DNA of 64,000 nt from Methanogenium sp. (GTDB taxonomy: Archaea > Halobacteriota > Methanomicrobia > Methanomicrobiales > Methanomicrobiaceae), in assembly GCA_030595665.1 (NCBI GenBank), contig JAUVCV010000006.1:1-64000 (forward strand). Direction: 5' to 3'. The notes below the pieces were generated by a model. The model saw only the letters and a list, made by a program, of their open reading frames with translations, made no database searches and had not been told where the DNA came from. Positions 1-64,000 of the stretch are shown here, piece after piece. The position numbers and the translations under genes are program-made. Each line of letters begins with the position of its first letter. Position 1 is the first letter of the stretch.

Positions 1-1
1 T

Positions 2-109
2 CGGAAAGACACAGAAGTAGAGATCTGGTACACAGGTCTTCAGGAGAAGCATAAGAAGATTCTGAAGAAAATGGGGATGAAGGATCTATTTGGAGATAGG
101 GTTAGATGA
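2..109 (+). CDS. 3' end of an unidentified protein gene (partial, runs off left edge)
   Basis: A reading frame is open from the first bases to a TGA at 107-109 and gives the last 35 residues of a protein. The tail is charged and helical, with EKHKKILKKMG followed by a short LFGDRVR end. I do not recognise the family from so short a piece. It converges on the truncated CobT-like fragment on the opposite strand, 9 bases away. The coding call rests on the protein-like composition and the absence of stops over 35 codons. Confidence 0.45.
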   Translation, partial: RKDTEVEIWYTGLQEKHKKILKKMGMKDLFGDRVR

Positions 110-118
110 ACCTAGTGA

Positions 119-376
119 TCATTTTCTGCGCTGTTTAGGACCTGCATATCCGGCATTGAAAAAAAGAGGACTGATGCCGGTGAGAGCACACATTGCCTTT
201 GTCACCGCAGCCACTGTCAGGCAGGGAGGAAGTGGCCCGCCGTCTGCCACAAAGGCAGCATCCCGGCCCGGTGTGTTCCAGGTATCTTCTGGTGTCCTGC
301 CGGCACCGGAGAGTCCGGGGATGAGGCTCAGGCGGGATGAGCCGAGGAGTACCACAAAGCCGTGCGGGGATGACAT
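119..376 (-). pseudogene. Truncated CobT-like (NaMN:DMB phosphoribosyltransferase) N-terminal fragment
   Basis: The 85-residue frame matches only the first ~85 residues of the full cobT at 2525-3535. Shared landmarks are a GVVIGNTRIS-like strand (here FVVLLGSSRLS), the PG-x-S-x-AG turn, a proline-rich middle and the FxxNAG motif (FFNAGYAGP here, FVVNAGLAFP in cobT). Just after NAG the two diverge and this frame ends in a basic tail and stop, so about three quarters of the enzyme, including its ribosyltransferase core, is missing. By eye the fragment is roughly 40% identical to the intact copy, so it is not a recent duplicate of it. It is more likely the remnant of a second, divergent CobT-family gene. 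A GGAGG lies almost on top of the ATG, which is poor spacing for real initiation. Confidence 0.65.
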
Positions 377-910
377 ACCTCCAGTTCAGGAGTAAATACC
401 TTAACTCTTACTCCTACACGGTTTGCATCCTATTTTCTCTTTATCTGTTTCGAATAAACCCATTGTAATATCATTAAGCAGGAGATTTAAGGATCGAATT
501 AAGAGATTGGTTCAACAAGGTGGTTTAGTATCTGGGCAAATGGTTGATGTGGAATTGTGTTATTGTGTTGAAGAGGCTAGGGCTAGCCCATTATGATACA
601 GGGGAGGAAGTGTCGCTTTATTTCAAACCCCCCAAAATTACTATAAAAAGATAGAATTCTTTAGATATGGGAGACAATATACTGAAAATCGTGTCAACTG
701 CAGTTTAACTTACCTACTATAAACAGCAATCAGCCATTTTATTTAGTCTTCATATTTTTTGCCGAGGTAATAATGGTTTAATAATATGATGATTAACTTA
801 GTGTATTAGATCGACAGAACTAATATGTTCGGTGATCTTTAGAAAATTACAGTAACAGGGGAAATTATGATGAGTATGTCTTTTTATGATGAAACTGATA
901 ACAATTAAAA
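377..910. other. AT-rich intergenic stretch
   Basis: No convincing gene lies here. The base composition becomes AT-rich, as in the following gene. A 13-codon frame (867-908, starting MMSMSFYD) sits behind a GGGGAAAT purine run and stops 2 bases before the ATG of the next gene. It could be a leader peptide, or it could mean that the true start of the next gene is disturbed by a frameshift. Neither can be decided here. Confidence 0.4.
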
Positions 911-1891
911 ATGTACATCCCTCCTTTACGTCCTCTTCTCTCAAAAATAGTAAATGGTATTCGGGATAAATTTTCATTTGTTCTGGTTTTAATTGTCACT
1001 GCTGGGCTAGGTAGTATTTTAGGTTGTATCGAAGACCTTTCAATAAAAATTACCTACATTGCGATTATAGTTATAATAGCCGCAATAATTTTGGTAATTA
1101 TTTATTTCTTTGAACTGATAGAAATTGGTAATCGATTGGGTATCTATCAGTATGTACCGCAGGATATTTCAATTCAATTTTTAAAGAGGGAGATTATTTT
1201 TGATGAAGATACTTGTCGTGGAATAGAATATGAAAAAGCGAACGGTGAGACAAAAATATATCATTGTGCAAAGGGATCTTATAGAAGAATAATTCAAAAT
1301 AAAATGAATAATCCATATGCATTTTTTAGATTTAATGTAAATTCATCGAAATATGTTCCCAAAGATGAAGGCGTAGATTTTTTCGTAAATGGAACCCAGA
1401 TTTCAGTGGCTGGTATGACAAATGAACCTCCATTTTACCATAAATATGCTTATCATAGTGGTGGAAATGAGATCCATAAAAGTGTAGAAAAACAGTTCAA
1501 TATTCCAGTCCATATCCCTCCTAAGGATTTTTGCGACTTATCAATGTCTTATCGTACTTTGGCATATGAAAGGGCGAGGGAGGGTTTGCCCGATCATTAT
1601 GAATTAAAAGTAAATTATTTGACAGAAAAAATTGTGATTGATATTAAAATGGATGGGATATTCAGGAATCACTACAAATTTTTAATTGTTAATGAGTTTG
1701 ATGAATGCAGTGGAAGTAGAAAGACATTTCAAATACGCGATGAATCTGATCAGAGAATGAGGGGGAGTGAGAGGGATTTAGCTGAAATGAAAATGATTCC
1801 AAATTATTCAGATTATAGGATAAAATGGGTTGTGTATAAGCCAAAACTTGGATATCGATATCGAATATATTTTACAATGCAAACAAAATAA
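911..1891 (+). CDS. Orphan membrane protein: two N-terminal TM helices plus beta-rich domain
   Basis: This is a 326-residue protein that I cannot assign to a family with certainty. Two hydrophobic helices lie at about residues 20-40 and 46-70, in a hairpin with a short loop containing Cys. About 250 polar residues follow, rich in Tyr, Ile, Lys and Asn with alternating beta-type patterns. The order (2 TM then a beta-rich cytosolic domain) resembles the SMODS-associated 2TM/beta-rich effectors (Cap15-like) of antiphage CBASS systems. No nucleotidyltransferase or other defence gene is adjacent, so that is a guess. The coding DNA is clearly more AT-rich than neighbouring genes, which suggests horizontal acquisition. 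The frame cannot begin before 899 (TAA), so ATG 911 is the only plausible start; there is no clear ribosome site for it. Confidence 0.7.
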   Translation: MYIPPLRPLLSKIVNGIRDKFSFVLVLIVTAGLGSILGCIEDLSIKITYIAIIVIIAAIILVIIYFFELIEIGNRLGIYQYVPQDISIQFLKREIIFDEDTCRGIEYEKANGETKIYHCAKGSYRRIIQNKMNNPYAFFRFNVNSSKYVPKDEGVDFFVNGTQISVAGMTNEPPFYHKYAYHSGGNEIHKSVEKQFNIPVHIPPKDFCDLSMSYRTLAYERAREGLPDHYELKVNYLTEKIVIDIKMDGIFRNHYKFLIVNEFDECSGSRKTFQIRDESDQRMRGSERDLAEMKMIPNYSDYRIKWVVYKPKLGYRYRIYFTMQTK

Positions 1892-2524
1892 TGCAACAAT
1901 TTTGAAAAATGATGGCATAAATATGGATTATTGGGTCCCTATTTCATTTTAATTAATTTATCGATTAATTATGATTTTATAATCCTATATTCTAATGATT
2001 CATTTCTTATGTTCCATTTTTGAGCTTTTTTTCTGAACAGTTAATATTAATATCAAATTTGTGAATGGATGCTTTGTTTCGCCAGATTAAGATTCTCATT
2101 AAGGGGGTGCATAAAATCTCAACTCTGACCTCGATGTGGTTTTTCAATCAAGCGACGAATCCGAGTTCCACTTCCAATAGGCTCGGCAGTTCCCTTTGGT
2201 TCAGAAAGGGTCTGTGACAGAGTTTGACGGTTCTGTGAGAGGGGCCGGGTTTTTAGGAGGTGAATTTCTAGGGGGTGGATGAAAGTAGTGCTTGGTGTAT
2301 GAGGGTGGCAACCATCATAATAGAAATTATTTGCCCCGTTTTCAAAGGGCATAAATGGACTTTCCCGGTTTTATTAACCGTTCTTGGTGTAATAAGATGC
2401 AACACAGCGTCATACAACTCTCTCTGTCATGCGCTGAAAAAACAATGGGTAATGATGCTTTTGAAAGTAGGAATAAAATAATTTGAGGCCGGAAAAAGGA
2501 ATATGTGAACTTCTTTCCTTCTGT
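1892..2524. other. Intergenic region with one doubtful small ORF
   Basis: The first ~200 bases are AT-rich like the preceding gene; composition then returns to that of the chromosome near 2110. A GTG-initiated frame at 2275-2481 (68 aa, hydrophobic, three Cys) lies about 10 bases behind a GGAGGTGA at 2257-2264. This is the only hint of coding. It has no recognisable motif and I do not call it a gene. The composition break near 2100 probably marks the edge of the acquired segment. Confidence 0.35.
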
Positions 2525-3535
2525 TCAGGAGTAATCCTTCATAAATTCGCGTATCTTTTCCCAGATGGCTACCTTCGGGTGGCCCATCATGGATGCAAGC
2601 CAGAGTGCACCGCCGGCACCTGCCCCCTCCTTCACTTCACCGACACAGTAGCGGGCAAGACCAGGGTGGCCGATATTACCGAAGTCAGGGTCAACGAACC
2701 AGGCAGTGGTGCCTATCTCTGCTGCGGTCTGTTCAAATGTTGCGTTTGCATCATCCCGGACGTATACGGTCGTGGCAAGCCGGGGTGGTGTTCCGCCAAG
2801 TGCCTTGACAACAGCGGCAACAGCGAGCATCTGGGTGCCGCCGGCATAGACGAGGGTGCCCGGATAGGTTGCGGCGATACCGGCACAGACCGGCATCATC
2901 GGGTCTCCTGCCGCCCGGACTATTGCAAGCGGGTCGGTGATGTTCTCTTCTTCTATGCGCTTCATGACAGCGGCACAAATTTCCTCTTTCACCGATGCCG
3001 GATGTTCAACATGGCTGGAACTGACATTCGCGGTGTAGCCGAGTGCCCGCAGCACACAGAGTGCGGTGGTCGTGCCGCCGGGGACGCTCTCTCCTAATAA
3101 AAGAAAATCAGACTGCGCTCCCAGGAAGGTGCCGAGGGTCTTTCCCCGGAGATAAAGTGCCTCAGCGTCAGGGACTGCCTCGCCTTCCCGTGGGTCTCCG
3201 CCGCATGCTCCGTATACATCAAGGGCAGGATATGTCGGTGGAAAGGCGAGACCTGCGTTCACCACAAACGGCTGAAGGTCGCAGAGTTCGGCCATGGCGC
3301 GGGTCAGGGTGGCAGGGGTGGCACACCCGGTAGGACTGACCGGGACGACAGGGGCGCTGGTTATTTTTCCGTTGACAATGATTTCCCCGTCAAGCATTGA
3401 TGTGGCAAGGGTGAGCTCCGGTGTCGGACCTGCTGCAGAAATTCCCGGAACCGTTGATATTCTGGTGTTTCCGATTACCACACCCATCATCGGGCGGGAA
3501 AATGTGATATCAGGTTTCTCTGAAATGATGGTCAT
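2525..3535 (-). CDS. cobT: Nicotinate-nucleotide--dimethylbenzimidazole phosphoribosyltransferase family protein (archaeal CobT)
   Basis: This is a 336-residue protein of the archaeal CobT type (TIGR00303-like), which activates the lower base of cobamides by transferring phosphoribose from nicotinate mononucleotide. Visible features are a glycine-rich N-terminal strand (GVVIGNTRIS), the FVVNAG motif near residue 95, a LLGESVPGGTTTA loop in the middle that fits a phosphate-binding turn, and FVDPDFGNIGHPGLA near the C-terminus. Length is normal for the archaeal family. It is divergently transcribed from cobS, the next enzyme of nucleotide-loop assembly, and the two share a 147-bp promoter region. 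A TATA-like GATATAAT read on the minus strand (about 3586-3595) precedes it. Methanogens need the cobamide for methyltransferases such as Mtr. Confidence 0.88.
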   Translation of the reverse strand: MTIISEKPDITFSRPMMGVVIGNTRISTVPGISAAGPTPELTLATSMLDGEIIVNGKITSAPVVPVSPTGCATPATLTRAMAELCDLQPFVVNAGLAFPPTYPALDVYGACGGDPREGEAVPDAEALYLRGKTLGTFLGAQSDFLLLGESVPGGTTTALCVLRALGYTANVSSSHVEHPASVKEEICAAVMKRIEEENITDPLAIVRAAGDPMMPVCAGIAATYPGTLVYAGGTQMLAVAAVVKALGGTPPRLATTVYVRDDANATFEQTAAEIGTTAWFVDPDFGNIGHPGLARYCVGEVKEGAGAGGALWLASMMGHPKVAIWEKIREFMKDYS

Positions 3536-3682
3536 TCCCTGACTGTTGGGTGAATGAGTAAATAAGAGTTACAAATTGGCACTATTATATCAATTTAACT
3601 TGATTTCGGAACAACTCTGCTTTGTCAGTGAAATGAGGATAAAAAGGCAATTATAGCGTGATAGTGAATCAAGGAATATACA

Positions 3683-4408
3683 ATGATAATTACCGAAGCG
3701 CTTCGTGCTATGCTTCAGTTCACCACGATTCTTCCGATGGGAAGATCTGCTGACTATGACGCATTTGCCCGCCATGCCTACCTCTTACCCCTTTCCGGCT
3801 ACCTCGTCGGGGGTATTGCAGGGCTCGTTTCCATGCTCTTTGGGGAACCGCTGATTGCAGGTGCTGTTGCGCTGTCTGTCGCCCTGGTGCTGACCGGGTT
3901 CAATCACTTTGATGGTCTCTGCGATCTGGGCGACGGGATGATGGCTCACGGGAGCAGGGAGAAACGGGTGACCGCACTCACCGACCGCACGCTCGGGGCA
4001 GGTGCTGTCGGAACAGCAGTGGTCGTTATGCTGCTCGCCTACGCGGGCATCACCACCGTTACCTGGGTTGCAGGGGCGATTATCATTGCAGAAGTGCTGG
4101 GGAAGTTTGTTCAGGTGCTCCTCATTGCTACCGGTCGTCCCTTCCGTGACGGGATGTTCTCCTATATTCATACGTTTGCGCGCTGGTGGTTCATTCCGTT
4201 ATCCTGCCTGCTGATATTTCCCCTTCTTCTCCTGCCGGTCAGCCCGGTCTCTGCAGGGGCAGCGGTGGCAGCAGCACTTCTGACTGCAGGTATACTCCTG
4301 GTGGTAACCCGGCGTCTCTTCGGTGGGGTAAACGGTGATATCGTCGGCGCGTCCCACGAACTGACGCGCTGTATGGTACTCCTTGCCCTTGCCGTCACCG
4401 GGTTCTGA
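3683..4408 (+). CDS. cobS: Adenosylcobinamide-GDP ribazoletransferase (cobalamin synthase)
   Basis: This is a 241-residue integral membrane enzyme that joins adenosylcobinamide-GDP with alpha-ribazole(-phosphate), the last step of cobamide assembly. The family signature NHFDGLCDLGDGMMAHGSREKR lies around residues 73-94; its acidic residues bind Mg. It is followed by several hydrophobic helices to the C-terminus. An N-terminal LLPLSGYLVGGIAG membrane segment also fits CobS. A TATA-like AATTATAG about 30 bases upstream of ATG 3683 supports a short leader. Its divergent neighbour cobT works in the same pathway. Confidence 0.92.
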   Translation: MIITEALRAMLQFTTILPMGRSADYDAFARHAYLLPLSGYLVGGIAGLVSMLFGEPLIAGAVALSVALVLTGFNHFDGLCDLGDGMMAHGSREKRVTALTDRTLGAGAVGTAVVVMLLAYAGITTVTWVAGAIIIAEVLGKFVQVLLIATGRPFRDGMFSYIHTFARWWFIPLSCLLIFPLLLLPVSPVSAGAAVAAALLTAGILLVVTRRLFGGVNGDIVGASHELTRCMVLLALAVTGF

Positions 4409-4410
4409 GA

Positions 4411-4530
4411 ATGCCGCACGGGATGGGTGGGATGTGCGAGACAGGTATGCACGGTTCCCCTGTGTATTGGTGGTATTATCGCCCCGGACGCCTCGGGGAA
4501 TACCCGAAATGGCACCGGTCCGGTGCATGA
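4411..4530 (+). CDS. Candidate 39-aa Met/His/Trp-rich microprotein
   Basis: This small frame starts 2 bases after the cobS stop and runs 39 codons. The first 20 residues are rich in Met, Gly, His and Cys (MPHGMGG then MCETGMHG), which could bind metal. The second half is aromatic and basic (YWWYYRPGRL, then YPKWHR). This composition is unlike a random shadow frame, and codons such as CGC, CTC, CCG and TGG fit the genome. There is no separate promoter or Shine-Dalgarno, so it would be translated by coupling to cobS. The frame is also open upstream inside cobS, which weakens the case. Function is unknown; a metal-binding partner of cobamide metabolism is only a thought. Confidence 0.42.
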   Translation: MPHGMGGMCETGMHGSPVYWWYYRPGRLGEYPKWHRSGA

Positions 4531-4559
4531 AAAAATGAAAAAATGATTTTTACAGGGAA

Positions 4560-4868
4560 CTATTGGTAGGAATACAGTGACCGGAACCCTTCGTTTTTGT
4601 CGTCACTGCAGAGGAGGGCGCTTCCGTCCCTGATGAAGAGATTGAACGTCATTGCTGCGTTCTGGAGATCTTCATCTCCTCCTCCGCCAAATTTCATATC
4701 CTCAATCGCTTTTTTCTGTGGATGTGGCATCTCGCGGCGTCCAACGACGACACCTTCACAGTGTACACAGAATGCGCACTTGCTGTACACGGACACTTCT
4801 TCCACATCTGCACACATGACCTTCACCATATCGTTCGGGCCGGTTCTGTTCAATGGCAACGTCTTCAT
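4560..4868 (-). CDS. Small conserved-looking Cys-containing hypothetical protein
   Basis: This 102-residue soluble protein has no recognised fold. It contains a CAFC-x2-C cluster (KCAFCVHCEG, about residues 31-40), an earlier Cys (VMCADVEE) and a late one (LLCSDD), so metal or Fe-S binding is possible. A GGGGDED stretch follows in the middle. An AT-rich TATA-like element read on the minus strand near 4885-4892 sits about 22-26 bases before ATG 4868 and suggests a leaderless message. It is divergent from tuf. The function is unknown. Confidence 0.6.
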   Translation of the reverse strand: MKTLPLNRTGPNDMVKVMCADVEEVSVYSKCAFCVHCEGVVVGRREMPHPQKKAIEDMKFGGGGDEDLQNAAMTFNLFIRDGSALLCSDDKNEGFRSLYSYQ

Positions 4869-4960
4869 CCAAAGATTTAGGTGGAATTTGATGTAATATC
4901 AGGGTGCCGGTTGGTGCGGAATCCTTCTCCGAAATCTGACCACCCTTTGACTGAAGAAAT

Positions 4961-5050
4961 CTTTTATATACCTATCCCTCCTATTAATAATACTCGTATC
5001 AAAGCGACCGGGCAGACGTCTGACGAGCCCATCCTTACGATTTGGAGGTT
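4961..5050 (+). promoter_or_regulatory. tuf promoter and ribosome binding site
   Basis: A purine-rich BRE-like GAAGAAAT is followed by the TATA element CTTTTATATA (4961-4970), predicting a start of transcription near 4993-4997. A GGAGGT (5043-5048) lies about 10 bases ahead of the tuf ATG. The strength of both elements suits a highly expressed elongation factor. Confidence 0.65.
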
Positions 5051-5058
5051 ATAGAAAT

Positions 5059-6336
5059 ATGGCAGCTGATAAGCCACACATGAATCTTGCCGTGGTCGGC
5101 CACATCGACCATGGGAAGTCAACAACTGTTGGGAGACTTCTCTTCGAGACAGGAGCAGTCCCTGCGCACATTATTGAGAACTACCGGAAGGAAGCAGAAT
5201 CCAAAGGTAAGGGATCATTCGAATTTGCATGGGTTATGGATAACCTCAAGGAAGAGCGTGAACGTGGTATTACCATTGATATCGCTCACAAGAGGTTCGA
5301 CACTGACAAGTTCTACTTCACTATTGTAGACTGCCCAGGTCACCGTGACTTTGTCAAGAACATGATCACCGGTGCATCACAGGCTGATGCAGCACTTCTT
5401 ATTGTTGCAGCACCTGACGGCCCAATGGAGCAGACAAAGGAACACGTTTTCCTGTCCCGTACTCTTGGTATCACCCAGCTCATCATTGGCATCAATAAGA
5501 TGGATGCATCAAAATACAGTGAAGAGCGCTACAATGAAGTCAAGAAAGAGCTCTCCGCCCTCATTAAGATGGTCGGTTACAAGCCGGACGACATTCAGTT
5601 TATCCCGATGTCCTCATTCGTTGGTGACAACATTGCTACCCACTCTAAGAACACTCCGTGGTACAAGGGAATGACTCTTCTTGAGTCTCTTGACACACTT
5701 GTCTCACCTGAGCTTCCAACCACACTTCCATTCCGTCTCCCAATCCAGGATGTATACTCCATCTCTGGTATCGGAACAGTCCCTGTTGGACGTGTTGAGA
5801 CCGGTATCATGAAGAAGGGAATGAAAGTCTCTTTCATGCCCGCAAACGTAGTCGGAGAAGTCAAGTCCATTGAGATGCACCACGAAGAGCACGAACAGGC
5901 ACTGCCTGGCGACAACGTTGGTTTCAACGTCCGTGGTGTCGGCAAGAACGATATCCGCCGTGGTGACGTCTGTGGTCCTGCAGAGAAGCCACCGTCAGTT
6001 GCAGAGGAATTTGTCGCACAGATTGTTGTGCTTCACCACCCGAGTGCAATCACCGTCGGATACACTCCGGTCTTCCACTGCCACACAACACAGACTGCGT
6101 GCACATTCATGGAACTTCAGAAGAAGCTCGATCCACGCACCGGTCAGGTCAAAGAAGAGAACCCCACCTTCCTTAAGACCGGCGATGCAGCAATCGTAAA
6201 GTTCCGCCCGGTTGCTCCTATGGTCATTGAAAATATCAAAGAGATTCCACAGCTGGGTCGCTTTGCAATCCGTGATATGGGATCAACTATTGCAGCAGGT
6301 ATGTGCATTCAGGTCATTCCTAAAGATATGAGATAA
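5059..6336 (+). CDS. tuf: Translation elongation factor EF-1 alpha (aEF1A)
   Basis: This 425-residue GTPase delivers aminoacyl-tRNA to the ribosome. The G1 loop GHIDHGKST is at residues 14-22, switch [10 protein letters not shown] near 93-100, and the G4 motif NKMD near 148-151; beta-barrel domains II and III follow. Length and motifs are typical of archaeal EF-1A. rpsJ follows after 29 bases, the usual archaeal tuf-rpsJ order; the upstream rps12-rps7-fusA part of the str operon is absent here. Codon choice is strongly biased, as expected for abundant proteins. Confidence 0.98.
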
Positions 6337-6365
6337 TATCTTCTCATACATTTTTGGTGATAAAT

Positions 6366-6674
6366 ATGCAAAAAGCACGAATTCGTCTTTCAGGAACAGA
6401 CTTCCAACAAGTTGAGATGGTCTGTGATCGTATCAGAGAAATAGCAGAACGTACAGGTGTAAACCTCGCAGGTCCTATCCCACTGCCTACAAAGCGCATG
6501 GTCGTCCCGATTCGCAAGAGTCCGGACGGTGAGGGGACAGCAACCTGGGATCGCTGGCAGATGCGTGTTCACAAACGCCTCATCGACCTTGATGCAGACG
6601 AGCGTGCACTGCGTCAGCTGATGCGCATTCAGGTGCCAAAAGATATTGCAATTGAGATCGTTCTGGAGAACTAA
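6366..6674 (+). CDS. rpsJ: 30S ribosomal protein S10
   Basis: This is a 102-residue small-subunit protein. It begins [10 protein letters not shown] and carries the conserved central PLPTKR motif and the [21 protein letters not shown] stretch (split here: [10 protein letters not shown], then [11 protein letters not shown]) of archaeal uS10. ATG 6366 is chosen over an upstream in-frame TTG at 6354 because GGTGA (6356-6360) lies 5 bases before it and the product then has the family length. It is probably co-transcribed with tuf. Confidence 0.96.
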
Positions 6675-6683
6675 GGGTGCGGC

Positions 6684-8633
6684 GTGGAAGCCGTAGATTC
6701 CTCTCCAACATTTCTCGGTAGGATACGTTTTGAACATTTATTTATTGTAATTTTTATTGTTGCGCTCATTCTGCGCTTTTTTCTTCTTGACCTGAAGCTT
6801 TTTCATCATGACGAGGCGGTGCATGCCTGGTTTTCGTTTAAACTCTTAACCGAAGGGACCTATGCATATGATCCGGTCTATCACGGGCCGCTTCTGTATT
6901 ATACAACAGCAAGTATGTTCGCCCTCTTTGGCGATTCAGATTTAATAGCCCGGATAGTTCCTGCCCTGCTGGGATCTATGATGGTGCTTTTGGTCTGGCC
7001 AATATACCGGCTGGGATACCTTGGCCGGCGTGGTGCTCTGATTGCTGCGTTATTCCTTGCCATATCTCCGGATATGGTCTACTTTTCCCGGTTCCTGAGA
7101 AATGACATATTCGTCGCATTTTTTTCCCTGCTCCTTTTAGTGGGACTCCTGTATTACTTTGAATATGGGCAGCGCCGCTATGTGCTGGTGGCAGCCCTTG
7201 CAGCAGGGCTGGGGTGTTGTTCAAAGGAGAATATGCCCATTATCCTTCTGATCTTCGGGGTCTTCCTCACGGCAGCAGTGGTGCTGAAGTGGGTACATCT
7301 GAAGAAGGGATGGTGGGTGGACTTCATCCTCGGTACTGCAGTGATGTTAGCAGTGGGGTCGCTTTTCTATTCGTCCTTCGGCGCCCATCCTGAGGTGTTG
7401 TGGACCGGTGCATTCCAGGCCATTGAGCACTGGACGGCGATGTCTTCCCAGCAGCGTCTGGGCGGCCCGCCGTATTTCTATATCCTTCTCTTCATGCTCT
7501 ATGAAGTGCCAATCCTTCTCCTTGCACTGGTGGGAACCCTGCAGGCATTTGTCTGTGCTCTCTTCCTCTGGAGGCGGAGACGGCAACCGGAAGCAGAAGA
7601 TTCTGCATCCGGGGCAGCACCCGGGGAGAATGGTGGCATACTTTGCGAAATGGATTTCCCGGTGCTGTGCGAAGACGGGATGGAATGTTGCAGAACATCA
7701 GTCCTGCCTGAAGTGGCGGAGACAGCCGCAGCTAAAAGTGCTGTAATGTCTAAACCTGAATCAGAATCCAAATTAGATTCAGAATCTGTTCCTGTATTAA
7801 TATCCGAATCAGAATTGGGATCAGAAATAGAATCTGCTGAATCTGCAGGCAGTCAGGAAAATGCAATGGCTGAGATCTCATCCGCCGAAGTCCCGGCCCC
7901 TTTGTCCCGGGCAAAGAGCAGGCTTTCCAACCTCATTGCCCGTATTGGTGCCAGGTGCAATGATGGAGATAATCCGGGATTTGATCGCCACCTTGGCTTC
8001 ACCCTCTTCTGCATCTGGTGGATGTGTGCGTCGCTTGGTGTCTATGCGGTCATCGGTGAGAAGGTGCCGTGGCTTATTCTGCATCAGCTCCTTCCGATGA
8101 TCTTTGTGGCGGCTTTCTTAATGTCCCGCAAAAAGATGATACTGACTCTTGTACTGTCTGTATTCCTCGTGGTGATGGTGGTGCATGTCGCCTTTACTCC
8201 GGCGGATATCAGTGAACCCATTGTGCAGGTCCAAAACTCAGAAGAGCTGCGTGAGCTCTTCCGCCTCATCGATGCAGGGGATGCAACTGCAGTGACCTCA
8301 GAGGGTGTCTGGCCGCTGCCCTGGTATTACCGCGGTGATCGCTCGGAAAAGCTGACGTACCTTTCATCTATGGCTGACAATCCTGATTATTTTGCGGACG
8401 GCACGTATGATGTCATTGTATCTCATAATCCGGATGGATTTTCTGACGTCCCGGGATATCTGAGAACAGATGTTATCCGGCAGAGTTACTGGTTCTCCAT
8501 CTATGACAACAGGGACCGGCTGCCTGCATATTATTTCTTCCGTGACGGAAAGCTGGGGAGTGTTAACTGGAATATCTTTGTTCCTCTGGATACAAATCCG
8601 GCAGGAGATATTTTGGTAAATGCCACTGCCTGA
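6684..8633 (+). CDS. Agl23-like multispanning membrane protein (TIGR03663 family, GT39-like)
   Basis: This is a 649-residue membrane protein of the family named flippase activity-associated protein Agl23. The N-terminal luminal loop HHDEAVHAWFSF (about residues 40-52) has the acidic pair expected of dolichyl-phosphate-sugar-dependent GT-C enzymes, and VYHGPLLYYTTASMF follows. About ten hydrophobic helices are visible. Between two helices (about residues 300-415) is a long hydrophilic insert containing imperfect Ser-Glu repeats (SESK, SESV, SESE, SEIE). The start is GTG 6684, behind GGGTG and 9 bases after rpsJ, so it may be read through from the ribosomal genes. It probably works with the glycan genes at 11.7-16.6 kb in envelope glycosylation. 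The exact substrate is unknown. Confidence 0.82.
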   Translation: MEAVDSSPTFLGRIRFEHLFIVIFIVALILRFFLLDLKLFHHDEAVHAWFSFKLLTEGTYAYDPVYHGPLLYYTTASMFALFGDSDLIARIVPALLGSMMVLLVWPIYRLGYLGRRGALIAALFLAISPDMVYFSRFLRNDIFVAFFSLLLLVGLLYYFEYGQRRYVLVAALAAGLGCCSKENMPIILLIFGVFLTAAVVLKWVHLKKGWWVDFILGTAVMLAVGSLFYSSFGAHPEVLWTGAFQAIEHWTAMSSQQRLGGPPYFYILLFMLYEVPILLLALVGTLQAFVCALFLWRRRRQPEAEDSASGAAPGENGGILCEMDFPVLCEDGMECCRTSVLPEVAETAAAKSAVMSKPESESKLDSESVPVLISESELGSEIESAESAGSQENAMAEISSAEVPAPLSRAKSRLSNLIARIGARCNDGDNPGFDRHLGFTLFCIWWMCASLGVYAVIGEKVPWLILHQLLPMIFVAAFLMSRKKMILTLVLSVFLVVMVVHVAFTPADISEPIVQVQNSEELRELFRLIDAGDATAVTSEGVWPLPWYYRGDRSEKLTYLSSMADNPDYFADGTYDVIVSHNPDGFSDVPGYLRTDVIRQSYWFSIYDNRDRLPAYYFFRDGKLGSVNWNIFVPLDTNPAGDILVNATA

Positions 8634-9286
8634 AGGGCATGCTCTTCCCCTTCTGTTTCTCTTTTCGTTTTTTGTTTTTCTCATCTTTGCCGGTGTGAAG
8701 GTGTCCTGCTTAACCGTTCGTCCCCTTTTCCTTCCCTTTTTCTGGTATGCTGGTGGGCGTGGTACGACCGTTCTGTATGTGCTTTGTCTTCCTGTGTTTT
8801 GGTTTTCCTCTTTGTCTGAAATACCGGAGTCATACAACGTCTGTTATTATTCTCTTTCATCTGCTGCTGTTACATTATCCATTTTACAGGGGGGTGGCGG
8901 TAAAAGGTGCAACAGTGACGAATCCGGCTGGAGGTGAAGGTGTAATTCTGTCTGAAAAAATAGTGGAGTCGTGCATTCCGGGTCCTGTCCTGTTAATTCT
9001 GCTCTTTTTTTGGTGTGGAATTTAGTGCAGAAAAGCAGGGGAAAACAATGTGATGGGTGGAACATATGTGTGTGCAGAATTTTCGTTGTGGTATTTTGAG
9101 GGTACTTCTCCCAAAAACGGATTCCACGGAAATATGTGTTGAAGAAAATTTATTCCCGGGAAGATGCAGACGCCTGCAGTTTCTGCTCTTTTTTTCATGA
9201 TGCAGAAAGGATGTATGTGAAAGAAAAAAACAGTTTCAAAAAAAAACAGGAAAACAAAACGAATAAAAAATAGAGATGAGATGTTT
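8634..9286. other. Intergenic, no supported gene
   Basis: This 650-bp stretch separates two convergent transcription units. It is pyrimidine-rich on the plus strand in its first 250 bases and A-rich near 9220-9280. Frames of 70-105 codons exist on both strands but are low-complexity and hydrophobic, with no ribosome sites or conserved-looking motifs. Several T-runs on either strand could serve as terminators for the flanking genes. Confidence 0.4.
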
Positions 9287-10402
9287 TTATCCCAGTTCAT
9301 CCCATTTGTTGAACCGTCGGTATATCACAAATCCAATGCCTGCAATGATAACAACAGCCACAATGATGATGACGTATATTCCCAGTCCGCTAAAGTCAGG
9401 AAGGAGTCCGCCTTCGCCGATATCCGTTCTCAGTTCGGTAGACATCGCGAGAGCTTCATTTGCCGTAAGCTGTGCCTCGTTTGCATTCAGGCGAGACTGG
9501 TAATAATCCTTATTGTCACGGAAGTCTTTTGCCTGTGACATCTGTGTCTCTGACAGGGACACCTTATTCTGGATGGCAGTAACCCGGGTGTCTCCCGACA
9601 TGCTGCGGTTGTTGATGAAGTAGTTGATGTCACCGTTTACCGTATCGATGGTTATCTGGGCATTGTTAATGAGCTGGCTGGAGTAGGCATCCTCCAGGCT
9701 TGCTTCTGCCTGGTCAATAAGGGATCCTGCATCAGTGAGCAGCACATTTGCCTGTGAGTAACCGGATGTCTTTGACTGATCGATCTTGTCATCTGCCTGA
9801 TTGTAGAGCTGTTCTGCCTGTGCGACATTCACACTGAGTGCAGTATACTCGTCAATTGAGGTACGGAGTTCACCGATCTGCTCTTTGCGAAGGTCCCGGG
9901 TCTTGTCGACATCTCCGGGGTTTATAACTTTACGTTCTATGAGCAGTTCTCCGCCGGATGGTACATTGCCGTTTACATCCAGTTGACGCAGACGGAAGAC
10001 TGCCATATCAGTGGTCTGTGTGACTGCAGGCACCTTACCTGAAAGGGCATAGTCAATCGTCACTTCATTAGTGTCCGGGTATGCAAGGTCCCATCCGAGA
10101 AGGCGTACATACCGGCTGGACATCTGTTTCGGTATGCCCTGTTTATTCAGAATAATTGAATAATCCCATTCCGGATCTTCAAGTTCGGTGTACGCCTCAA
10201 GTTCATCATTTGTGTCAAATGTATTCTCTCCGCTGCCTGTCAGTTTGACGATGACATGAACAATGACCTGTTCGCCTGGTGCAAGGTCACCCGATGCCGG
10301 TTCCACGTCAGCAACGCTTTGTACAAAATCTGCTGCTGCTGCACCCTGCACAAGGCAGAGTGCGAGCATTAATGAAATTAGTAGTGTTACTCCCCGTTTC
10401 AT
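9287..10402 (-). CDS. Secreted, C-terminally membrane-anchored coiled-coil protein in CetZ operon
   Basis: This 371-residue protein has an N-terminal signal peptide (LLISLMLALCLVQGAAAA, ending near residue 22) and an extracellular beta-rich domain. That domain opens VEPASGDLAPGE, a typical archaeal surface Ig-like motif. A helical, probably coiled-coil region (about 175-310) rich in Gln, Asn, Ala and Leu follows, then one TM helix (YVIIIVAVVIIAGIGFVIY) and a short cytoplasmic tail RRFNKWDELG. The start at 10402 is preferred over 10441 because a GGTGAG lies 7 bases before it and the signal peptide follows directly. It begins 19 bases after the end of cetZ, so the two are one operon. No named family was recognised. 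The topology could link a cytoskeletal filament to the cell surface. Confidence 0.78.
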   Translation of the reverse strand: MKRGVTLLISLMLALCLVQGAAAADFVQSVADVEPASGDLAPGEQVIVHVIVKLTGSGENTFDTNDELEAYTELEDPEWDYSIILNKQGIPKQMSSRYVRLLGWDLAYPDTNEVTIDYALSGKVPAVTQTTDMAVFRLRQLDVNGNVPSGGELLIERKVINPGDVDKTRDLRKEQIGELRTSIDEYTALSVNVAQAEQLYNQADDKIDQSKTSGYSQANVLLTDAGSLIDQAEASLEDAYSSQLINNAQITIDTVNGDINYFINNRSMSGDTRVTAIQNKVSLSETQMSQAKDFRDNKDYYQSRLNANEAQLTANEALAMSTELRTDIGEGGLLPDFSGLGIYVIIIVAVVIIAGIGFVIYRRFNKWDELG

Positions 10403-10421
10403 GGTGTATCTCACCTGATTC

Positions 10422-11600
10422 TCATTCAAAGAGCGGATCAATCTCGTCTCCGTCGAACATGGATGAACGACGTTCCTTCGACTTGACTACATCCTCTTTT
10501 GTTTCTTTTGCAATTTCCATTAGTTCACGAATGCGTGGCGCGTCGCCGATAGTTGCAAGCACAACCACAGCAGCTATCTTTGAACTTTCTGTAGGGTAGT
10601 CACCGCCACGGACTTCAACGCCTGCGATGTTCTCTTCTACCCACGACTTGGATTTCTCGACCCCTTTGCGATCCATCTCATTCGGGGGTCCTGCTATCAG
10701 CACAAGTGCACGTTCAGCAGTGGTGTAATCGCATGGCATGGTCAGGCGGCCCAGCATTGCACGACGTACAAGGCCGATGATCTTTGCTGATTTGTCTTCG
10801 CCGGTAAGGACTTCCTCTGCTGCTTCCCGCTTCTTGAAACCCTTTAAAAATCCACCTGCAAATCCCTGTTTCTGCTTCGTGCTCTTGCTGACTGTTTCAG
10901 AGATTGCATAACCGATAGTGCTCACACCGCCACCCCGGAGGGTGTTGATTATTTCACTCGAATCAACAACCATCTCTCCGACACCGGACTTAGTGATTTC
11001 TCCGGCACGGAAGAGAACGCCAAATCTGCGGACGATTTCGTCATTAAGACGCTGGTAAGCGCCGCGGACGCTCTCGCCCTCGTTCTTCCATGCACTGTTG
11101 TCAAATACGAACGTGTTATCTGCTTCATTTACCAGGGTTGACAGACTGCGGGCTGCATTGTAGGAATACAGTCTTCCTTCCTCAGGTGCGGGTAGAATAC
11201 CCAGAGCATATACCGGTTCACGATAAATCCGCTTCAGGTGACGTGCTAACACCGGTGATCCACCGGATCCGGTGCCTCCGCCAAGACCTGCACAGATAAC
11301 AAATGCATCAATATCATGGGTGCCGCGGTTGTCGATGGTATTGATGATACTGTCAATCTCATCCGCGGTAATTTTGGCTCCGGTTACATTGTCAGTGCCG
11401 ACTCCATGGCCTTTGACCACAGTCTGCCCAATGAGGATCCGATCTTTGAGTTCGATACTGTCGAGACCCATAAGATCCGTCCGTGCAGTGTTCACTACAA
11501 TTCCCCGGAAACTCCTTGTCGGTGCCTTCTTGTCCTGTTCAATGAACATGTCGACAATTTTTCCGCCTGCCTGGCCGAATCCTATGAAAAAAACTCTCAT
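10422..11600 (-). CDS. cetZ: Tubulin/FtsZ-superfamily GTPase, CetZ-type
   Basis: This is a 392-residue cytoskeletal GTPase. The N-terminus MRVFFIGFGQAGGKIVD is the nucleotide-binding strand and loop. The tubulin signature appears as GLGGGTGSGG near residues 105-114, and an NxAxxL-like helix (YNAARSLSTLVNEAD) follows. It has the longer C-terminal half typical of CetZ rather than FtsZ. CetZ proteins control cell shape in haloarchaea and are also found in Methanomicrobiales; bacterial-type FtsZ does division. It is followed by the membrane-anchored coiled-coil gene, and it is divergent from the glycan locus. A basic loop near residues 245-265 (KSTKQKQGFAGG, then FKKREAAEE) is unusual and may be a regulatory or membrane-proximal insert. 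Confidence 0.9.
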   Translation of the reverse strand: MRVFFIGFGQAGGKIVDMFIEQDKKAPTRSFRGIVVNTARTDLMGLDSIELKDRILIGQTVVKGHGVGTDNVTGAKITADEIDSIINTIDNRGTHDIDAFVICAGLGGGTGSGGSPVLARHLKRIYREPVYALGILPAPEEGRLYSYNAARSLSTLVNEADNTFVFDNSAWKNEGESVRGAYQRLNDEIVRRFGVLFRAGEITKSGVGEMVVDSSEIINTLRGGGVSTIGYAISETVSKSTKQKQGFAGGFLKGFKKREAAEEVLTGEDKSAKIIGLVRRAMLGRLTMPCDYTTAERALVLIAGPPNEMDRKGVEKSKSWVEENIAGVEVRGGDYPTESSKIAAVVVLATIGDAPRIRELMEIAKETKEDVVKSKERRSSMFDGDEIDPLFE

Positions 11601-11644
11601 ATGTGCACACCATCTGATTGAATGAAGATAATCGCTTCTTCAGA

Positions 11645-11652
11645 TTATAAAT
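11645..11652 (+). promoter_or_regulatory. TATA element of the glycan locus
   Basis: The sequence TTATAAAT preceded by a purine-rich segment predicts a transcription start near 11673. That excludes the far-upstream in-frame ATG at 11622 and leaves ATG 11685 or 11715 as translation starts. Confidence 0.5.
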
Positions 11653-11714
11653 CATATTTCTTTCATAACTTCAAAAACTTTCTTATGTCAATTCTTGTTA
11701 ATAATAAAGATACA

Positions 11715-12953
11715 ATGAGAATCTGCATCATAGGTGGAGGATTAACCGGTCTTTCTGCTGCATACTATCTCTCCCGCACACATTCTGTTGATGTGCTGGA
11801 GGCCTCAGCAGAGGTGGGGGGGCTCCTTTCGTCCTCTCCTGTCCATGACACCTTTATTGAGCGGTATTATCATCACTGCTTTTCCGGTGATGCGAATCTC
11901 CTGGCACTTGTGGATGAACTCGGCCTCGCAGCAGATCTCACGTGGCTCAGCGGGAGCACCGGTTACTTCAGCGAAGGGCGCATCTATCCCCTGACCACAC
12001 CCTTTGAGATTCTCCGCTATCCGCTTCTTACGCTGTTTGACAAATTCAGGCTTGGTTTACTGACACTCCGGGCCGGGAAATATCAGGCAGCCTCATATGA
12101 TGACATGACAGCAGATGAGTTTATTCTGGATACCTGTGGGCAGCATGTCTATGATTCGTTCTTTGCACCTCTGTTGCGCAGCAAATTTGGGGAGATGCGC
12201 CATGAGGTTTCGGCTGCCTGGCTGATATCGCGGATTGCTATCCGCTCAGATCGTGGTCCGCAGGGAGAACGACTGGGATATCTGCGGCATGGCTATCAGA
12301 GTCTTATCACTGCGCTCTCCGATGCGGTCAGCAGAAATGGTGGGGCCATTCACACCGGCATCCCTGTCCATGGACTGGAAAAAACAGATGGAGGGAAATG
12401 GATGGTGAATGGGGCGCCCTATGATGCAGTCCTTTCAACCGTGCGGCCTTCTATTCTTACAGCCCTTGGTGGTCCCGCCCTCCCGGAGATTCCCTATCAG
12501 GGGGCGGCCTGTGTGACGATGGGCCTCTCCCGTGATGTGCTGCAGGGCATCTACTGGGTCAATATAAAGGATGATGCTCCGTATGGCGCTGTCATCGGGC
12601 ACACTAACTTCGCTCCCTTTGAGTGGTATGGAGAACACATCGTCTACCTTGCCTCATACTTCAGGAACCATCTCCCTGAGGGTCATGAAGAGCGGATGAT
12701 AACAGACTTCTGTGAACGCTTCGGTGTTTCCCGTGATGAGATTCGCTGGCATTATATGACCACCGATACGGCTGCAGGGCCGGTGTACACCACCGGATAC
12801 CGGGACCTCATTCCTCCGTATGAGGTGGATGGCTGCTACTGCGCCGGTATGTTCTCCCTGCCGAATTATCCGGAACGGAGTATGGAGGGTTCAGTGGTTG
12901 CAGCACAGGCTGTTGTGGAGCTGATCGCGTCCCATGAGGCGACCCATGACTGA
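11715..12953 (+). CDS. FAD-dependent oxidoreductase (amine oxidase / UDP-galactopyranose mutase-like)
   Basis: This is a 412-residue flavoprotein. The Rossmann dinucleotide motif GGGLTGLSAAYYLSR is at the N-terminus (residues 7-21), followed by a second glycine motif EVGGLLSS that is typical of the protoporphyrinogen oxidase/amine oxidase fold. A C-terminal FAD contact (CAGMFSLPNYPERSMEGSV) closes the fold. Start 11715 puts the Rossmann motif at the N-terminus; longer starts add a non-conserved tail that overlaps the promoter. It overlaps the next gene (GT2) by 8 bases. In this context it probably modifies or desaturates a lipid or sugar intermediate of the envelope glycan. The substrate cannot be told from sequence. 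Confidence 0.83.
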   Translation: MRICIIGGGLTGLSAAYYLSRTHSVDVLEASAEVGGLLSSSPVHDTFIERYYHHCFSGDANLLALVDELGLAADLTWLSGSTGYFSEGRIYPLTTPFEILRYPLLTLFDKFRLGLLTLRAGKYQAASYDDMTADEFILDTCGQHVYDSFFAPLLRSKFGEMRHEVSAAWLISRIAIRSDRGPQGERLGYLRHGYQSLITALSDAVSRNGGAIHTGIPVHGLEKTDGGKWMVNGAPYDAVLSTVRPSILTALGGPALPEIPYQGAACVTMGLSRDVLQGIYWVNIKDDAPYGAVIGHTNFAPFEWYGEHIVYLASYFRNHLPEGHEERMITDFCERFGVSRDEIRWHYMTTDTAAGPVYTTGYRDLIPPYEVDGCYCAGMFSLPNYPERSMEGSVVAAQAVVELIASHEATHD

Positions 12954-13653
12954 ATATGAAGTCTGTGCCATCCTCCCTGTTTACAATGACCGTGAGGCAC
13001 TTGAGGTAGCAATTCCCCGTTCGATTGAGGTGTTAGGAGAGATCACCGGTTCCTTCCTGCTTGCAGTGGCAGAGGATGGCAGTACAGATGGCAGCGCAGA
13101 ATTTGTGCGGGAATGGGAAACAAAAGATTCTCGTGTCCGGCTCTTTCATGCAGATGAGCGCCTCGGCCGCGGGACTGCGCTTACCCGTGTCATCCGTGCG
13201 GTGGATGCGGATATTGTCTGTTACTATGATGTGGATCTTGCAACCGATATGGCACACTTGCCTGCACTGGTGCAGGCTATCCGGGACGGCAGTGATGTGG
13301 CGACCGGATCGCGCCTGATGCCGGATAGTGATATTGTGCGTACACAGGGGCGTGAAGTGGCAAGCAGGGGTTATAATTTTCTGGTGCGGACCGTACTGAA
13401 GAGCAGGCTCTATGATCACCAGTGCGGGTTTAAGGCGGTCCGGAGGGCTCGCATTCTTCCCCTTCTGGATTCCATTGAGGCGCCCCACTGGTTCTGGGAT
13501 ACCGAACTTCTTGTCCGGGCGCAGAAGAAGGGATGCCGTATCGCGGAAATCCCGGTGCGCTGGCGGACCAGTGACAAGACAACGGTCAGATTCAGTGATG
13601 TATATGGGATGGGTATGGCGATATTCCATCTGAGGCGGCACCTGAATGATTAA
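12946..13653 (+). CDS. Family 2 glycosyltransferase (dolichyl-phosphate sugar synthase-like)
   Basis: This 235-residue cytosolic GT-A enzyme resembles DPM1-type transferases that load a sugar onto a polyprenyl phosphate. Motifs are ILPVYND at the N-terminus, AEDGSTDGS near residue 45, the DXD-like YYDVDLATD near 95, TGSRLM, and HQCGFKAVRR with FWDTELLVRAQKKG in the acceptor half. There is no C-terminal TM helix. ATG 12946 is preferred to 12934 because GAGG lies 6 bases before it. It overlaps both neighbours by 8 bases, which indicates translational coupling inside the four-gene unit. The likely product, Dol-P-hexose, would feed the membrane glycosyltransferases in the locus. Confidence 0.9.
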   Translation: MTEYEVCAILPVYNDREALEVAIPRSIEVLGEITGSFLLAVAEDGSTDGSAEFVREWETKDSRVRLFHADERLGRGTALTRVIRAVDADIVCYYDVDLATDMAHLPALVQAIRDGSDVATGSRLMPDSDIVRTQGREVASRGYNFLVRTVLKSRLYDHQCGFKAVRRARILPLLDSIEAPHWFWDTELLVRAQKKGCRIAEIPVRWRTSDKTTVRFSDVYGMGMAIFHLRRHLND

Positions 13654-14611
13654 AAAGGCCGCAGCCATTGTGCTGCCCACCATTCTTGCCGTTGGTATTG
13701 TCGCATACATGCTCTACCGGGTATGGGATGATCTTCTCATTGCCGTCCAGAATGCTGTCTGGTCTTATCTTGTTCTTGCGATCGCTATATGTGTCGGTGC
13801 ATGGTTTCTTCGTGGCATCCGGTACCGTTCCATTCTTACCAGTCTCTCTGTTTCAGTCACCGTCTGGCTCTCCACTGCCTGTATCTATCTCTCACAGACG
13901 GCAAATCTCATCGTCCCGGCACGGCTGGGCGACTTAATCCGGCTCTTTATCCTGAAGCACGAGGCAGATGCGACATACACGAGTGGTCTCTCGTCTTTGG
14001 TGGTGGAACGGTTCTTTGACATTGTGACCATTGCTCTTCTTGGTGCAGTGACTCTCCCCTTTGTCCTGAATGTCCCCGACTGGTTTATCACTGTCATCTA
14101 CGTGGCGCTTGGCCTCTGTGGTATCTTTGTGGTGGTGCTCTTCTCGGTGGGGAGGCTTCAGTCTGAGAACAAATATCTTAAAATGGGTATTGACCTCCTT
14201 CACCAGGTGAAAGCGGCATCCCTCTCGGCGCAGGGCATTTTCGGCCTGTCTGCCCTTTCCATCGTGATATGGTTAACTGATGTGGTAATTTGTTATGTTG
14301 TTGCCCTGATGTTTGGTGCGTCTATTCCGTTTGTGGTGGTCACCCTTGCGATTGTCATAGGAAATCTTGTCAAGGCAGTGCCGGTTACGCCCGGTGGTGT
14401 CGGCACATATGAGATTGCCGTCGCACTGACGCTCTCGCTTGCCGGTGTGGACCCTGCGGTTGCAACCCTCATTGCCGTGATTGACCATCTTGTTAAAAAT
14501 GGCGTCACCGTCGCGGGTGGTGTTGTTTCGCTCTATGTTTTTGGTGACTGGGCGGTCTCCCTCATGCGCCGGGCTTTTTCACACTCCCTGGATGTGTCGG
14601 AGGTTAAATGA
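13646..14611 (+). CDS. Flippase-like integral membrane protein (LPG synthase TM domain, UPF0104/AglD-like)
   Basis: This 321-residue protein has about eight hydrophobic helices and belongs to the UPF0104/TIGR00374 family. Family landmarks are RGIRYRSIL after the second helix, the TANLIVPARLGDLIRLFILK segment (split: TANLIVPARLGD, then LIRLFILKHE), SSLVVERFFDI, and PVTPGGVGTYEIA in the C-terminal third. Members are thought to move or modify polyprenyl-linked sugars, and archaeal AglD is a GT2 fused to such a domain. Here the GT2 and membrane parts are separate, adjacent genes overlapping by 8 bases, which supports joint function. Confidence 0.87.
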   Translation: MIKKAAAIVLPTILAVGIVAYMLYRVWDDLLIAVQNAVWSYLVLAIAICVGAWFLRGIRYRSILTSLSVSVTVWLSTACIYLSQTANLIVPARLGDLIRLFILKHEADATYTSGLSSLVVERFFDIVTIALLGAVTLPFVLNVPDWFITVIYVALGLCGIFVVVLFSVGRLQSENKYLKMGIDLLHQVKAASLSAQGIFGLSALSIVIWLTDVVICYVVALMFGASIPFVVVTLAIVIGNLVKAVPVTPGGVGTYEIAVALTLSLAGVDPAVATLIAVIDHLVKNGVTVAGGVVSLYVFGDWAVSLMRRAFSHSLDVSEVK

Positions 14612-16626
14612 TAGGAGCAGTTGAGCAGGCAGCAGGGCTGATTCTCTGGCTGCTCGTCCTGAAAGTACTGCAGATTGCTCTCTGGCCTGCCCTTTCCGGT
14701 GCGTTCGGGCGGTTTGCCTACCCGATCTCCTATCCTCTGTCATTTCTTCTCTTCGGGGGCATCAGCTGGTACCTGGGTCTCCTCCATCTCCCGGTGCAGG
14801 CAGCGGCGCTTCCGTTCCTCTGTATCATTGGATATTATGCCGCCACCGGGTGGTACACCCGGGAGAAATTTTCCGGTGTCTGGAAGTGGGACGTGGCCTT
14901 TCTGCTCTGTTTCGTATTCATGACGGAGGTCCGGTTCTTCAACCCGATGATTTCGTACGCAGAGAAGTTCATGGACCATGCCTTCCTCGCATCGGTGATG
15001 CGTGCGCCGGTGGTGCCTCCTGCTGACCCGTGGTTCGCAGGGGGATCTCTTGGTGTTTACTATTATCTGGGGCACTGGATGATGGGCGTGACCGGCATTA
15101 TCTCCGGCACTCCGTCATCGGTTGCTTTTAATCTCATTTTGCCGACGGTCTTTGCCAATGCGGCAGTTTCCCTCTATGCGATAGGGCACCTGCTTCTTAC
15201 CCGATTCCGGGCACTCCCGGTTTTGGCCCTCTTCCTGGTCAATCCCTCGTTTATCGTTCAGGTGCTCATGGGTGCCGATGCCCACGGTGTGCTCTGGAAT
15301 TCCACCCGCACTATCGCTGACACCATCAATGAATATCCGCTCTTCTCATTTCTCTGGGGAGATCCTCATGCCCATGTCATCTCAATTTTTGTTCAGGCGC
15401 TTTTCCTCTTCCTCATGCTTTATATCCTGCGTGAATGGGGAAATCTCTCTGAACGAAGCAGGTGGATCTGTGTGGGAGCGGCAGCCCTCACACTGGGCGT
15501 GATGCCGGGGGTTAATTCCTGGGATGTCCTCATCTATGCTCCACTGCTCCTTGTAGTGGGGGCCCTGATATGGTACCGGGCAGGACGTGCGGCAGTGCCG
15601 GATCCATATCCCTGGCGTATCTTTCTCGTCTGTCCGGTACTCTCTGTCCTCACTTTTGCCCCGTATTATCTGATGCTCACGACACAGGGTGTTGCCGGCA
15701 TTGGCATCGTGTCGGCCCCCTCTGCGGTGCCGGAGTTTATGCTGGTCTATGGATTCTTTATCGTCGTGTTCTGGTGTGCCACGCTCCGCGACATCTGGGA
15801 AAACACCCGTTTGCTCATTGTGCTCGTGCCGTTTGTTCTCATTGGATATCCGGCCGCAGGTCTTGCAGCAGTACCTCTCGCTGCCCTTCTCCTGCGGCGC
15901 ACCTTCCTTCCTGCAGAGGTAATATCCATATTTGGGCTGACTGTCCTGATCTTCACCGAGCTGTTTTATCTCATCGACGGGATGGGCGATGCCTATTTCC
16001 GGATGAACACGGTATTCAAATTTGGCCTGGCTGCCTGGATGATGATGAGTGTCGGTGCTTTTATCTGGCTGGGGAAGTGGTTGGCGCCACGTTTCAAAGA
16101 CTGGTCCGCACCGGTGTGGGCCGTCCGTGCCGGTGTCGGTGCTATTATTCTCTTTCTTCTCTGTGCACCGGTGGCTATTCCGGATTTGACGTATGGTTAT
16201 GGGGGAAAAACGCTGGATGGCCTTGCCTGGGTGGAGATGTCTCATCCCGGTGATGCTGCAGCGGTGGCATATCTGTCGGCCCTGTCGGGGAACGTCACCA
16301 TTGTTGAGGCTGAGGGTGGAGATTACAAATATTACTCCCGCATATCATCATTCACAGGCATTTCTACCGTCATCGGTATGCCGTTTCATGAAATGATGTG
16401 GCGGGGAAGTGATGCAGGGGTATCGCAGCGCATGGCCGATGTGCGGGCGATTTATGAAGACCCGTCCCGTTCGCCGTCATTACTTGCCCTTTACGGTGTG
16501 GACTATCTGGTGCTGGGGGATGCAGAAAATGAGCAATATGCTGTCCGGCTTCCGGATGAAATCCTGGATGAGGTATTTTCAGAAAACGGAACCACAATAT
16601 ACCGTTTTCCGGCGCTTTCTGCCTGA
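14608..16626 (+). CDS. DUF2298 (YYY) large membrane protein, GT-C-like
   Basis: This 672-residue protein has about 14 hydrophobic helices and matches the Chlor_Arch_YYY/DUF2298 family. Characteristic stretches are FMTEVRFFNPMISYAEKFMD, the triple-tyrosine YYYLGHWMMG near residue 150, SFLWGDPHAHV near 250, and YFRMNTVFKFG near 465. A soluble C-terminal domain of about 140 residues follows the last helix. The architecture resembles GT-C glycosyltransferases of the oligosaccharyltransferase/mannosyltransferase type. It overlaps the flippase-like gene by 4 bases (ATGA) and is the last gene of the unit. Its role in transferring or polymerising lipid-linked sugar is inferred from context. Confidence 0.87.
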   Translation: MIGAVEQAAGLILWLLVLKVLQIALWPALSGAFGRFAYPISYPLSFLLFGGISWYLGLLHLPVQAAALPFLCIIGYYAATGWYTREKFSGVWKWDVAFLLCFVFMTEVRFFNPMISYAEKFMDHAFLASVMRAPVVPPADPWFAGGSLGVYYYLGHWMMGVTGIISGTPSSVAFNLILPTVFANAAVSLYAIGHLLLTRFRALPVLALFLVNPSFIVQVLMGADAHGVLWNSTRTIADTINEYPLFSFLWGDPHAHVISIFVQALFLFLMLYILREWGNLSERSRWICVGAAALTLGVMPGVNSWDVLIYAPLLLVVGALIWYRAGRAAVPDPYPWRIFLVCPVLSVLTFAPYYLMLTTQGVAGIGIVSAPSAVPEFMLVYGFFIVVFWCATLRDIWENTRLLIVLVPFVLIGYPAAGLAAVPLAALLLRRTFLPAEVISIFGLTVLIFTELFYLIDGMGDAYFRMNTVFKFGLAAWMMMSVGAFIWLGKWLAPRFKDWSAPVWAVRAGVGAIILFLLCAPVAIPDLTYGYGGKTLDGLAWVEMSHPGDAAAVAYLSALSGNVTIVEAEGGDYKYYSRISSFTGISTVIGMPFHEMMWRGSDAGVSQRMADVRAIYEDPSRSPSLLALYGVDYLVLGDAENEQYAVRLPDEILDEVFSENGTTIYRFPALSA

Positions 16627-16681
16627 ATTATGGGTTCCGCATGGTGGAATTTGGAGTAGGCCGGGGCCTGCTACAATAACT

Positions 16682-16810
16682 TTTATCTCCCTTCCTGTCG
16701 ACATAATATAGCTGCATCAATCATGAACTGATGAGTGATGAGGGAGTAATATGCTACCACAGATGCCCTGGCGAAAGACCGGGTGTATTCTGTGCTCCTG
16801 AATGAGGTGA
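16682..16810 (+). promoter_or_regulatory. rpl7ae promoter and structured leader with box C/D-like motif
   Basis: A TATA-like TTTTATC (about 16681-16687) predicts a start near 16708 and a leader of ~105 nt, long for an archaeal mRNA. The leader contains CTGA (16728-16731), a 3-nt spacer and GTGATGA (16735-16741). This is the order box D', short loop, box C' that forms an L7Ae-binding K-loop in C/D guide RNAs, though the flanking stem is weak. Downstream, CACAG (16758-16762) pairs with CTGTG (16790-16794) around an inner stem CCTGG/CCGGG with a CGAAAGA loop. GAGGTGA (16804-16810) lies 3 bases before the ATG. Feedback by L7Ae on its own leader is known in Sulfolobales; here it is inferred. Confidence 0.35.
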
Positions 16811-16813
16811 GTT

Positions 16814-17182
16814 ATGTCAAAAATATATGCAACATTTGAAGTTCCTGACGAGATCCAGAACAAAGCACTTGAAGTTCTTGAAGTCGCCCGGGATACTGGT
16901 AAAATTAAGAAAGGATCAAACGAAGCAACAAAGGCTGTCGAGCGCGGAAACGCTGACCTCGTGCTTATTGGCGGCGACGTTGAGCCGGAAGAGATTGTGA
17001 TGCACCTTCCTGCCCTCTGCGACGAAAAGCAGATTCCTTATATTATCATCAATAAGCAGAATGATGTTGGCGCAGCAAGCGGACTGGATGTCGGATCCGC
17101 AGCAGCAGCAATTGTCAAAGCAGGAAAGGCAAAGGATCTTCTTGTTGAGGTCTTAGGACAGATCTCAGAACTGAGAGGGTGA
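16814..17182 (+). CDS. rpl7ae: 50S ribosomal protein L7Ae (K-turn-binding protein)
   Basis: This 122-residue RNA-binding protein recognises kink-turns in 23S rRNA, box C/D and H/ACA guide RNAs and RNase P. The family core is visible as [13 protein letters not shown] (residues 36-48), which contacts the K-turn, [20 protein letters not shown], and the C-terminal [16 protein letters not shown]. It heads the conserved archaeal cluster rpl7ae-rps28e-rpl24e-ndk; infB, which often follows ndk, is missing here. Confidence 0.97.
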
Positions 17183-17186
17183 ACTT

Positions 17187-17393
17187 ATGGCAGACGCAAC
17201 GCCGGCAGAAGTCCTTGAGGTCATCGGCAGTACCGGTATGCATGGGGAAGCTATGCAGGTTAAGTGCCGTGTCCTTGAAGGAAACAATAAAGGTCGTATC
17301 GTCACCCGTAACACGGTTGGTCCTATCCGTGAGGGCGATGTTATCATGCTCATTGAAACTGAGCGTGAGGCAAAGAAACTATCAAGAAGGTGA
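17187..17393 (+). CDS. rps28e: 30S ribosomal protein S28e
   Basis: This is a 68-residue archaeal/eukaryotic-type small-subunit protein. It contains [21 protein letters not shown] (split: [13 protein letters not shown], then AMQVKCRV) and ends [14 protein letters not shown], the standard eS28 tail. The GGTGA overlapping the rpl7ae stop codon serves as ribosome site, so the two genes are translationally linked. Confidence 0.96.
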
Positions 17394-17398
17394 AGTGA

Positions 17399-17590
17399 AT
17401 GGTTGAGCATCATATCTGTACGTTCTGCGGTGAACCGCTGGAACCCGGTACCGGGAAGATGTATGTCCGTAAAGACGGATCTATCTCATACTTTTGTGGC
17501 CAGAAATGCCAGAACAACTCTCGTCTCGGGCGTGTCCCCCGACGTGTTGTCTGGACAAAAGCAGGTCGCAAAGCACTCGGTAAGGACTGA
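17399..17590 (+). CDS. rpl24e: 50S ribosomal protein L24e
   Basis: This 63-residue zinc-ribbon ribosomal protein has Cys pairs [11 protein letters not shown] (residues 6-16) and FCGQKCQNN (32-40), which form the treble-clef zinc site of eL24. GGTGA (17389-17393) lies 5 bases before the ATG. It lies 5 bases after rps28e and 5 bases before ndk. Confidence 0.96.
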
Positions 17591-17595
17591 TCCTT

Positions 17596-18045
17596 ATGGA
17601 TCGCACTTTTTTAATGATCAAGCCCGATGGTGTCCAGCGCGGCCTTGTCGGTGAGATCATTGCCCGGTTTGAGAAGAAAGGCCTGAAGATGGTCGCCGGA
17701 AAGTTTGAGACTCTTCCGGAAGAGCGTGTGATGGAGCACTATGCCGAGCACACCGAAAAACCGTTCTTCGCAGGTCTGAAAGCCTATATCACGAGTGGAC
17801 CGTGTTTCCTCATGGTATGGGAAGGCAAAAATATCGTTGCTATCACCCGCCAGATGATTGGGGCAACGAACCCTGCAGAAGCAGCACCCGGCACTATCCG
17901 TGGTGACTGTGCAATGGAGATTGGAATGAACGTCATTCACGGCTCTGACTCTGATGAGACAGCAGCACGCGAGATTGCAATTCATTTTGCTCCGGAAGAA
18001 CTTATTTCATACAAACGAATTGACGAAGTATTCCTCTACGAATAA
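17596..18045 (+). CDS. ndk: Nucleoside diphosphate kinase
   Basis: This 149-residue enzyme transfers the gamma phosphate between nucleoside tri- and diphosphates through a phosphohistidine. [19 protein letters not shown] is at the N-terminus, and the active-site motif NVIHGSDS (His about residue 115) is intact. Length is standard. It closes the ribosomal cluster and is followed by a T-run. Confidence 0.97.
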
Positions 18046-18063
18046 ACGTATGGGGATTCATTC

Positions 18064-18070
18064 TTTTTTT
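18064..18070 (+). terminator. T-rich terminator after ndk
   Basis: A run of seven T begins 19 bases after the ndk stop. Archaeal RNA polymerase terminates at U-tracts, so this is the likely end of the ribosomal operon. Confidence 0.5.
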
Positions 18071-18188
18071 ATTTAGCTCCCCTGATAGCCGCAGGCATGT
18101 TCTCTCTTCGTGGAGGAATGAAACAAATAACTAAATGGATGCATGAATGAAATTTAGTGCAGAAAGAGTCTGAGGGTGTGTTATAGTC

Positions 18189-18398
18189 ATGTTTGAATTA
18201 TTACAACAGGGGGGGATGATTCTTGTCGGGGGATCCATTGTTCTTGCAGGTACGTTGATAGCAGCAGAGATTATGGGATATTCTGTGCCATTCGGGGGTT
18301 TGCTCCTCATCGTCTGTGCTATACTCATCATTGTCGGAGTGTATATCATGAACAGGGGTGCTGTCAGTGCGGTGGCATCCGGAGAATCTGATGAGTGA
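18189..18398 (+). CDS. Small two-helix membrane protein
   Basis: This 69-residue protein consists of two hydrophobic helices (about residues 9-29 and 34-53) and a short polar C-terminus ending in GESDE. No family was recognised. Its last codons overlap the start of the nitrilase gene by 8 bases, so the two are translated together; it may anchor or assist the amidase at the membrane, but nothing in the sequence proves that. Confidence 0.65.
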   Translation: MFELLQQGGMILVGGSIVLAGTLIAAEIMGYSVPFGGLLLIVCAILIIVGVYIMNRGAVSAVASGESDE

Positions 18399-19188
18399 GG
18401 GCACCGTCCGTATCTGCTGTGTGCAGACAGAAAGTGTCCCTGATGATCCTGAAATAAATTTTACACGGGCAAAGGACTTTGCTTTGGAGGCACGAAAAGA
18501 GGGAGCTTCCCTTGTCGCATTTTCTGAACAGTATCCGACCGGGTGGGACCCGCATGGGACGTCATTCACCGATGACGGGTCGGGTGCTATCTGTAGGTGT
18601 TGGTCTGCAGTTGCAAAGGAGGCCGGGATTCATGTGCTGGGTTCATATCGTAAAGAGACGGACACCCTGCCACAGAATGTCGCTGCAGTCTTCGCACCGG
18701 ATGGCACATGCATTGCAGAGTATGCCAAAATTCATCTATTCTCACCGGGTGGGGAAGATGAGTCGTTCCTGTCAGGGGAGAAGCTGAGTATATTCACGCT
18801 TGGCAAAGTCAGGTTTGGTATTGCCATCTGCTATGACCTGCGGTTTGCCGACCTCTTTGGTGCCTATGCCCGGGCGGGCTGCGATGCGGTGATAGTGCCT
18901 GCCGCCTGGCCCTGCGCCCGGCTGAAACACTGGAATCTCTTTCTTCATGCCCGTGCTCTTGAAAATCAGATATATGTGGTGGGAATTAACCCTGCAAAAG
19001 AATCTGCGGGAGGGGTAAACTGTGGTGGTACAACCGTTGTTGACCCCTGGGGGGAGGCAGTCGTGCAGGCAGAGGGTGTCGGGACTGCTCTTATCTGCAC
19101 AGATATTGGCTCCGCCGCTGTGCGGGCAGCGCGTGCTGCATTTCCGGTGCGTGCAGACCGCCGGGACGATCTGTATTCTTCTCTTTGA
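18391..19188 (+). CDS. Carbon-nitrogen hydrolase (nitrilase/omega-amidase family)
   Basis: This is a 265-residue amidase with the complete Glu-Lys-Cys triad of the nitrilase superfamily: Glu in VAFSEQYPTGW, Lys in YAKIHLFSPGGE and Cys in GIAICYDLRFADLF. The DLRFxxLF context is that of omega-amidase/Nit2-like enzymes, which hydrolyse alpha-ketoglutaramate and related amides. ATG 18391 is chosen because GGAG lies 7 bases before it and the longer frame would run back into the upstream small gene. thrC follows after ~50 bases. Confidence 0.9.
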   Translation: MSEGTVRICCVQTESVPDDPEINFTRAKDFALEARKEGASLVAFSEQYPTGWDPHGTSFTDDGSGAICRCWSAVAKEAGIHVLGSYRKETDTLPQNVAAVFAPDGTCIAEYAKIHLFSPGGEDESFLSGEKLSIFTLGKVRFGIAICYDLRFADLFGAYARAGCDAVIVPAAWPCARLKHWNLFLHARALENQIYVVGINPAKESAGGVNCGGTTVVDPWGEAVVQAEGVGTALICTDIGSAAVRAARAAFPVRADRRDDLYSSL

Positions 19189-19241
19189 GGAGTATGGGAA
19201 GGGGAGTATCTATACCTACCACGGGCACCAATCTATACAGC

Positions 19242-20444
19242 ATGTATCGTCTTGTCTGCGTAGGCTGTGGTACTGAATATTCACCCGATGAAATCATCTA
19301 CAATTGCCGTAAATGTGGTCATCTGCTTGCGGTAAAATACGATCTCGATGGTTTGAATATATCACGTGCTGAGTGGAATCGCCGTCCCCTGAAACTCTGG
19401 CGCTACCGGGAACTCTTACCAGTGACCGGTGATCCGGTCTCTCTGCAGGAAGGAGGGACTCCTCTCTATCATATGAAGAAACTCGGTGAGGAACTCGGTC
19501 TGAAACACCTGTATGCAAAGCATGAGGGGATGAATCCTTCCGGATCATTCAAGGACCGCGGGATGACCGTTGGTGTCTCAATGGCGCTGCAGCTTGGGAT
19601 GAAGACGGTTGCCTGTGCATCAACCGGTAATACCTCGGCCGCTCTTGCTGTTTATGCAGCAAAAGCGGGGATTCCTGCCGTTGTGCTTCTCCCTGCGGGG
19701 AATGTGGCACTTGGCAAAGTGGCACAGGCACTGATGCACGGTGCGAAGGTTATTGCTATCCGTGACAACTTTGACCGTGCCCTCGAGATGGTTCATGAAC
19801 TATGTCTCTCCGAAGGTCTCTATCTTTTGAACTCGGTCAATCCCTACCGGCTGGAAGGGCAGAAGACCATAGGGTTTGAGATAGTGGACCAGCTTGGGGA
19901 TGTGCCGGACAGGATTGTCCTCCCGGTTGGTAATGCAGGCAATATCTCCGCTGTCCATAAAGGTCTCGGCGAATTCATAGACCTTGGGTTCATTGACCGG
20001 ATGCCGATGATGACTGGTATCCAGGCGGCAGGTTCACAGCCGCTTGTAGATGCAATCATCGGCAATCTGCCGGAAGTAATTCCGTTCAAAACGCCTGAGA
20101 CGGTGGCGACAGCTATCAGAATCGGTGCACCGGTGAATGCAGAGAAGGCACTGCGTGCCATCCGTGAGACAGGTGGTACAGCAGCGTCTGTCACTGATGA
20201 AGAGATCCTCGCGATGCAGCGTGACCTGGCCCGCAAGGAGGGTATTGGTGTTGAACCTGCTTCAGCAGCATCGGTTGCAGGCATCAAAAAACTGATGGAA
20301 GAAGGGCGTATTGACCCTGACGAACGGATTGTGTGTGTGGTGACCGGGCACCTCTTAAAAGACCCGGAGACGGTGATCCGCCAATGCGACCCGCCAATAG
20401 AAATAGACGCAGATATTCAGTCGCTCTTATCTGTCTTGCGCTGA
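19242..20444 (+). CDS. thrC: Threonine synthase
   Basis: This 400-residue PLP enzyme converts O-phosphohomoserine to threonine. It has the N-terminal Cys knuckles CVGCG and CRKCG of archaeal ThrC, and the PLP lysine sits in GMNPSGSFKDRGMTVG. ASTGNTSAALAVYAAKAG forms the phosphate-binding region, and the glycine loop LPVGNAGNISAV is present. ATG 19242 puts the Cys knuckle directly at the N-terminus, as in homologues; earlier frames (TTG 19185, ATG 19194) add a non-conserved tail. The 3' end overlaps the next gene by 61 bases. Confidence 0.94.
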   Translation: MYRLVCVGCGTEYSPDEIIYNCRKCGHLLAVKYDLDGLNISRAEWNRRPLKLWRYRELLPVTGDPVSLQEGGTPLYHMKKLGEELGLKHLYAKHEGMNPSGSFKDRGMTVGVSMALQLGMKTVACASTGNTSAALAVYAAKAGIPAVVLLPAGNVALGKVAQALMHGAKVIAIRDNFDRALEMVHELCLSEGLYLLNSVNPYRLEGQKTIGFEIVDQLGDVPDRIVLPVGNAGNISAVHKGLGEFIDLGFIDRMPMMTGIQAAGSQPLVDAIIGNLPEVIPFKTPETVATAIRIGAPVNAEKALRAIRETGGTAASVTDEEILAMQRDLARKEGIGVEPASAASVAGIKKLMEEGRIDPDERIVCVVTGHLLKDPETVIRQCDPPIEIDADIQSLLSVLR

Positions 20445-20995
20445 TTCTCTGCGTGGGTGGTGTGTCTGCTCTCTCGGCTGTATATACGGTCGCAGAGAAC
20501 GGCACCGCATATTCCGCAGAAATTGAAGTGCTGCAGGCAGACAAATATGCCTTCACTGAGCCCGGGCTATTGGGCGAACCGGTGTCGGTTACGGTATCGG
20601 ATGTATCCCTTTTCAATGAAACAGGGTCGGTGAACTACACCGAGGAGTCCTCCGGAACCATACGGTTTCCCGAGGGCAATTACACAATCCATTATTCTGC
20701 ACCCCTGAAGACGAACGAAATCACCGTGCTTCTGGCTGATGCCTCGAATATTTCTGTCTTACTGCCTGAGCAGTACAGGGTGGCAAACCCTCTGTTAGGC
20801 TATGTGAGCACCGGAGGTGCCGTCAATGAGTCCGTCAATGGCACATCGATTCTCTGGGAGGATGCCCGGAGTGCGCAGGTTCGGTATTATGACGGCTTCC
20901 AGGAACAGTTGCTCATCATCTTCGGGACATTCTGGATTGGCCTCGTTGTGATATTTCTGGTTCCGTACCTGATTTTCCGCCGGAAACGAGAGTAA
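20384..20995 (+). CDS. Exported protein with C-terminal TM anchor (DUF5803-like)
   Basis: This 203-residue protein starts with basic residues and a signal-anchor helix (VALICLALILCVGGVSALS). A roughly 130-residue extracellular beta-rich domain with many N-x-S/T sites follows, then a C-terminal TM helix (LLIIFGTFWIGLVVIFLVPY) ending in RRKRE. The architecture and methanogen context fit DUF5803; the role is unknown. The start lies inside thrC in another frame, a 61-base overlap that is long but otherwise supported by the signal sequence. Confidence 0.7.
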   Translation: MRPANRNRRRYSVALICLALILCVGGVSALSAVYTVAENGTAYSAEIEVLQADKYAFTEPGLLGEPVSVTVSDVSLFNETGSVNYTEESSGTIRFPEGNYTIHYSAPLKTNEITVLLADASNISVLLPEQYRVANPLLGYVSTGGAVNESVNGTSILWEDARSAQVRYYDGFQEQLLIIFGTFWIGLVVIFLVPYLIFRRKRE

Positions 20996-21069
20996 AAATC
21001 GCCGGGAGCATGGCGGCACCCTCTTATATCTGGCAGATAATATCTGCCAGTATCTGTGAGGTGAATTGA

Positions 21070-22476
21070 TTGCGAATACAGCTGATTATTTTTTTGTGTT
21101 TTATTGGTCTTCTTGGAATCTGTACGATGCCGGTTTGTGCATCTGTTGCGGATGTTCCACAGGGGTCGACCGTTTTTGTTGGTGAAGAGGGACTTGTCCT
21201 GCAACCGGGAGTGCTTGCTCTAAATGATACCCAGGTGGCATGGTATCCGTCGGGGACAGCAGTTACCGGTACAAGTGTTCCGGAGATCACCATTACAGTG
21301 ATTCCGTCATCTTTTGATGTGACGCCTGTTCAGTTTGAAAGCCGTACCGGTGCCTGGTATTCCTATCCAAACGGGGTGGCAGAAGCAAAGCCTCATCTGG
21401 CGTTCCTGGTGGACCAGCCGGAGGCAAAGGTAAAACTCTGGGTATATACGCCTGAGGGTGGCAGGGATGGCACCGATTATAAGACCATCCGTGGTGTGAA
21501 ACTTGGGTTCCGGATGGAATCAAATCTGTATCCGATCTTCAACCGGCCGGGTGTCAGCGCTGGCGAACCGGGTATTGATATCTATGTGGTGGCGCCTGAA
21601 GGGATTACTTATTCCTCACTCTATGATGATGCGGCAACACCCCATTCTGTTCTGATCACTGATCAGCACCCGCAGACCTCCATTGCGTATGTACCGGTTG
21701 AATCCGGTGCCACCTGTGTCTGGTATACCGGCAATACGGAGTATGGGGCAGGAGAATATACCTACTATGCCTATGTCGATGTGAACGGGCTGAAAAATGT
21801 GGTGGGAAAGATTCAGGGTGATACGTTCACCCTGCTTGCGACAGCAACGGATTCTGCAGGGACAACGCCTACGCCGGAAGCTCCTACGCTGATCACCGGC
21901 ATCGGGACGGTCACTCTTGACGTCACCACCGGTGGCATTGTGCAGACAGATACGCTTCTCCGCGACCAGGATGGTATGGCATATGTATCGGTGGAAAAGG
22001 GAACACGGGCCTTAAACGAGAAGGCGCAGGCACTCACATCCCTCTCCATGATCATGGTGGGTGACCCCCAGAATATCGGTGCGTTCCCTGAGGGGCAGAA
22101 TCCGCTTATCACATATCGTATCAGCCAGGAGGGGTCAACGTTCTCCCCGTCTGCTGAACTGGGTATTCTTATCAGCGACGACTCCCTCTTTCACAATATG
22201 TACTGGTGGAATGAACAGACCGGTAAATGGTCTGCGGTTGATGCAGAGACTGACAATAATGATGGCTACCTGAAGGCAGCGATCACAAAGACCGGTTTCT
22301 ATCTGATGACCTATCCGTCGGGACCTGTCACAGAACCAACTGCAGAGCCCACCATCCTGCCGGAGCCTACTGCAACAGCAGTTCCCACGCCACCTCCCAC
22401 GCCTACACAATCACCTGTCGGGTTTCTGGGGATTGTGGCAGGCTGTGCGGCATGTGCTCTTCTGAAGAAGAGATAA
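21070..22476 (+). CDS. DUF3821-like secreted surface protein with C-terminal sorting-type tail
   Basis: This 468-residue protein begins with a signal peptide (IIFLCFIGLLGICTMPVCAS). It carries the methanogen surface domain that opens VPQGSTVFVGEEGL and includes AWYPSG and YIPNG-like WYSYPNG motifs. A second beta-rich domain follows, then a Pro/Thr-rich linker (about residues 420-450) and a short tail: a TQSPVG motif, a hydrophobic helix and KKR. That tripartite end is the form cut by archaeosortase-type enzymes, so the protein is probably anchored to lipid at the cell surface. The start is an unusual TTG at 21070, supported by a strong GAGGTGA 6 bases upstream. Confidence 0.82.
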   Translation: MRIQLIIFLCFIGLLGICTMPVCASVADVPQGSTVFVGEEGLVLQPGVLALNDTQVAWYPSGTAVTGTSVPEITITVIPSSFDVTPVQFESRTGAWYSYPNGVAEAKPHLAFLVDQPEAKVKLWVYTPEGGRDGTDYKTIRGVKLGFRMESNLYPIFNRPGVSAGEPGIDIYVVAPEGITYSSLYDDAATPHSVLITDQHPQTSIAYVPVESGATCVWYTGNTEYGAGEYTYYAYVDVNGLKNVVGKIQGDTFTLLATATDSAGTTPTPEAPTLITGIGTVTLDVTTGGIVQTDTLLRDQDGMAYVSVEKGTRALNEKAQALTSLSMIMVGDPQNIGAFPEGQNPLITYRISQEGSTFSPSAELGILISDDSLFHNMYWWNEQTGKWSAVDAETDNNDGYLKAAITKTGFYLMTYPSGPVTEPTAEPTILPEPTATAVPTPPPTPTQSPVGFLGIVAGCAACALLKKR

Positions 22477-22539
22477 TACCATTCAAATTTTCTTTTTTGC
22501 AGAAGTGAAAAAAGTGGCGAATGTCCACTCTGTGGTGGA

Positions 22540-23433
22540 TTATTCGTTCAGCTGTATATCGATGCCATATTTTGCGGCGTTTGCGTCAGCAATTGCCTGA
22601 ATCTTTGCGATTTCTTCAGTGACCGGTTGTGGCTTGAAGAGGTGTCGGAACCGCTTCTGCGCTTTCAGATAGCCGTCAACCGGGACACGGCGGACTTTCT
22701 TTGATGCTTTCAGTTCGCCGTACTCCATCTCGTAGTTGACCCAGAGACCGCACTCGATTGCCTGTTTGCCGATCTCAATGGTCTTTGAACCATCAAATCC
22801 CCATCCTGTACTGCACGGGGTGTGGACCTGAAGGTAGCATGCACCCGGGGTGTTGACTGCCTTTTCGACCTTCTTCATGACGTCCATCGGGTAGGCAACC
22901 GATGCTGTTGCGACATAGGATGCTCCGTGGGCGTTGAGAATCTGGGGCATGTCTTTTTTCGGGAGGGAGTTGCCCATTGATTTCTTGCCGGCAGGTGATG
23001 TGGTGGTGCTTGCGTCATACGGGGTGGCACCGGATCGCTGGATACCGGTGTTCATGTAGGCCTCGTTGTCGTAGCAGATGTAGGTGATGTCGTGTCCGCG
23101 CTCAAAGGCACCGGAGATGCAGAGCATACCGATGTCAAAGGTGGCGCCGTCACCACAGATACAGACAACTTTCTCTGTCCGGTTGTTGTGCTTTAAGGAA
23201 GCCTCAACACCGGAAGCGACTGCTGCTGCGTTCTCGAAGAGTGAGTGGATCCAGGGGACCTTCCATGCAGTCTCCGGGTACGGCGTGGAGAAAACCTCCA
23301 TGCATCCGGTTGATGCGACGACAATGACGTCCTCGCCTGTCCCTTTGAGCATGAGCCGTGCAAGCATGGCAGGACCACATCCACCGCAGGCACGGTGCCC
23401 GCAGTCAAAGAGTTCCAGTGATTTGTCGACCAT
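22540..23433 (-). CDS. porB: Pyruvate:ferredoxin oxidoreductase, beta subunit
   Basis: This 297-residue subunit binds thiamine diphosphate and one [4Fe-4S] cluster. The N-terminus has CGHRACGGCG with the cluster cysteines, the ThDP/Mg motif is CGDGATFDIG near residue 111 followed by DNEAYMNTG, and a late Cys lies in HTPCSTGWGF. It is the last gene of porCDAB on the minus strand, and abuts porA directly. In methanogens the enzyme makes pyruvate from acetyl-CoA and CO2 for biosynthesis. Confidence 0.96.
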   Translation of the reverse strand: MVDKSLELFDCGHRACGGCGPAMLARLMLKGTGEDVIVVASTGCMEVFSTPYPETAWKVPWIHSLFENAAAVASGVEASLKHNNRTEKVVCICGDGATFDIGMLCISGAFERGHDITYICYDNEAYMNTGIQRSGATPYDASTTTSPAGKKSMGNSLPKKDMPQILNAHGASYVATASVAYPMDVMKKVEKAVNTPGACYLQVHTPCSTGWGFDGSKTIEIGKQAIECGLWVNYEMEYGELKASKKVRRVPVDGYLKAQKRFRHLFKPQPVTEEIAKIQAIADANAAKYGIDIQLNE

Positions 23434-24594
23434 TTAAAGCACCTCCGTTCTCAGGCCATAGAACATATTCCCGACACCTTTCTCTGCGAGTGCGGCAATA
23501 GCACGTATATCTTTTTTACGGATATCCCTGCCGCCGAGACCGATGACGTAGCTGTATACTTCAATCGCCGTGCCGGTGAGGGCGTCTTTTACTTCAGGAC
23601 CAACAGCACCTTTCATGGCAGAGCCAAGGGAGATGTTCTTCTCGAGGACAGCAACCTTTGGAACGCCGGCAAGTGCCTTTGCAAGTTCTGCTGCCGGGAA
23701 CGGGCGGAAGGTCCGTATTTTGACAAGGCCTGCTTTGATGCCGTCTGCACGCATCTCGTCGATGGCGTCTTTTACGGTGCCGCATATTGAGCCGAGGGCA
23801 ACGAATGCGACATCCGCGTCGTCCATGCGGTAGCTCTCGGTGTGACCGGAGTAGTCGCGTCCGAACATCTCGCCGAACTCCTTGCCTGCCGCACTGATGG
23901 CGTCACCCGCACGCTGCAGGGCCTGATCCGTCTCGTACCTGAACTCCATGTAGTAGTCAGGTGTGGCATACATGCCCATGGATATGGGTGCTTTTGCATC
24001 GAGTTTGTTGTAGGGGACATAGGGCGGAAGGAATGCATCGATCTCTTCCTGGGACGGGATGTCCACCGGTTCATAGGTGTGCGAGAGGATGAACCCGTCA
24101 AAGCAGACGAATCCCGGAAGCAGGACATCATGCTGTTCTGCTGCCTTGTATGCGATGAAGTGCTGGTCCGTCATCTCCTGTACATCTTCGCCATAGAGGT
24201 GGAACCATCCGGCATCCCTGAGGGAGATGGAGTCCTGCTGGTCATTCCAGATGGAGAGCGGTGCGCCGAGTGCACGGTTTGCAATCGACATGACAATCGG
24301 CTGGCGCATGCCTGCCACATTGAAGACCACTTCTGCCATGAGCATGAGCCCCTGGGATGAGGTGGCTGAGTAAACACGGGAGCCTGCGGCGGATGATCCG
24401 ATGCAGACGGAGAGTGCGGAGAGTTCTGAATCCACACACAGATATTCTGCGTCAAGTTCGCCGTCAGCGACCATCTCTGCCAGACGTTCAACGATATGGG
24501 TCTGGGGGGTGATTGGGTATGCGGAGACGACCTCGGGCCGGCAGAGTTTTGCTGCCTCTGCAACGGCATGAGATCCTTCCATTATCTGCAACAT
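23434..24594 (-). CDS. porA: Pyruvate:ferredoxin oxidoreductase, alpha subunit
   Basis: This 386-residue subunit opens with MLQIMEGSHAVAEAA and VVSAYPITPQTHIVE, the pyrimidine-binding signature of POR alpha. It contains SSQGLMLMAEVVFNVAGMRQPIVM (split: SSQGLMLMAE, VVFNVAGMRQPIVM) and the C-terminal transketolase-like domain with VLEKNISLGSAM. It starts exactly at the porD stop and ends at the porB start, so the three are read as one message. Confidence 0.96.
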   Translation of the reverse strand: MLQIMEGSHAVAEAAKLCRPEVVSAYPITPQTHIVERLAEMVADGELDAEYLCVDSELSALSVCIGSSAAGSRVYSATSSQGLMLMAEVVFNVAGMRQPIVMSIANRALGAPLSIWNDQQDSISLRDAGWFHLYGEDVQEMTDQHFIAYKAAEQHDVLLPGFVCFDGFILSHTYEPVDIPSQEEIDAFLPPYVPYNKLDAKAPISMGMYATPDYYMEFRYETDQALQRAGDAISAAGKEFGEMFGRDYSGHTESYRMDDADVAFVALGSICGTVKDAIDEMRADGIKAGLVKIRTFRPFPAAELAKALAGVPKVAVLEKNISLGSAMKGAVGPEVKDALTGTAIEVYSYVIGLGGRDIRKKDIRAIAALAEKGVGNMFYGLRTEVL

Positions 24595-24852
24595 CTATTT
24601 TTCCTCCTGAATCATGGTGATCGCTTCTGCACGGCATTCGTTGGCGCAGACGCCGCAGCCCTTGCAGAAGTCAAGGTCAAAGAGGATTTGGCCATCCTTT
24701 TCACTGACTGATGTCTCCGGACAGCTGAGTATACAGGTGCCGCAGAGGATACATTTCTCCATGTCGACGACCGGCATGAATACACGCCATGATCCGGTTT
24801 TATTGTCCTGTGCCCTGCCGGGTGCGGCAGCGCATCCGATACGAAGTGCCAT
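24595..24852 (-). CDS. porD: Pyruvate:ferredoxin oxidoreductase, delta (ferredoxin) subunit
   Basis: This 85-residue subunit carries two [4Fe-4S] motifs, CILCGTCILSCPE (about residues 37-49) and CKGCGVCANECRAE (64-77). It transfers electrons from the ThDP site to soluble ferredoxin. It lies between porC and porA with a 1-base gap to porC. Confidence 0.95.
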   Translation of the reverse strand: MALRIGCAAAPGRAQDNKTGSWRVFMPVVDMEKCILCGTCILSCPETSVSEKDGQILFDLDFCKGCGVCANECRAEAITMIQEEK

Positions 24853-24853
24853 G

Positions 24854-25408
24854 TTACTGCCCCTCCTTTACCATTTCATAGGCGCGGCGTGCTGCTGCGA
24901 TATTCTTCTCGGCAAGGGAACCGGAGAAGCGTTCTCTGAGTGCCTCTTCCAGTGATTTCAGTTCGATTTCACCGGTGGCAGCGGCAAATGCGCCCATGAG
25001 GGTGGTGTTTGTTATTGGCAGTCCGAGAATCTCCAGTGCGAGGGAGGTGGCGTCAATGGTGATGAGTTTTACACCATCAGGCACACCCTCGACAATACCG
25101 TTCTCAGTGTTGACGAGCGCGATACCGCCTTCTTTCAGTCCGCTGAAGACATCAACGTCGGCGATGAGCGAACTGTCCTGCACGACAATGTAGTCTGGTT
25201 CGTATATCTGGCTGCGAAGGCGGACTTTCTCATCACTGAAACGGACGAATGCCTGCACCGGTGCTCCACGCCGTTCGACACCAAATGCGGGAAACGCCTG
25301 TGAAAAGACGCCGCTCTTGAAGGCAGCGGTTGCAATGAGCTCTGCTGCGGTTACAGACCCCTGCCCTCCTCTTCCATGGATTCGTAGTTCTCTCAAAAAA
25401 ATCCCCAT
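24854..25408 (-). CDS. porC: Pyruvate:ferredoxin oxidoreductase, gamma subunit
   Basis: This 184-residue subunit has the typical opening RELRIHGRGGQGSVTAAELIA (split: RELRIHGRGGQG, SVTAAELIA) and the FPAFGVERRGAPVQAFVR motif of the CoA-binding gamma domain. It is the first gene of the operon. A TATA-like stretch (rc of about 25425-25437) lies roughly 25 bases before the ATG, which suggests a leaderless message. Confidence 0.95.
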   Translation of the reverse strand: MGIFLRELRIHGRGGQGSVTAAELIATAAFKSGVFSQAFPAFGVERRGAPVQAFVRFSDEKVRLRSQIYEPDYIVVQDSSLIADVDVFSGLKEGGIALVNTENGIVEGVPDGVKLITIDATSLALEILGLPITNTTLMGAFAAATGEIELKSLEEALRERFSGSLAEKNIAAARRAYEMVKEGQ

Positions 25409-25825
25409 ATAATCTTACATGATTAATAGATAAGAATTTTTGGTGGGGTGTACACCGGGTGTCTTTGATTAGTGGGAATTGCATGCCAATTCGTCTTTAT
25501 TTGTCGAAATTTGTGGAATGGCGTGATGAGACACGCGGAATTGTTTGGGGTGGTTACTGGTATGTCATGTGTGGTTTCTGTTGTGTTGGTGCTGTGCTGC
25601 TGGTTAATTTACTGCTTGTTTGTGGGCCGATATTGGATTTTTGCAGATTAATGGGGCTGAAAATTATTTATTTATTTTTCTGAATGTTTTTAGGGATAAG
25701 TGGGTGTAATGCCGTCAGTGGGTAGTGTATGGTGGTATTTGAATGGGGATCGGTGGTGGTGTGTATGCGTGCATTGAATGAAATTAATGGAGTGGGTGAT
25801 TATTTCTGATCAATTAATAAATCTC
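25409..25825. other. Intergenic, no supported gene
   Basis: This contains the por promoter at its left end. The rest is TG-rich on the plus strand and AT-rich, without ribosome sites or protein-like frames longer than about 70 codons. I see no repeat or RNA gene in it. Confidence 0.4.
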
Positions 25826-26701
25826 TCACCTCTCAATCCCAAGTCCCAGCACCGACGTCACTCCGCCAACAAATACATCCCGTGCAATCAGTGCACAGCC
25901 ACGGGCCGCAACCCAGTCGTCGAAGACTGTGACCGGCGTTCTGATAAGACGGGATACTTCTGCTGCAATGGCAGGTGCCTGTGACCCGGCGAGTGCTACC
26001 GGTGCCTCCGGGGCAAGCAGGCGCAGGGAGGCAATTTCCATTGCTGTCCAGAGGGCGAGGGTTGCTTCCTGCAGATCTTCAGGGGTTGTGTGGTGAACTC
26101 CTGCGTGGAGGAAGGCTTCGTTTGCCGTTTCCTCTCCCCGATCAATCCGACGTATCGCATCCACATCGAGGGCACCGTGGGTAGTCCCCGGTGCAAAGAC
26201 GCAGGCATCAAAAGCACCGGTGATGGCTCCGTCTGTAACAAGCAGACTCACCGTGTTGGAACCCGCGTCTGCGACAATAAAGGTGTCACCCAGTGTCTGC
26301 ATCGCAACGTATGCAATGCCAAGTTTTTCAGGACTTGTCTGGTGCGAGTATGCCTTGAACCGGGGGTCAGTGGGTGACCCGCGGTGGATGCCGGGCATGA
26401 CCACTGCGGGAATGCCGGATGCTGCAATCTCGTCATAGACGCGTGTCCCGCCGCCGGTATGTTTCCCCGCTCCTTCACGGGTAATGATGCCGCGGTTTTT
26501 GACCTTTCTTATATCTGTTATGGCGGTAATGGCGTCTCCCATTGAGTAGCAGACAGCAATACCTTCAATCTCTTCAGTTGGGCAGATACGTTCGAGATCT
26601 GTAATGGTGAATTCGGTCGCCTTCTCACGGGGTATCCTGAATTCTGCGGTATCTGATGCAAATCGCAGTGCTGTTGTGCCGTGGTCGATGCCAATAAACA
26701 T
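25826..26701 (-). CDS. Methanogenesis marker protein 12 (ASKHA-fold)
   Basis: This 291-residue protein matches the methanogenesis marker 12 family (TIGR03281), found almost only in methanogens. It begins MFIGIDHGTTALRFA, an ASKHA phosphate-1 loop. A second glycine-rich loop, TFIVADAGSNTVSLLVTDG, lies near residue 140, and GSQAPAIAAEVSRL near 250 forms the adenosine motif. The fold suggests an ATP-dependent kinase or activator; the substrate is unknown. It stands alone on the minus strand with AT-rich promoter-like sequence upstream (26702-26720). Confidence 0.9.
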   Translation of the reverse strand: MFIGIDHGTTALRFASDTAEFRIPREKATEFTITDLERICPTEEIEGIAVCYSMGDAITAITDIRKVKNRGIITREGAGKHTGGGTRVYDEIAASGIPAVVMPGIHRGSPTDPRFKAYSHQTSPEKLGIAYVAMQTLGDTFIVADAGSNTVSLLVTDGAITGAFDACVFAPGTTHGALDVDAIRRIDRGEETANEAFLHAGVHHTTPEDLQEATLALWTAMEIASLRLLAPEAPVALAGSQAPAIAAEVSRLIRTPVTVFDDWVAARGCALIARDVFVGGVTSVLGLGIER

Positions 26702-26910
26702 ATTATATCTGTATTAGTATCGGCAGGGAGTATTATACGGTTTATTACTTGGTGCAGGGACTGTATATATGCCGGATGCCGGGAATGGCGTCTGTCCCTT
26801 ATCCCCTTGTTACGTGCGAAAATATGATGGGACTGTCAAATATGTTCGAATTCACCTGATTAAAAAGAAATGAAAAAATCATCTTCTTCACGAAGAAAAC
26901 AGGCAGGAAG

Positions 26911-26930
26911 CCCACGACTTTAGTCGTGGG
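26911..26930. repeat. Left-end palindrome of the TnpB element
   Basis: CCCACGACT and AGTCGTGGG arms flank a TT centre. An additional small hairpin (TTCTT/AAGAA around CACG) lies 15 bases upstream. The palindrome is identical to 28098-28117 and, inverted, to 36069-36088. Confidence 0.85.
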
Positions 26931-26987
26931 AGGAATGCCGTAATAACAGGACTATTAAATATATATAGATTATATTGTGCTAAATTC

Positions 26988-28124
26988 ATGCTACTAACGA
27001 TAAAGGTCAAATTGTTGACTAATCAGGAACACCATGACATCCTCCTAAAAACAATGGAACGTTTCAATGATGCCTGTAATTATATCTCTGCAGTAGCATG
27101 GGAGAATCAGAGATTTGGGAAGATCGGGCTTCAGAAAATACTCTATTATGATGTCCGGGAACTGTTCGGATTGTCCGCTCAGATGACCGTCCGGGCCGTA
27201 GGCAAGGTATCCGAAAGTTACAAAATAGATGACAGAAAACAACACCATTTCAGACATCATGGTGCAACAGTGTATGATAAACGCATCCTGAGTCCAAAAG
27301 GGGCTGACCGGGTATCTATCCTGACACTTGAAGGGAGAATCCTTGTCCCTGTAGTGTATGGAGAATTTAGAAAACTCGACAAAAAACGTATCAGAGGACA
27401 GGCAGATCTTGTTTATATAAAAAATGTTTTTTATTTGATGCTCGTCATTGATCTTCCAGACGATGAATTAATGAAAAACCCCGATGGGACGCTTGGTGTT
27501 GACATGGGGATTGTCAATCTCGCAGTTACCAGTGACGGTGAAGTATTCTCCGGTGACAAATGCACAAAATCCCGTCAAAAATATACTACTCTCAAAAAAC
27601 GGTTACAACCCGTCAAAACGTGGAATGCAAAGAAACATCTAAAGCGTATTTCCGGAAAGGAACGACGATTTAAGAAGGATGTTAATCATTGCATCGCCAA
27701 ACAGATTGTGAAAGTTGCTAAAGACACACACCGGATGATAGCTCTTGAAGATTTAGGAGGTATCCGCAAATCCGGCCACACGGTTTCAAAGGGACTACGC
27801 ACATCGATTGGCAAATGGGCATTCTACGAATTAGGTATGTATATTCAATATAAGGCACAAATGGCAGGTGTTCCGGTATCTTTTGTTGATCCAAAATACA
27901 CTTCTCAACAGTGTTCAGAATGTGGATTTATTAGCAAAGGCAATAGAAAAAATCAGTCCGAATTTGTGTGTTTGGAATGTGGGCATTCCGAGAATGCCGA
28001 CGTTAATGCAGCAAAAAATATCTCTTTTAGGGTCGATGTCAACCGGCCTATTGCACTCCGTTCCTCTGGTCTTAAAGAGGAAAGTTGGAAGGGCAGGCCC
28101 ACGACTTTAGTCGTGGGTAGTTGA
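26988..28124 (+). CDS. tnpB: TnpB RNA-guided nuclease (IS605 OrfB family)
   Basis: This 378-residue protein has the split RuvC nuclease with all three acidic residues in place: Asp in LGVDMGIVNLAVTS (about residue 167), Glu in MIALEDLGG and Asp in NADVNAAKNI near the C-terminus. The zinc ribbon has CSECG and CLECG pairs around residues 306-333. These are the features that make TnpB an RNA-guided endonuclease ancestral to Cas12. Length is typical and no frameshift is seen, so it looks active. The last eight codons encode the right-end hairpin. Codons are more AT-rich than in neighbours. Confidence 0.92.
   Translation: MLLTIKVKLLTNQEHHDILLKTMERFNDACNYISAVAWENQRFGKIGLQKILYYDVRELFGLSAQMTVRAVGKVSESYKIDDRKQHHFRHHGATVYDKRILSPKGADRVSILTLEGRILVPVVYGEFRKLDKKRIRGQADLVYIKNVFYLMLVIDLPDDELMKNPDGTLGVDMGIVNLAVTSDGEVFSGDKCTKSRQKYTTLKKRLQPVKTWNAKKHLKRISGKERRFKKDVNHCIAKQIVKVAKDTHRMIALEDLGGIRKSGHTVSKGLRTSIGKWAFYELGMYIQYKAQMAGVPVSFVDPKYTSQQCSECGFISKGNRKNQSEFVCLECGHSENADVNAAKNISFRVDVNRPIALRSSGLKEESWKGRPTTLVVGS
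28098..28117. repeat. Right-end palindrome of the TnpB element
   Basis: The same 20 nt as the left end; it is followed by TAGTTGAC, which resembles the TAGTTCAC that ends the other stranded copies in this window (40771-40801, 44779-44900, 55788-55899). Confidence 0.85.
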
Positions 28125-28670
28125 CTCCTCACTTTCAATAACGCCATCCACAAAGCCCTCGAGCTGTGCCAGGATAGATGGTTCTATTCCCTTTTCTACG
28201 GCGAGAAAAACTCCCGATATATCAAGTATCTTTAATTTGCTCGTTATAAAATGGATAAATTTAGTCAGATTCGTGGATGAAATATAGATGAGCATACTGT
28301 TAATCGAATCCAGAAGAACCCAGACATTCTCCCCCTCAATTGTTTTCAGCAGTTCTGTGACTGCTATGCCCATTTCTGTCAGGTTTGAGGGATTGTTAAC
28401 AAATGTACAGTTAACGGCACCTTCCGACTCTTTCCCGATTGCATATTTTGTTATAGCATCGATGAAATGGACTTTGTCGAGGTTTATACCGCCCTTCACG
28501 TAATCTTTTCGAAGTACATTATATGGATCGTTTGTGGTTATGACAATAGTCGTAAACCCTTTATCGGTAATCTTCTTTATTATCTCTATATTTTTTTTCC
28601 TGATGCTCCGTGGTTCTGAGAGAACAAGATATATCATCCCCTCATTACTCTCGTTAAAGGACAAATCCAC
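28107..28670 (-). CDS. RAD55/KaiC-like protein without P-loop, 3' end altered by TnpB element
   Basis: This 187-residue protein has the layout of a RecA/KaiC-type core: alternating strands and helices with a Walker B-like NVWVLLDSINSMLIYI near residues 113-128. There is no GxxxxGKT loop, so ATP hydrolysis is doubtful. The last residues (after VIESEES) and the stop lie in the TnpB right end, so the original C-terminus has probably been replaced. It begins 8 bases after the PAS-domain gene, and the pair is likely a signalling unit. Similar small RAD55-like proteins accompany sensor genes in Methanomicrobiales; the function is unknown. Confidence 0.65.
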   Translation of the reverse strand: MDLSFNESNEGMIYLVLSEPRSIRKKNIEIIKKITDKGFTTIVITTNDPYNVLRKDYVKGGINLDKVHFIDAITKYAIGKESEGAVNCTFVNNPSNLTEMGIAVTELLKTIEGENVWVLLDSINSMLIYISSTNLTKFIHFITSKLKILDISGVFLAVEKGIEPSILAQLEGFVDGVIESEESTTHD

Positions 28671-28678
28671 ACGATCAC

Positions 28679-29743
28679 CTACTCTGATAAAAATCTCTTT
28701 AGTTCGGGAGGCATGTCTTCGAATGCCATACTTACCGCTTTGTTCAGCTCATGAAGGTTTTCAACAATCTGTTCGGCATTTTTCGTCTGGATCCTGATCT
28801 GGAGGATTAAATCCTCTTTTGTGCACTCATCTTTCTCCAGCCGGTCGATGATTACATCCATATTGTTCTTGATAACCTCGACAGGATTTTTCAGCCTCAT
28901 CGCAGATTCGCCGATGTACTCAATAACCTCGGCGTGCAGTTTTTTCTCTTTTGTGATGTCACGTCCAATCATGATAAATCCAAGTGTGTTCCCGTCGTCG
29001 CTCTCGAGTTCCCGGGTATTCCATGATATGATTTTTTTGGATCCATCTTTACTGCTTATTCTGCTCTCAAAATTCTCAAGATCTTTTTTGTTGGAGATGA
29101 TATCGAGGATTTTATTCGTCACTGATTTCCGGTATTCGGGGTCCGGATAGAGTTTTTTCCAGATGCCATTACTTCCAATCACTTCATCTGCTGTGTATCC
29201 GCTGATCTCCTCTGCTGCCCTGTTCCAGACCTCAATAAGAGTATGTGAGTCGAGATACGCAACCCAGACATTTGCGTTCATCAGAAGAGTTCTGAATTTA
29301 TTGTCCAGTGATACGATTTCGGTAATATCCTGTCCCATTGCGATATACCCTATAATTTCACCGTTTTGATCAAGGGTCTCTCTGGTATTCCATGAGATTT
29401 GTTTTTGGATGTTTCCTTTGGTAAGGATGATAGTTTCAAAATTTTCCAGTTTTTGTCTGTTTTGAATCGCTTCATCTATTTTTTTGGTAACCACCTTTCG
29501 GTATTTTGGATTGGGATACAGTTTTTTCCATATGTCATTGCTTCCTCTGACTTCATTCGCTGTATACCCGCTGATCTCTTCGGCCGCTGTATTCCAGACA
29601 ACAATGCTGCCTTTCGGGTCAAGAAATGTAACCCATACATTTGCATTCATCAACAGGGTTTCAAAAAATCCTGTGGTTAATGATGCTTTTTCAATTGAAA
29701 ATTTCCCCGGATTTTCATATGAATTCTGGTTCTCTTTTTGCAT
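28679..29743 (-). CDS. Double PAS-domain sensor protein with truncated kinase-type helix
   Basis: This 354-residue protein has two similar PAS domains (about residues 28-150 and 150-270). Each contains NANVWVxxLD near its start, WNxAAEEISGYTAxEVxGSN and an FExxIxxKxGxxKxIxWNTRE sensor core. A C-terminal ~75-residue helical segment (VIEYIGESAMRLKNPVEVIKN) resembles a dimerisation helix of histidine kinases. No ATPase domain follows. AAGGAG lies 5 bases before the ATG, and a TATA run (rc of 29776-29786) lies ~30 bases further up. It is the first gene of a two-gene unit with the RAD55-like protein, so output may go through that partner. Confidence 0.82.
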   Translation of the reverse strand: MQKENQNSYENPGKFSIEKASLTTGFFETLLMNANVWVTFLDPKGSIVVWNTAAEEISGYTANEVRGSNDIWKKLYPNPKYRKVVTKKIDEAIQNRQKLENFETIILTKGNIQKQISWNTRETLDQNGEIIGYIAMGQDITEIVSLDNKFRTLLMNANVWVAYLDSHTLIEVWNRAAEEISGYTADEVIGSNGIWKKLYPDPEYRKSVTNKILDIISNKKDLENFESRISSKDGSKKIISWNTRELESDDGNTLGFIMIGRDITKEKKLHAEVIEYIGESAMRLKNPVEVIKNNMDVIIDRLEKDECTKEDLILQIRIQTKNAEQIVENLHELNKAVSMAFEDMPPELKRFLSE

Positions 29744-30064
29744 CAGATTCTCCTTAGGGAAAAAATGCGCGGCCTATATATATACTTGTCTTACAGGATG
29801 TGCAGAAAAAAACAGAACAATTTTCTTAAAGGCTGGATCATGGGTGCTGCACCTACGTAGTCGATGCCTGAATAGCACTTTAGATGATTGGGATGTTCTG
29901 CTTCTTCCTTCTCTTCATCATGGAGATAATTGAGAAACAGGAGTCGTAGGGCGGCAGCTCTGTAAAAAAGACCGGTACGTTTTTTCCGTCTCTCTGAAAG
30001 TATGTCTGAGGTGTCTGTTGTATCCTTACACCGAAAAAAAAAGAGTTTTCGTAATTATATATGA
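29744..30064. other. Intergenic with PAS-gene promoter, otherwise featureless
   Basis: A TATATATATA tract (29776-29786) acts as promoter for the minus-strand PAS gene. The middle of the region has average composition but no frame with a ribosome site. Near 30035-30045 a run of A (T on the minus strand) lies before upp's end and could terminate minus-strand transcription entering from upp or beyond. Confidence 0.4.
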
Positions 30065-30694
30065 TTATCTGGTGCCAAAGAGACGGTCACCTGCGTCACC
30101 GAGACCGGGAATGATGTAACCCCGTTCGTTCAGGTGGCTGTCAATCACTGCAGGAATGATATCAACATCAGGGTGGTCCTTTGCTACCCGGCAGATACCC
30201 TCCGGGGCTGCGAGAATGCAGAGCACTTTTATATCTTTTACACCTGCTTCCCTGAGAAGCGTGCAGACAGCAGACGTCGTACCGCCTGTTGCAAGCATTG
30301 GGTCAAGAATATAATTGCGTCTGTCCTGCACATCCTCTGCCAGTTTGGCATAATATTTCTTCGGCTGAAGGGTGGTTTCGTCCCGGTAGTATCCAATGTA
30401 GCTGATACGTGCCGTCGGGATAACCGTCAGGAAACCCTCCTGCATGCCGATTCCTGCACGGAAGACAGGAACTATGGAGGGGTCTTTCTCTTCCACAGCC
30501 CGGACCTCAATCGGGGTGCCCTGCCAGCCGGTTATGGTGGTGGTTGTCAGGGGCAGATCCTTTGTTGCCTCATATGCGAGGAATGTGGAGAGTTCTGTTA
30601 CAATTTCCCGGAAATCCTTGGAGTTCGTTGCCGGGTTCCGGAGCATCGTCACTTTGTGACGAATTAAGGGGTGGGTGACCGGATAGACTGTCAT
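30065..30694 (-). CDS. upp: Uracil phosphoribosyltransferase
   Basis: This 209-residue enzyme makes UMP from uracil and PRPP. The PRPP loop is DPMLATGGTTSAVCTLLREAG near residue 132 (split: DPMLATGGTTS, AVCTLLREAG), and VPVFRAGIGM is the Arg-containing uracil/PRPP contact. The family C-terminus IIPGLGDAGDRLFGTR is complete. It follows the uracil permease by 1 base, forming a salvage operon. Confidence 0.96.
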   Translation of the reverse strand: MTVYPVTHPLIRHKVTMLRNPATNSKDFREIVTELSTFLAYEATKDLPLTTTTITGWQGTPIEVRAVEEKDPSIVPVFRAGIGMQEGFLTVIPTARISYIGYYRDETTLQPKKYYAKLAEDVQDRRNYILDPMLATGGTTSAVCTLLREAGVKDIKVLCILAAPEGICRVAKDHPDVDIIPAVIDSHLNERGYIIPGLGDAGDRLFGTR

Positions 30695-30695
30695 A

Positions 30696-31952
30696 TTAGA
30701 AATCCACCTCTATAACTGGTTCCTCTCCTTTCTTTGGTTCAGGGATGATGAGGTTCAGGGCCACACCGATGATTGCAGCAAGGCCAATGCCTGCAAGCTG
30801 GAAGTCACCGATTGGAATGAAGAGTCCGCCGATTCCGGAGACAAGCACCACTGCAAGGATGGCGAGGTTCTTTGGAACGGTGAGGTCGACCTGATTTTTG
30901 ACCATCTGTTCAATACCCAGACTGGCAATCAGGCCAAATAAGAGAATCAACACCCCGCCCATTACGGGTACGGGGATTGTGCTGAGGAATGCACCGACTT
31001 TCCCGATGAAGGCAAAGGATATTGCAAAGATTGCACCGAATGTCATCAGGAGCGGGTTGAAGTGGCCGGTCATTTTGACTGCTCCTGTTACTTCAGAATA
31101 GGTCGTATTGGGGGGGCCACCCACAAGGGATGCGAATAAGGTTGCAACACCATCACCCAGAAGAGTGCGGTGAATACCGGGGTCTTTCAGGTAGTCTTTG
31201 CCCGTCACCGAACTGATGGTGAGGATGTCACCAAAGTGTTCAATTGCCGGTGCAATGGCGACCGGGAGGATAAAGAGGATTGCTGCGAGATTCCACTCGG
31301 GGAAGACAAAGTTTGGTGTTGCTATCCAGGTAGCAGTGGAGATTGGAGCAAAATTGACCACACCGAAACCAATCGAGACAATATACCCGACGGCAATTCC
31401 ACAGAGAATCGGGATGAGTTTAAGCCATCCCTTTGCAAAGAGGAAGATGACCATCGTGGTCAGAAGCGAGATGCCTGAGATGATGAGTGCGGTATTCACC
31501 GGGACTACCTGTGTGTCACCGGCAAGGCCGACTGCCATGGAAACCGCGACCGGTGCAAGGGAGAGACCGATGACCGCGATTACAGGGCCGACAACGATGG
31601 GCGGGAAGATTTTTGTGATTATTTCCACACCAAAGTAACGCACGCAGAAACTGAGAAGCACATAAAAAAGACCTGCACAGGCAAGACCACAGAGCGTTGA
31701 GGGTATACCCCATGTTGCAATTCCAAACGTGATTGCCGGTATAAAGGCAAAGGACGATGCCAGAAATATTGGCACTTTAAACCGTGTAATCACCTGGAAG
31801 ATAAGTGTGCCCACACCAGCGGTGAAAAGCGCAACACCGGGATCAAGCCCGGTTAAAAGTGGCACCAGCACCAGTGAGCCGAATGCCACAAAAATAATCT
31901 GGAGGCCGCCAAAGACCTCCTTTATTCCAAATTCTCCAATTCCAATATCCAT
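30696..31952 (-). CDS. uraA: Uracil/xanthine permease (NCS2 family, UraA-like)
   Basis: This 418-residue transporter has about 12-14 hydrophobic helices. Family motifs include SSFAFIPAITFG in the first repeat, FPPIVVGPVIAVIGLSLAP, EHFGDILTIS (the substrate-binding Glu) and GGPPNTTYSEVTGAVKMTG. It imports uracil by proton symport in characterised relatives. It is co-transcribed with upp, which traps the base as UMP. Confidence 0.94.
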   Translation of the reverse strand: MDIGIGEFGIKEVFGGLQIIFVAFGSLVLVPLLTGLDPGVALFTAGVGTLIFQVITRFKVPIFLASSFAFIPAITFGIATWGIPSTLCGLACAGLFYVLLSFCVRYFGVEIITKIFPPIVVGPVIAVIGLSLAPVAVSMAVGLAGDTQVVPVNTALIISGISLLTTMVIFLFAKGWLKLIPILCGIAVGYIVSIGFGVVNFAPISTATWIATPNFVFPEWNLAAILFILPVAIAPAIEHFGDILTISSVTGKDYLKDPGIHRTLLGDGVATLFASLVGGPPNTTYSEVTGAVKMTGHFNPLLMTFGAIFAISFAFIGKVGAFLSTIPVPVMGGVLILLFGLIASLGIEQMVKNQVDLTVPKNLAILAVVLVSGIGGLFIPIGDFQLAGIGLAAIIGVALNLIIPEPKKGEEPVIEVDF

Positions 31953-32126
31953 TATTTCAATCCCTGAAAATCAATCATCATTGAGTCATGATGTCGTAAA
32001 AAATTTGATGCCAATAATATTAGAGCTAATCCTTTCTGGTATGCCTGATCTGTTGGGGTTACGACATTTGTTCCATTTTTAAAAACGAGAATGGGGATGA
32101 GGGGATAATTTGGGTGTAAATAATTT

Positions 32127-33002
32127 CTATTGGTCAACAGAAACCGCCATGTGGCGTTTCCCATACTCCATGAGTCCGATAAGGGCAATCCCCGCAATGG
32201 TGAAGAGGACGGCAGATACCCCGAATCCTCCTTCTTTTGTGATGATTCCTGCAAGCATCCGTGTGGACCCGAGCATCAGGCCGGTGAGAAATGCGAGCAT
32301 CACTGCGTGATGGGTGCGGAGGAGATACTGCAGTGTTCGGGAGAAGAGTAAGAGTCCGATGATTCCGCCCGTCATATAGGTGATTATTTCCGGGAGGGCG
32401 AGGGTGTGGATGGCATTCAGGAGGTACTCATACTGGTTGAAGAGGAGTGTGATGTATGCACCTGAGATGCCGGGGAGGATCATGGCACAGAGGGCAATGG
32501 CACCGGTAAAAAAGAGCACCGGGAGGGAGTGACTCATGGAAACAGGGTTCAACCCTGCAATGAGATATCCGATGACCAGCCCTGCGATGAGAAATGCGAT
32601 GATGTCTGCACCCCGACGGTTAATCTCAGAAAATACGAGCACTGAGGAGGCGAGGATGATACCAAAGAAGAGCGCATAGGTTTCAACAGCATATCCGTTC
32701 AGAAGAAAGAGGATGATCTGGGACATGATGAGGGCTGCCACGCCAATTCCTGCGATGAGTGCACCCATAAAGAGGGGATCAACCGCATGCAGATCGTCCA
32801 GCAGCGCCTTCTTGTCTCTTTGGACAAGGTGCTGCAGAGTATGGATATGGATATTGCCGATGGCATTGATGAGCCGTTCGTAGATGCCGGTGATAAGTGC
32901 CATGGTCCCCCCGGAGACTCCCGGGATGATGTCTGAGGCACCCATAACCATTCCCTTGAGAAAAATAAGGATATATTCACGGCTGATTTTGTCTGGTGTC
33001 AC
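32127..33002 (-). CDS. DUF368 membrane protein (polyprenyl-phosphate transporter, PopT-like)
   Basis: This 291-residue protein has about eight hydrophobic helices and the DUF368 hallmark MGASDIIPGVSGGTMALITG near residues 17-36, repeated in weaker form as MILPGISGAYITLL near 160. DUF368 proteins were shown in bacteria to recycle undecaprenyl phosphate across the membrane. In an archaeon the natural cargo would be a dolichyl-type phosphate released by surface glycosylation, matching the glycan genes elsewhere in the window. It is divergent from the epimerase gene. Confidence 0.9.
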   Translation of the reverse strand: MTPDKISREYILIFLKGMVMGASDIIPGVSGGTMALITGIYERLINAIGNIHIHTLQHLVQRDKKALLDDLHAVDPLFMGALIAGIGVAALIMSQIILFLLNGYAVETYALFFGIILASSVLVFSEINRRGADIIAFLIAGLVIGYLIAGLNPVSMSHSLPVLFFTGAIALCAMILPGISGAYITLLFNQYEYLLNAIHTLALPEIITYMTGGIIGLLLFSRTLQYLLRTHHAVMLAFLTGLMLGSTRMLAGIITKEGGFGVSAVLFTIAGIALIGLMEYGKRHMAVSVDQ

Positions 33003-33060
33003 ATTATTCTATGTGAAAAGAGAGTTTTTAATGGTATAGCAGACGATACTTCCGTCAGCT

Positions 33061-33999
33061 ATGAAATCGATTATCACCGGCGGTGCCGGGTTTATCGGCT
33101 CCCATCTGGCAGATGCACTGGTCGCCCGGGGGGATGAAGTCATTGTCATTGACAACCTTTCAACAGGAACAGCGGATCATCTTGCCCGCCACATTGAATC
33201 AGATTCCCTGCTGCTCCTGACCGACGACCTCCTGGAGGATGGCTGGCAGGATGCCTTTGGCGGTGCACAGCGGGTGTATCATGTCGCAGCAGACCCTGAT
33301 GTGCGGGCAAGTGCAGGTGCGGCGTATGAGGTATTCCGGCAGAATACCGAGGCTGCCATGAGAGTTCTGGAAGCGATGCGGGTGTATGAGGTGCCGGAAC
33401 TGGTCTTCACCTCGACTTCGACCGTGTATGGCGAGGCCACCGTCATTCCGACACCGGAGAATTATTCGCCGATGATTCCGATCTCCATTTATGCCGCCAC
33501 CAAACTGGCTGACGAGGCGATGATCTCTGCCTATGCTGCCACATATGGGATGAAGGCATGGGTTTTCCGGTTCGCAAATATCATTGGTGAACGGAGTAAT
33601 CATGGGGTCATCTGGGACTTCATGCACAAACTGAAGGATAATCCCCATGAACTTGAGATCCTCGGAGACGGGAAACAGACCAAGTCATATCTTGAGGTCA
33701 CTGCCTGTGTTGAAGGCATCCTGTATGCCATCGAGAATTCAGATGAGATGTTCAATTTCTACAATGTCGGGTCTGAAGACTGGATTAGTGTCACTGACAT
33801 TGCAGATATCATCGTAGAGGAGATGAGCCTTGCTGATGTCACCTACCGCTTCACCGGCGGAGACCGTGGATGGGTGGGCGATGTTCCGAAGATGCAGCTG
33901 GGAGTTGAGAAAGTAAAGGCACTCGGCTGGGTTCCCCCTGTGACATCTGCAGAGTCGGTGCATACCGCGGTTCGCGCTCTCTTAAAGGAGATGGTGTAG
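33061..33999 (+). CDS. NAD-dependent nucleotide-sugar epimerase/dehydratase (extended SDR)
   Basis: This 312-residue enzyme has the NAD motif GGAGFIGSHLADAL at residues 7-20, a TSTSTVYGEA strand, and the catalytic Tyr-x3-Lys in SIYAATKLADEAM near 145-157. It also has RFANIIGERSNHGV, the sugar-binding part of UDP-glucose 4-epimerase-like enzymes. Length is standard. A TATA-like TTTTTAAT lies ~30 bases before ATG 33061. It likely makes a sugar donor for envelope glycans. The precise sugar is not readable. Confidence 0.9.
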   Translation: MKSIITGGAGFIGSHLADALVARGDEVIVIDNLSTGTADHLARHIESDSLLLLTDDLLEDGWQDAFGGAQRVYHVAADPDVRASAGAAYEVFRQNTEAAMRVLEAMRVYEVPELVFTSTSTVYGEATVIPTPENYSPMIPISIYAATKLADEAMISAYAATYGMKAWVFRFANIIGERSNHGVIWDFMHKLKDNPHELEILGDGKQTKSYLEVTACVEGILYAIENSDEMFNFYNVGSEDWISVTDIADIIVEEMSLADVTYRFTGGDRGWVGDVPKMQLGVEKVKALGWVPPVTSAESVHTAVRALLKEMV

Positions 34000-34121
34000 T
34001 CCACTTCTTCTTTTGTCTGCAGTGAAATATATTTCAGAAAGACAGATACAGAAACACCACCCGGATACCAGAAAAATACCCGAATACCAAAATAATCTGA
34101 GATTACGAGAGGAATAAAACA

Positions 34122-35282
34122 ATGAAATACATAATAATCCTTGGCGATGGGATGGCCGACTGGCCCTGCGAAGTGCTGGACAATAAGACGCCGCTTGCAT
34201 ATGCAAATATTCCCAATATGGACCGGATTGCCCGTGTTGGGCGGTCCGGTATGCTGAAGACGGTAAAAGACGGGTTTGAACCGGGCAGTGATATCGCAAA
34301 TCTCTCTGTTCTGGGGTATGATCCTGCACTCTATTATACCGGGAGAGGGCCCCTTGAGGCCGTCTCGATGGGCGTTGACCTGGCAACAGATGAGATTGCC
34401 TATCGTTGCAATCTGGTGATGGTTGAGGAGGGGGTGATGCATGACTTCTCGGCGGGCCATATCACATCAGAGGAAGGGGCAGCGCTGTTCGCCTCTCTCG
34501 ATGCGGCACTGCCAGATGTATCGCTCTACCCAGGTGTTTCGTACCGCAATCTGCTCGTTGTACCCCGCGGAGCAGGTTCAGAGACGACTCCCCCGCATGA
34601 CATTGTGGACGAAGAAATTGCCGGATACCTGCCAAAAGGCGGAGATGCCGCTCTTCTTGCAGAGTGTGTGCGGGTGAGCTGTGAGGTCTTTGCAGACCAT
34701 CCGGTGAACCAAAAGCGCATTGCAGACGGGAAAGTGCCTGCGACCCGGATATGGCCATGGTCAGGCGGAAAAAAACCGCAGCTTCCATCGTTTGAAGAGC
34801 GTTATGGTGTCCGCGGCGCGATGATATCTGGTGTGGATCTTTTGAACGGCATCGCCCTGTGTGCGGGCATGGATATCGTCACGGTCCCTGGTGCAACAGG
34901 ATATCTGGACACGGATTACATGGCAAAGGCACGCTATGCGGTTGCAGCCCTTGAGACAGTTGATCTTGTGTATATGCACGTAGAGGCACCCGATGAGGCG
35001 GGTCATCTCGGTAGCGCGGAAGAAAAGGTGCGGGCCATTGAACGACTGGACGAGGCGGTGGGCTACATTCTTGAGCATGTGGACGGGGTCATTGCACTCC
35101 TGCCGGACCACCCGACACCGATTGCCCTGAAGACACACACGAGTGACCCGGTGCCGTTTGCCGTGATGGGAATGGGAACTGACGATGTGGATTCCTATTC
35201 AGAAGCTGCGGCAGAGAATGGTTCATTCGGACTGATGGATGCCCTGGATTTCATTATGATGCTGACAGGGAAACAAGAATAA
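34122..35282 (+). CDS. apgM: 2,3-bisphosphoglycerate-independent phosphoglycerate mutase, archaeal type
   Basis: This 386-residue enzyme interconverts 3- and 2-phosphoglycerate in gluconeogenesis. It belongs to the alkaline phosphatase superfamily: the metal site starts LGDGMADWP, the catalytic serine lies in GSDIANLSVLGYDP, and the later metal ligands in HVEAPDEAGHLG and LLPDHPTPIALKTHT. GAGAGG lies 9 bases before ATG 34122. It appears to be transcribed alone. Confidence 0.95.
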   Translation: MKYIIILGDGMADWPCEVLDNKTPLAYANIPNMDRIARVGRSGMLKTVKDGFEPGSDIANLSVLGYDPALYYTGRGPLEAVSMGVDLATDEIAYRCNLVMVEEGVMHDFSAGHITSEEGAALFASLDAALPDVSLYPGVSYRNLLVVPRGAGSETTPPHDIVDEEIAGYLPKGGDAALLAECVRVSCEVFADHPVNQKRIADGKVPATRIWPWSGGKKPQLPSFEERYGVRGAMISGVDLLNGIALCAGMDIVTVPGATGYLDTDYMAKARYAVAALETVDLVYMHVEAPDEAGHLGSAEEKVRAIERLDEAVGYILEHVDGVIALLPDHPTPIALKTHTSDPVPFAVMGMGTDDVDSYSEAAAENGSFGLMDALDFIMMLTGKQE

Positions 35283-35557
35283 TCCGATGGAAATATACCT
35301 AATACAGAACAAAAATACTACGAATAATTTTTTGAGAAAAACCGTTGGCAGAATGTGGCGGATGCAGTTTTTATTATGGGCATCAGACCCCAGCATCATC
35401 ATCCGGTTGTCAGTGGGGGTAACTGTCATCATTTGCCCGACACGGCACAGTCTGCCGCTCGCACTATTACTTATTTTTATCAGGCGATAAATACTCGCTC
35501 CCTCTGCGGGGAAGAGATAACTACAGAGGGCGGACATACCTTATATCTGACAGCAGT

Positions 35558-36049
35558 ATGACATCGGGAAAAAGACTGACAATTGGCGTGACTGTGAACC
35601 TTGAACGCTACGAAAATCTCCGTGTGGCGGTGGAGGGAGATGTCGGGACCATTGAGGACGCAGAAAATCTCGCCCGGTATCTTGACGATGTCCTTGCCGG
35701 ATTCGGAAAGAATGATCCGGAAACCGAGAAACAGATTGCAAACTACCGGTTCCGTGTTCTGCCAGGGAAAGGCGATGCGGTGGCTGATGGTATTCTGTCT
35801 CAACAGGAAGAAACAGTTCCGGAATCGGATGTGCCTGCCGGGATGCCGGTGCATTCAGATACACAAACCAGACAAATGAGTACGCCCGGTGTTTGTTCGC
35901 CGGTAGTGCCGGCACAGGCTGAAACCAGTTTTTTCTGTGCGGACTGTGGTGCCCCGATCTCAAAAAAAGAGAATAAACTGGGTTATCTCTTTGTGGACCG
36001 TCCCCTCTGCAAGGCCTGTCTGGAAACCCTGCAAAAGGCACAGCACTGA
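35558..36049 (+). CDS. Hypothetical protein with C-terminal zinc ribbon
   Basis: This 163-residue protein has two parts. An N-terminal ~70-residue alpha/beta domain contains GVTVNLERYENLRVAVEGDV. After a linker rich in Pro, Val and Gln comes a C-terminal zinc site with FFCADCGAPIS and PLCKACLETL. No family was recognised. The TATA-like CTTATATCT at 35540-35548 is so close that transcription from it would begin inside the first codons, so translation may really start at GTG 35588 or use another promoter. A solo TnpB-element end lies 11 bases after its stop. Confidence 0.72.
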   Translation: MTSGKRLTIGVTVNLERYENLRVAVEGDVGTIEDAENLARYLDDVLAGFGKNDPETEKQIANYRFRVLPGKGDAVADGILSQQEETVPESDVPAGMPVHSDTQTRQMSTPGVCSPVVPAQAETSFFCADCGAPISKKENKLGYLFVDRPLCKACLETLQKAQH

Positions 36050-36060
36050 CTGTGTACCGG

Positions 36061-36112
36061 GTCAACTACCCACGACTAAAGTCGTGGGCTTTCTGCCTGT
36101 TTTCTTCGTGAA
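36061..36112 (-). repeat. Solo TnpB-element end (left and right ends fused), upstream of cdc6
   Basis: Read on the minus strand this 52-nt sequence matches the left end of the tnpB element for 44 nt with one mismatch, including the 20-nt palindrome (36069-36088). It then continues with TAGTTGAC, which occurs at the right end and not the left. It is therefore a minimal copy lacking the tnpB gene. It ends ~18 bases before the cdc6 TATA box. Confidence 0.85.
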
Positions 36113-36129
36113 AATAACAAACACCTATT

Positions 36130-36139
36130 CTTATATAAT
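36130..36139 (+). promoter_or_regulatory. cdc6 TATA element
   Basis: CTTATATAAT centred near 36135 lies 25 bases before ATG 36160, so the message is probably leaderless. The solo element just upstream occupies the position where activators or repressors usually bind. Confidence 0.55.
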
Positions 36140-36159
36140 TCGCCGTGAGATTCTCTGGT

Positions 36160-37293
36160 ATGAAGAAGAACCTCCTGATGTGGGATGAGTCAATCTTCCA
36201 GAACATGGAGGTCTTTGAGTTTGACTTTGTTCCCGGGCAGTTTGATTTTCGTGACACACAGGAGCAGGAGCTTGCCTTCCAGATACAACCGGCTCTCCGT
36301 GGCGGGCGCCCTTTGAATACCATCTGCCGCGGTTTGCCGGGCACCGGGAAGACGACCAGTATCAGGAAACTCTTCACTGAGATTGAGGAGAACACCAAAA
36401 AGATTGCCCCGGTGCATATCAACTGCCAGATAGACAATACCAAATTTGCGATATTCGCCCAGATATACCGGTGCATCTCCGGGCATCTTCCCCCGGGTTC
36501 AGGTACCTCATTTAAACAGGTCTTTGATTCGGTCTGTCGCCTGTTGGCAAAGGAAGATACGGTTCTTCTGGTCTGCCTTGACGATGCGAACTATCTGATG
36601 TATGAAAGCGAGATCAACAAGGTGCTTTACACCCTTCTCCGTGCTCATGAGTCCTATCCCGGCATAAAGATCGGGGTAATAGTCGTGATCTCTGATATGT
36701 CTGTTGACCTGATGCAGGCAGTGGACCCACGTGTGGTGTCTGTGTTTCATCCGAATGACATCTACTTCCCGCCCTATGACGAGGATGAAATAAAAGTGAT
36801 TCTCCGCCAGCGGGTGAAGGAGGGATTCTATCCGGGGGTGATAAGTGAAGCGATGCTGGACCTCATCACCGAGCAGACACTGAAAGGAGGGGACCTCCGG
36901 GTGGGTATTGACCTCCTGAAACGTGCAGGTCTCAATGCAGAGAAAGATGCCCGCAGGAGTGTGGAACGTGATGATATCTGCCGTGCCTATGAAGTATCAA
37001 AATACCTGCACCTTACGGCAACCATCCATGCCCTCCGCCCGGAAGAACGTGCCCTCCTGCACCTGATTGCCGAACGCTCACGCGAAGAGAAAGAGATGGC
37101 CGCAGGAAAGGTGCACGAGGCGGTGAAGGCATCTTCGATGAAACTGGGTTATACCCGGTTTTATGAGATGGTCACAAAATTAGATTCGATGCGGCTTGTC
37201 AATCTGCACTATCGGGAGGGGCGGGGGAGGACCCGTCTTATAACGCTCAGGTATGATCCGGACCGGGTTATTGAAGAGATTGATCGCTGCTGA
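36160..37293 (+). CDS. cdc6: ORC1/Cdc6-type replication initiator
   Basis: This 377-residue AAA+ protein recognises origins and loads MCM. It opens MKKNLLMWDES and FDFRDTQEQELAFQIQPAL, a standard archaeal Cdc6 start. The Walker A loop is GLPGTGKTTS near residues 63-72, and the Walker B strand reads VLLVCLDDANYL. A winged-helix domain at about 285-377 ends RTRLITLRYDPDRV. ATG 36160 is chosen over GTG 36145 because of the TATA distance and the conserved N-terminus. In many archaea an origin lies next to such a gene; I could not identify clear origin-recognition boxes in the short flank. Confidence 0.94.
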   Translation: MKKNLLMWDESIFQNMEVFEFDFVPGQFDFRDTQEQELAFQIQPALRGGRPLNTICRGLPGTGKTTSIRKLFTEIEENTKKIAPVHINCQIDNTKFAIFAQIYRCISGHLPPGSGTSFKQVFDSVCRLLAKEDTVLLVCLDDANYLMYESEINKVLYTLLRAHESYPGIKIGVIVVISDMSVDLMQAVDPRVVSVFHPNDIYFPPYDEDEIKVILRQRVKEGFYPGVISEAMLDLITEQTLKGGDLRVGIDLLKRAGLNAEKDARRSVERDDICRAYEVSKYLHLTATIHALRPEERALLHLIAERSREEKEMAAGKVHEAVKASSMKLGYTRFYEMVTKLDSMRLVNLHYREGRGRTRLITLRYDPDRVIEEIDRC

Positions 37294-37357
37294 CTCTACA
37301 AATTAACAATCCTTATCTATTTTGCTCAAACAATGTATCCGGTAGGAGTTAACTCTC

Positions 37358-38305
37358 ATGATCAGCATTAATGAACTTGCACTTGAGCTCTTTGAAGAGC
37401 TTGCAGAATTTCCGGAAGACTTCAACGCGGTCTTCCACCAACTCGATAACGGAGCACGCATCGTTGACTGTGGTGTTCAGGCAAAAGGCGGCTATGCCGC
37501 TGGAAAACGCTTCACTGAAATTTGCATGGGCGGCCTTGCAGAGGTCTCATTCCGGATGGGCCAGATTAACCACGTCCCAATGCCTTTCATTGACGTCAAC
37601 ACCGACTTCCCGGCACTGTCATGCCTCGGTTCACAGGAAGCAGGCTGGAGAATCACCCACGAGAAGTACTTCGCAATGGGCAGTGGCCCGGCCCGTGCTC
37701 TCTCCCGTAATCCAAAGGAATGCTACGAGCTCATCGATTACGAGGATGACTGTGACTTTGCAGTAATCTGCCTCGAGTCTGATTCCCTCCCTAATGCAGC
37801 AGTGATGCAGAAGATTGCAGATGCATGCAATGTTGCTGTTGCAAATGTCTGTGCAGTTGTTGCACCTACCGCATCAGTGGTCGGTTCCATCCAGGTCGCC
37901 GGCCGCTGTGTCGAGACAGCCATCTACCGCCTCGAACAGCTCCACTATGACCCGAAGAAGGTCATCTGCGCATGCGGTTCAGCCCCGATTGCTCCGGTGA
38001 AGGCAAACTCCACTAAGGCAATGGGCTGCACCAATGATGCCACCATCTACTTTGGCCAGATTAACCTGACCATCGACGGTGCTGACATCGCAGACTATGT
38101 CGATAAGATTCCGTCCAGCACTTCCTCTTCCTACGGCAAGCCGTTCTACGACACGTTCAAGGAGGCAAACTTTGACTTCTTTAAGATCGACCAGGGTCTC
38201 TTTGCACCGGCTGAGGTTACTATCAACGAAGTCTCCGAAGGTAAGGTCTACCACTGCGGTGCAGTAAACGCTGAAGTGGTCCTCCAGTCCTTTGGCTACC
38301 TCTGA
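37358..38305 (+). CDS. mch: Methenyltetrahydromethanopterin cyclohydrolase
   Basis: This 315-residue cytosolic enzyme interconverts N5-formyl- and methenyl-H4MPT, the third step of CO2 reduction to methane. Recognisable stretches are DCGVQAKGGYAAGKRFTEIC (residues 36-55), MGSGPARALSRNP and the C-terminal CGSAPIAPVKANSTKAMGCT (split: CGSAPIAPVK, ANSTKAMGCTND). Length is that of the family. TAGGAG lies about 9 bases before the ATG and a TATA-like CTTATCTATT precedes it. Codon usage is highly biased, as for other abundant methanogenesis enzymes. Confidence 0.98.
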   Translation: MISINELALELFEELAEFPEDFNAVFHQLDNGARIVDCGVQAKGGYAAGKRFTEICMGGLAEVSFRMGQINHVPMPFIDVNTDFPALSCLGSQEAGWRITHEKYFAMGSGPARALSRNPKECYELIDYEDDCDFAVICLESDSLPNAAVMQKIADACNVAVANVCAVVAPTASVVGSIQVAGRCVETAIYRLEQLHYDPKKVICACGSAPIAPVKANSTKAMGCTNDATIYFGQINLTIDGADIADYVDKIPSSTSSSYGKPFYDTFKEANFDFFKIDQGLFAPAEVTINEVSEGKVYHCGAVNAEVVLQSFGYL

Positions 38306-38312
38306 ATAATTC

Positions 38313-38321
38313 TTTTTTTTT
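38313..38321 (+). terminator. T-run terminator after mch
   Basis: Nine consecutive T begin 8 bases after the mch stop and a second pyrimidine tract follows; this fits archaeal U-tract termination of a highly expressed gene. Confidence 0.6.
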
Positions 38322-38526
38322 CTTCCGGAATCCTTGATTATTCCCGGTATGTTTGGTTGTATTATCTGGGAATCAACTTTATCCAGCAGATTTCTTTTCC
38401 TTCTGTATCAGGTAAAATATCTGTTATCTGTGCCTTTTTTGTCTGATGACACTTTTAAAAGACAGATTGGGGCTGAAGAATCCATTTCGTTATCTTTTTT
38501 GCCTTGTGTTCTCCAATTCAGGACTA

Positions 38527-38721
38527 ATGACAAATACGCACTGCAAAAAGCACCCGGAAATTCTCGCAACCTCCTCATGTAAGACCTGTAAAAATGGCTG
38601 CTGTGATGACTGCATGGGCCCCGGTGGAGTATGTAAATCCTGCTGGTATAAGATCGTAACAGTCCTTTTCATTGTCATGATGGTGAGTGCCTCTCTTGTC
38701 TGGTCCCTCTGGGGATTTTAA
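38527..38721 (+). CDS. Small B-box-like zinc protein with C-terminal TM helix
   Basis: This 64-residue protein has seven cysteines and two histidine-like ligands in the first 40 residues (MTNTHCKKHPEI, then CKTCKNGCCDDC), a spacing similar to B-box zinc fingers. One TM helix (VTVLFIVMMVSASLVWSLW) ends the chain. The longer frame from 38446 adds a tail with no conserved look and overlaps the TTTTAAAA promoter element near 38450, so ATG 38527 is preferred. Its function is unknown. Confidence 0.68.
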   Translation: MTNTHCKKHPEILATSSCKTCKNGCCDDCMGPGGVCKSCWYKIVTVLFIVMMVSASLVWSLWGF

Positions 38722-38983
38722 GCGAATCTTTTTTTTGAATAATTCTTTAGATCACCGTCTGAATGGATTTTAATCAGATGAAATTATGTTATCTTCTTTA
38801 CCTGTTCTCGCAGATTCCGGGTATGGATTATGAGTGAATGGGAATCAGAGGAGGTTTGAGAGAGGAAACAGAGGGGACGTGAGAGATTGTAAAAAATGGG
38901 TGTGTGGGATTTTGAGAGAACAGAGAACATCTCTGAAAACCGGTAATTCCGGTGGTAGGTATCTGTTTTGTGTATTGCCTTGC

Positions 38984-39262
38984 TCACAGAATAAGAGCGA
39001 GATATACAAACCAGATGATTGCACCGCAGTGCAGAATGAGAAAGAACGGGACTAATTTAAATTTCAGTTTCTGCGTCTTGTGGCGGTATTTCTGCATGCC
39101 TGCGTATGCACCGAACGGCCCGAGGAATGCTGCGATTATGAGGGTCTTCTCCGGAGTGCGCCACGCACCGTTTTCTGCCTTGCGCTTGTCCCGCCCGTAG
39201 ACAAGAAATGCGATGATATTTACCACGACGTAGAAGGCCGCGGCGATGATGAGATTATTCAT
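38984..39262 (-). CDS. DUF1294 family membrane protein
   Basis: This 92-residue protein has three hydrophobic helices. The DUF1294 core is visible: YGRDKRKAENGAWRTPEKTL followed by AFLGPFGAYAGMQKYRHKT. The longer frame to 39367 begins on a TATA element (CATATATATG, 39361-39370), so ATG 39262, behind AAGGAA, is the likely start. The family is common and uncharacterised. Confidence 0.85.
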   Translation of the reverse strand: MNNLIIAAAFYVVVNIIAFLVYGRDKRKAENGAWRTPEKTLIIAAFLGPFGAYAGMQKYRHKTQKLKFKLVPFFLILHCGAIIWFVYLALIL

Positions 39263-39540
39263 GGGGGTTATTCCTTTCGTTGTGTCGGGAGAAGGGGGTC
39301 GGGAAGTGGACCGAAGGGGCACATTCCCTGCATTCTCTCTTTTTGGAGATGTATGACGGCGTCTCATATATATGCAGCAGAAAGGGAAGTGGCAGAATGG
39401 AGGGGGAGGGGAGGTACGGGGAAAGATGGAAAAATGAATAAAAAAGAGAATCCTGGTGCCTGTTAGTCATCACTGGCCAGATGAATACACAAGGCTTAAT
39501 TGCTTTGAAAAAAATGAATGTAAGGCACAAGATGCACACA

Positions 39541-39614
39541 GGGCTTGTGGTCTAGTTGGTTATGACATCGCCTTTACACGGCGAAGGTCCGGAGTTCGAA
39601 TCTCCGCGGGCCCA
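39541..39614 (+). tRNA. tRNA-Val (anticodon TAC)
   Basis: The 74-nt sequence folds into a complete cloverleaf. The acceptor is GGGCTTG with CGGGCCC, the D arm contains the AGTTGG loop, the anticodon arm is TCGCC/GGCGA with loop TTTACAC, and the T arm is CGGAG/CTCCG with TTCGAAT. The anticodon TAC reads valine codons ending in A (and probably G). CCA is not encoded, and no intron is present. A T-run follows at 39622-39630. Confidence 0.96.
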
Positions 39615-39815
39615 TCGTTTACTTTTTTTCTGTGCATTCTATTTTGATAGAACTGAATTGCATGGTTTCATTTATTCTCATATTTTGGCCGGGGAGGATG
39701 AAAGTAGAAACCGATTGAAGAGCCGCCTGTAACGGGGATGTATTGTGATACCTGCCACTGCTGCAATTATCCTCTTCCGGAACATGTGAGCGAAAAAAAA
39801 TAGAGAATGGAGTGT

Positions 39816-40580
39816 TTAAACCCCGACAAAGGTGACGGAAAACGACTCTGCATCCTGTGCGGTTTCTTCCCACGGACGGGCATATCCTGCGTCAAAGGAG
39901 CCGGACGTCTCGCCGTCAAATGTCACGAGCCACTTGTGAATGCCACCTGCACCGGAAATAGGTATCTCTGAGTATGGTGGGACGAACGAGTCGGCAGCAA
40001 TTTCTGCACTGCCCGAAACCGATGCATTCCACTGGTATCCGGTTGTTGGGTTTTCATCCAGTGCCACGAGAGCAGCACTGCCTTCTGATACAGAGACAGT
40101 GGTTCCGTTGTCAGCACTGGTCACGTCAACCACAGAGGCTCCCTCCGGTGTCACGTAGAATGTGACGGTGTAGGTTTCGTCAGCTGGCTGGCTTTCTTCC
40201 CATGGACGGACATACACGGCGCTGAACGTCACAAGACCGGTCGTGTCTGGCTTGAGAGTCCAGACATGCACACCGCCCGCACCGGGTATCTGCTCTTCAG
40301 GTGGGACGAATGTGTCATCCGTGATGGTCATCCCGTCAACCGTGGTTACATTCCATGAGTAACCGGTTGTGGGGTTTTCAGAGAGTTTTATCGCGATCTC
40401 CGTTTGCATACTCACCGGGATGATGTCCCCGTTGTTGTCCTGGGCAACGGAGACAACTGCTTCCGGCACCGGGGTGGGTGTCGGAGTCTCTGTTCCTGTG
40501 GTGTCAGTCGTGGTGCACCCTGCTGCACAGAGAATGCCTGCGAGGGCGACTGCAATTAGAATCCCGTATACTGCTTTCAT
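39816..40580 (-). CDS. Lipoprotein with two chagasin-type (I42) protease-inhibitor domains
   Basis: This 254-residue exported protein has a lipobox-like ILCAAGC after its signal helix and a Thr/Pro-rich linker. Two tandem chagasin domains follow (about residues 48-145 and 150-254). Each has the inhibitor loops: NPTTGYSW and NPTTGYQW (BC loop), GAGGVHVW and GAGGIHKW (DE loop), and RPWEES and RPWEET (FG loop). All three loops are intact in both domains, so each should bind a papain-like cysteine protease. Tandem copies in one lipoprotein are unusual. The protein is probably displayed on the outer face of the membrane. Confidence 0.9.
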   Translation of the reverse strand: MKAVYGILIAVALAGILCAAGCTTTDTTGTETPTPTPVPEAVVSVAQDNNGDIIPVSMQTEIAIKLSENPTTGYSWNVTTVDGMTITDDTFVPPEEQIPGAGGVHVWTLKPDTTGLVTFSAVYVRPWEESQPADETYTVTFYVTPEGASVVDVTSADNGTTVSVSEGSAALVALDENPTTGYQWNASVSGSAEIAADSFVPPYSEIPISGAGGIHKWLVTFDGETSGSFDAGYARPWEETAQDAESFSVTFVGV

Positions 40581-40707
40581 AGGCGCTCAGTGGAATATAG
40601 ACGGGCAAACTGATAAACCAAGCGATAATTTCGAACTCATTCGCACTCATATCCACCATCTGCAAAAAGGGGTTTTGGTCTTTCTGTGTCTCTTTCTTTT
40701 TCTGCCG

Positions 40708-40773
40708 TCACCGTTTCCGCCACAGCACGAGAAGCAGCAGCACGCCAAGGGCGACAATTCCCCAGAGGTAAAC
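40708..40773 (-). pseudogene. Remnant C-terminal TM tail of a membrane protein
   Basis: On the minus strand the codons directly beyond the hairpin repeat read VYLWGIVALG, then VLLLLVLWRKR and a stop, a typical archaeal C-terminal anchor with a basic end. The upstream part of that gene is gone; the hairpin and the HNH gene occupy its place. It looks like the tail of a gene cut by the element. Confidence 0.35.
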
Positions 40774-40801
40774 TACCCCTGAGCTAAACAGGGGTAGTTC
40801 A
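40771..40801 (-). repeat. Solo hairpin of TnpB-element right-end type
   Basis: AACTACCCCTG (40771-40781), loop AGCTAAA and CAGGGGTAGTT (40789-40799) form an 11-bp perfect stem, ending in CAC. The arm and its GTAGTTCAC end match the longer copies at 44779-44900 and 55788-55899. Confidence 0.75.
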
Positions 40802-41230
40802 CATGGTCCGCCTCTCCTGAAACCCGGGCTGGCAGATGACCTGCCGGCCCTTCCGTGCATGGACGCGGGAATGGCATCGTTCGCAGAGGGTGATGAGATT
40901 TACGGGTGCATCATTGGTGCAGTCTCCGTCTTTGTGGTGGATGTGGAGATATTCTTCAGCACCGCATAGCATGCATCGGTGTCTGTCCCGTGTGAGAATG
41001 ACTTCCCGAAGTTCTTTCCATTCTTTCATGCCATATTTGTCCCGCACGGTAATCGCTATATCATGACGGTTGCAGAAGAGAATGTCGCCGTTGCGCGTTG
41101 CATACGGACAGGAGTAACAGAGGCGCCGGTAGGCGTTCAGTCCGGGCCGGTCCCGGCAGGGAGGGAGACCTCCGGTTGAAAACGAGAAGAGACTGCGCTG
41201 AAGTTCGATTGCCTGTTTTGGCCGGTTCAT
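40799..41230 (-). CDS. HNH endonuclease family protein
   Basis: This 143-residue protein has an N-terminal Cys cluster (CYSCPYATRNGDILFCNRHD, about residues 38-57). It also has a full HNH domain with zinc cysteines: CMLCG, the catalytic-type HIHHKDGD and LCERCHSRVHAR. The spacing is that of McrA-like free HNH nucleases. The last codon is ATG followed by a TGA supplied by the adjacent hairpin repeat, so the original C-terminus may have been longer. It could be a homing or restriction-type nuclease; no methylase is adjacent. Confidence 0.78.
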   Translation of the reverse strand: MNRPKQAIELQRSLFSFSTGGLPPCRDRPGLNAYRRLCYSCPYATRNGDILFCNRHDIAITVRDKYGMKEWKELREVILTRDRHRCMLCGAEEYLHIHHKDGDCTNDAPVNLITLCERCHSRVHARKGRQVICQPGFQERRTM

Positions 41231-41300
41231 ATCTGGTAGTGATATGGTATCGGGAGAGTCCTTTTAAAATCAGGGCCGTGCGGGGTGAAAGTAGAGATAA

Positions 41301-42014
41301 TTATGGGGTAATCGTGAGGTCCCGTTTCTCCGGCCTGAAATCCTCTTCTATTTTTCCGTCGTGCAGGCGGACAACCCGGTCGCAGTATTCGATGTGCCAG
41401 CTCTCATGGGAAACCATGATGACTGTCAGGTTCATTGTGCGGTTAATCTCCCTGAATAGATCAAGCACAGCCCGTGAATTCGTTGAGTCCAGGTTCGCGC
41501 AGGGTTCGTCTGCAAAGAGTATTTCCGGTTTGTTGATCAACGCACGGGCAATCGCGACGCGCTGCTGTTCTCCCCCGGAGAGCTCAGACGGGAGGTGCGT
41601 TGTCCTGTCACCCAATCCAACCCGGCTGAGGAGTTCTCTTGCGCGGCGGGCGTATGAATCTGCGTTATCCCCCCGTGCCATCGCAACGAGGGATACATTC
41701 TCCTCTGCGGTCAGTTCGGGAACCAGTGCATAATCCTGAAAGATGAACCCGAACCGGGAGAGGCGGAAGACCCCTTTTTCCGCCTCTGAAAGGGGGATGA
41801 CATCCGTGCCGTCGATGGCTATGGTCCCCTCGGATGGAGGGTCAAGCAGGCCGAGCATGTGGAGGAGTGTGGACTTCCCGGAACCGGATGATCCGGTGAT
41901 TCCCACGAAGTCCCCTTTCCGGATGGAAAATGATACCCCGTTGATCGCCCGCACCTCGACCATGCCCATGGTATATACCTTCCTGAGACCCTCGGCACTG
42001 ATGTAGTCATCCAC
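41301..42014 (-). CDS. ABC transporter ATP-binding protein (MacB/LolD type)
   Basis: This 237-residue ATPase is complete: Walker A GSSGSGKSTLL near residue 40, Q-loop FIFQDYALVPELTAEENV, signature LSGGEQQRVAIARAL, Walker B ILFADEPCANLD and switch HIS in VSHESW. The sequence type is that of LolD/MacB transporters that act on surface or lipid substrates by a mechanical stroke. Its start overlaps the permease end by 8 bases; it is the last gene of a three-gene operon. Confidence 0.94.
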   Translation of the reverse strand: MDDYISAEGLRKVYTMGMVEVRAINGVSFSIRKGDFVGITGSSGSGKSTLLHMLGLLDPPSEGTIAIDGTDVIPLSEAEKGVFRLSRFGFIFQDYALVPELTAEENVSLVAMARGDNADSYARRARELLSRVGLGDRTTHLPSELSGGEQQRVAIARALINKPEILFADEPCANLDSTNSRAVLDLFREINRTMNLTVIMVSHESWHIEYCDRVVRLHDGKIEEDFRPEKRDLTITP

Positions 42015-43215
42015 CGCGAATCGCCTCCAGTATTCCTTCGTTCACCACCCGCCAGGCAGGAATGAATCCTGCGACGGCGGATGAGATAAAAAGGAGTGCC
42101 GTGTTCTCGATGATCATCGACCACGTCACAATTGGGGTCACATTTCCATCAGGAAATTCGATGGGAAAGGTGGTGAAGTAGAGAACCATCATGCCAAGGA
42201 GCAGGGAGCCCAATACCGTGCCGATGAGGCAGATGAAGATCACCTGCATCACATAGGAGTTGATGATGATGCCTTTTTTCAGACCGATTGCCTTGAGGAT
42301 GCCGATCTGTTTGCGGTTGTTGAAGGTCTTGATTGTGGTCATGATGAAGATGAGAACAACTGCAATAACAAGACCCCCGAAGACGCTGATCATATTAATG
42401 ATGGCAAAGGATTCAATCGATTCACTCACCACATCAGGCAGTGCCTCCTCCCATGTCCTGACATCTTCACCCACACCAAACTGGAGAATCCGTTTCTTCA
42501 CGAGCGGTGCATCCTCATTGGTAACGGTCTTTATGAGCACCTCTGTCGCCTGTGCCCCTCCTGTACCGGTGACGGCGTCCATCTCATCTTTTGTTACAAA
42601 GACCATGTAGTCCGCCTGGTATGACTTGGTGTTGATGATGCCCTTTATCCGGTATTCTCTCACGACACTGTTTGCATACCGGACGGTGACCACGTCCCCT
42701 ACCGTGGCACCGCCCAGGGATGCATAAAACTCCCCAATATCATCCTTGTTGCCTGCCACCAGACTGCCGACGAGGATCTGGTCACGGTCTCCGCTCCCCA
42801 GGAAATCTCCTTCTGTAATATGCTTATGAAATTTGGTGACTTCCGTCTCATCACGTGGGTTGAAGGCATCTATTTCCATCGCAACGGTCTTATCTTCGAA
42901 GTCTATCGACCCGGCCATCGGGTAGCGTGCAGATGCACGCACCACACCGGGCACCCGGTTGACCGTTGCAAGCAGTGTCTCAACGTCATCGATATACCGG
43001 ACATCTTCAGGAGGTTTGATTATAACATCGGATGAGATGTAATCGATCGTCTGCTCATAGTAGACGTCCATTGCCCCCATGATCACTGACGGGAGGAAGA
43101 TCATATTGGTCAGGACGAGGGCAATGATGACGATGTACATGGCATTCCTGCCCCTGCCGCCCCGCTGGATGGATCGGGCCGCAAGAAAGGCAGACACTTT
43201 CAGATCGTTAAACAT
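42007..43215 (-). CDS. ABC transporter permease, FtsX/MacB family
   Basis: This 402-residue protein has one TM helix near residues 26-50, a large extracellular domain (about 55-275) and three TM helices near 278-305, 330-355 and 370-392. This is the four-helix FtsX topology. RKQIGILKAIGLKKG before the third helix is the standard coupling motif to the ATPase. The extracellular part probably contacts the surface protein encoded just upstream (3-base gap). Confidence 0.92.
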   Translation of the reverse strand: MFNDLKVSAFLAARSIQRGGRGRNAMYIVIIALVLTNMIFLPSVIMGAMDVYYEQTIDYISSDVIIKPPEDVRYIDDVETLLATVNRVPGVVRASARYPMAGSIDFEDKTVAMEIDAFNPRDETEVTKFHKHITEGDFLGSGDRDQILVGSLVAGNKDDIGEFYASLGGATVGDVVTVRYANSVVREYRIKGIINTKSYQADYMVFVTKDEMDAVTGTGGAQATEVLIKTVTNEDAPLVKKRILQFGVGEDVRTWEEALPDVVSESIESFAIINMISVFGGLVIAVVLIFIMTTIKTFNNRKQIGILKAIGLKKGIIINSYVMQVIFICLIGTVLGSLLLGMMVLYFTTFPIEFPDGNVTPIVTWSMIIENTALLFISSAVAGFIPAWRVVNEGILEAIRGG

Positions 43216-43218
43216 TGC

Positions 43219-44433
43219 TTATGCCTGCCCGGCCTTCTTTTTGTATACGAGGAAGTAATAGACACCGCCTACCGCAAGAATCAGGATTATCAGAAATCCG
43301 GCGATTGCTGCGGTTGAATCATGCGTTTTCACCGGGAGGGTAAGGTCAAATGATTCGGTATGCAGGCCCCAGTCATCCTCCCAGGTGACCGTGAGAGTAT
43401 AGGGATAATTTCCCCCCTTTCCGCCGTCAAGGGAGAATACTGCAGGTCCATCGTTGTTCGGTTTTATTTTTCCGATGAATGCCTCTTTTGTCCCCTCAAA
43501 GGGAAGATCAATATTTGCTGTGGTTGAGATGGCCTCATCTGTCCCCGTATTCTCCAGCCGGATGGTCATTTCAAAGGGTTCTCCCCCTGAAACACGGGCC
43601 GGTTCGGTGCGCACCGACGCAATCGAGAGTTCAGCATGCCCGTGCACATCAAGGGTGAGGGAGTCTGACTGTGCCACCGGTATCCCGTCCACAACAGCGT
43701 AGGATATTTCAAGTGGTATCTCCTGCACACTGTTCTCCAGCGACCGGCTGGTTACGAGACTGACTGTTATTATTTCTGACTCGCCGGGTGCAAGTGAATT
43801 CAGGTAGAAGGAACCGGTTTCAAGAGGGCCGATGTAGGGATTTACGTCTGCAATCCGGATGCGGATATCGTCAGCAGCGCTCCTGCCGCTGTTTGTGACT
43901 GTCAGATTTCGGTGGACTGTCTCTCCCGGCACCACATATCCGCTCTCATCCTGTGTTACAACAAGCATTGCCGTGCTGAGGGTGGCAATCGGCATATTCA
44001 CATTCACCGGCACCGGGTAGGTGAGCCCCTCTGCACCCCGAACCCTGACACGCAGGACCGGGAAGTAGATGCCGGTCTCCTCCGGGGCTTTGATCAGAAA
44101 GGACAGGGTGACTTCCTGTCCCGGGCCAAGGTCGCCTGTGAACTGTGAGTTCCCACCGAGGACTGTTATGTCATTTCTGCCGTCCAAAAAGACGCTGTTG
44201 ATCGTCGGGTTTACATCCGTCTGTGTGGTGATCTGCGAGTCGGATTTGGTTGCTGTTGATGTCTGAGCCGTATTCTTCAGAACTACGGTGATCATGCCGG
44301 TATCTCCCGGCATGAGTACTGCAGGCGTAACACTACTCTCTGTTGCCATGACTGTCGGTTCATACAGCCCTCCGGCTGCAACTCCTGCCAGTGCTGCTAT
44401 GCAGATGCAGAGCACGCACACATATCGTATCAT
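43219..44433 (-). CDS. COG1361-like S-layer/CARDB-type exported protein of ABC operon
   Basis: This 404-residue protein has a signal peptide (YVCVLCICIAALAGVAAGG) and three Ig/CARDB-like modules. Motifs such as LMPGDTGMITVVLKNT, YVVPGETVHRNLTVTNSG and RVSGGEPFEMTIRLENTG mark the module starts. It ends in a C-terminal TM anchor (IAGFLIILILAVGGVYYFLVY) with a Lys-rich end. ATG 44433 places the signal peptide at the start; the frame can be extended to 44460 but adds non-signal residues. It is first in the operon with the MacB-type permease and ATPase, and would act as the extracellular partner. The cargo is unknown. Confidence 0.85.
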   Translation of the reverse strand: MIRYVCVLCICIAALAGVAAGGLYEPTVMATESSVTPAVLMPGDTGMITVVLKNTAQTSTATKSDSQITTQTDVNPTINSVFLDGRNDITVLGGNSQFTGDLGPGQEVTLSFLIKAPEETGIYFPVLRVRVRGAEGLTYPVPVNVNMPIATLSTAMLVVTQDESGYVVPGETVHRNLTVTNSGRSAADDIRIRIADVNPYIGPLETGSFYLNSLAPGESEIITVSLVTSRSLENSVQEIPLEISYAVVDGIPVAQSDSLTLDVHGHAELSIASVRTEPARVSGGEPFEMTIRLENTGTDEAISTTANIDLPFEGTKEAFIGKIKPNNDGPAVFSLDGGKGGNYPYTLTVTWEDDWGLHTESFDLTLPVKTHDSTAAIAGFLIILILAVGGVYYFLVYKKKAGQA

Positions 44434-44778
44434 CCTGTAAATCTCCCGTATGGTATGCACACAGCCTCGCCCCGTCTGGTAATATAGCTAATGTGATGGT
44501 AAGCACTTAAAAAGAATTTTGATCATTTTTGTGAATTTGGTATGGTATGGCACCTCCTTACTGCAGATCATGCTGAAAGTACTGTCGAAAATAGTGGTAT
44601 GGATCTCACACACATAGAGAATCCGAAAATGATGCTCTTGGACCACAATGGCTATGGACGTATGCCAGAGGGAATACTACCAAAGGTATCACAACACAGC
44701 ATGTTTTTCAGACATGCCTGCGGGAATAACTGCAGATGTGGCTCCTCTCTCATCCTGCAAATATGACCGTAGTACGGA

Positions 44779-44900
44779 AGTGAACTACCCCTGAGCTAAA
44801 GACTCAGGGGCTTCCTGCTTCATACCCCAAACTTATGTTCACGAGTCCACAGGCCCAACCCCTCGTTCCGAAGGTGAAATGATTACTTGGTTCTCGCAAT
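44779..44900 (-). repeat. Stranded 3' end of a TnpB element (122 nt)
   Basis: Read on the minus strand it begins with codons resembling a TnpB C-terminus (ERGVGPVDS then a stop). It continues through ~50 non-coding nt to a hairpin (CCCCTGAG/CTCAGGGG, 44788-44810) and ends TAGTTCAC. It is closely similar along its length to 55788-55899. This is the part of a TnpB element from which the guide RNA is made, without the nuclease gene. Confidence 0.78.
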
Positions 44901-44949
44901 CAATTTCGTAATGGCAAAAAAGATATTTAATTATATCTATGTCCACGTT

Positions 44950-44983
44950 TACATCCCCTCGGCTAAAGACAAAGGGGTTTTAC
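44950..44983 (-). repeat. Second stranded hairpin of TnpB right-end type
   Basis: On the minus strand CCCCT, then a TTTGTCTTTAGCCG core, then AGGGG: 18 of 23 positions match the hairpin of the 122-nt copy. It ends in ATGTAAAC instead of TAGTTCAC, so it comes from a related but different element. Confidence 0.6.
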
Positions 44984-45172
44984 GCTTTCCTTATAAATAG
45001 TGCAGCCACATGATTTGTTCAATCTAAACTGTTTTCAGGAAGGAAAATGGATGTTTCCTCTGAAATGTTCCTGCATGCGCTTTCCCGAAGTAATTTCAAT
45101 ACGGGGAGAGTACATACCAGCATGCGAAGAGAGCCGGACAGGCAGTCCGGCTGGTATCAGGGAGTTTAAGGA

Positions 45173-46297
45173 ATGAGTGAAAATTATTCAGAGAAGCGCC
45201 GGCGTCTTATAGATGAGATGCAGGGAGAAATTGTCGATACTGACAAAAAAATCGCAGAATACAGCAAAGTACACGGGGCGGGAAAATATGCACTGGTTCT
45301 GATATTTTTCGCATTCGTTATGAATGTCATTTTCTTTGTGGAACTGCCAAACTACAGCCTTTTCTGGGTGGTGTCATCATTCCTTCTTCTGATGTTTAAT
45401 CCGATTATTCTGATGCTTCCCACAGAAAAATCAGATATTGCATTCCCTTCAGGCAAAGAAAATGGGAAAGATAATGGAAAAGGGATCGGAGTTTTCACGG
45501 ATCTTCTCCGTGATGTGGCAGCAAGTGCCGGCACGGCGGTTAAGCATGAACGCAAGCTCTATGCAGAGTCACTCTGGAATCTCTTCTTTATTAACTGTCA
45601 GCCAATAGCGCCTGGATTCATTCTGCTTTTTTCGATAAGCATCATCCTTGCTGTGACGGGGCTTTTCACCGAATTCTTTGAGCTCCGGTCAGCGGTAATA
45701 CTCATTGTCCAGTCCCTTGCAATTATTGCTTTTTACTCAGGGATAATGAAAATCAAACCATATTCTCCCGGTTTCTTCTCCGGAATTCTGGGAATACGCA
45801 CTGATATATCACGGAGCATGAATCAGGGAATTGCAAACGGAATGAAATTCATTCTTGTCATTGCCTTCCTCGCAGCCATCTCAGGGGTACTGATTCTGGG
45901 TGTTTTGCTTCTTCCGGGGCAGTCACTATCCAGCGTGATGCAAATCGAAGGATTTGTTGCCCTCGGTCCGAATGCTATTCCTCTTCTCCTGGTGTTTCTT
46001 TCACAACTTCTGGTTGTGCGCTACTTTCAGGGAATATACAGCAGGAAACTGGTTCTTGATGTCTCCGTATCTAACCGCGGGCTTATGCAGGACACCATGC
46101 TCAGTTCTCTTCAGGCACTTCCTGAGATGCCTGGTGAGGAGGCTGAAGAAGAGCTTGAGACCATCGGCAAAGCGTATACACGGTTGCATATGTTCAAGGT
46201 AGATGATCAGGCGTTCGCCGGATATTTCCCGGTGTGGATGATTGTTCCCAACCTTGATGTGATGATTACGCGGGCACCAAAAAAAGAGAATCCCTGA
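45173..46297 (+). CDS. Multispanning membrane protein of unknown function
   Basis: This 374-residue protein has a short charged N-terminal helix and about six or seven hydrophobic helices (near residues 37-57, 62-82, 145-165, 172-195, 222-245 and 262-285). A hydrophilic loop after the second helix contains GKENGKDNGKGIG. The C-terminal ~85 residues are soluble and acidic (EMPGEEAEEELETIG). AAGGA lies 3 bases before the ATG. I do not recognise a family, and the neighbours give no hint of function. Confidence 0.75.
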   Translation: MSENYSEKRRRLIDEMQGEIVDTDKKIAEYSKVHGAGKYALVLIFFAFVMNVIFFVELPNYSLFWVVSSFLLLMFNPIILMLPTEKSDIAFPSGKENGKDNGKGIGVFTDLLRDVAASAGTAVKHERKLYAESLWNLFFINCQPIAPGFILLFSISIILAVTGLFTEFFELRSAVILIVQSLAIIAFYSGIMKIKPYSPGFFSGILGIRTDISRSMNQGIANGMKFILVIAFLAAISGVLILGVLLLPGQSLSSVMQIEGFVALGPNAIPLLLVFLSQLLVVRYFQGIYSRKLVLDVSVSNRGLMQDTMLSSLQALPEMPGEEAEEELETIGKAYTRLHMFKVDDQAFAGYFPVWMIVPNLDVMITRAPKKENP

Positions 46298-46306
46298 GGG
46301 TGGAAG

Positions 46307-46843
46307 TTACATTTCATCCCTGAGCATGATGATGGCGCCGTAGTTGTATGGTTCGGTGGGATTGACCTGCATCCCGTCTTTTTGCCCGACGACATCGAGG
46401 GTATATGGTGGCTTTTTATTCATTGGGAATACACGGTCTGTCAATGATTTATAGGGAATTTGTGAGGAGATGACATCGTTATAGGATTCTATTGTGAAAT
46501 CTTTCGGGACTTTAGCATAATTGTAGGCAAATGCCACGATGAATAGATTGTCTCCCTCACTTGCCATATTACTCCCTATCCCTGTGGCGTCAATATCAAC
46601 GCTGACCGTGACTCCAAGGTTGTTTGTGATAGGTGTTGCCCGAATGTTTGTTTGATAGTCCGGAACGTCGGGTGATTTGATAAAGATGGGTTCGGTGACC
46701 GCCCATACCTCTTCTTCGGTTGGAACAGGTGTGATTGCCGGTGTAGCGGGTTCAACGGGTTCATCCGTTGTGGTACATCCGCATACCAGTGCAGCGAGGA
46801 TAAGTGCCAATATGGCAAGGGTTATCTGTCCTTTTTGCTTCAT
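46307..46843 (-). CDS. Putative lipoprotein
   Basis: This 178-residue exported protein has a signal helix followed by the lipobox-like ALVCGC at residues 18-23 and a Thr/Pro-rich linker (EPATPAITPVPTEEE). An ~130-residue beta-rich domain contains TPITNNLGVTVSVDIDATG. The overall form is common among methanogen surface lipoproteins of unknown role. It converges on the upstream membrane protein gene with a 9-base gap and diverges from the first nifB copy. Confidence 0.75.
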   Translation of the reverse strand: MKQKGQITLAILALILAALVCGCTTTDEPVEPATPAITPVPTEEEVWAVTEPIFIKSPDVPDYQTNIRATPITNNLGVTVSVDIDATGIGSNMASEGDNLFIVAFAYNYAKVPKDFTIESYNDVISSQIPYKSLTDRVFPMNKKPPYTLDVVGQKDGMQVNPTEPYNYGAIIMLRDEM

Positions 46844-46946
46844 AATAAAAGATTCACCATCGAATATATACTCTGTTGGTCTCTCTTGGATACGTTGCGT
46901 GATTTACATATGTTTATTATTGGTCTTTAACATGGTTTATTACAAC

Positions 46947-47927
46947 ATGACATCTGGTGAATATCCTACTGCAACAGTGAACGGGAAGGAGATCCCGTAC
47001 GACCTCAGCGCCCTAAGGAATATCCGGGAACACCCGTGCTATAACGAAAATGCGTCTCACAAGTTTGGAAGAATGCACCTCGCGGTGGCGCCAGACTGTA
47101 ACATCCAGTGCAATTACTGTATTCGTGACTTTGACTGTGTCGATGAAAGCCGCCCTGGTGTATGTGGTAAAGTGCTCTCTCCGGAAGAGGCCCTTGTGCT
47201 GGTTCGGGAAGTGATGAGCAAGAATTCCTACGTCAAGGTGATAGGCTCTGATATTTTTCCAGTCTCCCACCCCTCCGGCACCATAGTGAAGAGCAGGGAT
47301 TCCTACATCAAGGTGATAGGCATTGCAGGGCCGGGTGACCCACTTGCAAATGATGCAACCTTCGAGGTACTTCGTATGTTAAAGGAAGAGTTCCCGGATC
47401 TCCTCAAGTGTCTCTCCACAAACGGGCTGATGCTTCCCGGGTATATCGATCTTCTCGATGAGTATGGTGTAAGTAACATTACCGTCACCTGTAATGCTAT
47501 AGATCCTGCGATTGGTGAGAAAATATACTCCTATGTCGAGTGGGAAGGAGAGAAACTGCATGGGCGTGAGGCCGCAGAACGCCTCCTTGCACAGCAGATG
47601 AAAGGCATTGAGATGGCGGTGGAACGCAAGATAGCTGTCAAGATAAACACGGTTCTCATCCCGGGTATCAACGACCACCATGTGGTTGATGTTGCAAAGA
47701 AGATGGGGGAGATGGGTGTATATACTTTCAACATTATCCCGGTCATTCCGCTGTATAAATTTGCAGATATCATCCCGCCCACTCTTTCAGACAAGAAGGC
47801 AATGCATGGTGCATGTGCCCCCTTTGTCCGCCAGATGAGGCATTGTGAACGCTGCCGTGCTGATGCTATAGGGAAACTGGGAAAAGATGTGCAGGAAGAG
47901 ATATACCGGAACCGTGGTTCGCTGTAA
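46947..47927 (+). CDS. nifB: NifB-type radical SAM protein, copy 1, with 25-residue internal insertion
   Basis: This 326-residue protein is a NifB homologue: HPCY near the N-terminus, FGRMHLAVAPDCNIQCNYC with the radical SAM Cys-x3-Cys-x2-Cys, FDCVDESRPGV, GIAGPGDPLAN, CLSTNG and the C-terminal RHCERCRADAIGKLG. NifB fuses two [4Fe-4S] clusters into the precursor of nitrogenase cofactor. Compared with copy 2 it has 25 extra residues just before GIAGPGDP (47247-47321), created by a 75-nt in-frame insertion that repeats the SYVKVIG strand. No other nif gene is in the window. ATG 46947 is used because copy 2 has an ATG at the equivalent base and the upstream sequences of the two copies also match. 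Confidence 0.85.
   Translation: MTSGEYPTATVNGKEIPYDLSALRNIREHPCYNENASHKFGRMHLAVAPDCNIQCNYCIRDFDCVDESRPGVCGKVLSPEEALVLVREVMSKNSYVKVIGSDIFPVSHPSGTIVKSRDSYIKVIGIAGPGDPLANDATFEVLRMLKEEFPDLLKCLSTNGLMLPGYIDLLDEYGVSNITVTCNAIDPAIGEKIYSYVEWEGEKLHGREAAERLLAQQMKGIEMAVERKIAVKINTVLIPGINDHHVVDVAKKMGEMGVYTFNIIPVIPLYKFADIIPPTLSDKKAMHGACAPFVRQMRHCERCRADAIGKLGKDVQEEIYRNRGSL
47210..47321 (+). repeat. Direct repeat of 37 bp inside nifB copy 1
   Basis: Bases 47210-47246 and 47285-47321 agree at 33 of 37 positions and are offset by exactly 75 nt. The 38 bases between them have no counterpart in copy 2. Confidence 0.85.
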
Positions 47928-48182
47928 TTTCCCAATCCTTTTTTAGTTCTGTTTTTCGCTGATTTTTTTGATATTTCTGTAACCGGGAGCTTAGAGTGAT
48001 AGCTATCTGAAAAAGAGAGAAAAGGAGCCTGAGTAAAGGGATTGGGCAGAGTTGAATTCTCTATCTGTTTTGGCTATTTCAAAAAACGGGATAATAGTAA
48101 TCCTCACTATGTTTGTCTCTCTCGGATCTGTTGCATTGTTTCCATATGTTTATTAATGGTCTTTAACAAAATTGGCTACTAT

Positions 48183-49088
48183 ATGACATCTGACGAATAT
48201 CCCACTGCAACGGTGAACGGAAAGGAGATCCCGTACGACCCGGACTCCCTCAGGAAGGTTCGGGAACACCCCTGCTACAGCAAAGATGCATGTCATAAAT
48301 TCGGGAGAATGCACCTCGCGGTTGCACCAGACTGTAATATTCAGTGCAATTACTGTATTCGTGACTTTGACTGTGTCAATGAAAGCCGCCCGGGTGTCTG
48401 CAGTAAGGTGCTCTCTCCGGAAGAAGCCCTTGTGCTGGTCCGCGAAGTGATGGCGAAGTTCTCCTACATCAAGGTCATAGGCATTGCCGGTCCTGGTGAT
48501 CCCCTCGCAAATGACGCGACATTCGAGACCCTTCGTCTCCTGAAAGAAGAATTTCCGGTACCTATCAAATGTCTCTCCACAAACGGGCTGATGCTTCCTG
48601 AGTATATCGACCTCCTTGATGAGTATGATGTGGGAAATATTACCGTCACCTGCAATGCAGTGGATCCTGCCATTGGTGAGAAAATATACTCCTATGTCGA
48701 GTGGGAAGGAAAGAAACTGCATGGACGTGAGGCTGCAGAACGCCTCCTTGCACAGCAGCTGAAAGGTATTGAGATGGCGGTGGAACGCAAGATGTTTGTG
48801 AAGATAAACACGGTTCTTATCCCCGGAGTCAATGATCACCATGTTGTTGATATTGCAAAGAAGATGGGGGATATGGGTGTCTATACTTTCAATATCATCC
48901 CGGTCATTCCGCAGTATAAGTTTGCCGACGTCACTCCCCCAACTCTTGCAGACAAGAAGGAAATGCATGACGCATGTGCCCCGTTTGTTCGCCAGATGAG
49001 GCACTGTGCACGCTGCCGCTCTGATGCTATTGGAAAGCTTGGTAAAGATGTGCAGGATGAGATCTATCGCAACTGCGAGACCCTGTAA
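48183..49088 (+). CDS. nifB: NifB-type radical SAM protein, copy 2
   Basis: This 301-residue protein has all NifB motifs and the normal family length: HPCYSKDACHKFGRMH, CNIQCNYC, DFDCVNESRPGV, VIGIAGPGDPLAN, CLSTNGLMLPEY, LIPGVNDHHVVDI and HCARCRSDAIG. It is tandem with copy 1 in the same direction, 255 bases on, and about 85-90% identical to it by eye over the shared parts. The promoter-proximal bases (TTTATTAxTGGTCTTTAAC) are also shared, so the duplication included the control region. An AT-rich TATA ~33 bases upstream suggests a nearly leaderless message. Confidence 0.92.
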   Translation: MTSDEYPTATVNGKEIPYDPDSLRKVREHPCYSKDACHKFGRMHLAVAPDCNIQCNYCIRDFDCVNESRPGVCSKVLSPEEALVLVREVMAKFSYIKVIGIAGPGDPLANDATFETLRLLKEEFPVPIKCLSTNGLMLPEYIDLLDEYDVGNITVTCNAVDPAIGEKIYSYVEWEGKKLHGREAAERLLAQQLKGIEMAVERKMFVKINTVLIPGVNDHHVVDIAKKMGDMGVYTFNIIPVIPQYKFADVTPPTLADKKEMHDACAPFVRQMRHCARCRSDAIGKLGKDVQDEIYRNCETL

Positions 49089-49436
49089 TATTTCTCCCAT
49101 ACATTTTCAGATTCTATGCCGGGTTTAATTCCCGGATATTCGGGATAATCTGAATATTACACTACCCGTATAATTTCAATTTGAACGTCATTTTGGGCGG
49201 ATTAGCGAGGGTTTGTGGACGAACAGTTATTTTTATGTAAATATGGGAGAGAGATTGGACATTATTTGGAGAATCCGGCTATACGTATGTCAAATCATCA
49301 GCGATCAGTATGGTGCATCTGATTTGTCACGAAGGAGGTATCCCCTCTATCATTCAGGATACGGAAATTCCACAGGAGAGGGAAGATACAGTGATATCTG
49401 AGTGTCTGAATGTGACCTGTGTGGCCGGGCGGTTTT
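49089..49436. other. Intergenic, no supported gene
   Basis: AT-rich promoter-like sequence (GTATAATT near 49165) is followed by ~200 bases that can be read as short frames of 45-60 codons. None has a ribosome site. A GAAGGAGG at 49338 precedes no start codon at proper distance. This is most likely the control region of the sensor kinase gene or a gene remnant. Confidence 0.35.
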
Positions 49437-51398
49437 ATGATGGCTAATCAGATGTCTGATATCTCAAAAAATATGTCAATCATCAATGAGCTGATCTTTT
49501 CCATTGGTAATTCCCTGGATCTGCAGGAAAACTGTGATGCGTTCTGCACCCTTTTACTGGCCCGGAAAAACTATTCATTTGTTTCACTCTGGCTCAGGAA
49601 TGATGTGCTGAAAAACGGGGAGAACACCGGAGATGCAACATGCGTCTATGCATATCCTCTGGTGATGGCAGACTTGGTGACTCTGTCTGTTGACCATCCG
49701 CTCTTCACGTTGCTTACAGACGGAAAGCCGGCCTCATACTCTGCACAGGATGCCGAATTTCAGTCACTTATAGTGGAAAAACAAATTTTTGGCGGGGCGT
49801 ATGCACTGTATCCTCTGGGAGATTTTGGTGTCCTTAAGATTTATGCTTGGGACAGGAATGAAGCATTCAGTTCAGAAGAACTGGCACAGCTGCGCAATGT
49901 GATACAAAAATTTGCGGTATCTGTCCGGGGTTGTCTTTCCCACCAGGCACTGAATGATGAAGTTCGTGAACGGACTCTTGCAGAAAAACGCCTGCAGGAT
50001 TCAAAAAACGCACTGCAGTCATTTATTGACAATATTTCTGAACCTGCAGGACTGATTGGGAGGGACTTATCTAATATTGTTGCCAACGCCGCCTTCTTCC
50101 GGGTACATGCCTTTCTCCGGGGCGGGACATGTGAACCAGACACTCATGGTTTGCGCCCGGCGGTAATGAAGAGTCTGAGAGAGGGGTTCACCCGTGTTCT
50201 TGAAAAGAGAGAGCCCAAGAACATTGAAATTGAGGTGCGTAACCGTGTATTTGAAATTCGCCTGACCCCGGTCATCGGCAGCACTGGTGAAGGGGACGCT
50301 GTCGCATTCTTTGCCGTTGATATTACCGATAAGAAAAAGGAGATGCCTGAACAGCTGCGAAACAGTGAACGGCAGTTTCGGGAACTGGCTGATTTCATCC
50401 CCATCATTCTTTATGAATGTGATAAAACAGGGGAAGTGACATTCGCCAACCAGACCTCATATTCTGCCATGAAAGCTGGTTCTGTACTCCTGGGCCCGGA
50501 CATTTCTCTCATAAATTTAGTTGTCCCTGAAGATGTAAGCCGCGTTGAGTCAGCCATTGTTGAGGTTGCGTCAGGTGGCCGGATACAGGGCATGCAGTTT
50601 TCCGTCCGACGTCTGGATGGAACCACATTCCCTGCACTGGTCTACAGCAGCCCCATTGTCCGTGAGGGAAAATTTTTCGGGATACATGGCGCAGTGATTG
50701 ACATCAGTGAACAGGTGATGGCAGAAGAGGCCCTGCGGAAAACGAACCTGAAACTCTCCCTCCTCTCCTCTGTCACCCGGCATGATATCCTGAACCAGGT
50801 GACGAAGATGCTGCTCTTCAAAGAAATGCTTGCAGATACCATTGCAGCAGGAGAACCTGTCGATGCAGAGCACGTATCGACCATATTAGAGAGTGCAGAA
50901 ATCATTGAACGGCAGCTTCTCTTCACCCGGGATTATGAGTCTATCGGGATGGAAAAACCCTGTTGGCAGCATATCTGTCATGTCGTTACAAAAGTGTCGC
51001 AGTACACCGAACTTTCTGCAATTCATGTTTCATCCAATACCGGTACTCTGGAAATTTATGCAGACCATCTCTTTGAAAAGGTTGTCTTCAACCTGATTGA
51101 GAATTCCCTGAGGCATGGCTCTCATGTTTCCTCAATGGAGGTCACCTGGGCGCCGGATGCATGTGGTGGTGGCATGCTCACGCTTGCGGATAATGGTGTC
51201 GGGGTGCCTGATGAGAAGAAAGAACAGATCTTTGAGAAAGGTTTTGGCTCAAACACAGGATATGGGCTATATCTCATCCGCGAAATACTGGGGCTTACCG
51301 GTATCACGATTGAGGAGACCGGCACGGTGGGCATAGGGGCGACTTTCTCGCTCACCCTCCCCATCGGTTCATGGCGTGCCTGTTCTTCTGATGAGTGA
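49437..51398 (+). CDS. Sensor histidine kinase (GAF-PAS-PAS-kinase)
   Basis: This is a 653-residue cytosolic sensor. The N-terminal ~175 residues resemble a GAF domain (ELIFSIGNSLDLQENC, ending in the helix LRNVIQKFAVSVRG). Two PAS domains follow at about 195-305 and 310-430. The phospho-acceptor helix has SSVTRHDILNQVTK near 452-465. The ATPase domain shows the N-box NLIENSLRHG, G1 DNGVGVPDE and G2 GYGLYLIRE. No TM helix is present, so it senses an internal signal. There is no adjacent response regulator. Start: ATG 49437 or 49440 follow an open frame with an upstream GTG at 49419, and no clear ribosome site decides. Confidence 0.9.
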   Translation: MMANQMSDISKNMSIINELIFSIGNSLDLQENCDAFCTLLLARKNYSFVSLWLRNDVLKNGENTGDATCVYAYPLVMADLVTLSVDHPLFTLLTDGKPASYSAQDAEFQSLIVEKQIFGGAYALYPLGDFGVLKIYAWDRNEAFSSEELAQLRNVIQKFAVSVRGCLSHQALNDEVRERTLAEKRLQDSKNALQSFIDNISEPAGLIGRDLSNIVANAAFFRVHAFLRGGTCEPDTHGLRPAVMKSLREGFTRVLEKREPKNIEIEVRNRVFEIRLTPVIGSTGEGDAVAFFAVDITDKKKEMPEQLRNSERQFRELADFIPIILYECDKTGEVTFANQTSYSAMKAGSVLLGPDISLINLVVPEDVSRVESAIVEVASGGRIQGMQFSVRRLDGTTFPALVYSSPIVREGKFFGIHGAVIDISEQVMAEEALRKTNLKLSLLSSVTRHDILNQVTKMLLFKEMLADTIAAGEPVDAEHVSTILESAEIIERQLLFTRDYESIGMEKPCWQHICHVVTKVSQYTELSAIHVSSNTGTLEIYADHLFEKVVFNLIENSLRHGSHVSSMEVTWAPDACGGGMLTLADNGVGVPDEKKEQIFEKGFGSNTGYGLYLIREILGLTGITIEETGTVGIGATFSLTLPIGSWRACSSDE

Positions 51399-51712
51399 CT
51401 GAACACCCATCGCCTTTTCTATGTGTGTTCATGCGCTGTTCGTGTGCCGGATTGGGCATATGAAACAGGATGCTATCAACTGGCGCGACGGTCATTTACC
51501 TGCATGTGAGTGCGGGACGGTATCTTCGGACAGGCGCAGGGGGGTAATCTTCGGTTGCCGGTGGCCCCGAACAATTAGTGTATTACGGTTGCCGCCCTGA
51601 AGGCACCGCTTTCTCTGCTATGACAGTGCACATGAACTGCCATATAGACATTTCTCTGCTACAGTACCAAGTAAGATTCAGTCAAAAAAAGGACAAAAAA
51701 GGTATTGAAAAT
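51399..51712. other. Intergenic between convergent genes
   Basis: No ribosome sites, repeats or tRNA-like folds were found. Short frames up to about 90 codons lack protein-like composition. Confidence 0.4.
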
Positions 51713-53545
51713 TCAGATAAACCGTGGTTTCATGGAGAGGTTCTTCTGGGTATATATTTTCCGTGTAGGCTTTCCTGCAGTCACAGCGGAAATTTTCTCT
51801 ATAAGTGCAACCGGTGTCATCTCTTCCTTGTATGGTTTCTTTGGCTGTGACTCCTTTCGGATGGTCACGGTGAGTAACCCTGATTCAGCCTCAGAATCAC
51901 CGACAACTACCACGTATGGCACCCAGTCCATGCCTGCTTCCCTGACCTTTTTGCCAACCGACTCTTCACGGTCGTCAACATCACAGCGGATGCCTGCCTT
52001 TGTCAGGACATCACATACTTCTTTTGCGTATGGGATATGACGCTCGGCCACCGGCACAATCCGTGCCTGTGTCGGGGAAAGCCAGACCGGGAGCATCGGG
52101 ACATCCTGCGTTGCGGTCTTCTCTAAGAGGGCACAGATGACCCGTTCAATTGAGCCTGTTGGTGAACAGTGGATGATAGGTGGATGAACCTCCCCTTCAT
52201 CGGTGAAATATTTGATATCAAAGCGTTCTGAAGATTCCACATCAATCTGAACGGTTGGGTTCTCAATGGGACGGCCCTGCCCGTCAATTGCTGCAAGGTC
52301 CACCTTTGCCACCCAGTAGTGCACACGGTCAGAGAGCACTTCAATGAGCATTGGCACACCGGATGTCTTCACAAGACCTTTGACCCATTCTTCGTGCTCT
52401 TCGTAGAACCCTTCCGTGCACCGGAAGATGCCGGCAAGGGGAGTCTCGAGATCCCGGCCGGTCCGCCAGCCCATCATCATCTGCTCTTCAAAGCATTTGA
52501 GTGTCTGGTCCATGTCAAGGCAGAGGGAATGCATATCCGGCATGGTAAACGCACGCAGACGCTTCAGACCGATGCACTCACCCTTCTGCTCGTGACGGAA
52601 GGAGTAGGTGGAGAGCTCATACATCTTCATCGGGAGTGTATTTGGTGAGATGTGCATGTCGTGCATGATAGAGAACATCCCGAAACAGGCCGCAAACCGG
52701 AGCATCATGTTGCGGTTGCCTGACTTGAACCTGTACTGCCGTTCGCCGAATTTTCCTGCGTGCTCGTTGATGGCAGGGTTGTCAAGGTCATACATGACCG
52801 GCGTCTCAACCGGCATACCGCCATAGTCAAGCACCAGTCCAAGGACATAATCTCCGAGCAGATCGCGGATTATTTTCCCCCGGGGTAACCACCGAAGGTT
52901 TCCTACATCAGAGAGGGGCTCGTAATCAACGAGTTCCTTTGCCCGCATCAGTTCGCAGTGGACTGAATCGCTGGTTCCTTCTTCAGCGATTCCTGTCTCT
53001 TTTTTGACCAGTTTCCCGAATGGTGTGTCATCTGCATATTTCGCGGAATCTTCCCGTGCACCTTCGGGGGTGAGGACAAAGAAGGTGTGGGTGACCTGCT
53101 TTTTCTCTGCTTTCTCTTTTGCGTCTTCCGGGGTAATTGTCCGGGAGAGTTCAGAGAGAGGGTGGCCCTTACAGGAGATGGTGAATGCCTTGTACCATCC
53201 AAACGGTGCACGTTTGACGGTCATTCCCTCTTTTTGGGAGCAAATTTCCTCGATTGTGGTCAGTGCCTCAATCGCCGCTCTGGGGTTTGAGAGGTCACTC
53301 GCGAGGTGGGCATACGGGTAGATCATGATATTTGTTGTGCCGATCTTCTCTGCCGTTTCCAATATCTCCGCTGCGGTCTTTGCCGCAACACCCGGGATAT
53401 TCTCTTCGTCTGGCGCTTCAACAGCACAAAATGCTGTCAGTGCCTCTTCAAGTCCGTCGGCCGGCACAATGTTCTCTTCTGCTACCGGTGTCTTCTTCAG
53501 GGCTTCATATGTTATCTGGTCGGAATGAATCAGCAAAATTCGCAT
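51713..53545 (-). CDS. thrS: Threonyl-tRNA synthetase, archaeal type
   Basis: This 610-residue enzyme charges tRNA-Thr. The N-terminus [15 protein letters not shown] begins the archaeal editing domain (D-aminoacyl-tRNA deacylase fold, to about residue 140), which removes mischarged serine. The class II core follows: zinc ligands in [18 protein letters not shown], and motif 2 in [18 protein letters not shown] (split: [18 protein letters not shown]). A motif 3-like [17 protein letters not shown] precedes the C-terminal anticodon-binding domain. ATG 53545 with GAGGAG 8 bases upstream is preferred to 53575. A TATATATAT tract lies just upstream. Confidence 0.95.
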
Positions 53546-53629
53546 GGTGGATACTCCTCGGTATATATATCGCAAATATCGTTTTGATCTGTTCCATAAT
53601 TAGGGTATGGATTCCCGGTACAAACCGGT

Positions 53630-54181
53630 TCACCTAACATTTTTATGGTAGCGTGAGAGGGTTGCCTCTCGCTGGTTGAGATATTTAGCATCCCCCTTCG
53701 AACCGTATGGTTTCTCTGCACGTTCTGTTGTATAAAATACAAGCTGACCGATTGGCATTCCTGCATAGAGACGGACCGGGCGGCGGTTTGCATTTGAGAT
53801 CTCAAGGGTAATGGTCCCGCAAAATCCGGCATCAATCCACCCCCCGGTCTGATGCAGGGCAATGCCCAGACGCGCAATACTGGATTTCCCTTCGATGGTC
53901 GCAACAACGTTGTCCGGCAGTGTGATGCACTCATGTGTCTCTGCCAAAAGGAACATGCCGGGCGGAACATCAATATACTCCGCATGCTTCTCGTCCACGT
54001 GGGACACAACTGAATCCTGTTCGTAGGGGTCAATAACGTCATCGGACTCTTCATACCATACAAAATGGTCACCCAGCCGGATGTCAATAGAATTGGGCTG
54101 AATAAATTTCGAATCGAACGGGTCGATTTTTATAAACCCACGCTCAATGCGGTCCTGTATCTGCCAGTCAACGAGAATCAT
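53630..54181 (-). CDS. dcd: dCTP deaminase (possibly bifunctional dCTP deaminase/dUTPase)
   Basis: This 183-residue trimeric enzyme of the dUTPase fold converts dCTP to dUTP or directly to dUMP. Motifs are [34 protein letters not shown] (split: [21 protein letters not shown]) and [13 protein letters not shown]. Near the C-terminus, [17 protein letters not shown] is the substrate-closing lid. Archaeal homologues such as the Methanocaldococcus enzyme do both reactions; no separate dut is seen here. Confidence 0.94.
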
Positions 54182-54243
54182 AATACCTGATAGAAAATGG
54201 GTTGTGAACGGTATTTATTTTATCTTGAGATTGCCGGCCCGTT

Positions 54244-55002
54244 TCACAACCTTTCGGTGCCCTTTTCACTTTCCCCTGTGGTCGAATCATCACTTTCGTC
54301 GCTTTTTCCCCCATTGATATGCCACTCAGAACGGCTGATGATCCCATGGAGGGTGCTCACTTCCCGCCCGGTAAGAAGAGTGCGCCCAAAGATCCGTCGC
54401 ATCATGGTCATGGCATTTTCCCGTTTGTAGTCCGGGTGATCGATGAGATCCAGATATTCGTCAATATGGCTGTACAGAGCGTCCATATCGCGCCGCGAAG
54501 CAGTGATATAATTCCCCCGTGGGAGGTGTGCAAGTTCGTAGCAGACAATACCTACTGCATGGGAGATATTTACAATCGGATACTCTGGTGATGTCGGGAT
54601 GGTGCAGACAACGTCGCACTGTCGCACCTCTTCATTGGACAGACCCCAGTTTTCCCTGCCAAAGAGAATAGATATTCTGCCATCAACAGGAGCAACAATA
54701 TCCCGAAGTTCATTTGGGGCATAATAGGGCATGCGCATTGCATGGGATATTGTCTTTGAGAGTTCTCCGGTTGTTGCAACAAGCATGTTGGACTCTGCAA
54801 TTACATCATCCAACGATTCTGCAATCACTGCTGACGCCAGCACGTCTTTTGCATGGGATGCCCGGGTGGATGCCTCTAATCCCATCTCCGGTGGGTTAAT
54901 CAGTACAAGCCGGGTAAACCCGAAGTTCTTCATCACCCGTGCTGCAAATCCGATATTCCCTTCATACAGGGGTTCTACAAGGACTATTTCGACCTCTGGC
55001 AT
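54244..55002 (-). CDS. SPOUT RNA methyltransferase (TrmJ-like)
   Basis: This 252-residue methylase has the SpoU knot motifs: VLVEPLYEGNIGFAARVMKNFG (split: VEPLYEGNIGFAAR, VMKNFG), LFGRENWGLSNEE and PTSPEYPIVNISHAVGIVCYE. The closest named type is TrmJ, which methylates the 2'-O of tRNA position 32. The C-terminal 30 residues are Ser/Asp/Glu-rich and look disordered. A 20-base gap separates it from the GGGPS gene, so the two are likely co-transcribed. Confidence 0.88.
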   Translation of the reverse strand: MPEVEIVLVEPLYEGNIGFAARVMKNFGFTRLVLINPPEMGLEASTRASHAKDVLASAVIAESLDDVIAESNMLVATTGELSKTISHAMRMPYYAPNELRDIVAPVDGRISILFGRENWGLSNEEVRQCDVVCTIPTSPEYPIVNISHAVGIVCYELAHLPRGNYITASRRDMDALYSHIDEYLDLIDHPDYKRENAMTMMRRIFGRTLLTGREVSTLHGIISRSEWHINGGKSDESDDSTTGESEKGTERL

Positions 55003-55023
55003 ATGTGTGCAGTCTCCGTAATG

Positions 55024-55710
55024 TCAGTGGACTGCTTTCACGGTCGCCCTGAGTGCAGAGACACCGTCGTCATAGACGGCATTGCCGACAACAATGGTGT
55101 CAGCAAACTGTCCCATTTCAGCAGCTTTCTCTGCATTATTGATGCCGCCGCCATAGAACAGGCGGGCGTCAGATACAGCATCTGCTGCCGCAGCCACGAC
55201 TTTCGGGTCGCCATATGTTCCCGAATATTCGATATATACGACAGGGAATGAAAAGTACTGGTCTGCCACCTCAGCATAGGCAGCAACATCTGCTGCAGAG
55301 ATGTCACAGATTGCACCCGTCACTTTGCCTACCGATGATGCCGGATTCAGGACGATATAGGCTTCAGGAATTACTTTTGTCCAGTCGATGTGGTTATGTT
55401 TTACCCACTTCTGGTGTGTTCCGACCATCCAGCGCATATCAGGGGTGTTGAGGACACTGGGTACAAAAAGGGCGTCCACTTCATCCAGTACCACTCCTTC
55501 GGGCCCTGCCGGTTCAACAACGATGGGCAGATCATACTCTTTCACCTGCATGATCAGTTCCCGCATATTTTCCTGGGTTACATTCAGTGTCCCTGAGAGC
55601 ATCAGGGCATCTGTTCCACTTGTCGCAATATCCGCGACGGTATCGTTGTCAATTACTTTGTCCGGGTCCAGTTTCGTGATGTGAACCCAGTCCTTCCAGC
55701 TGTCATCCAT
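55024..55710 (-). CDS. Geranylgeranylglyceryl phosphate synthase
   Basis: This 228-residue TIM-barrel enzyme makes the first ether bond of archaeal membrane lipids, from glycerol-1-phosphate and GGPP. Motifs are HITKLDPDK at the N-terminus, VVEPAGPEGV, FVPSVLNTPD, IEYSGTYGDP and the phosphate-binding LFYGGGINNAEKA with DTIVVGNAVYDD. ATG 55710 matches the conserved N-terminus. The AT-rich TATA-like stretch just upstream suggests a leaderless message. The 9 bases gained by starting at 55719 are not conserved. Confidence 0.94.
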   Translation of the reverse strand: MDDSWKDWVHITKLDPDKVIDNDTVADIATSGTDALMLSGTLNVTQENMRELIMQVKEYDLPIVVEPAGPEGVVLDEVDALFVPSVLNTPDMRWMVGTHQKWVKHNHIDWTKVIPEAYIVLNPASSVGKVTGAICDISAADVAAYAEVADQYFSFPVVYIEYSGTYGDPKVVAAAADAVSDARLFYGGGINNAEKAAEMGQFADTIVVGNAVYDDGVSALRATVKAVH

Positions 55711-55724
55711 CGTTATCAATATGT

Positions 55725-55770
55725 TTTATAAATTAAGCGTAGTTACCGATAGTGTTAAATTATTTAACAC
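55725..55770 (-). promoter_or_regulatory. GGGPS promoter with palindromic operator-like site
   Basis: On the minus strand an AT-rich TATA-like element (55725-55737) lies 15-27 bases ahead of ATG 55710. About 15-20 bases further up, GTGTTAAA (55752-55759) and TTTAACAC (55763-55770) form a perfect 8-bp palindrome around TTA. Its position just upstream of the TATA/BRE is where archaeal regulators bind. Confidence 0.5.
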
Positions 55771-55787
55771 CAATGCAGCATTATCCA

Positions 55788-55899
55788 ATTGCGATAACCA
55801 AGCAATTGTTTCACCCTCGGGACGAGGGGTAGGGCCTGTGGACTCACGAACAATCGGGGTATGAAGCCTCTGGGTATTTAGCTCAGGGGTAGTTCACTT
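55788..55899 (+). repeat. Stranded 3' end of a TnpB element (112 nt) at the topA 3' end
   Basis: This is closely similar to the reverse complement of 44779-44900. On the plus strand it begins with TnpB-like terminal codons (GRGVGPVDSRTIGV then TGA), continues through a GAAGCCTCTGGG/CTCAGGGG hairpin region and ends TAGTTCAC. The TCA in that end is the reverse complement of the topA stop codon. Confidence 0.8.
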
Positions 55900-58710
55900 G
55901 CATGAATCCTGAAATGCACGGATCTTCTCTGTGGATAGCCCTGTCACCTGTGCGAGGTGCCCGGCATCTGCAGCCTTTAGCCCTGCTGTGTTAATAACTC
56001 CGGCGTGGTACAGCCGTTCAAGCATCGCTTCTCCCAGGCCGGAGATCTCCAGAAGGCCGTTTCGCCCGGTATCTACCATCTTTGCGGTCACTTTTTCCGG
56101 TGGTGTAACACCCATTCCGTTGCAGACAGATGTTGCATGCTTCCAGGCAGTCTCCGGTTTAATGCCGGAAATAATGCTGAGGTATGCCGGATGAAGGGCA
56201 CAAAAGTCTGCCGGTGTTGTGATGCCTGCTTCAAAGTATTTCTTCAGACTCACTGCAGGCACCCCGTATTCACGGAGTGCGGCGCGGTTGTGTACCGCCC
56301 GCGTTTCATTAAGCAGGGTTTCTGCCTCTGCTGCGGAGAGGTGCATCTGTGTGAGTGCTTCAGGTGTCATTGTAGCCAGTCCCCCCATGTCGCCGACACC
56401 TGCCCCTACAAGTGCCGCAGCCACTTTGGCGGGTGAGCGACCACGTCGGGGCACCACATGTTTGCGGACAAACTTCTTCAGTTCTGAGCGTTTTTTGAGG
56501 ATTTCGAGGACACTCAGGGCCTCTTCCCGGAGGCAGTCCACTGTTGCCTCATCTGTACCGAGAGCTTTTGTCAGTCGTTCCGGTTTGAGGTTTGCCACTT
56601 CATACACACTGTAGATATGGGATGCATGCAGGCGTGCAATCATCTCCTCGTCTGAAGATGGCATCATCATGAGTGCTTCCTGGTTGGATTTGATATGGTT
56701 GCAGAGGGGGCACCCGATCTCCCAGGGACGTGCTCCTTTTCGGATAAGGCGGACGAAATTGAGACCGTGTATCTCGCAGACCTTGTCTTCACGAATGGCT
56801 GTGCCCCATGCCACGCCGGGGAGGCCGATATTAAATGTACAGTTTGGATATCCTGTGCATCCGATGAACTGTGACATTCCTTTGGTCTGGCGTATCATGA
56901 GGTCATGCCCACAGGCAGGACATTTCCCGAGGATTCTCTCCTCATCGTTTCTGTCCATGATCTCACGGCCGATCTGCTCCTCGTTTGCTTCGAGGGCGTC
57001 AAAGACGCGGCGCAACATTGTCTGGGATTCGGATATAACCTCATCACGGGTAAGTTTTGCCTCCTTTATCTCCTCCATATGCTGTTCAATGGTACTTGTC
57101 ATCTCGGGATTTGTGATGGGCACATCGTGGTTCTCCATTGCCTCAACAACACCTCTTCCGACGAGGGTGGGGCGGACAGGTGTTCCCTCTACATACCGGC
57201 GAGATACCAGTTTTCCAATAACTTCATGCCGGGTAGATTTTGTGCCAAGACCAAGTTCTTCCATCCGCTGAATCAGTTTTGACTGGGAATATCGTGGTGG
57301 TGGTGTGGTAAATTTTTCCTCATTGTTGATGGCAAGGATAGGGAGACGGTCACCGACTATCATTTCCGGGAGGATGGTGTCTTTTGCTTCACTGTAGGTA
57401 TAGACTTCCCGATATCCTGCTTCTGTAAGACGTGATCCGGTGGCAGTATATGTCTCTGTTCCAGCGTCAAAGAGGTATTTCAGTGTCGCCCAGTGTGCGT
57501 CCGGTGAGAGTGTCGCAAGAAACCGCCTGACAATGAGTTCATAGATTTTCCACTGATCATCGGTAAGTGCCTCTTTTTTTGCGGCACCTGCCGGATGAAT
57601 TGGTGGATGGTCCGTGCTTGATTTTTTGCCGCGGGTTGGGTCCTTCCTGCGGTGTGCCTGTGTCCATTCTACTGCACGGGAGAAGCTGGTCTTCTTAAGT
57701 TCCTTCAGGACTTCATCCAGATCCAGTGATTTCGGATATATAGTATTGTCTGTTCGCGGATAAGAGACGTATCCGTTCATATAGAGGTCTTCTGCGATAC
57801 GCATTGCGTTTGCTGCAGAGAAATGCAGACGGGCTGCTGCAACAATGAACGATGTGGTGTCAAAGGGTGCAGGTGCCCGATCCGTTCTGGTTCCTTCCTT
57901 TATACTGGTGACAACGAGCGGTGCAGCGGTGTTTTGTTCTGCCTGTACTGCCTCATGTTTGTCCTGGAACCGGTCGGTGGTGTGGCGTGCGGTGACGGGC
58001 GTTCCGTCTTTTTTGGTATCCACCGAGAGCATCCAGTACGGTTCCGGTACAAATGCCTCAATCTCTTTTTCCCGGTCGACAATCATCGCCAGTGTCGGGC
58101 TCTGTACCCTGCCGACAGAAAGAATACTTTTTCCACCGCGTTTGGCGGCAATCGAGATGAACCGGGTAAGGGATGCACCCCACAGGAGATCAATTATCTG
58201 GCGTGCCTCACCCGCTGCTGCAAGATCAAAATCAATACCTGCGGGGTCTTCAAAGGCCGTGGTTATTTCCTGTGGAGTGATTGCAGAAAACCGTGCCCTG
58301 TGGACAGGGACGTCTTTGTTTGTGGACCGTACGATCTCAAAGGCCTCCTTGCCGATGAGTTCTCCCTCCCGGTCATAATCAGTGGCAATGGTAACAAGAG
58401 TCGCTGTTTTTGAGATTTTTTTAATCAGGGAGACGATATTCTTCACGGTCGGTTTTTTGACGGTTTTGGCATCAATGAGGGTCCGTGGTGTATTTACTTC
58501 TGAACGCCAGTTGCTGTATCCCGGTTCAAAATCAATCTCCACCACGTGGCCACGCAGTCCCATGGTGATGGTGTCATCAAACCGGTAGGTGTTGACACCA
58601 TTCTCCTTTCCCGTGCGGACTTTTGGTCCTTTTACTGAATCCGCTGAACTGGCAAGTATCTCTGCAATACGCCGGGCTGCAATATTCTTTTCTGCAATGA
58701 TGAGGTGCAT
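55894..58710 (-). CDS. topA: DNA topoisomerase I (type IA)
   Basis: This 938-residue enzyme relaxes negatively supercoiled DNA. It has the TOPRIM domain (MHLIIAEKNIAARRIA at the N-terminus and TDYDREGELIG near residue 113). The catalytic tyrosine region is YPRTDNTIYP near 320, and DLLWGASLTRFIS belongs to the gate domain. Zinc motifs include CPACGHDLMIRQ and CTGYPNC, and the C-terminal ~300 residues are helix-hairpin-helix repeats. The stop codon TGA comes from the adjacent TnpB-element end, so the original C-terminus may have been slightly different. It lies 6 bases after gatB. Confidence 0.95.
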   Translation of the reverse strand: MHLIIAEKNIAARRIAEILASSADSVKGPKVRTGKENGVNTYRFDDTITMGLRGHVVEIDFEPGYSNWRSEVNTPRTLIDAKTVKKPTVKNIVSLIKKISKTATLVTIATDYDREGELIGKEAFEIVRSTNKDVPVHRARFSAITPQEITTAFEDPAGIDFDLAAAGEARQIIDLLWGASLTRFISIAAKRGGKSILSVGRVQSPTLAMIVDREKEIEAFVPEPYWMLSVDTKKDGTPVTARHTTDRFQDKHEAVQAEQNTAAPLVVTSIKEGTRTDRAPAPFDTTSFIVAAARLHFSAANAMRIAEDLYMNGYVSYPRTDNTIYPKSLDLDEVLKELKKTSFSRAVEWTQAHRRKDPTRGKKSSTDHPPIHPAGAAKKEALTDDQWKIYELIVRRFLATLSPDAHWATLKYLFDAGTETYTATGSRLTEAGYREVYTYSEAKDTILPEMIVGDRLPILAINNEEKFTTPPPRYSQSKLIQRMEELGLGTKSTRHEVIGKLVSRRYVEGTPVRPTLVGRGVVEAMENHDVPITNPEMTSTIEQHMEEIKEAKLTRDEVISESQTMLRRVFDALEANEEQIGREIMDRNDEERILGKCPACGHDLMIRQTKGMSQFIGCTGYPNCTFNIGLPGVAWGTAIREDKVCEIHGLNFVRLIRKGARPWEIGCPLCNHIKSNQEALMMMPSSDEEMIARLHASHIYSVYEVANLKPERLTKALGTDEATVDCLREEALSVLEILKKRSELKKFVRKHVVPRRGRSPAKVAAALVGAGVGDMGGLATMTPEALTQMHLSAAEAETLLNETRAVHNRAALREYGVPAVSLKKYFEAGITTPADFCALHPAYLSIISGIKPETAWKHATSVCNGMGVTPPEKVTAKMVDTGRNGLLEISGLGEAMLERLYHAGVINTAGLKAADAGHLAQVTGLSTEKIRAFQDSCK

Positions 58711-58716
58711 CCGTTG

Positions 58717-60153
58717 TCACTCCTCCGTTTCTTTCAGAGCGTCAGCCATTACACGATTGAGTTCTTTGGGGTCAGCCCGTCCACGTGTTGCTTTCATGAC
58801 CTGACCTACCAGGAAATTTACTGCTCCTTTCTTCCCGGCATGGTAATCTGCAACGGCGTTCGGGTTTGCGGCAATGACTTCACCTATCACCGCAGTGAAA
58901 TCATCTCCTGCAGCCTTGGTAAGGCCCAGACGGGTCACAATGTCAGCCGGCATTTCACAGGTTTCCACATTATCTCCCATGCAATGGTCAAGCATCACTC
59001 TGAGCACTTCAACACCGGATTTGTCGGTGATGGTGTCATCACGGATGAGGGCAATGAGGTCTGCGATGTTCATTGTGGGCACGTCATCGATGCGCATTGA
59101 ACGGTAGTTTATTTCACCGAGGAGAATGTCTGCCACCCATATGGCTGCAATGGCCGAATCAGCATCTGCGACTGATTCATAGAAATTTGCAACCTTCAGG
59201 TCACCGGTGAGGGTGCGGGCATGATTTTCTGAGATGCCATACTGTGTCATAAACCGCTCACGGCGTGCATCCGGAAGTTCGGGGAGAACAATGTCATCCA
59301 CCCACCCGGAAACTCTCAGGGGGCGGAGATCCGGTTCCGGGAAATACCGGTAGTCGTTTTCATTCTCTTTGCTGCGTGAAGATGTGGTGATGCCTCGTCC
59401 TTCCAGGAAATGGCGGGTTTCCTGTTCAATCCTTTGTCCCTTCCGGATGAGGTTGCGCTGGCGGGTGATCTCAAAGTTGAGTGCCTTTTCGACTCCTTTG
59501 TATGAAGAGATATTCTTACATTCCACCCGGTTGTGGCCCTTTATGGAGATATTTGCGTCCACACGGATGGAACCCTCGCGCTCCCCGTCAAAGACTTCGA
59601 GGTATTCCAGTGTTGAGCGGAGTTTGTTCAGGAAGCGGCGTGCCTCCTTTGGGGACCTGAGATCCGGTTCGGTAACAATCTCAATCAGGGGAATGGAACT
59701 CCGGTTATAGTCAACAAGGGAGTAACCTGCCCGGTCCCGTGAGGTCTTATGTATAAGCCTTCCCGGATCTTCTTCAAGATGAATCCGGGTGATGCGGATA
59801 TTTTTCGGGTGCCCCTCGTCGTCATCAACTTCCATGATGCCCTTCTCTGCTATTGGCTTGTCATACTGGGATATCTGGTAGCCCTTTGGCAGATCGGGGT
59901 AGAAGTAATTCTTACGGGAAAACTCTGAGACTTCCGGTACGGTCAGATTCAGGGCTTTTGCCACCTTAAGGGCATAGAGCACTGCCTGTTTGTTCAGGCG
60001 CGGCATCGCACCGGGGAGTCCCAGACAGATTGGGCACACATGAGTGTTCGGTTCGTCTCCCTGGAAATCAGTGGAACAGCCGCAGAAGAGCTTCGTCTTT
60101 GTATTGAGCTGGCAGTGAATTTCAAGGCCGATGATGACGGTTTTGTCAGTCAT
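58717..60153 (-). CDS. gatB: Asp-tRNA(Asn)/Glu-tRNA(Gln) amidotransferase subunit B
   Basis: This 478-residue subunit binds the misacylated tRNA and phosphorylates its side chain. Motifs are VIIGLEIHCQLNTKTKLFC (split: VIIGLEIHCQL, NTKTKLFC), VCPICLGLPGAMPRLN with zinc cysteines, KNYFYPDLPKGYQISQYD, and DYNRSSIPLIEIVTEPD. The tail domain of about 130 residues is present. It starts 2 bases after gatA. Confidence 0.96.
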   Translation of the reverse strand: MTDKTVIIGLEIHCQLNTKTKLFCGCSTDFQGDEPNTHVCPICLGLPGAMPRLNKQAVLYALKVAKALNLTVPEVSEFSRKNYFYPDLPKGYQISQYDKPIAEKGIMEVDDDEGHPKNIRITRIHLEEDPGRLIHKTSRDRAGYSLVDYNRSSIPLIEIVTEPDLRSPKEARRFLNKLRSTLEYLEVFDGEREGSIRVDANISIKGHNRVECKNISSYKGVEKALNFEITRQRNLIRKGQRIEQETRHFLEGRGITTSSRSKENENDYRYFPEPDLRPLRVSGWVDDIVLPELPDARRERFMTQYGISENHARTLTGDLKVANFYESVADADSAIAAIWVADILLGEINYRSMRIDDVPTMNIADLIALIRDDTITDKSGVEVLRVMLDHCMGDNVETCEMPADIVTRLGLTKAAGDDFTAVIGEVIAANPNAVADYHAGKKGAVNFLVGQVMKATRGRADPKELNRVMADALKETEE

Positions 60154-60155
60154 TT

Positions 60156-61460
60156 TCAGGCCACCTCCATCTCGTAGGCAAACGCAGCATCCACAACCCG
60201 TTCCTCCTCAAAGTGACGGCCGATTAACTGCAGGCCGACAGGCATCTTATCAACGGTCCCACAGGGGACTGATATTGCAGGTACTCCTGCGAGGTTTGCG
60301 GGGACAGTCAGGATATCTGCAAGATACATTGAGAGGGGATCACTCTTTTCGCCGAGTTTAAATGCAATCTGGGGCATGGTAGGGCCTGCGATGATATCTG
60401 CGTCTTTGAATATTCTGAGGAAGTCTTTGCGCACATTCTCCCGTGCCACCTGTGCCTTTGCGTAGTATTTCCCGTAGTATCCGGCAGAAAGGGCAAATGT
60501 CCCTAAGAGGATACGGCGCTGCACCTCTTTTCCAAAGAGTGTGCCCCGGTGGTCACGGAATTCATCGTGCCAGGACCGTTTTGTCTCAACGGAGGGGCCG
60601 AAGCGTACACCGTCAAAGCGAGAGAGGTTTGAGGATGCCTCACTTGTGCATGTCACATAGTATGCGGCAAGGGCGTATGCCATGGAGGGAATAGAGCAGG
60701 TCATTGTCTCAGCACCGGCATCTTCCAGTTTTCCGATAGCATTGCGCACACTTTCTGCAACGGCAGGGTCCACGCCTTCCCCAAAGAATTCCTCAGGGAC
60801 AGCGATTTTCATGCCCGCAATTTCTCCGGATGGTGTGTGAGTATACGGCCGGTCATATGCGGTGGTATCACGTGGGTCAGGGCCTGCAATGACAGACATC
60901 AGGGTATTGACATCTGTTACTGTCCTGCCCAGAGGGCCTATCTGCTCCAGTGAGTTGGAGTATGCAATGAGCCCGTAGCGTGATACGCGGCCAAAGGTAG
61001 GTTTGAGACCGACAATACCACAGAATGCTGCCGGGCAGCGGATTGATCCACCGGTGTCGCTCCCCAGTGCCATGTCAACCATGCCGTCACCGACTGCTGC
61101 AGCACTTCCGCCGGATGACCCTCCGGGGACCCGTGATGCGTCGTGCGGGTTTGTGGTGGGGCCGAATGCACTGTTTTCAGTAGTGGTCCCCATCCCGAAT
61201 TCGTCCATGTTTGTCTTGCCCACAATAGCAGCGCCTGCTTCCCGGAGACGTGTTACTACATGTGCATCAAAGGGTGGAACATACCCGGCAAGAATACGGG
61301 ATCCACAGGTGGTAGGAATTCCCGCTGTCGAGATATTGTCTTTAACAGCAATTCCTTTTCCTTCAAGCGGGCCGCCGGTCTCCTCATACATGGCCAGACC
61401 CAGCCGGGTGATGAACGCATTCGTCCGGTCTGTTTTTTCAAAGAAATACTCTTTTACCAT
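60156..61460 (-). CDS. gatA: Asp-tRNA(Asn)/Glu-tRNA(Gln) amidotransferase subunit A
   Basis: This 434-residue amidase releases ammonia from glutamine. The Ser-Ser-Lys triad is visible: Lys in GIAVKDNIST, and the serines in GGSSGGSAAAVGDG and GSDTGGSIRCPAAFCG. GTGA at 61466-61463 overlaps the gatC stop; ATG 61460 has a GGTGAT at suitable distance and is chosen, two codons shorter than the GTG alternative. The length is a little under bacterial GatA because the N-terminal helix is short, as usual in archaea. Confidence 0.95.
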   Translation of the reverse strand: MVKEYFFEKTDRTNAFITRLGLAMYEETGGPLEGKGIAVKDNISTAGIPTTCGSRILAGYVPPFDAHVVTRLREAGAAIVGKTNMDEFGMGTTTENSAFGPTTNPHDASRVPGGSSGGSAAAVGDGMVDMALGSDTGGSIRCPAAFCGIVGLKPTFGRVSRYGLIAYSNSLEQIGPLGRTVTDVNTLMSVIAGPDPRDTTAYDRPYTHTPSGEIAGMKIAVPEEFFGEGVDPAVAESVRNAIGKLEDAGAETMTCSIPSMAYALAAYYVTCTSEASSNLSRFDGVRFGPSVETKRSWHDEFRDHRGTLFGKEVQRRILLGTFALSAGYYGKYYAKAQVARENVRKDFLRIFKDADIIAGPTMPQIAFKLGEKSDPLSMYLADILTVPANLAGVPAISVPCGTVDKMPVGLQLIGRHFEEERVVDAAFAYEMEVA

Positions 61461-61462
61461 TC

Positions 61463-61732
61463 TCACATCACCCGCGGTGCCCTGATATGCCCGTCTTCTG
61501 TCTCATGGGCGTTGGCACATGCTGCTTCCTGCGTCAGTGAAGGAGTAACCACATCTTCACGCAGGACATTTACGAGATCTGCTTTGCCTTCTTCGCCGTC
61601 ACTGACAGTATCCAGGATATCAAAATATTCAAGTATATGATTGAACTGAGAGGTAAATTCACCCAGTTCTTCTTTTTGTATATGGATATCTGCAAGTTTT
61701 GCAATTCCTTCAACATCGTTTTCCAAAACCAT
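61463..61732 (-). CDS. gatC: Asp-tRNA(Asn)/Glu-tRNA(Gln) amidotransferase subunit C
   Basis: This 89-residue subunit stabilises GatA on GatB. It shows the family order IAKLADIHIQKEELGEFTSQFNHILEYFDILDTV (quoted in parts: IAKLADIHIQKEELGEF, FNHILEYFDILDTV) and a C-terminal LREDVVTPS motif. It begins 14 bases after the asparagine-synthetase-like gene ends and overlaps gatA if that starts at its GTG. Confidence 0.93.
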   Translation of the reverse strand: MVLENDVEGIAKLADIHIQKEELGEFTSQFNHILEYFDILDTVSDGEEGKADLVNVLREDVVTPSLTQEAACANAHETEDGHIRAPRVM

Positions 61733-61746
61733 ACGTATCGCGCCCT

Positions 61747-62733
61747 TCAGAGTTGATTCATGTACCCTTGTACTGAGTTTTTATAACCGTTTTTGCGTGC
61801 GGCCCGCTGGATGACCTTCCAGATGCCGCTTCCATACTGCATTGCCTTCTTCTCATAACAGGCTGTTTCCTGCGGCATATAGCTGCATGCGACCTTTCTG
61901 AGGGGACGTTTACGTACTCCCCCGAATACCTTTTTATCCGCAGGAATTGCTTCTGCAGCGCGCACAACACGTACATCAAGAAACGGACAGGAGAACAGGC
62001 ATCCAAAAAGATTTGCCACCGCCTGGTCGCGTGCACTCTGCATTGAAAGGCCGGCAAAGTCATCCCGAAAGAGGCGTTCAATATCTTCAGATTCAAGATA
62101 CCGTGAATATCCTCCAAAGAGTTCATCAGCCCCCTGACCTGCAAGAATGCGGGAATATCCGTTCTCCCCTGCCCACCGTGCGACAAAATACAGCGTTGCT
62201 GCAATTGATGCATCAACCGGGGTGACACGGGGGATGACTTTCATCACTGCCTTCAGGGCATCTTCAACCTCGCCGGGAGTGACGGTAACACCGATCAGAT
62301 CCAGACCGATTTCACCCGCCACATCTGTTGCGTGGCACAGGTCGTGTGAGCCTTCTGTTCCTACGCTTACGCAGGGAAGTCCTGCAACTGCTGCAATAAG
62401 AGCAGAGTCAACACCGCCGGAGAATGCCACGATTCCTTCTGAATTTCTGAGTCGCACTGCGGTTTCAATGGCATCTGCAAGTGGCATCCGGGGAGGTTCC
62501 GGCTTCACATGGCCTGTCACCACTCCCTTCTCCATTATAACTCCTGCATCGCATTTGCCGGGTACAATTCCCATCTGATCGCGTGCACAGCCGTCTTCCC
62601 AGGTAAGAACAAACTCTCCCCCGCATGAGGTAAGCCATTCTGTTCCTCCGGAGAGACGGCGGGCAATCTCTTCAGTGGTAAGGAGGGTGCCGTCAGTTTC
62701 TATCCAGCCTTTCAGGCTAATTTCTGATGCCAT
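61747..62733 (-). CDS. Asparagine synthetase-like protein with degenerate glutaminase domain
   Basis: This is a 328-residue protein. The C-terminal ~240 residues are an asparagine-synthetase synthase domain: the PP-loop GIVAFSGGVDSALIAAVAG near residue 100, LAGQGADELFGGYSRY near 200 and RKRPLRKVA near 280. The N-terminal ~85 residues look like a shrunken Ntn-type domain (CGGEFVLTWEDGCARDQMGI). There is no Cys at position 2, so it cannot use glutamine as classical AsnB does; free ammonia or another partner is needed. It heads the gatCAB-topA unit. Asparagine made by either route would serve translation. It could also act on a different carboxylate. Confidence 0.85.
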   Translation of the reverse strand: MASEISLKGWIETDGTLLTTEEIARRLSGGTEWLTSCGGEFVLTWEDGCARDQMGIVPGKCDAGVIMEKGVVTGHVKPEPPRMPLADAIETAVRLRNSEGIVAFSGGVDSALIAAVAGLPCVSVGTEGSHDLCHATDVAGEIGLDLIGVTVTPGEVEDALKAVMKVIPRVTPVDASIAATLYFVARWAGENGYSRILAGQGADELFGGYSRYLESEDIERLFRDDFAGLSMQSARDQAVANLFGCLFSCPFLDVRVVRAAEAIPADKKVFGGVRKRPLRKVACSYMPQETACYEKKAMQYGSGIWKVIQRAARKNGYKNSVQGYMNQL

Positions 62734-62790
62734 TTCTTCTGTTCCATTCCTGATATGTCCGGTTAATCAATTACCATCTCTCCACTGACT

Positions 62791-62797
62791 AAAAAAA
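62791..62797 (-). terminator. T-run after the 29-aa microprotein
   Basis: Seven A on the plus strand give a U7 tract on the minus-strand transcript, 10 bases after the microprotein stop codon and before the next gene in that direction. Confidence 0.4.
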
Positions 62798-62806
62798 GAA
62801 TGTGAA

Positions 62807-62896
62807 TTATGCCAGTACCTGGGGATGTCGGTCCGGGATCTGTCTCTCTCCTTTGTGAGGCTTGCCGCCCAGTAGATCCAGAAACAGGAAATGCAT
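62807..62896 (-). CDS. Candidate 29-aa microprotein with strong ribosome site
   Basis: On the minus strand a GGAGG lies 8-9 bases before an ATG at 62896, and the frame runs 29 codons to TAA at 62807. The product opens with a short hydrophobic segment (MHFLFLDLLGG) followed by a polar, basic part (KPHKGERQIPDRHP, then QVLA). A T-run (62791-62797, minus-strand sense) follows 10 bases after the stop as a possible terminator. It stands between purB and the asparagine-synthetase-like gene. An alternative is a small RNA: the AT-rich ATATTTATG that includes the start codon could be a TATA box, and GGATCT (62874-62879) can pair with AGATCC (62836-62841). Function unknown. Confidence 0.45.
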   Translation of the reverse strand: MHFLFLDLLGGKPHKGERQIPDRHPQVLA

Positions 62897-63010
62897 AAAT
62901 ATTCCCTCCTTAGTGGTAACGGCCGTATCGTTGCCATGTGGAGTGTATGCTGGTGTAAATCTGAGAAAACATTTCACGAAAAATGGATTGCAGGGGAAAT
63001 ATCTTCCCGA

Positions 63011-64000
63011 TTATAAGGAGAGCGGTCCCAGTTTTTCGGCGAGGGTTTCAACCTGGGTTACCGCGGTTCCAATATAGTTGTCCGGATTCAGGAGTGTTAC
63101 AATCTCATCATAGGTGATAAGAGCAGCAACGTCTTCGTCCTCTGAAAATACCGTTGCCACCGGACGTTTTTCCTCCAGGGCAACCATACATGCAACACGC
63201 ACATGTTCATGGGCGTCCTGTCGGTCCATCCCACGCTTCGTCAGTTGAATCATCACGGATTCTGCCATGTTTACGCCATGGAGCAGGTTCAGGTTTTTCC
63301 GGATATTGTCTTCCCTGATTCGCAGACCGGTGAGCACCTTTGTCATGACGGTGAGGATGTGGTCACAGAGAATGCTGGCTTCAGGGAATGTAACCCGTTC
63401 GCAGGAAGAGTTTGTGAGATCCCGCTCATCCCAGAGGACGTTGTTCGCGAGGGCCGGCTCGATCATGGCCCGGACGATACGCGACAGACCTGAAACCTGT
63501 TCTGACTTAATCGGGTTGCGCTTGTGCGGCATTGTGGAAGAACCGACCTGATTTTTACCAAAGGCCTCTTCCAGCTCACCTATTTCTGAGCGCTGCATCA
63601 TCCGTACTTCAAGAGCAATTTTGTCAAGAGTGGTGGCCACATTTGCAAGGAACATGATATACTCTGCAAACCGGTCACGCTGGATGACCTGGCTGGAGAC
63701 ATCCACCGGGGTCAGACCGAGATATTCCATCATATTGGCCATGACTGCAGTGCCGGCATCTCCAAGAGATGCCTGTGTCCCGACAGCGCCTGTCATCTGT
63801 CCGACAGCTGCCCGCGGGCGGAGCTGTTCCAGCCGCTCAATGTGCCGGGATACTTCAGATGCCCAGATGGCAAACCGCAGACCGTAGGTGGTGGGTACAC
63901 CAATCTGCCCGTGGGTGCGCCCGGCGCAGACCAGGGTTTTTGTCTCGAGACTGCGCTTTAAGAGCACGCCCAGAAGTGTTCTGAGTTTTTGCTCAATGAT
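63011..64000 (-). CDS. purB: Adenylosuccinate lyase (5' end beyond the window)
   Basis: This is the last 329 residues of PurB, which splits adenylosuccinate and SAICAR in purine synthesis. The frame stays open to the window edge, so the first ~110-120 residues are missing. Motifs are CAGRTHGQIGVPTTYGLRFA (split: AGRTHGQIGVPTTYG, LRFA) with the catalytic-type His, the superfamily signature VGSSTMPHKRNPIKSEQ, and FSEDEDVAALIT near the end. A GTG at 63967 is internal, not the start. Confidence 0.95.
   Translation of the reverse strand: MIEQKLRTLLGVLLKRSLETKTLVCAGRTHGQIGVPTTYGLRFAIWASEVSRHIERLEQLRPRAAVGQMTGAVGTQASLGDAGTAVMANMMEYLGLTPVDVSSQVIQRDRFAEYIMFLANVATTLDKIALEVRMMQRSEIGELEEAFGKNQVGSSTMPHKRNPIKSEQVSGLSRIVRAMIEPALANNVLWDERDLTNSSCERVTFPEASILCDHILTVMTKVLTGLRIREDNIRKNLNLLHGVNMAESVMIQLTKRGMDRQDAHEHVRVACMVALEEKRPVATVFSEDEDVAALITYDEIVTLLNPDNYIGTAVTQVETLAEKLGPLSL

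Follow-up and report, generated by a model that had tools for sequence, protein, structure and literature searches.

A single-hairpin remnant of a tnpB element in front of cdc6 in Methanogenium, probably an immobile scar

The window analysed here, a 64,000-nt stretch of a Methanogenium contig (JAUVCV010000006.1), holds a complete tnpB element and, upstream of the cdc6 gene, a much shorter sequence composed of the ends of such an element. The complete copy, which represents the parental type, has the following parts.

26892..28125 (+): complete tnpB-only (IS1341-type) IS200/IS605 element, 1234 bp, with target TTCAC at 26887-26891
26911..26930 (+): left-end hairpin, a direct repeat of the right-end hairpin
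26988..28124 (+): tnpB, 378 aa, with OrfB_IS605 and Cas12f1-like TNB domains; its stop codon overlaps the right end
28098..28117 (+): right-end hairpin, with the foot CAGG and then TAGTTGAC

The tnpB reading frame in the window is open, and its product matches Cas12f/TnpB structures. When the full element was searched against Rfam, only a sub-threshold chance match was returned, and thus no curated omega-RNA family covers it. The features at the second site are as follows.

36061..36107 (-): terminal-only mini-element, 47 nt (left end, one hairpin and TAGTTGAC), recognized from its end matches and from the empty site in relatives
36061..36065 (-): right cleavage site TTGAC, derived from the full element's right end; by guide/cleavage scoring, its matching guide CAAG is absent from the mini-element
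36069..36088 (-): hairpin CCCACGACTTTAGTCGTGGG, a perfect 8-bp stem with a TTTA loop (DNA fold -9.1 kcal/mol, z -3.8)
36089..36092 (-): left guide tetranucleotide, AAAG in place of GAAG; by the same scoring, unpaired with the C of TTCAC
36108..36112 (-): target TTCAC (GTGAA on the plus strand), host sequence 5' of the left end, also present at the empty site of the sister species G004 and of other Methanogenium
36131..36139 (+): TATA box of cdc6; the position of TTATATA is conserved in Methanogenium
36160..37293 (+): cdc6/orc1 gene (Pfam Cdc6_lid, Cdc6_C), from a conserved ATG at 36160; the ORF is open from a GTG at 36145

The original prediction described a 52-nt copy that joins 44 nt of the left end of the tnpB element, with one mismatch, to its right end, and that stops about 18 bases before the cdc6 TATA box. 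Alignment bears out this architecture: 44 nt align to the left end (26887-26930; E 6e-18) with a single mismatch, the 29 nt shared with the right end (28097-28125) are identical, and exactly 18 nt separate TTCAC from TTATATAAT (36131-36139). The length needs correction. A matching stretch of 52 nt does exist (36061-36112, minus strand, TTCAC followed by GAAGAAAACAGGCAGAAAGCCCACGACTTTAGTCGTGGGTAGTTGAC), but empty sites in relatives identify the first five nucleotides as host target, and the element proper is the 47 nt at 36061-36107. Its first 39 nt correspond to the left end of the 26892-28125 element, with the single mismatch at 36092, inside the left guide tetranucleotide, and its last 29 nt correspond to the right end. 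The two matches overlap in the 20-bp hairpin, such that the mini-element comprises a left end and one hairpin, followed by the 8 terminal nucleotides of a right end. Shuffled windows predict 0.02 occurrences of the palindrome each, whereas the real window has 6 strand-matches (3 sites). This chimera of left end, hairpin and right end supports the earlier view that the copy is a tnpB-less derivative of the tnpB element. As in a terminal-only PATE, IS605-type ends are fused around a near-terminal palindrome, and 47 nt are too few for a transposase gene.

Comparison with relatives shows how the mini-element came to lie at this site. The junction between a small upstream ORF and cdc6 is free of any insert in four other Methanogenium genomes (G002, which is M. 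marinum, G003, G004 and G006), each of which has a continuous GGGTGAA sequence through to the TATA box. Against these empty sites, the present genome has a clean 47-bp insert 3' of TTCAC with no target duplication, which is again the pattern of a terminal-only PATE. The mini-element is also absent upstream of cdc6 in M. cariaci (G001), where the target is altered, and no such palindrome was seen upstream of cdc6 across about 55 other loci. The empty sites therefore indicate a lineage-specific insertion, and together with the other cdc6 loci they rule out a conserved regulatory palindrome, the outcome that the original prediction had named as evidence against itself. The cdc6 orthologue of M. 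cariaci (L075 / L114) is broken into two frames at residue 177, reflecting either a pseudogene or a sequencing error.

Sequences of this kind are not confined to cdc6. The present genome has four minis (C8, C11, C42 and C47), along with four tnpB copies, of which two are complete and two truncated. At least 15 are found in the sister species G004, where recognizable full elements are fewer, and single copies occur in G001 and, in decayed form, in G002. At least 19 further copies in the genus are 47 nt long and share the same junction, with TCAC (NTCAC) preceding nearly all of them. When a covariance model of the mini was applied to 150 genomes of Methanomicrobiales, it matched ends or minis in 47. 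Minis also occur in other genera and families, and some of these have a compensated stem (CCCACCCC...GGGGTGGG). One mini from another family follows CTCAC at a site whose counterpart in a sister genome has no interruption (L347 versus L358), demonstrating a precise insertion with a clean empty site.

Several copies have distinctive surroundings. The C11 mini (L030) is flanked on both sides by a 122-nt repeat (1366-1487 and 2131-2252) that ends beside the target and is also present in G002. Two G004 minis (L039 and L041) have left flanks that match G002 (168700-170000 and 1252640-1253640) exactly up to TTCAC, while on the right-end side about 1 kb of the G002 sequence is missing and genes are truncated; neighbouring copies may, for instance, have recombined to produce these losses.

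To judge whether such copies can move, it is useful to consider how IS608 recognizes its ends: each hairpin has four bases at its foot that pair with the cleavage site, TTAC at the left end and TCAA at the right (PMC5934647). Covariation shows that a guide rule of this type holds almost without exception in the full elements of the present family. Among distinct full left ends (2 of the 35 'left end' rows being minis with a mutated tail), the cleavage base at position -3 and the foot base g15 are C-G in 16, T-A in 17 and otherwise in two. Among full right ends, collected with a partly fixed foot pattern that left the cleavage base free, they are G-C in 19, C-G in 12 and G-T in one. In the minis, a left-end foot (GAAG) is combined with the right-end site TTGAC. 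Their left site pairs with the guide in 21 of 23 scored copies, whereas position -3 of the right site is G-G in 22 and G-A in one, and is paired in none. Given that every scored mini has this combination, the right end cannot pair, and the guides for both cleavage sites that characterize a mobile non-autonomous IS200/IS605 element are not both present. In the cdc6 copy, AAAG replaces GAAG and the left pairing is lost as well. Had the minis moved as units, one would expect their foot and right site to have come to match, as is seen in other right ends, where foot and site match and GAAG occurs with TTCAC.

The same family includes a 234-bp non-coding element with two hairpins (L320, L321, L336, L342, L343 and L348, in G037 and G057). 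It is present in several copies that are 90-99% identical, most with both guides intact, and unlike the single-hairpin minis it is likely to be a mobile PATE.

We believe, with a probability of about 0.7, that the cdc6 mini is a terminal-only PATE remnant of a tnpB-only IS200/IS605 element that collapsed in place, leaving an immobile scar with little or no function. A full element would have entered TTCAC upstream of cdc6 in this lineage by single-stranded DNA transposition; the target, the orientation and the lack of a target duplication are directly visible. The two 20-bp terminal hairpins are identical direct repeats, and recombination or slippage between them would later have removed the core, so that a left end, a single hairpin and the final 8 nt of the right end would remain. 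Such a product would retain the left guide GAAG, while its right site TTGAC would still require the lost right guide CAAG. Because this guide is gone, the mini should not excise as a unit, and the G-to-A change in the left guide of the cdc6 copy would further disrupt pairing with its own target. Loss of mobility is thus our inference, and it builds on the guide pairing that covariation reveals in full elements. Since the feet and right sites of the minis are out of line with each other, collapse across the two hairpin repeats is their simplest source.

A full element and a mini occupying the same site in two genomes were not encountered in the clade, and flank searches across genomes turned up a single clean empty site. 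No mini site is filled by a full element in the M. marinum chromosome, several G004 sites are non-syntenic or have nearby deletions, and all orthologous mini sites compared between genomes were either empty or non-syntenic. In-place deletion of the core is consequently deduced from the structure of the minis and from the precedent in Haloquadratum.

An alternative that we judge unlikely, though deserving of serious attention, is that the single-hairpin mini is itself mobile. A TnpA acting in trans would excise and insert the 47-nt unit, either with a second hairpin provided in trans or with the right-end mismatch tolerated. The 15 minis of G004 compared with its few full elements, the uniform length of 47 nt, the clean empty sites and the intact TnpA of G004 are all consistent with such movement, and the authors who described a 52-bp PATE in Haloquadratum suspected that it moves, although they left the question open (PMC3119063). 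Nevertheless, the right cleavage site lacks its own guide in every mini scored and has not co-evolved to TTCAC even though other right ends have done so. Under the IS608 model one hairpin cannot occupy both sites of the TnpA dimer, and it is the 234-bp two-hairpin elements, with both guides, that account for near-identical multiple copies.

The transposase inventory bears on the same issue. Within the genus, Y1 TnpA was found only in this genome and in G004. The search for a tnpA elsewhere in the genome, as the original prediction had proposed, did recover one full-length copy and six fragments, but the full-length protein has HIN for HUH (DHINLL; the second HUH histidine, by reference to the ISDra2 and IS608 enzymes, is lost), and the hairpin of its own element differs from that of the tnpB element. 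The G004 TnpA has an intact HUH motif, and its element carries other hairpins. A cognate active TnpA, as expected for a mobile element, was not found in this assembly, which is about 91% complete and in 59 contigs, so a working enzyme could be missed. With no right-site pairing in 23 minis, and with a lone full-length TnpA that carries HIN and belongs to another hairpin, the proposal that the mini is moved by a trans-acting TnpA is left unsupported. Separately, a set of tnpA remnants (L013, L118, L120, L121, L123, L125, L015-L018 and L124) share an internal truncation, with the profile matching from about position 70 or 90, in otherwise similar IS605 copies, and core-deleted tnpA elements seem to have multiplied.

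It is conceivable, albeit rather doubtful, that TnpB itself favours single-hairpin scars, making them the expected death route of tnpB elements, more so in polyploid archaea. Precise excision would restore TTCAC together with the guide target, which would be cut and refilled from a chromosome copy still bearing the element. Conversely, a core deletion that keeps both junctions would escape TnpB and could spread among sister chromosomes.

We consider it very improbable that the mini has been co-opted as a cdc6 regulator, in which the hairpin or the insertion would alter transcription, for instance by terminating the upstream gene (the plus strand has the hairpin followed by CTTTCTGCCTGTTTTCTTC) or by splitting GGGTGAA. 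The hairpin remains perfect, the TATA box lies 23 nt downstream of the mini, and the insertion cuts between GG and GTGAA of a box that is placed identically in 9 of 11 genomes from three genera of the family (within Methanogenium, in 4 of 6, this genome counted). However, the insertion is found in one species only, unrelated loci carry near-identical minis, the layout from GTGAA to the intact TATA box is unchanged, and one relative (L075) has an altered box without any insertion. The box itself is located some 25 nt ahead of the cdc6 TATA box (36108-36114, plus strand, in the window; L049-L052, L054-L056, L060 and L061 elsewhere). It is possibly a candidate initiator or regulator site, and an effect of the 47-bp insertion on cdc6 expression is possible. 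GC skew shows no turn at cdc6 and no sign of an origin there.

That the mini is the source of a TnpB guide RNA aimed near cdc6, as had also been suggested, is exceedingly improbable: it retains the terminal 28 nt of the right end with host sequence directly after, but an ISDra2 reRNA extends over some 150 nt, drawn from the 3' end of tnpB and the right end together with flank (PMC8612924), and with only 28 nt left of a right-end scaffold of roughly 100-150 nt, nearly all of this region is missing, including the conserved TCTTAAAGAGG hairpin, and the element itself occupies the matching TTCAC-plus-guide site.

If the collapse reading is correct, the stub before cdc6 is one among many lineage-specific scars in Methanomicrobiales and is probably not a switch. 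The comparison of a single hairpin foot with both cleavage sites provides a simple sequence rule by which dead terminal-only copies can be told from mobile two-hairpin PATEs, a question that had stayed open for Haloquadratum.

The terminal-only PATE is a known kind of element, of which the cdc6 stub is a new example. In Haloquadratum walsbyi, strain comparison revealed that the 1500-bp ISHwa23 collapses between its 19-bp near-terminal palindromes, leaving a terminal-only PATE of 52 bp (PMC3119063). Both cases involve an archaeal tnpB-only IS605-type parent, a single remaining palindrome, fused termini, a length of about 52 bp with the target included, and no target duplication. The cdc6 mini differs in sequence and host order, and its core deletion is deduced rather than seen directly between strains, with guide pairing as additional evidence. 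Like IS608 and ISDra2 (PMC5934647), the family inserts 3' of a short target and has near-end hairpins with foot guide bases that pair with the cleavage sites, whereas the mini is reduced to one hairpin, one guide and zero genes. Free-standing IS605 stem-loops on Borrelia plasmids (PMC2775950) are likewise end hairpins without a transposase beside host genes, but those are conserved by lipoprotein genes and the cdc6 mini occurs in a single species. Finally, REP elements mobilized by TnpA-REP (PMC8266576) are also single short palindromes related to Y1 transposases; for the mini, a dedicated TnpA-REP was not found, copies are few, and the ends clearly derive from a tnpB element.
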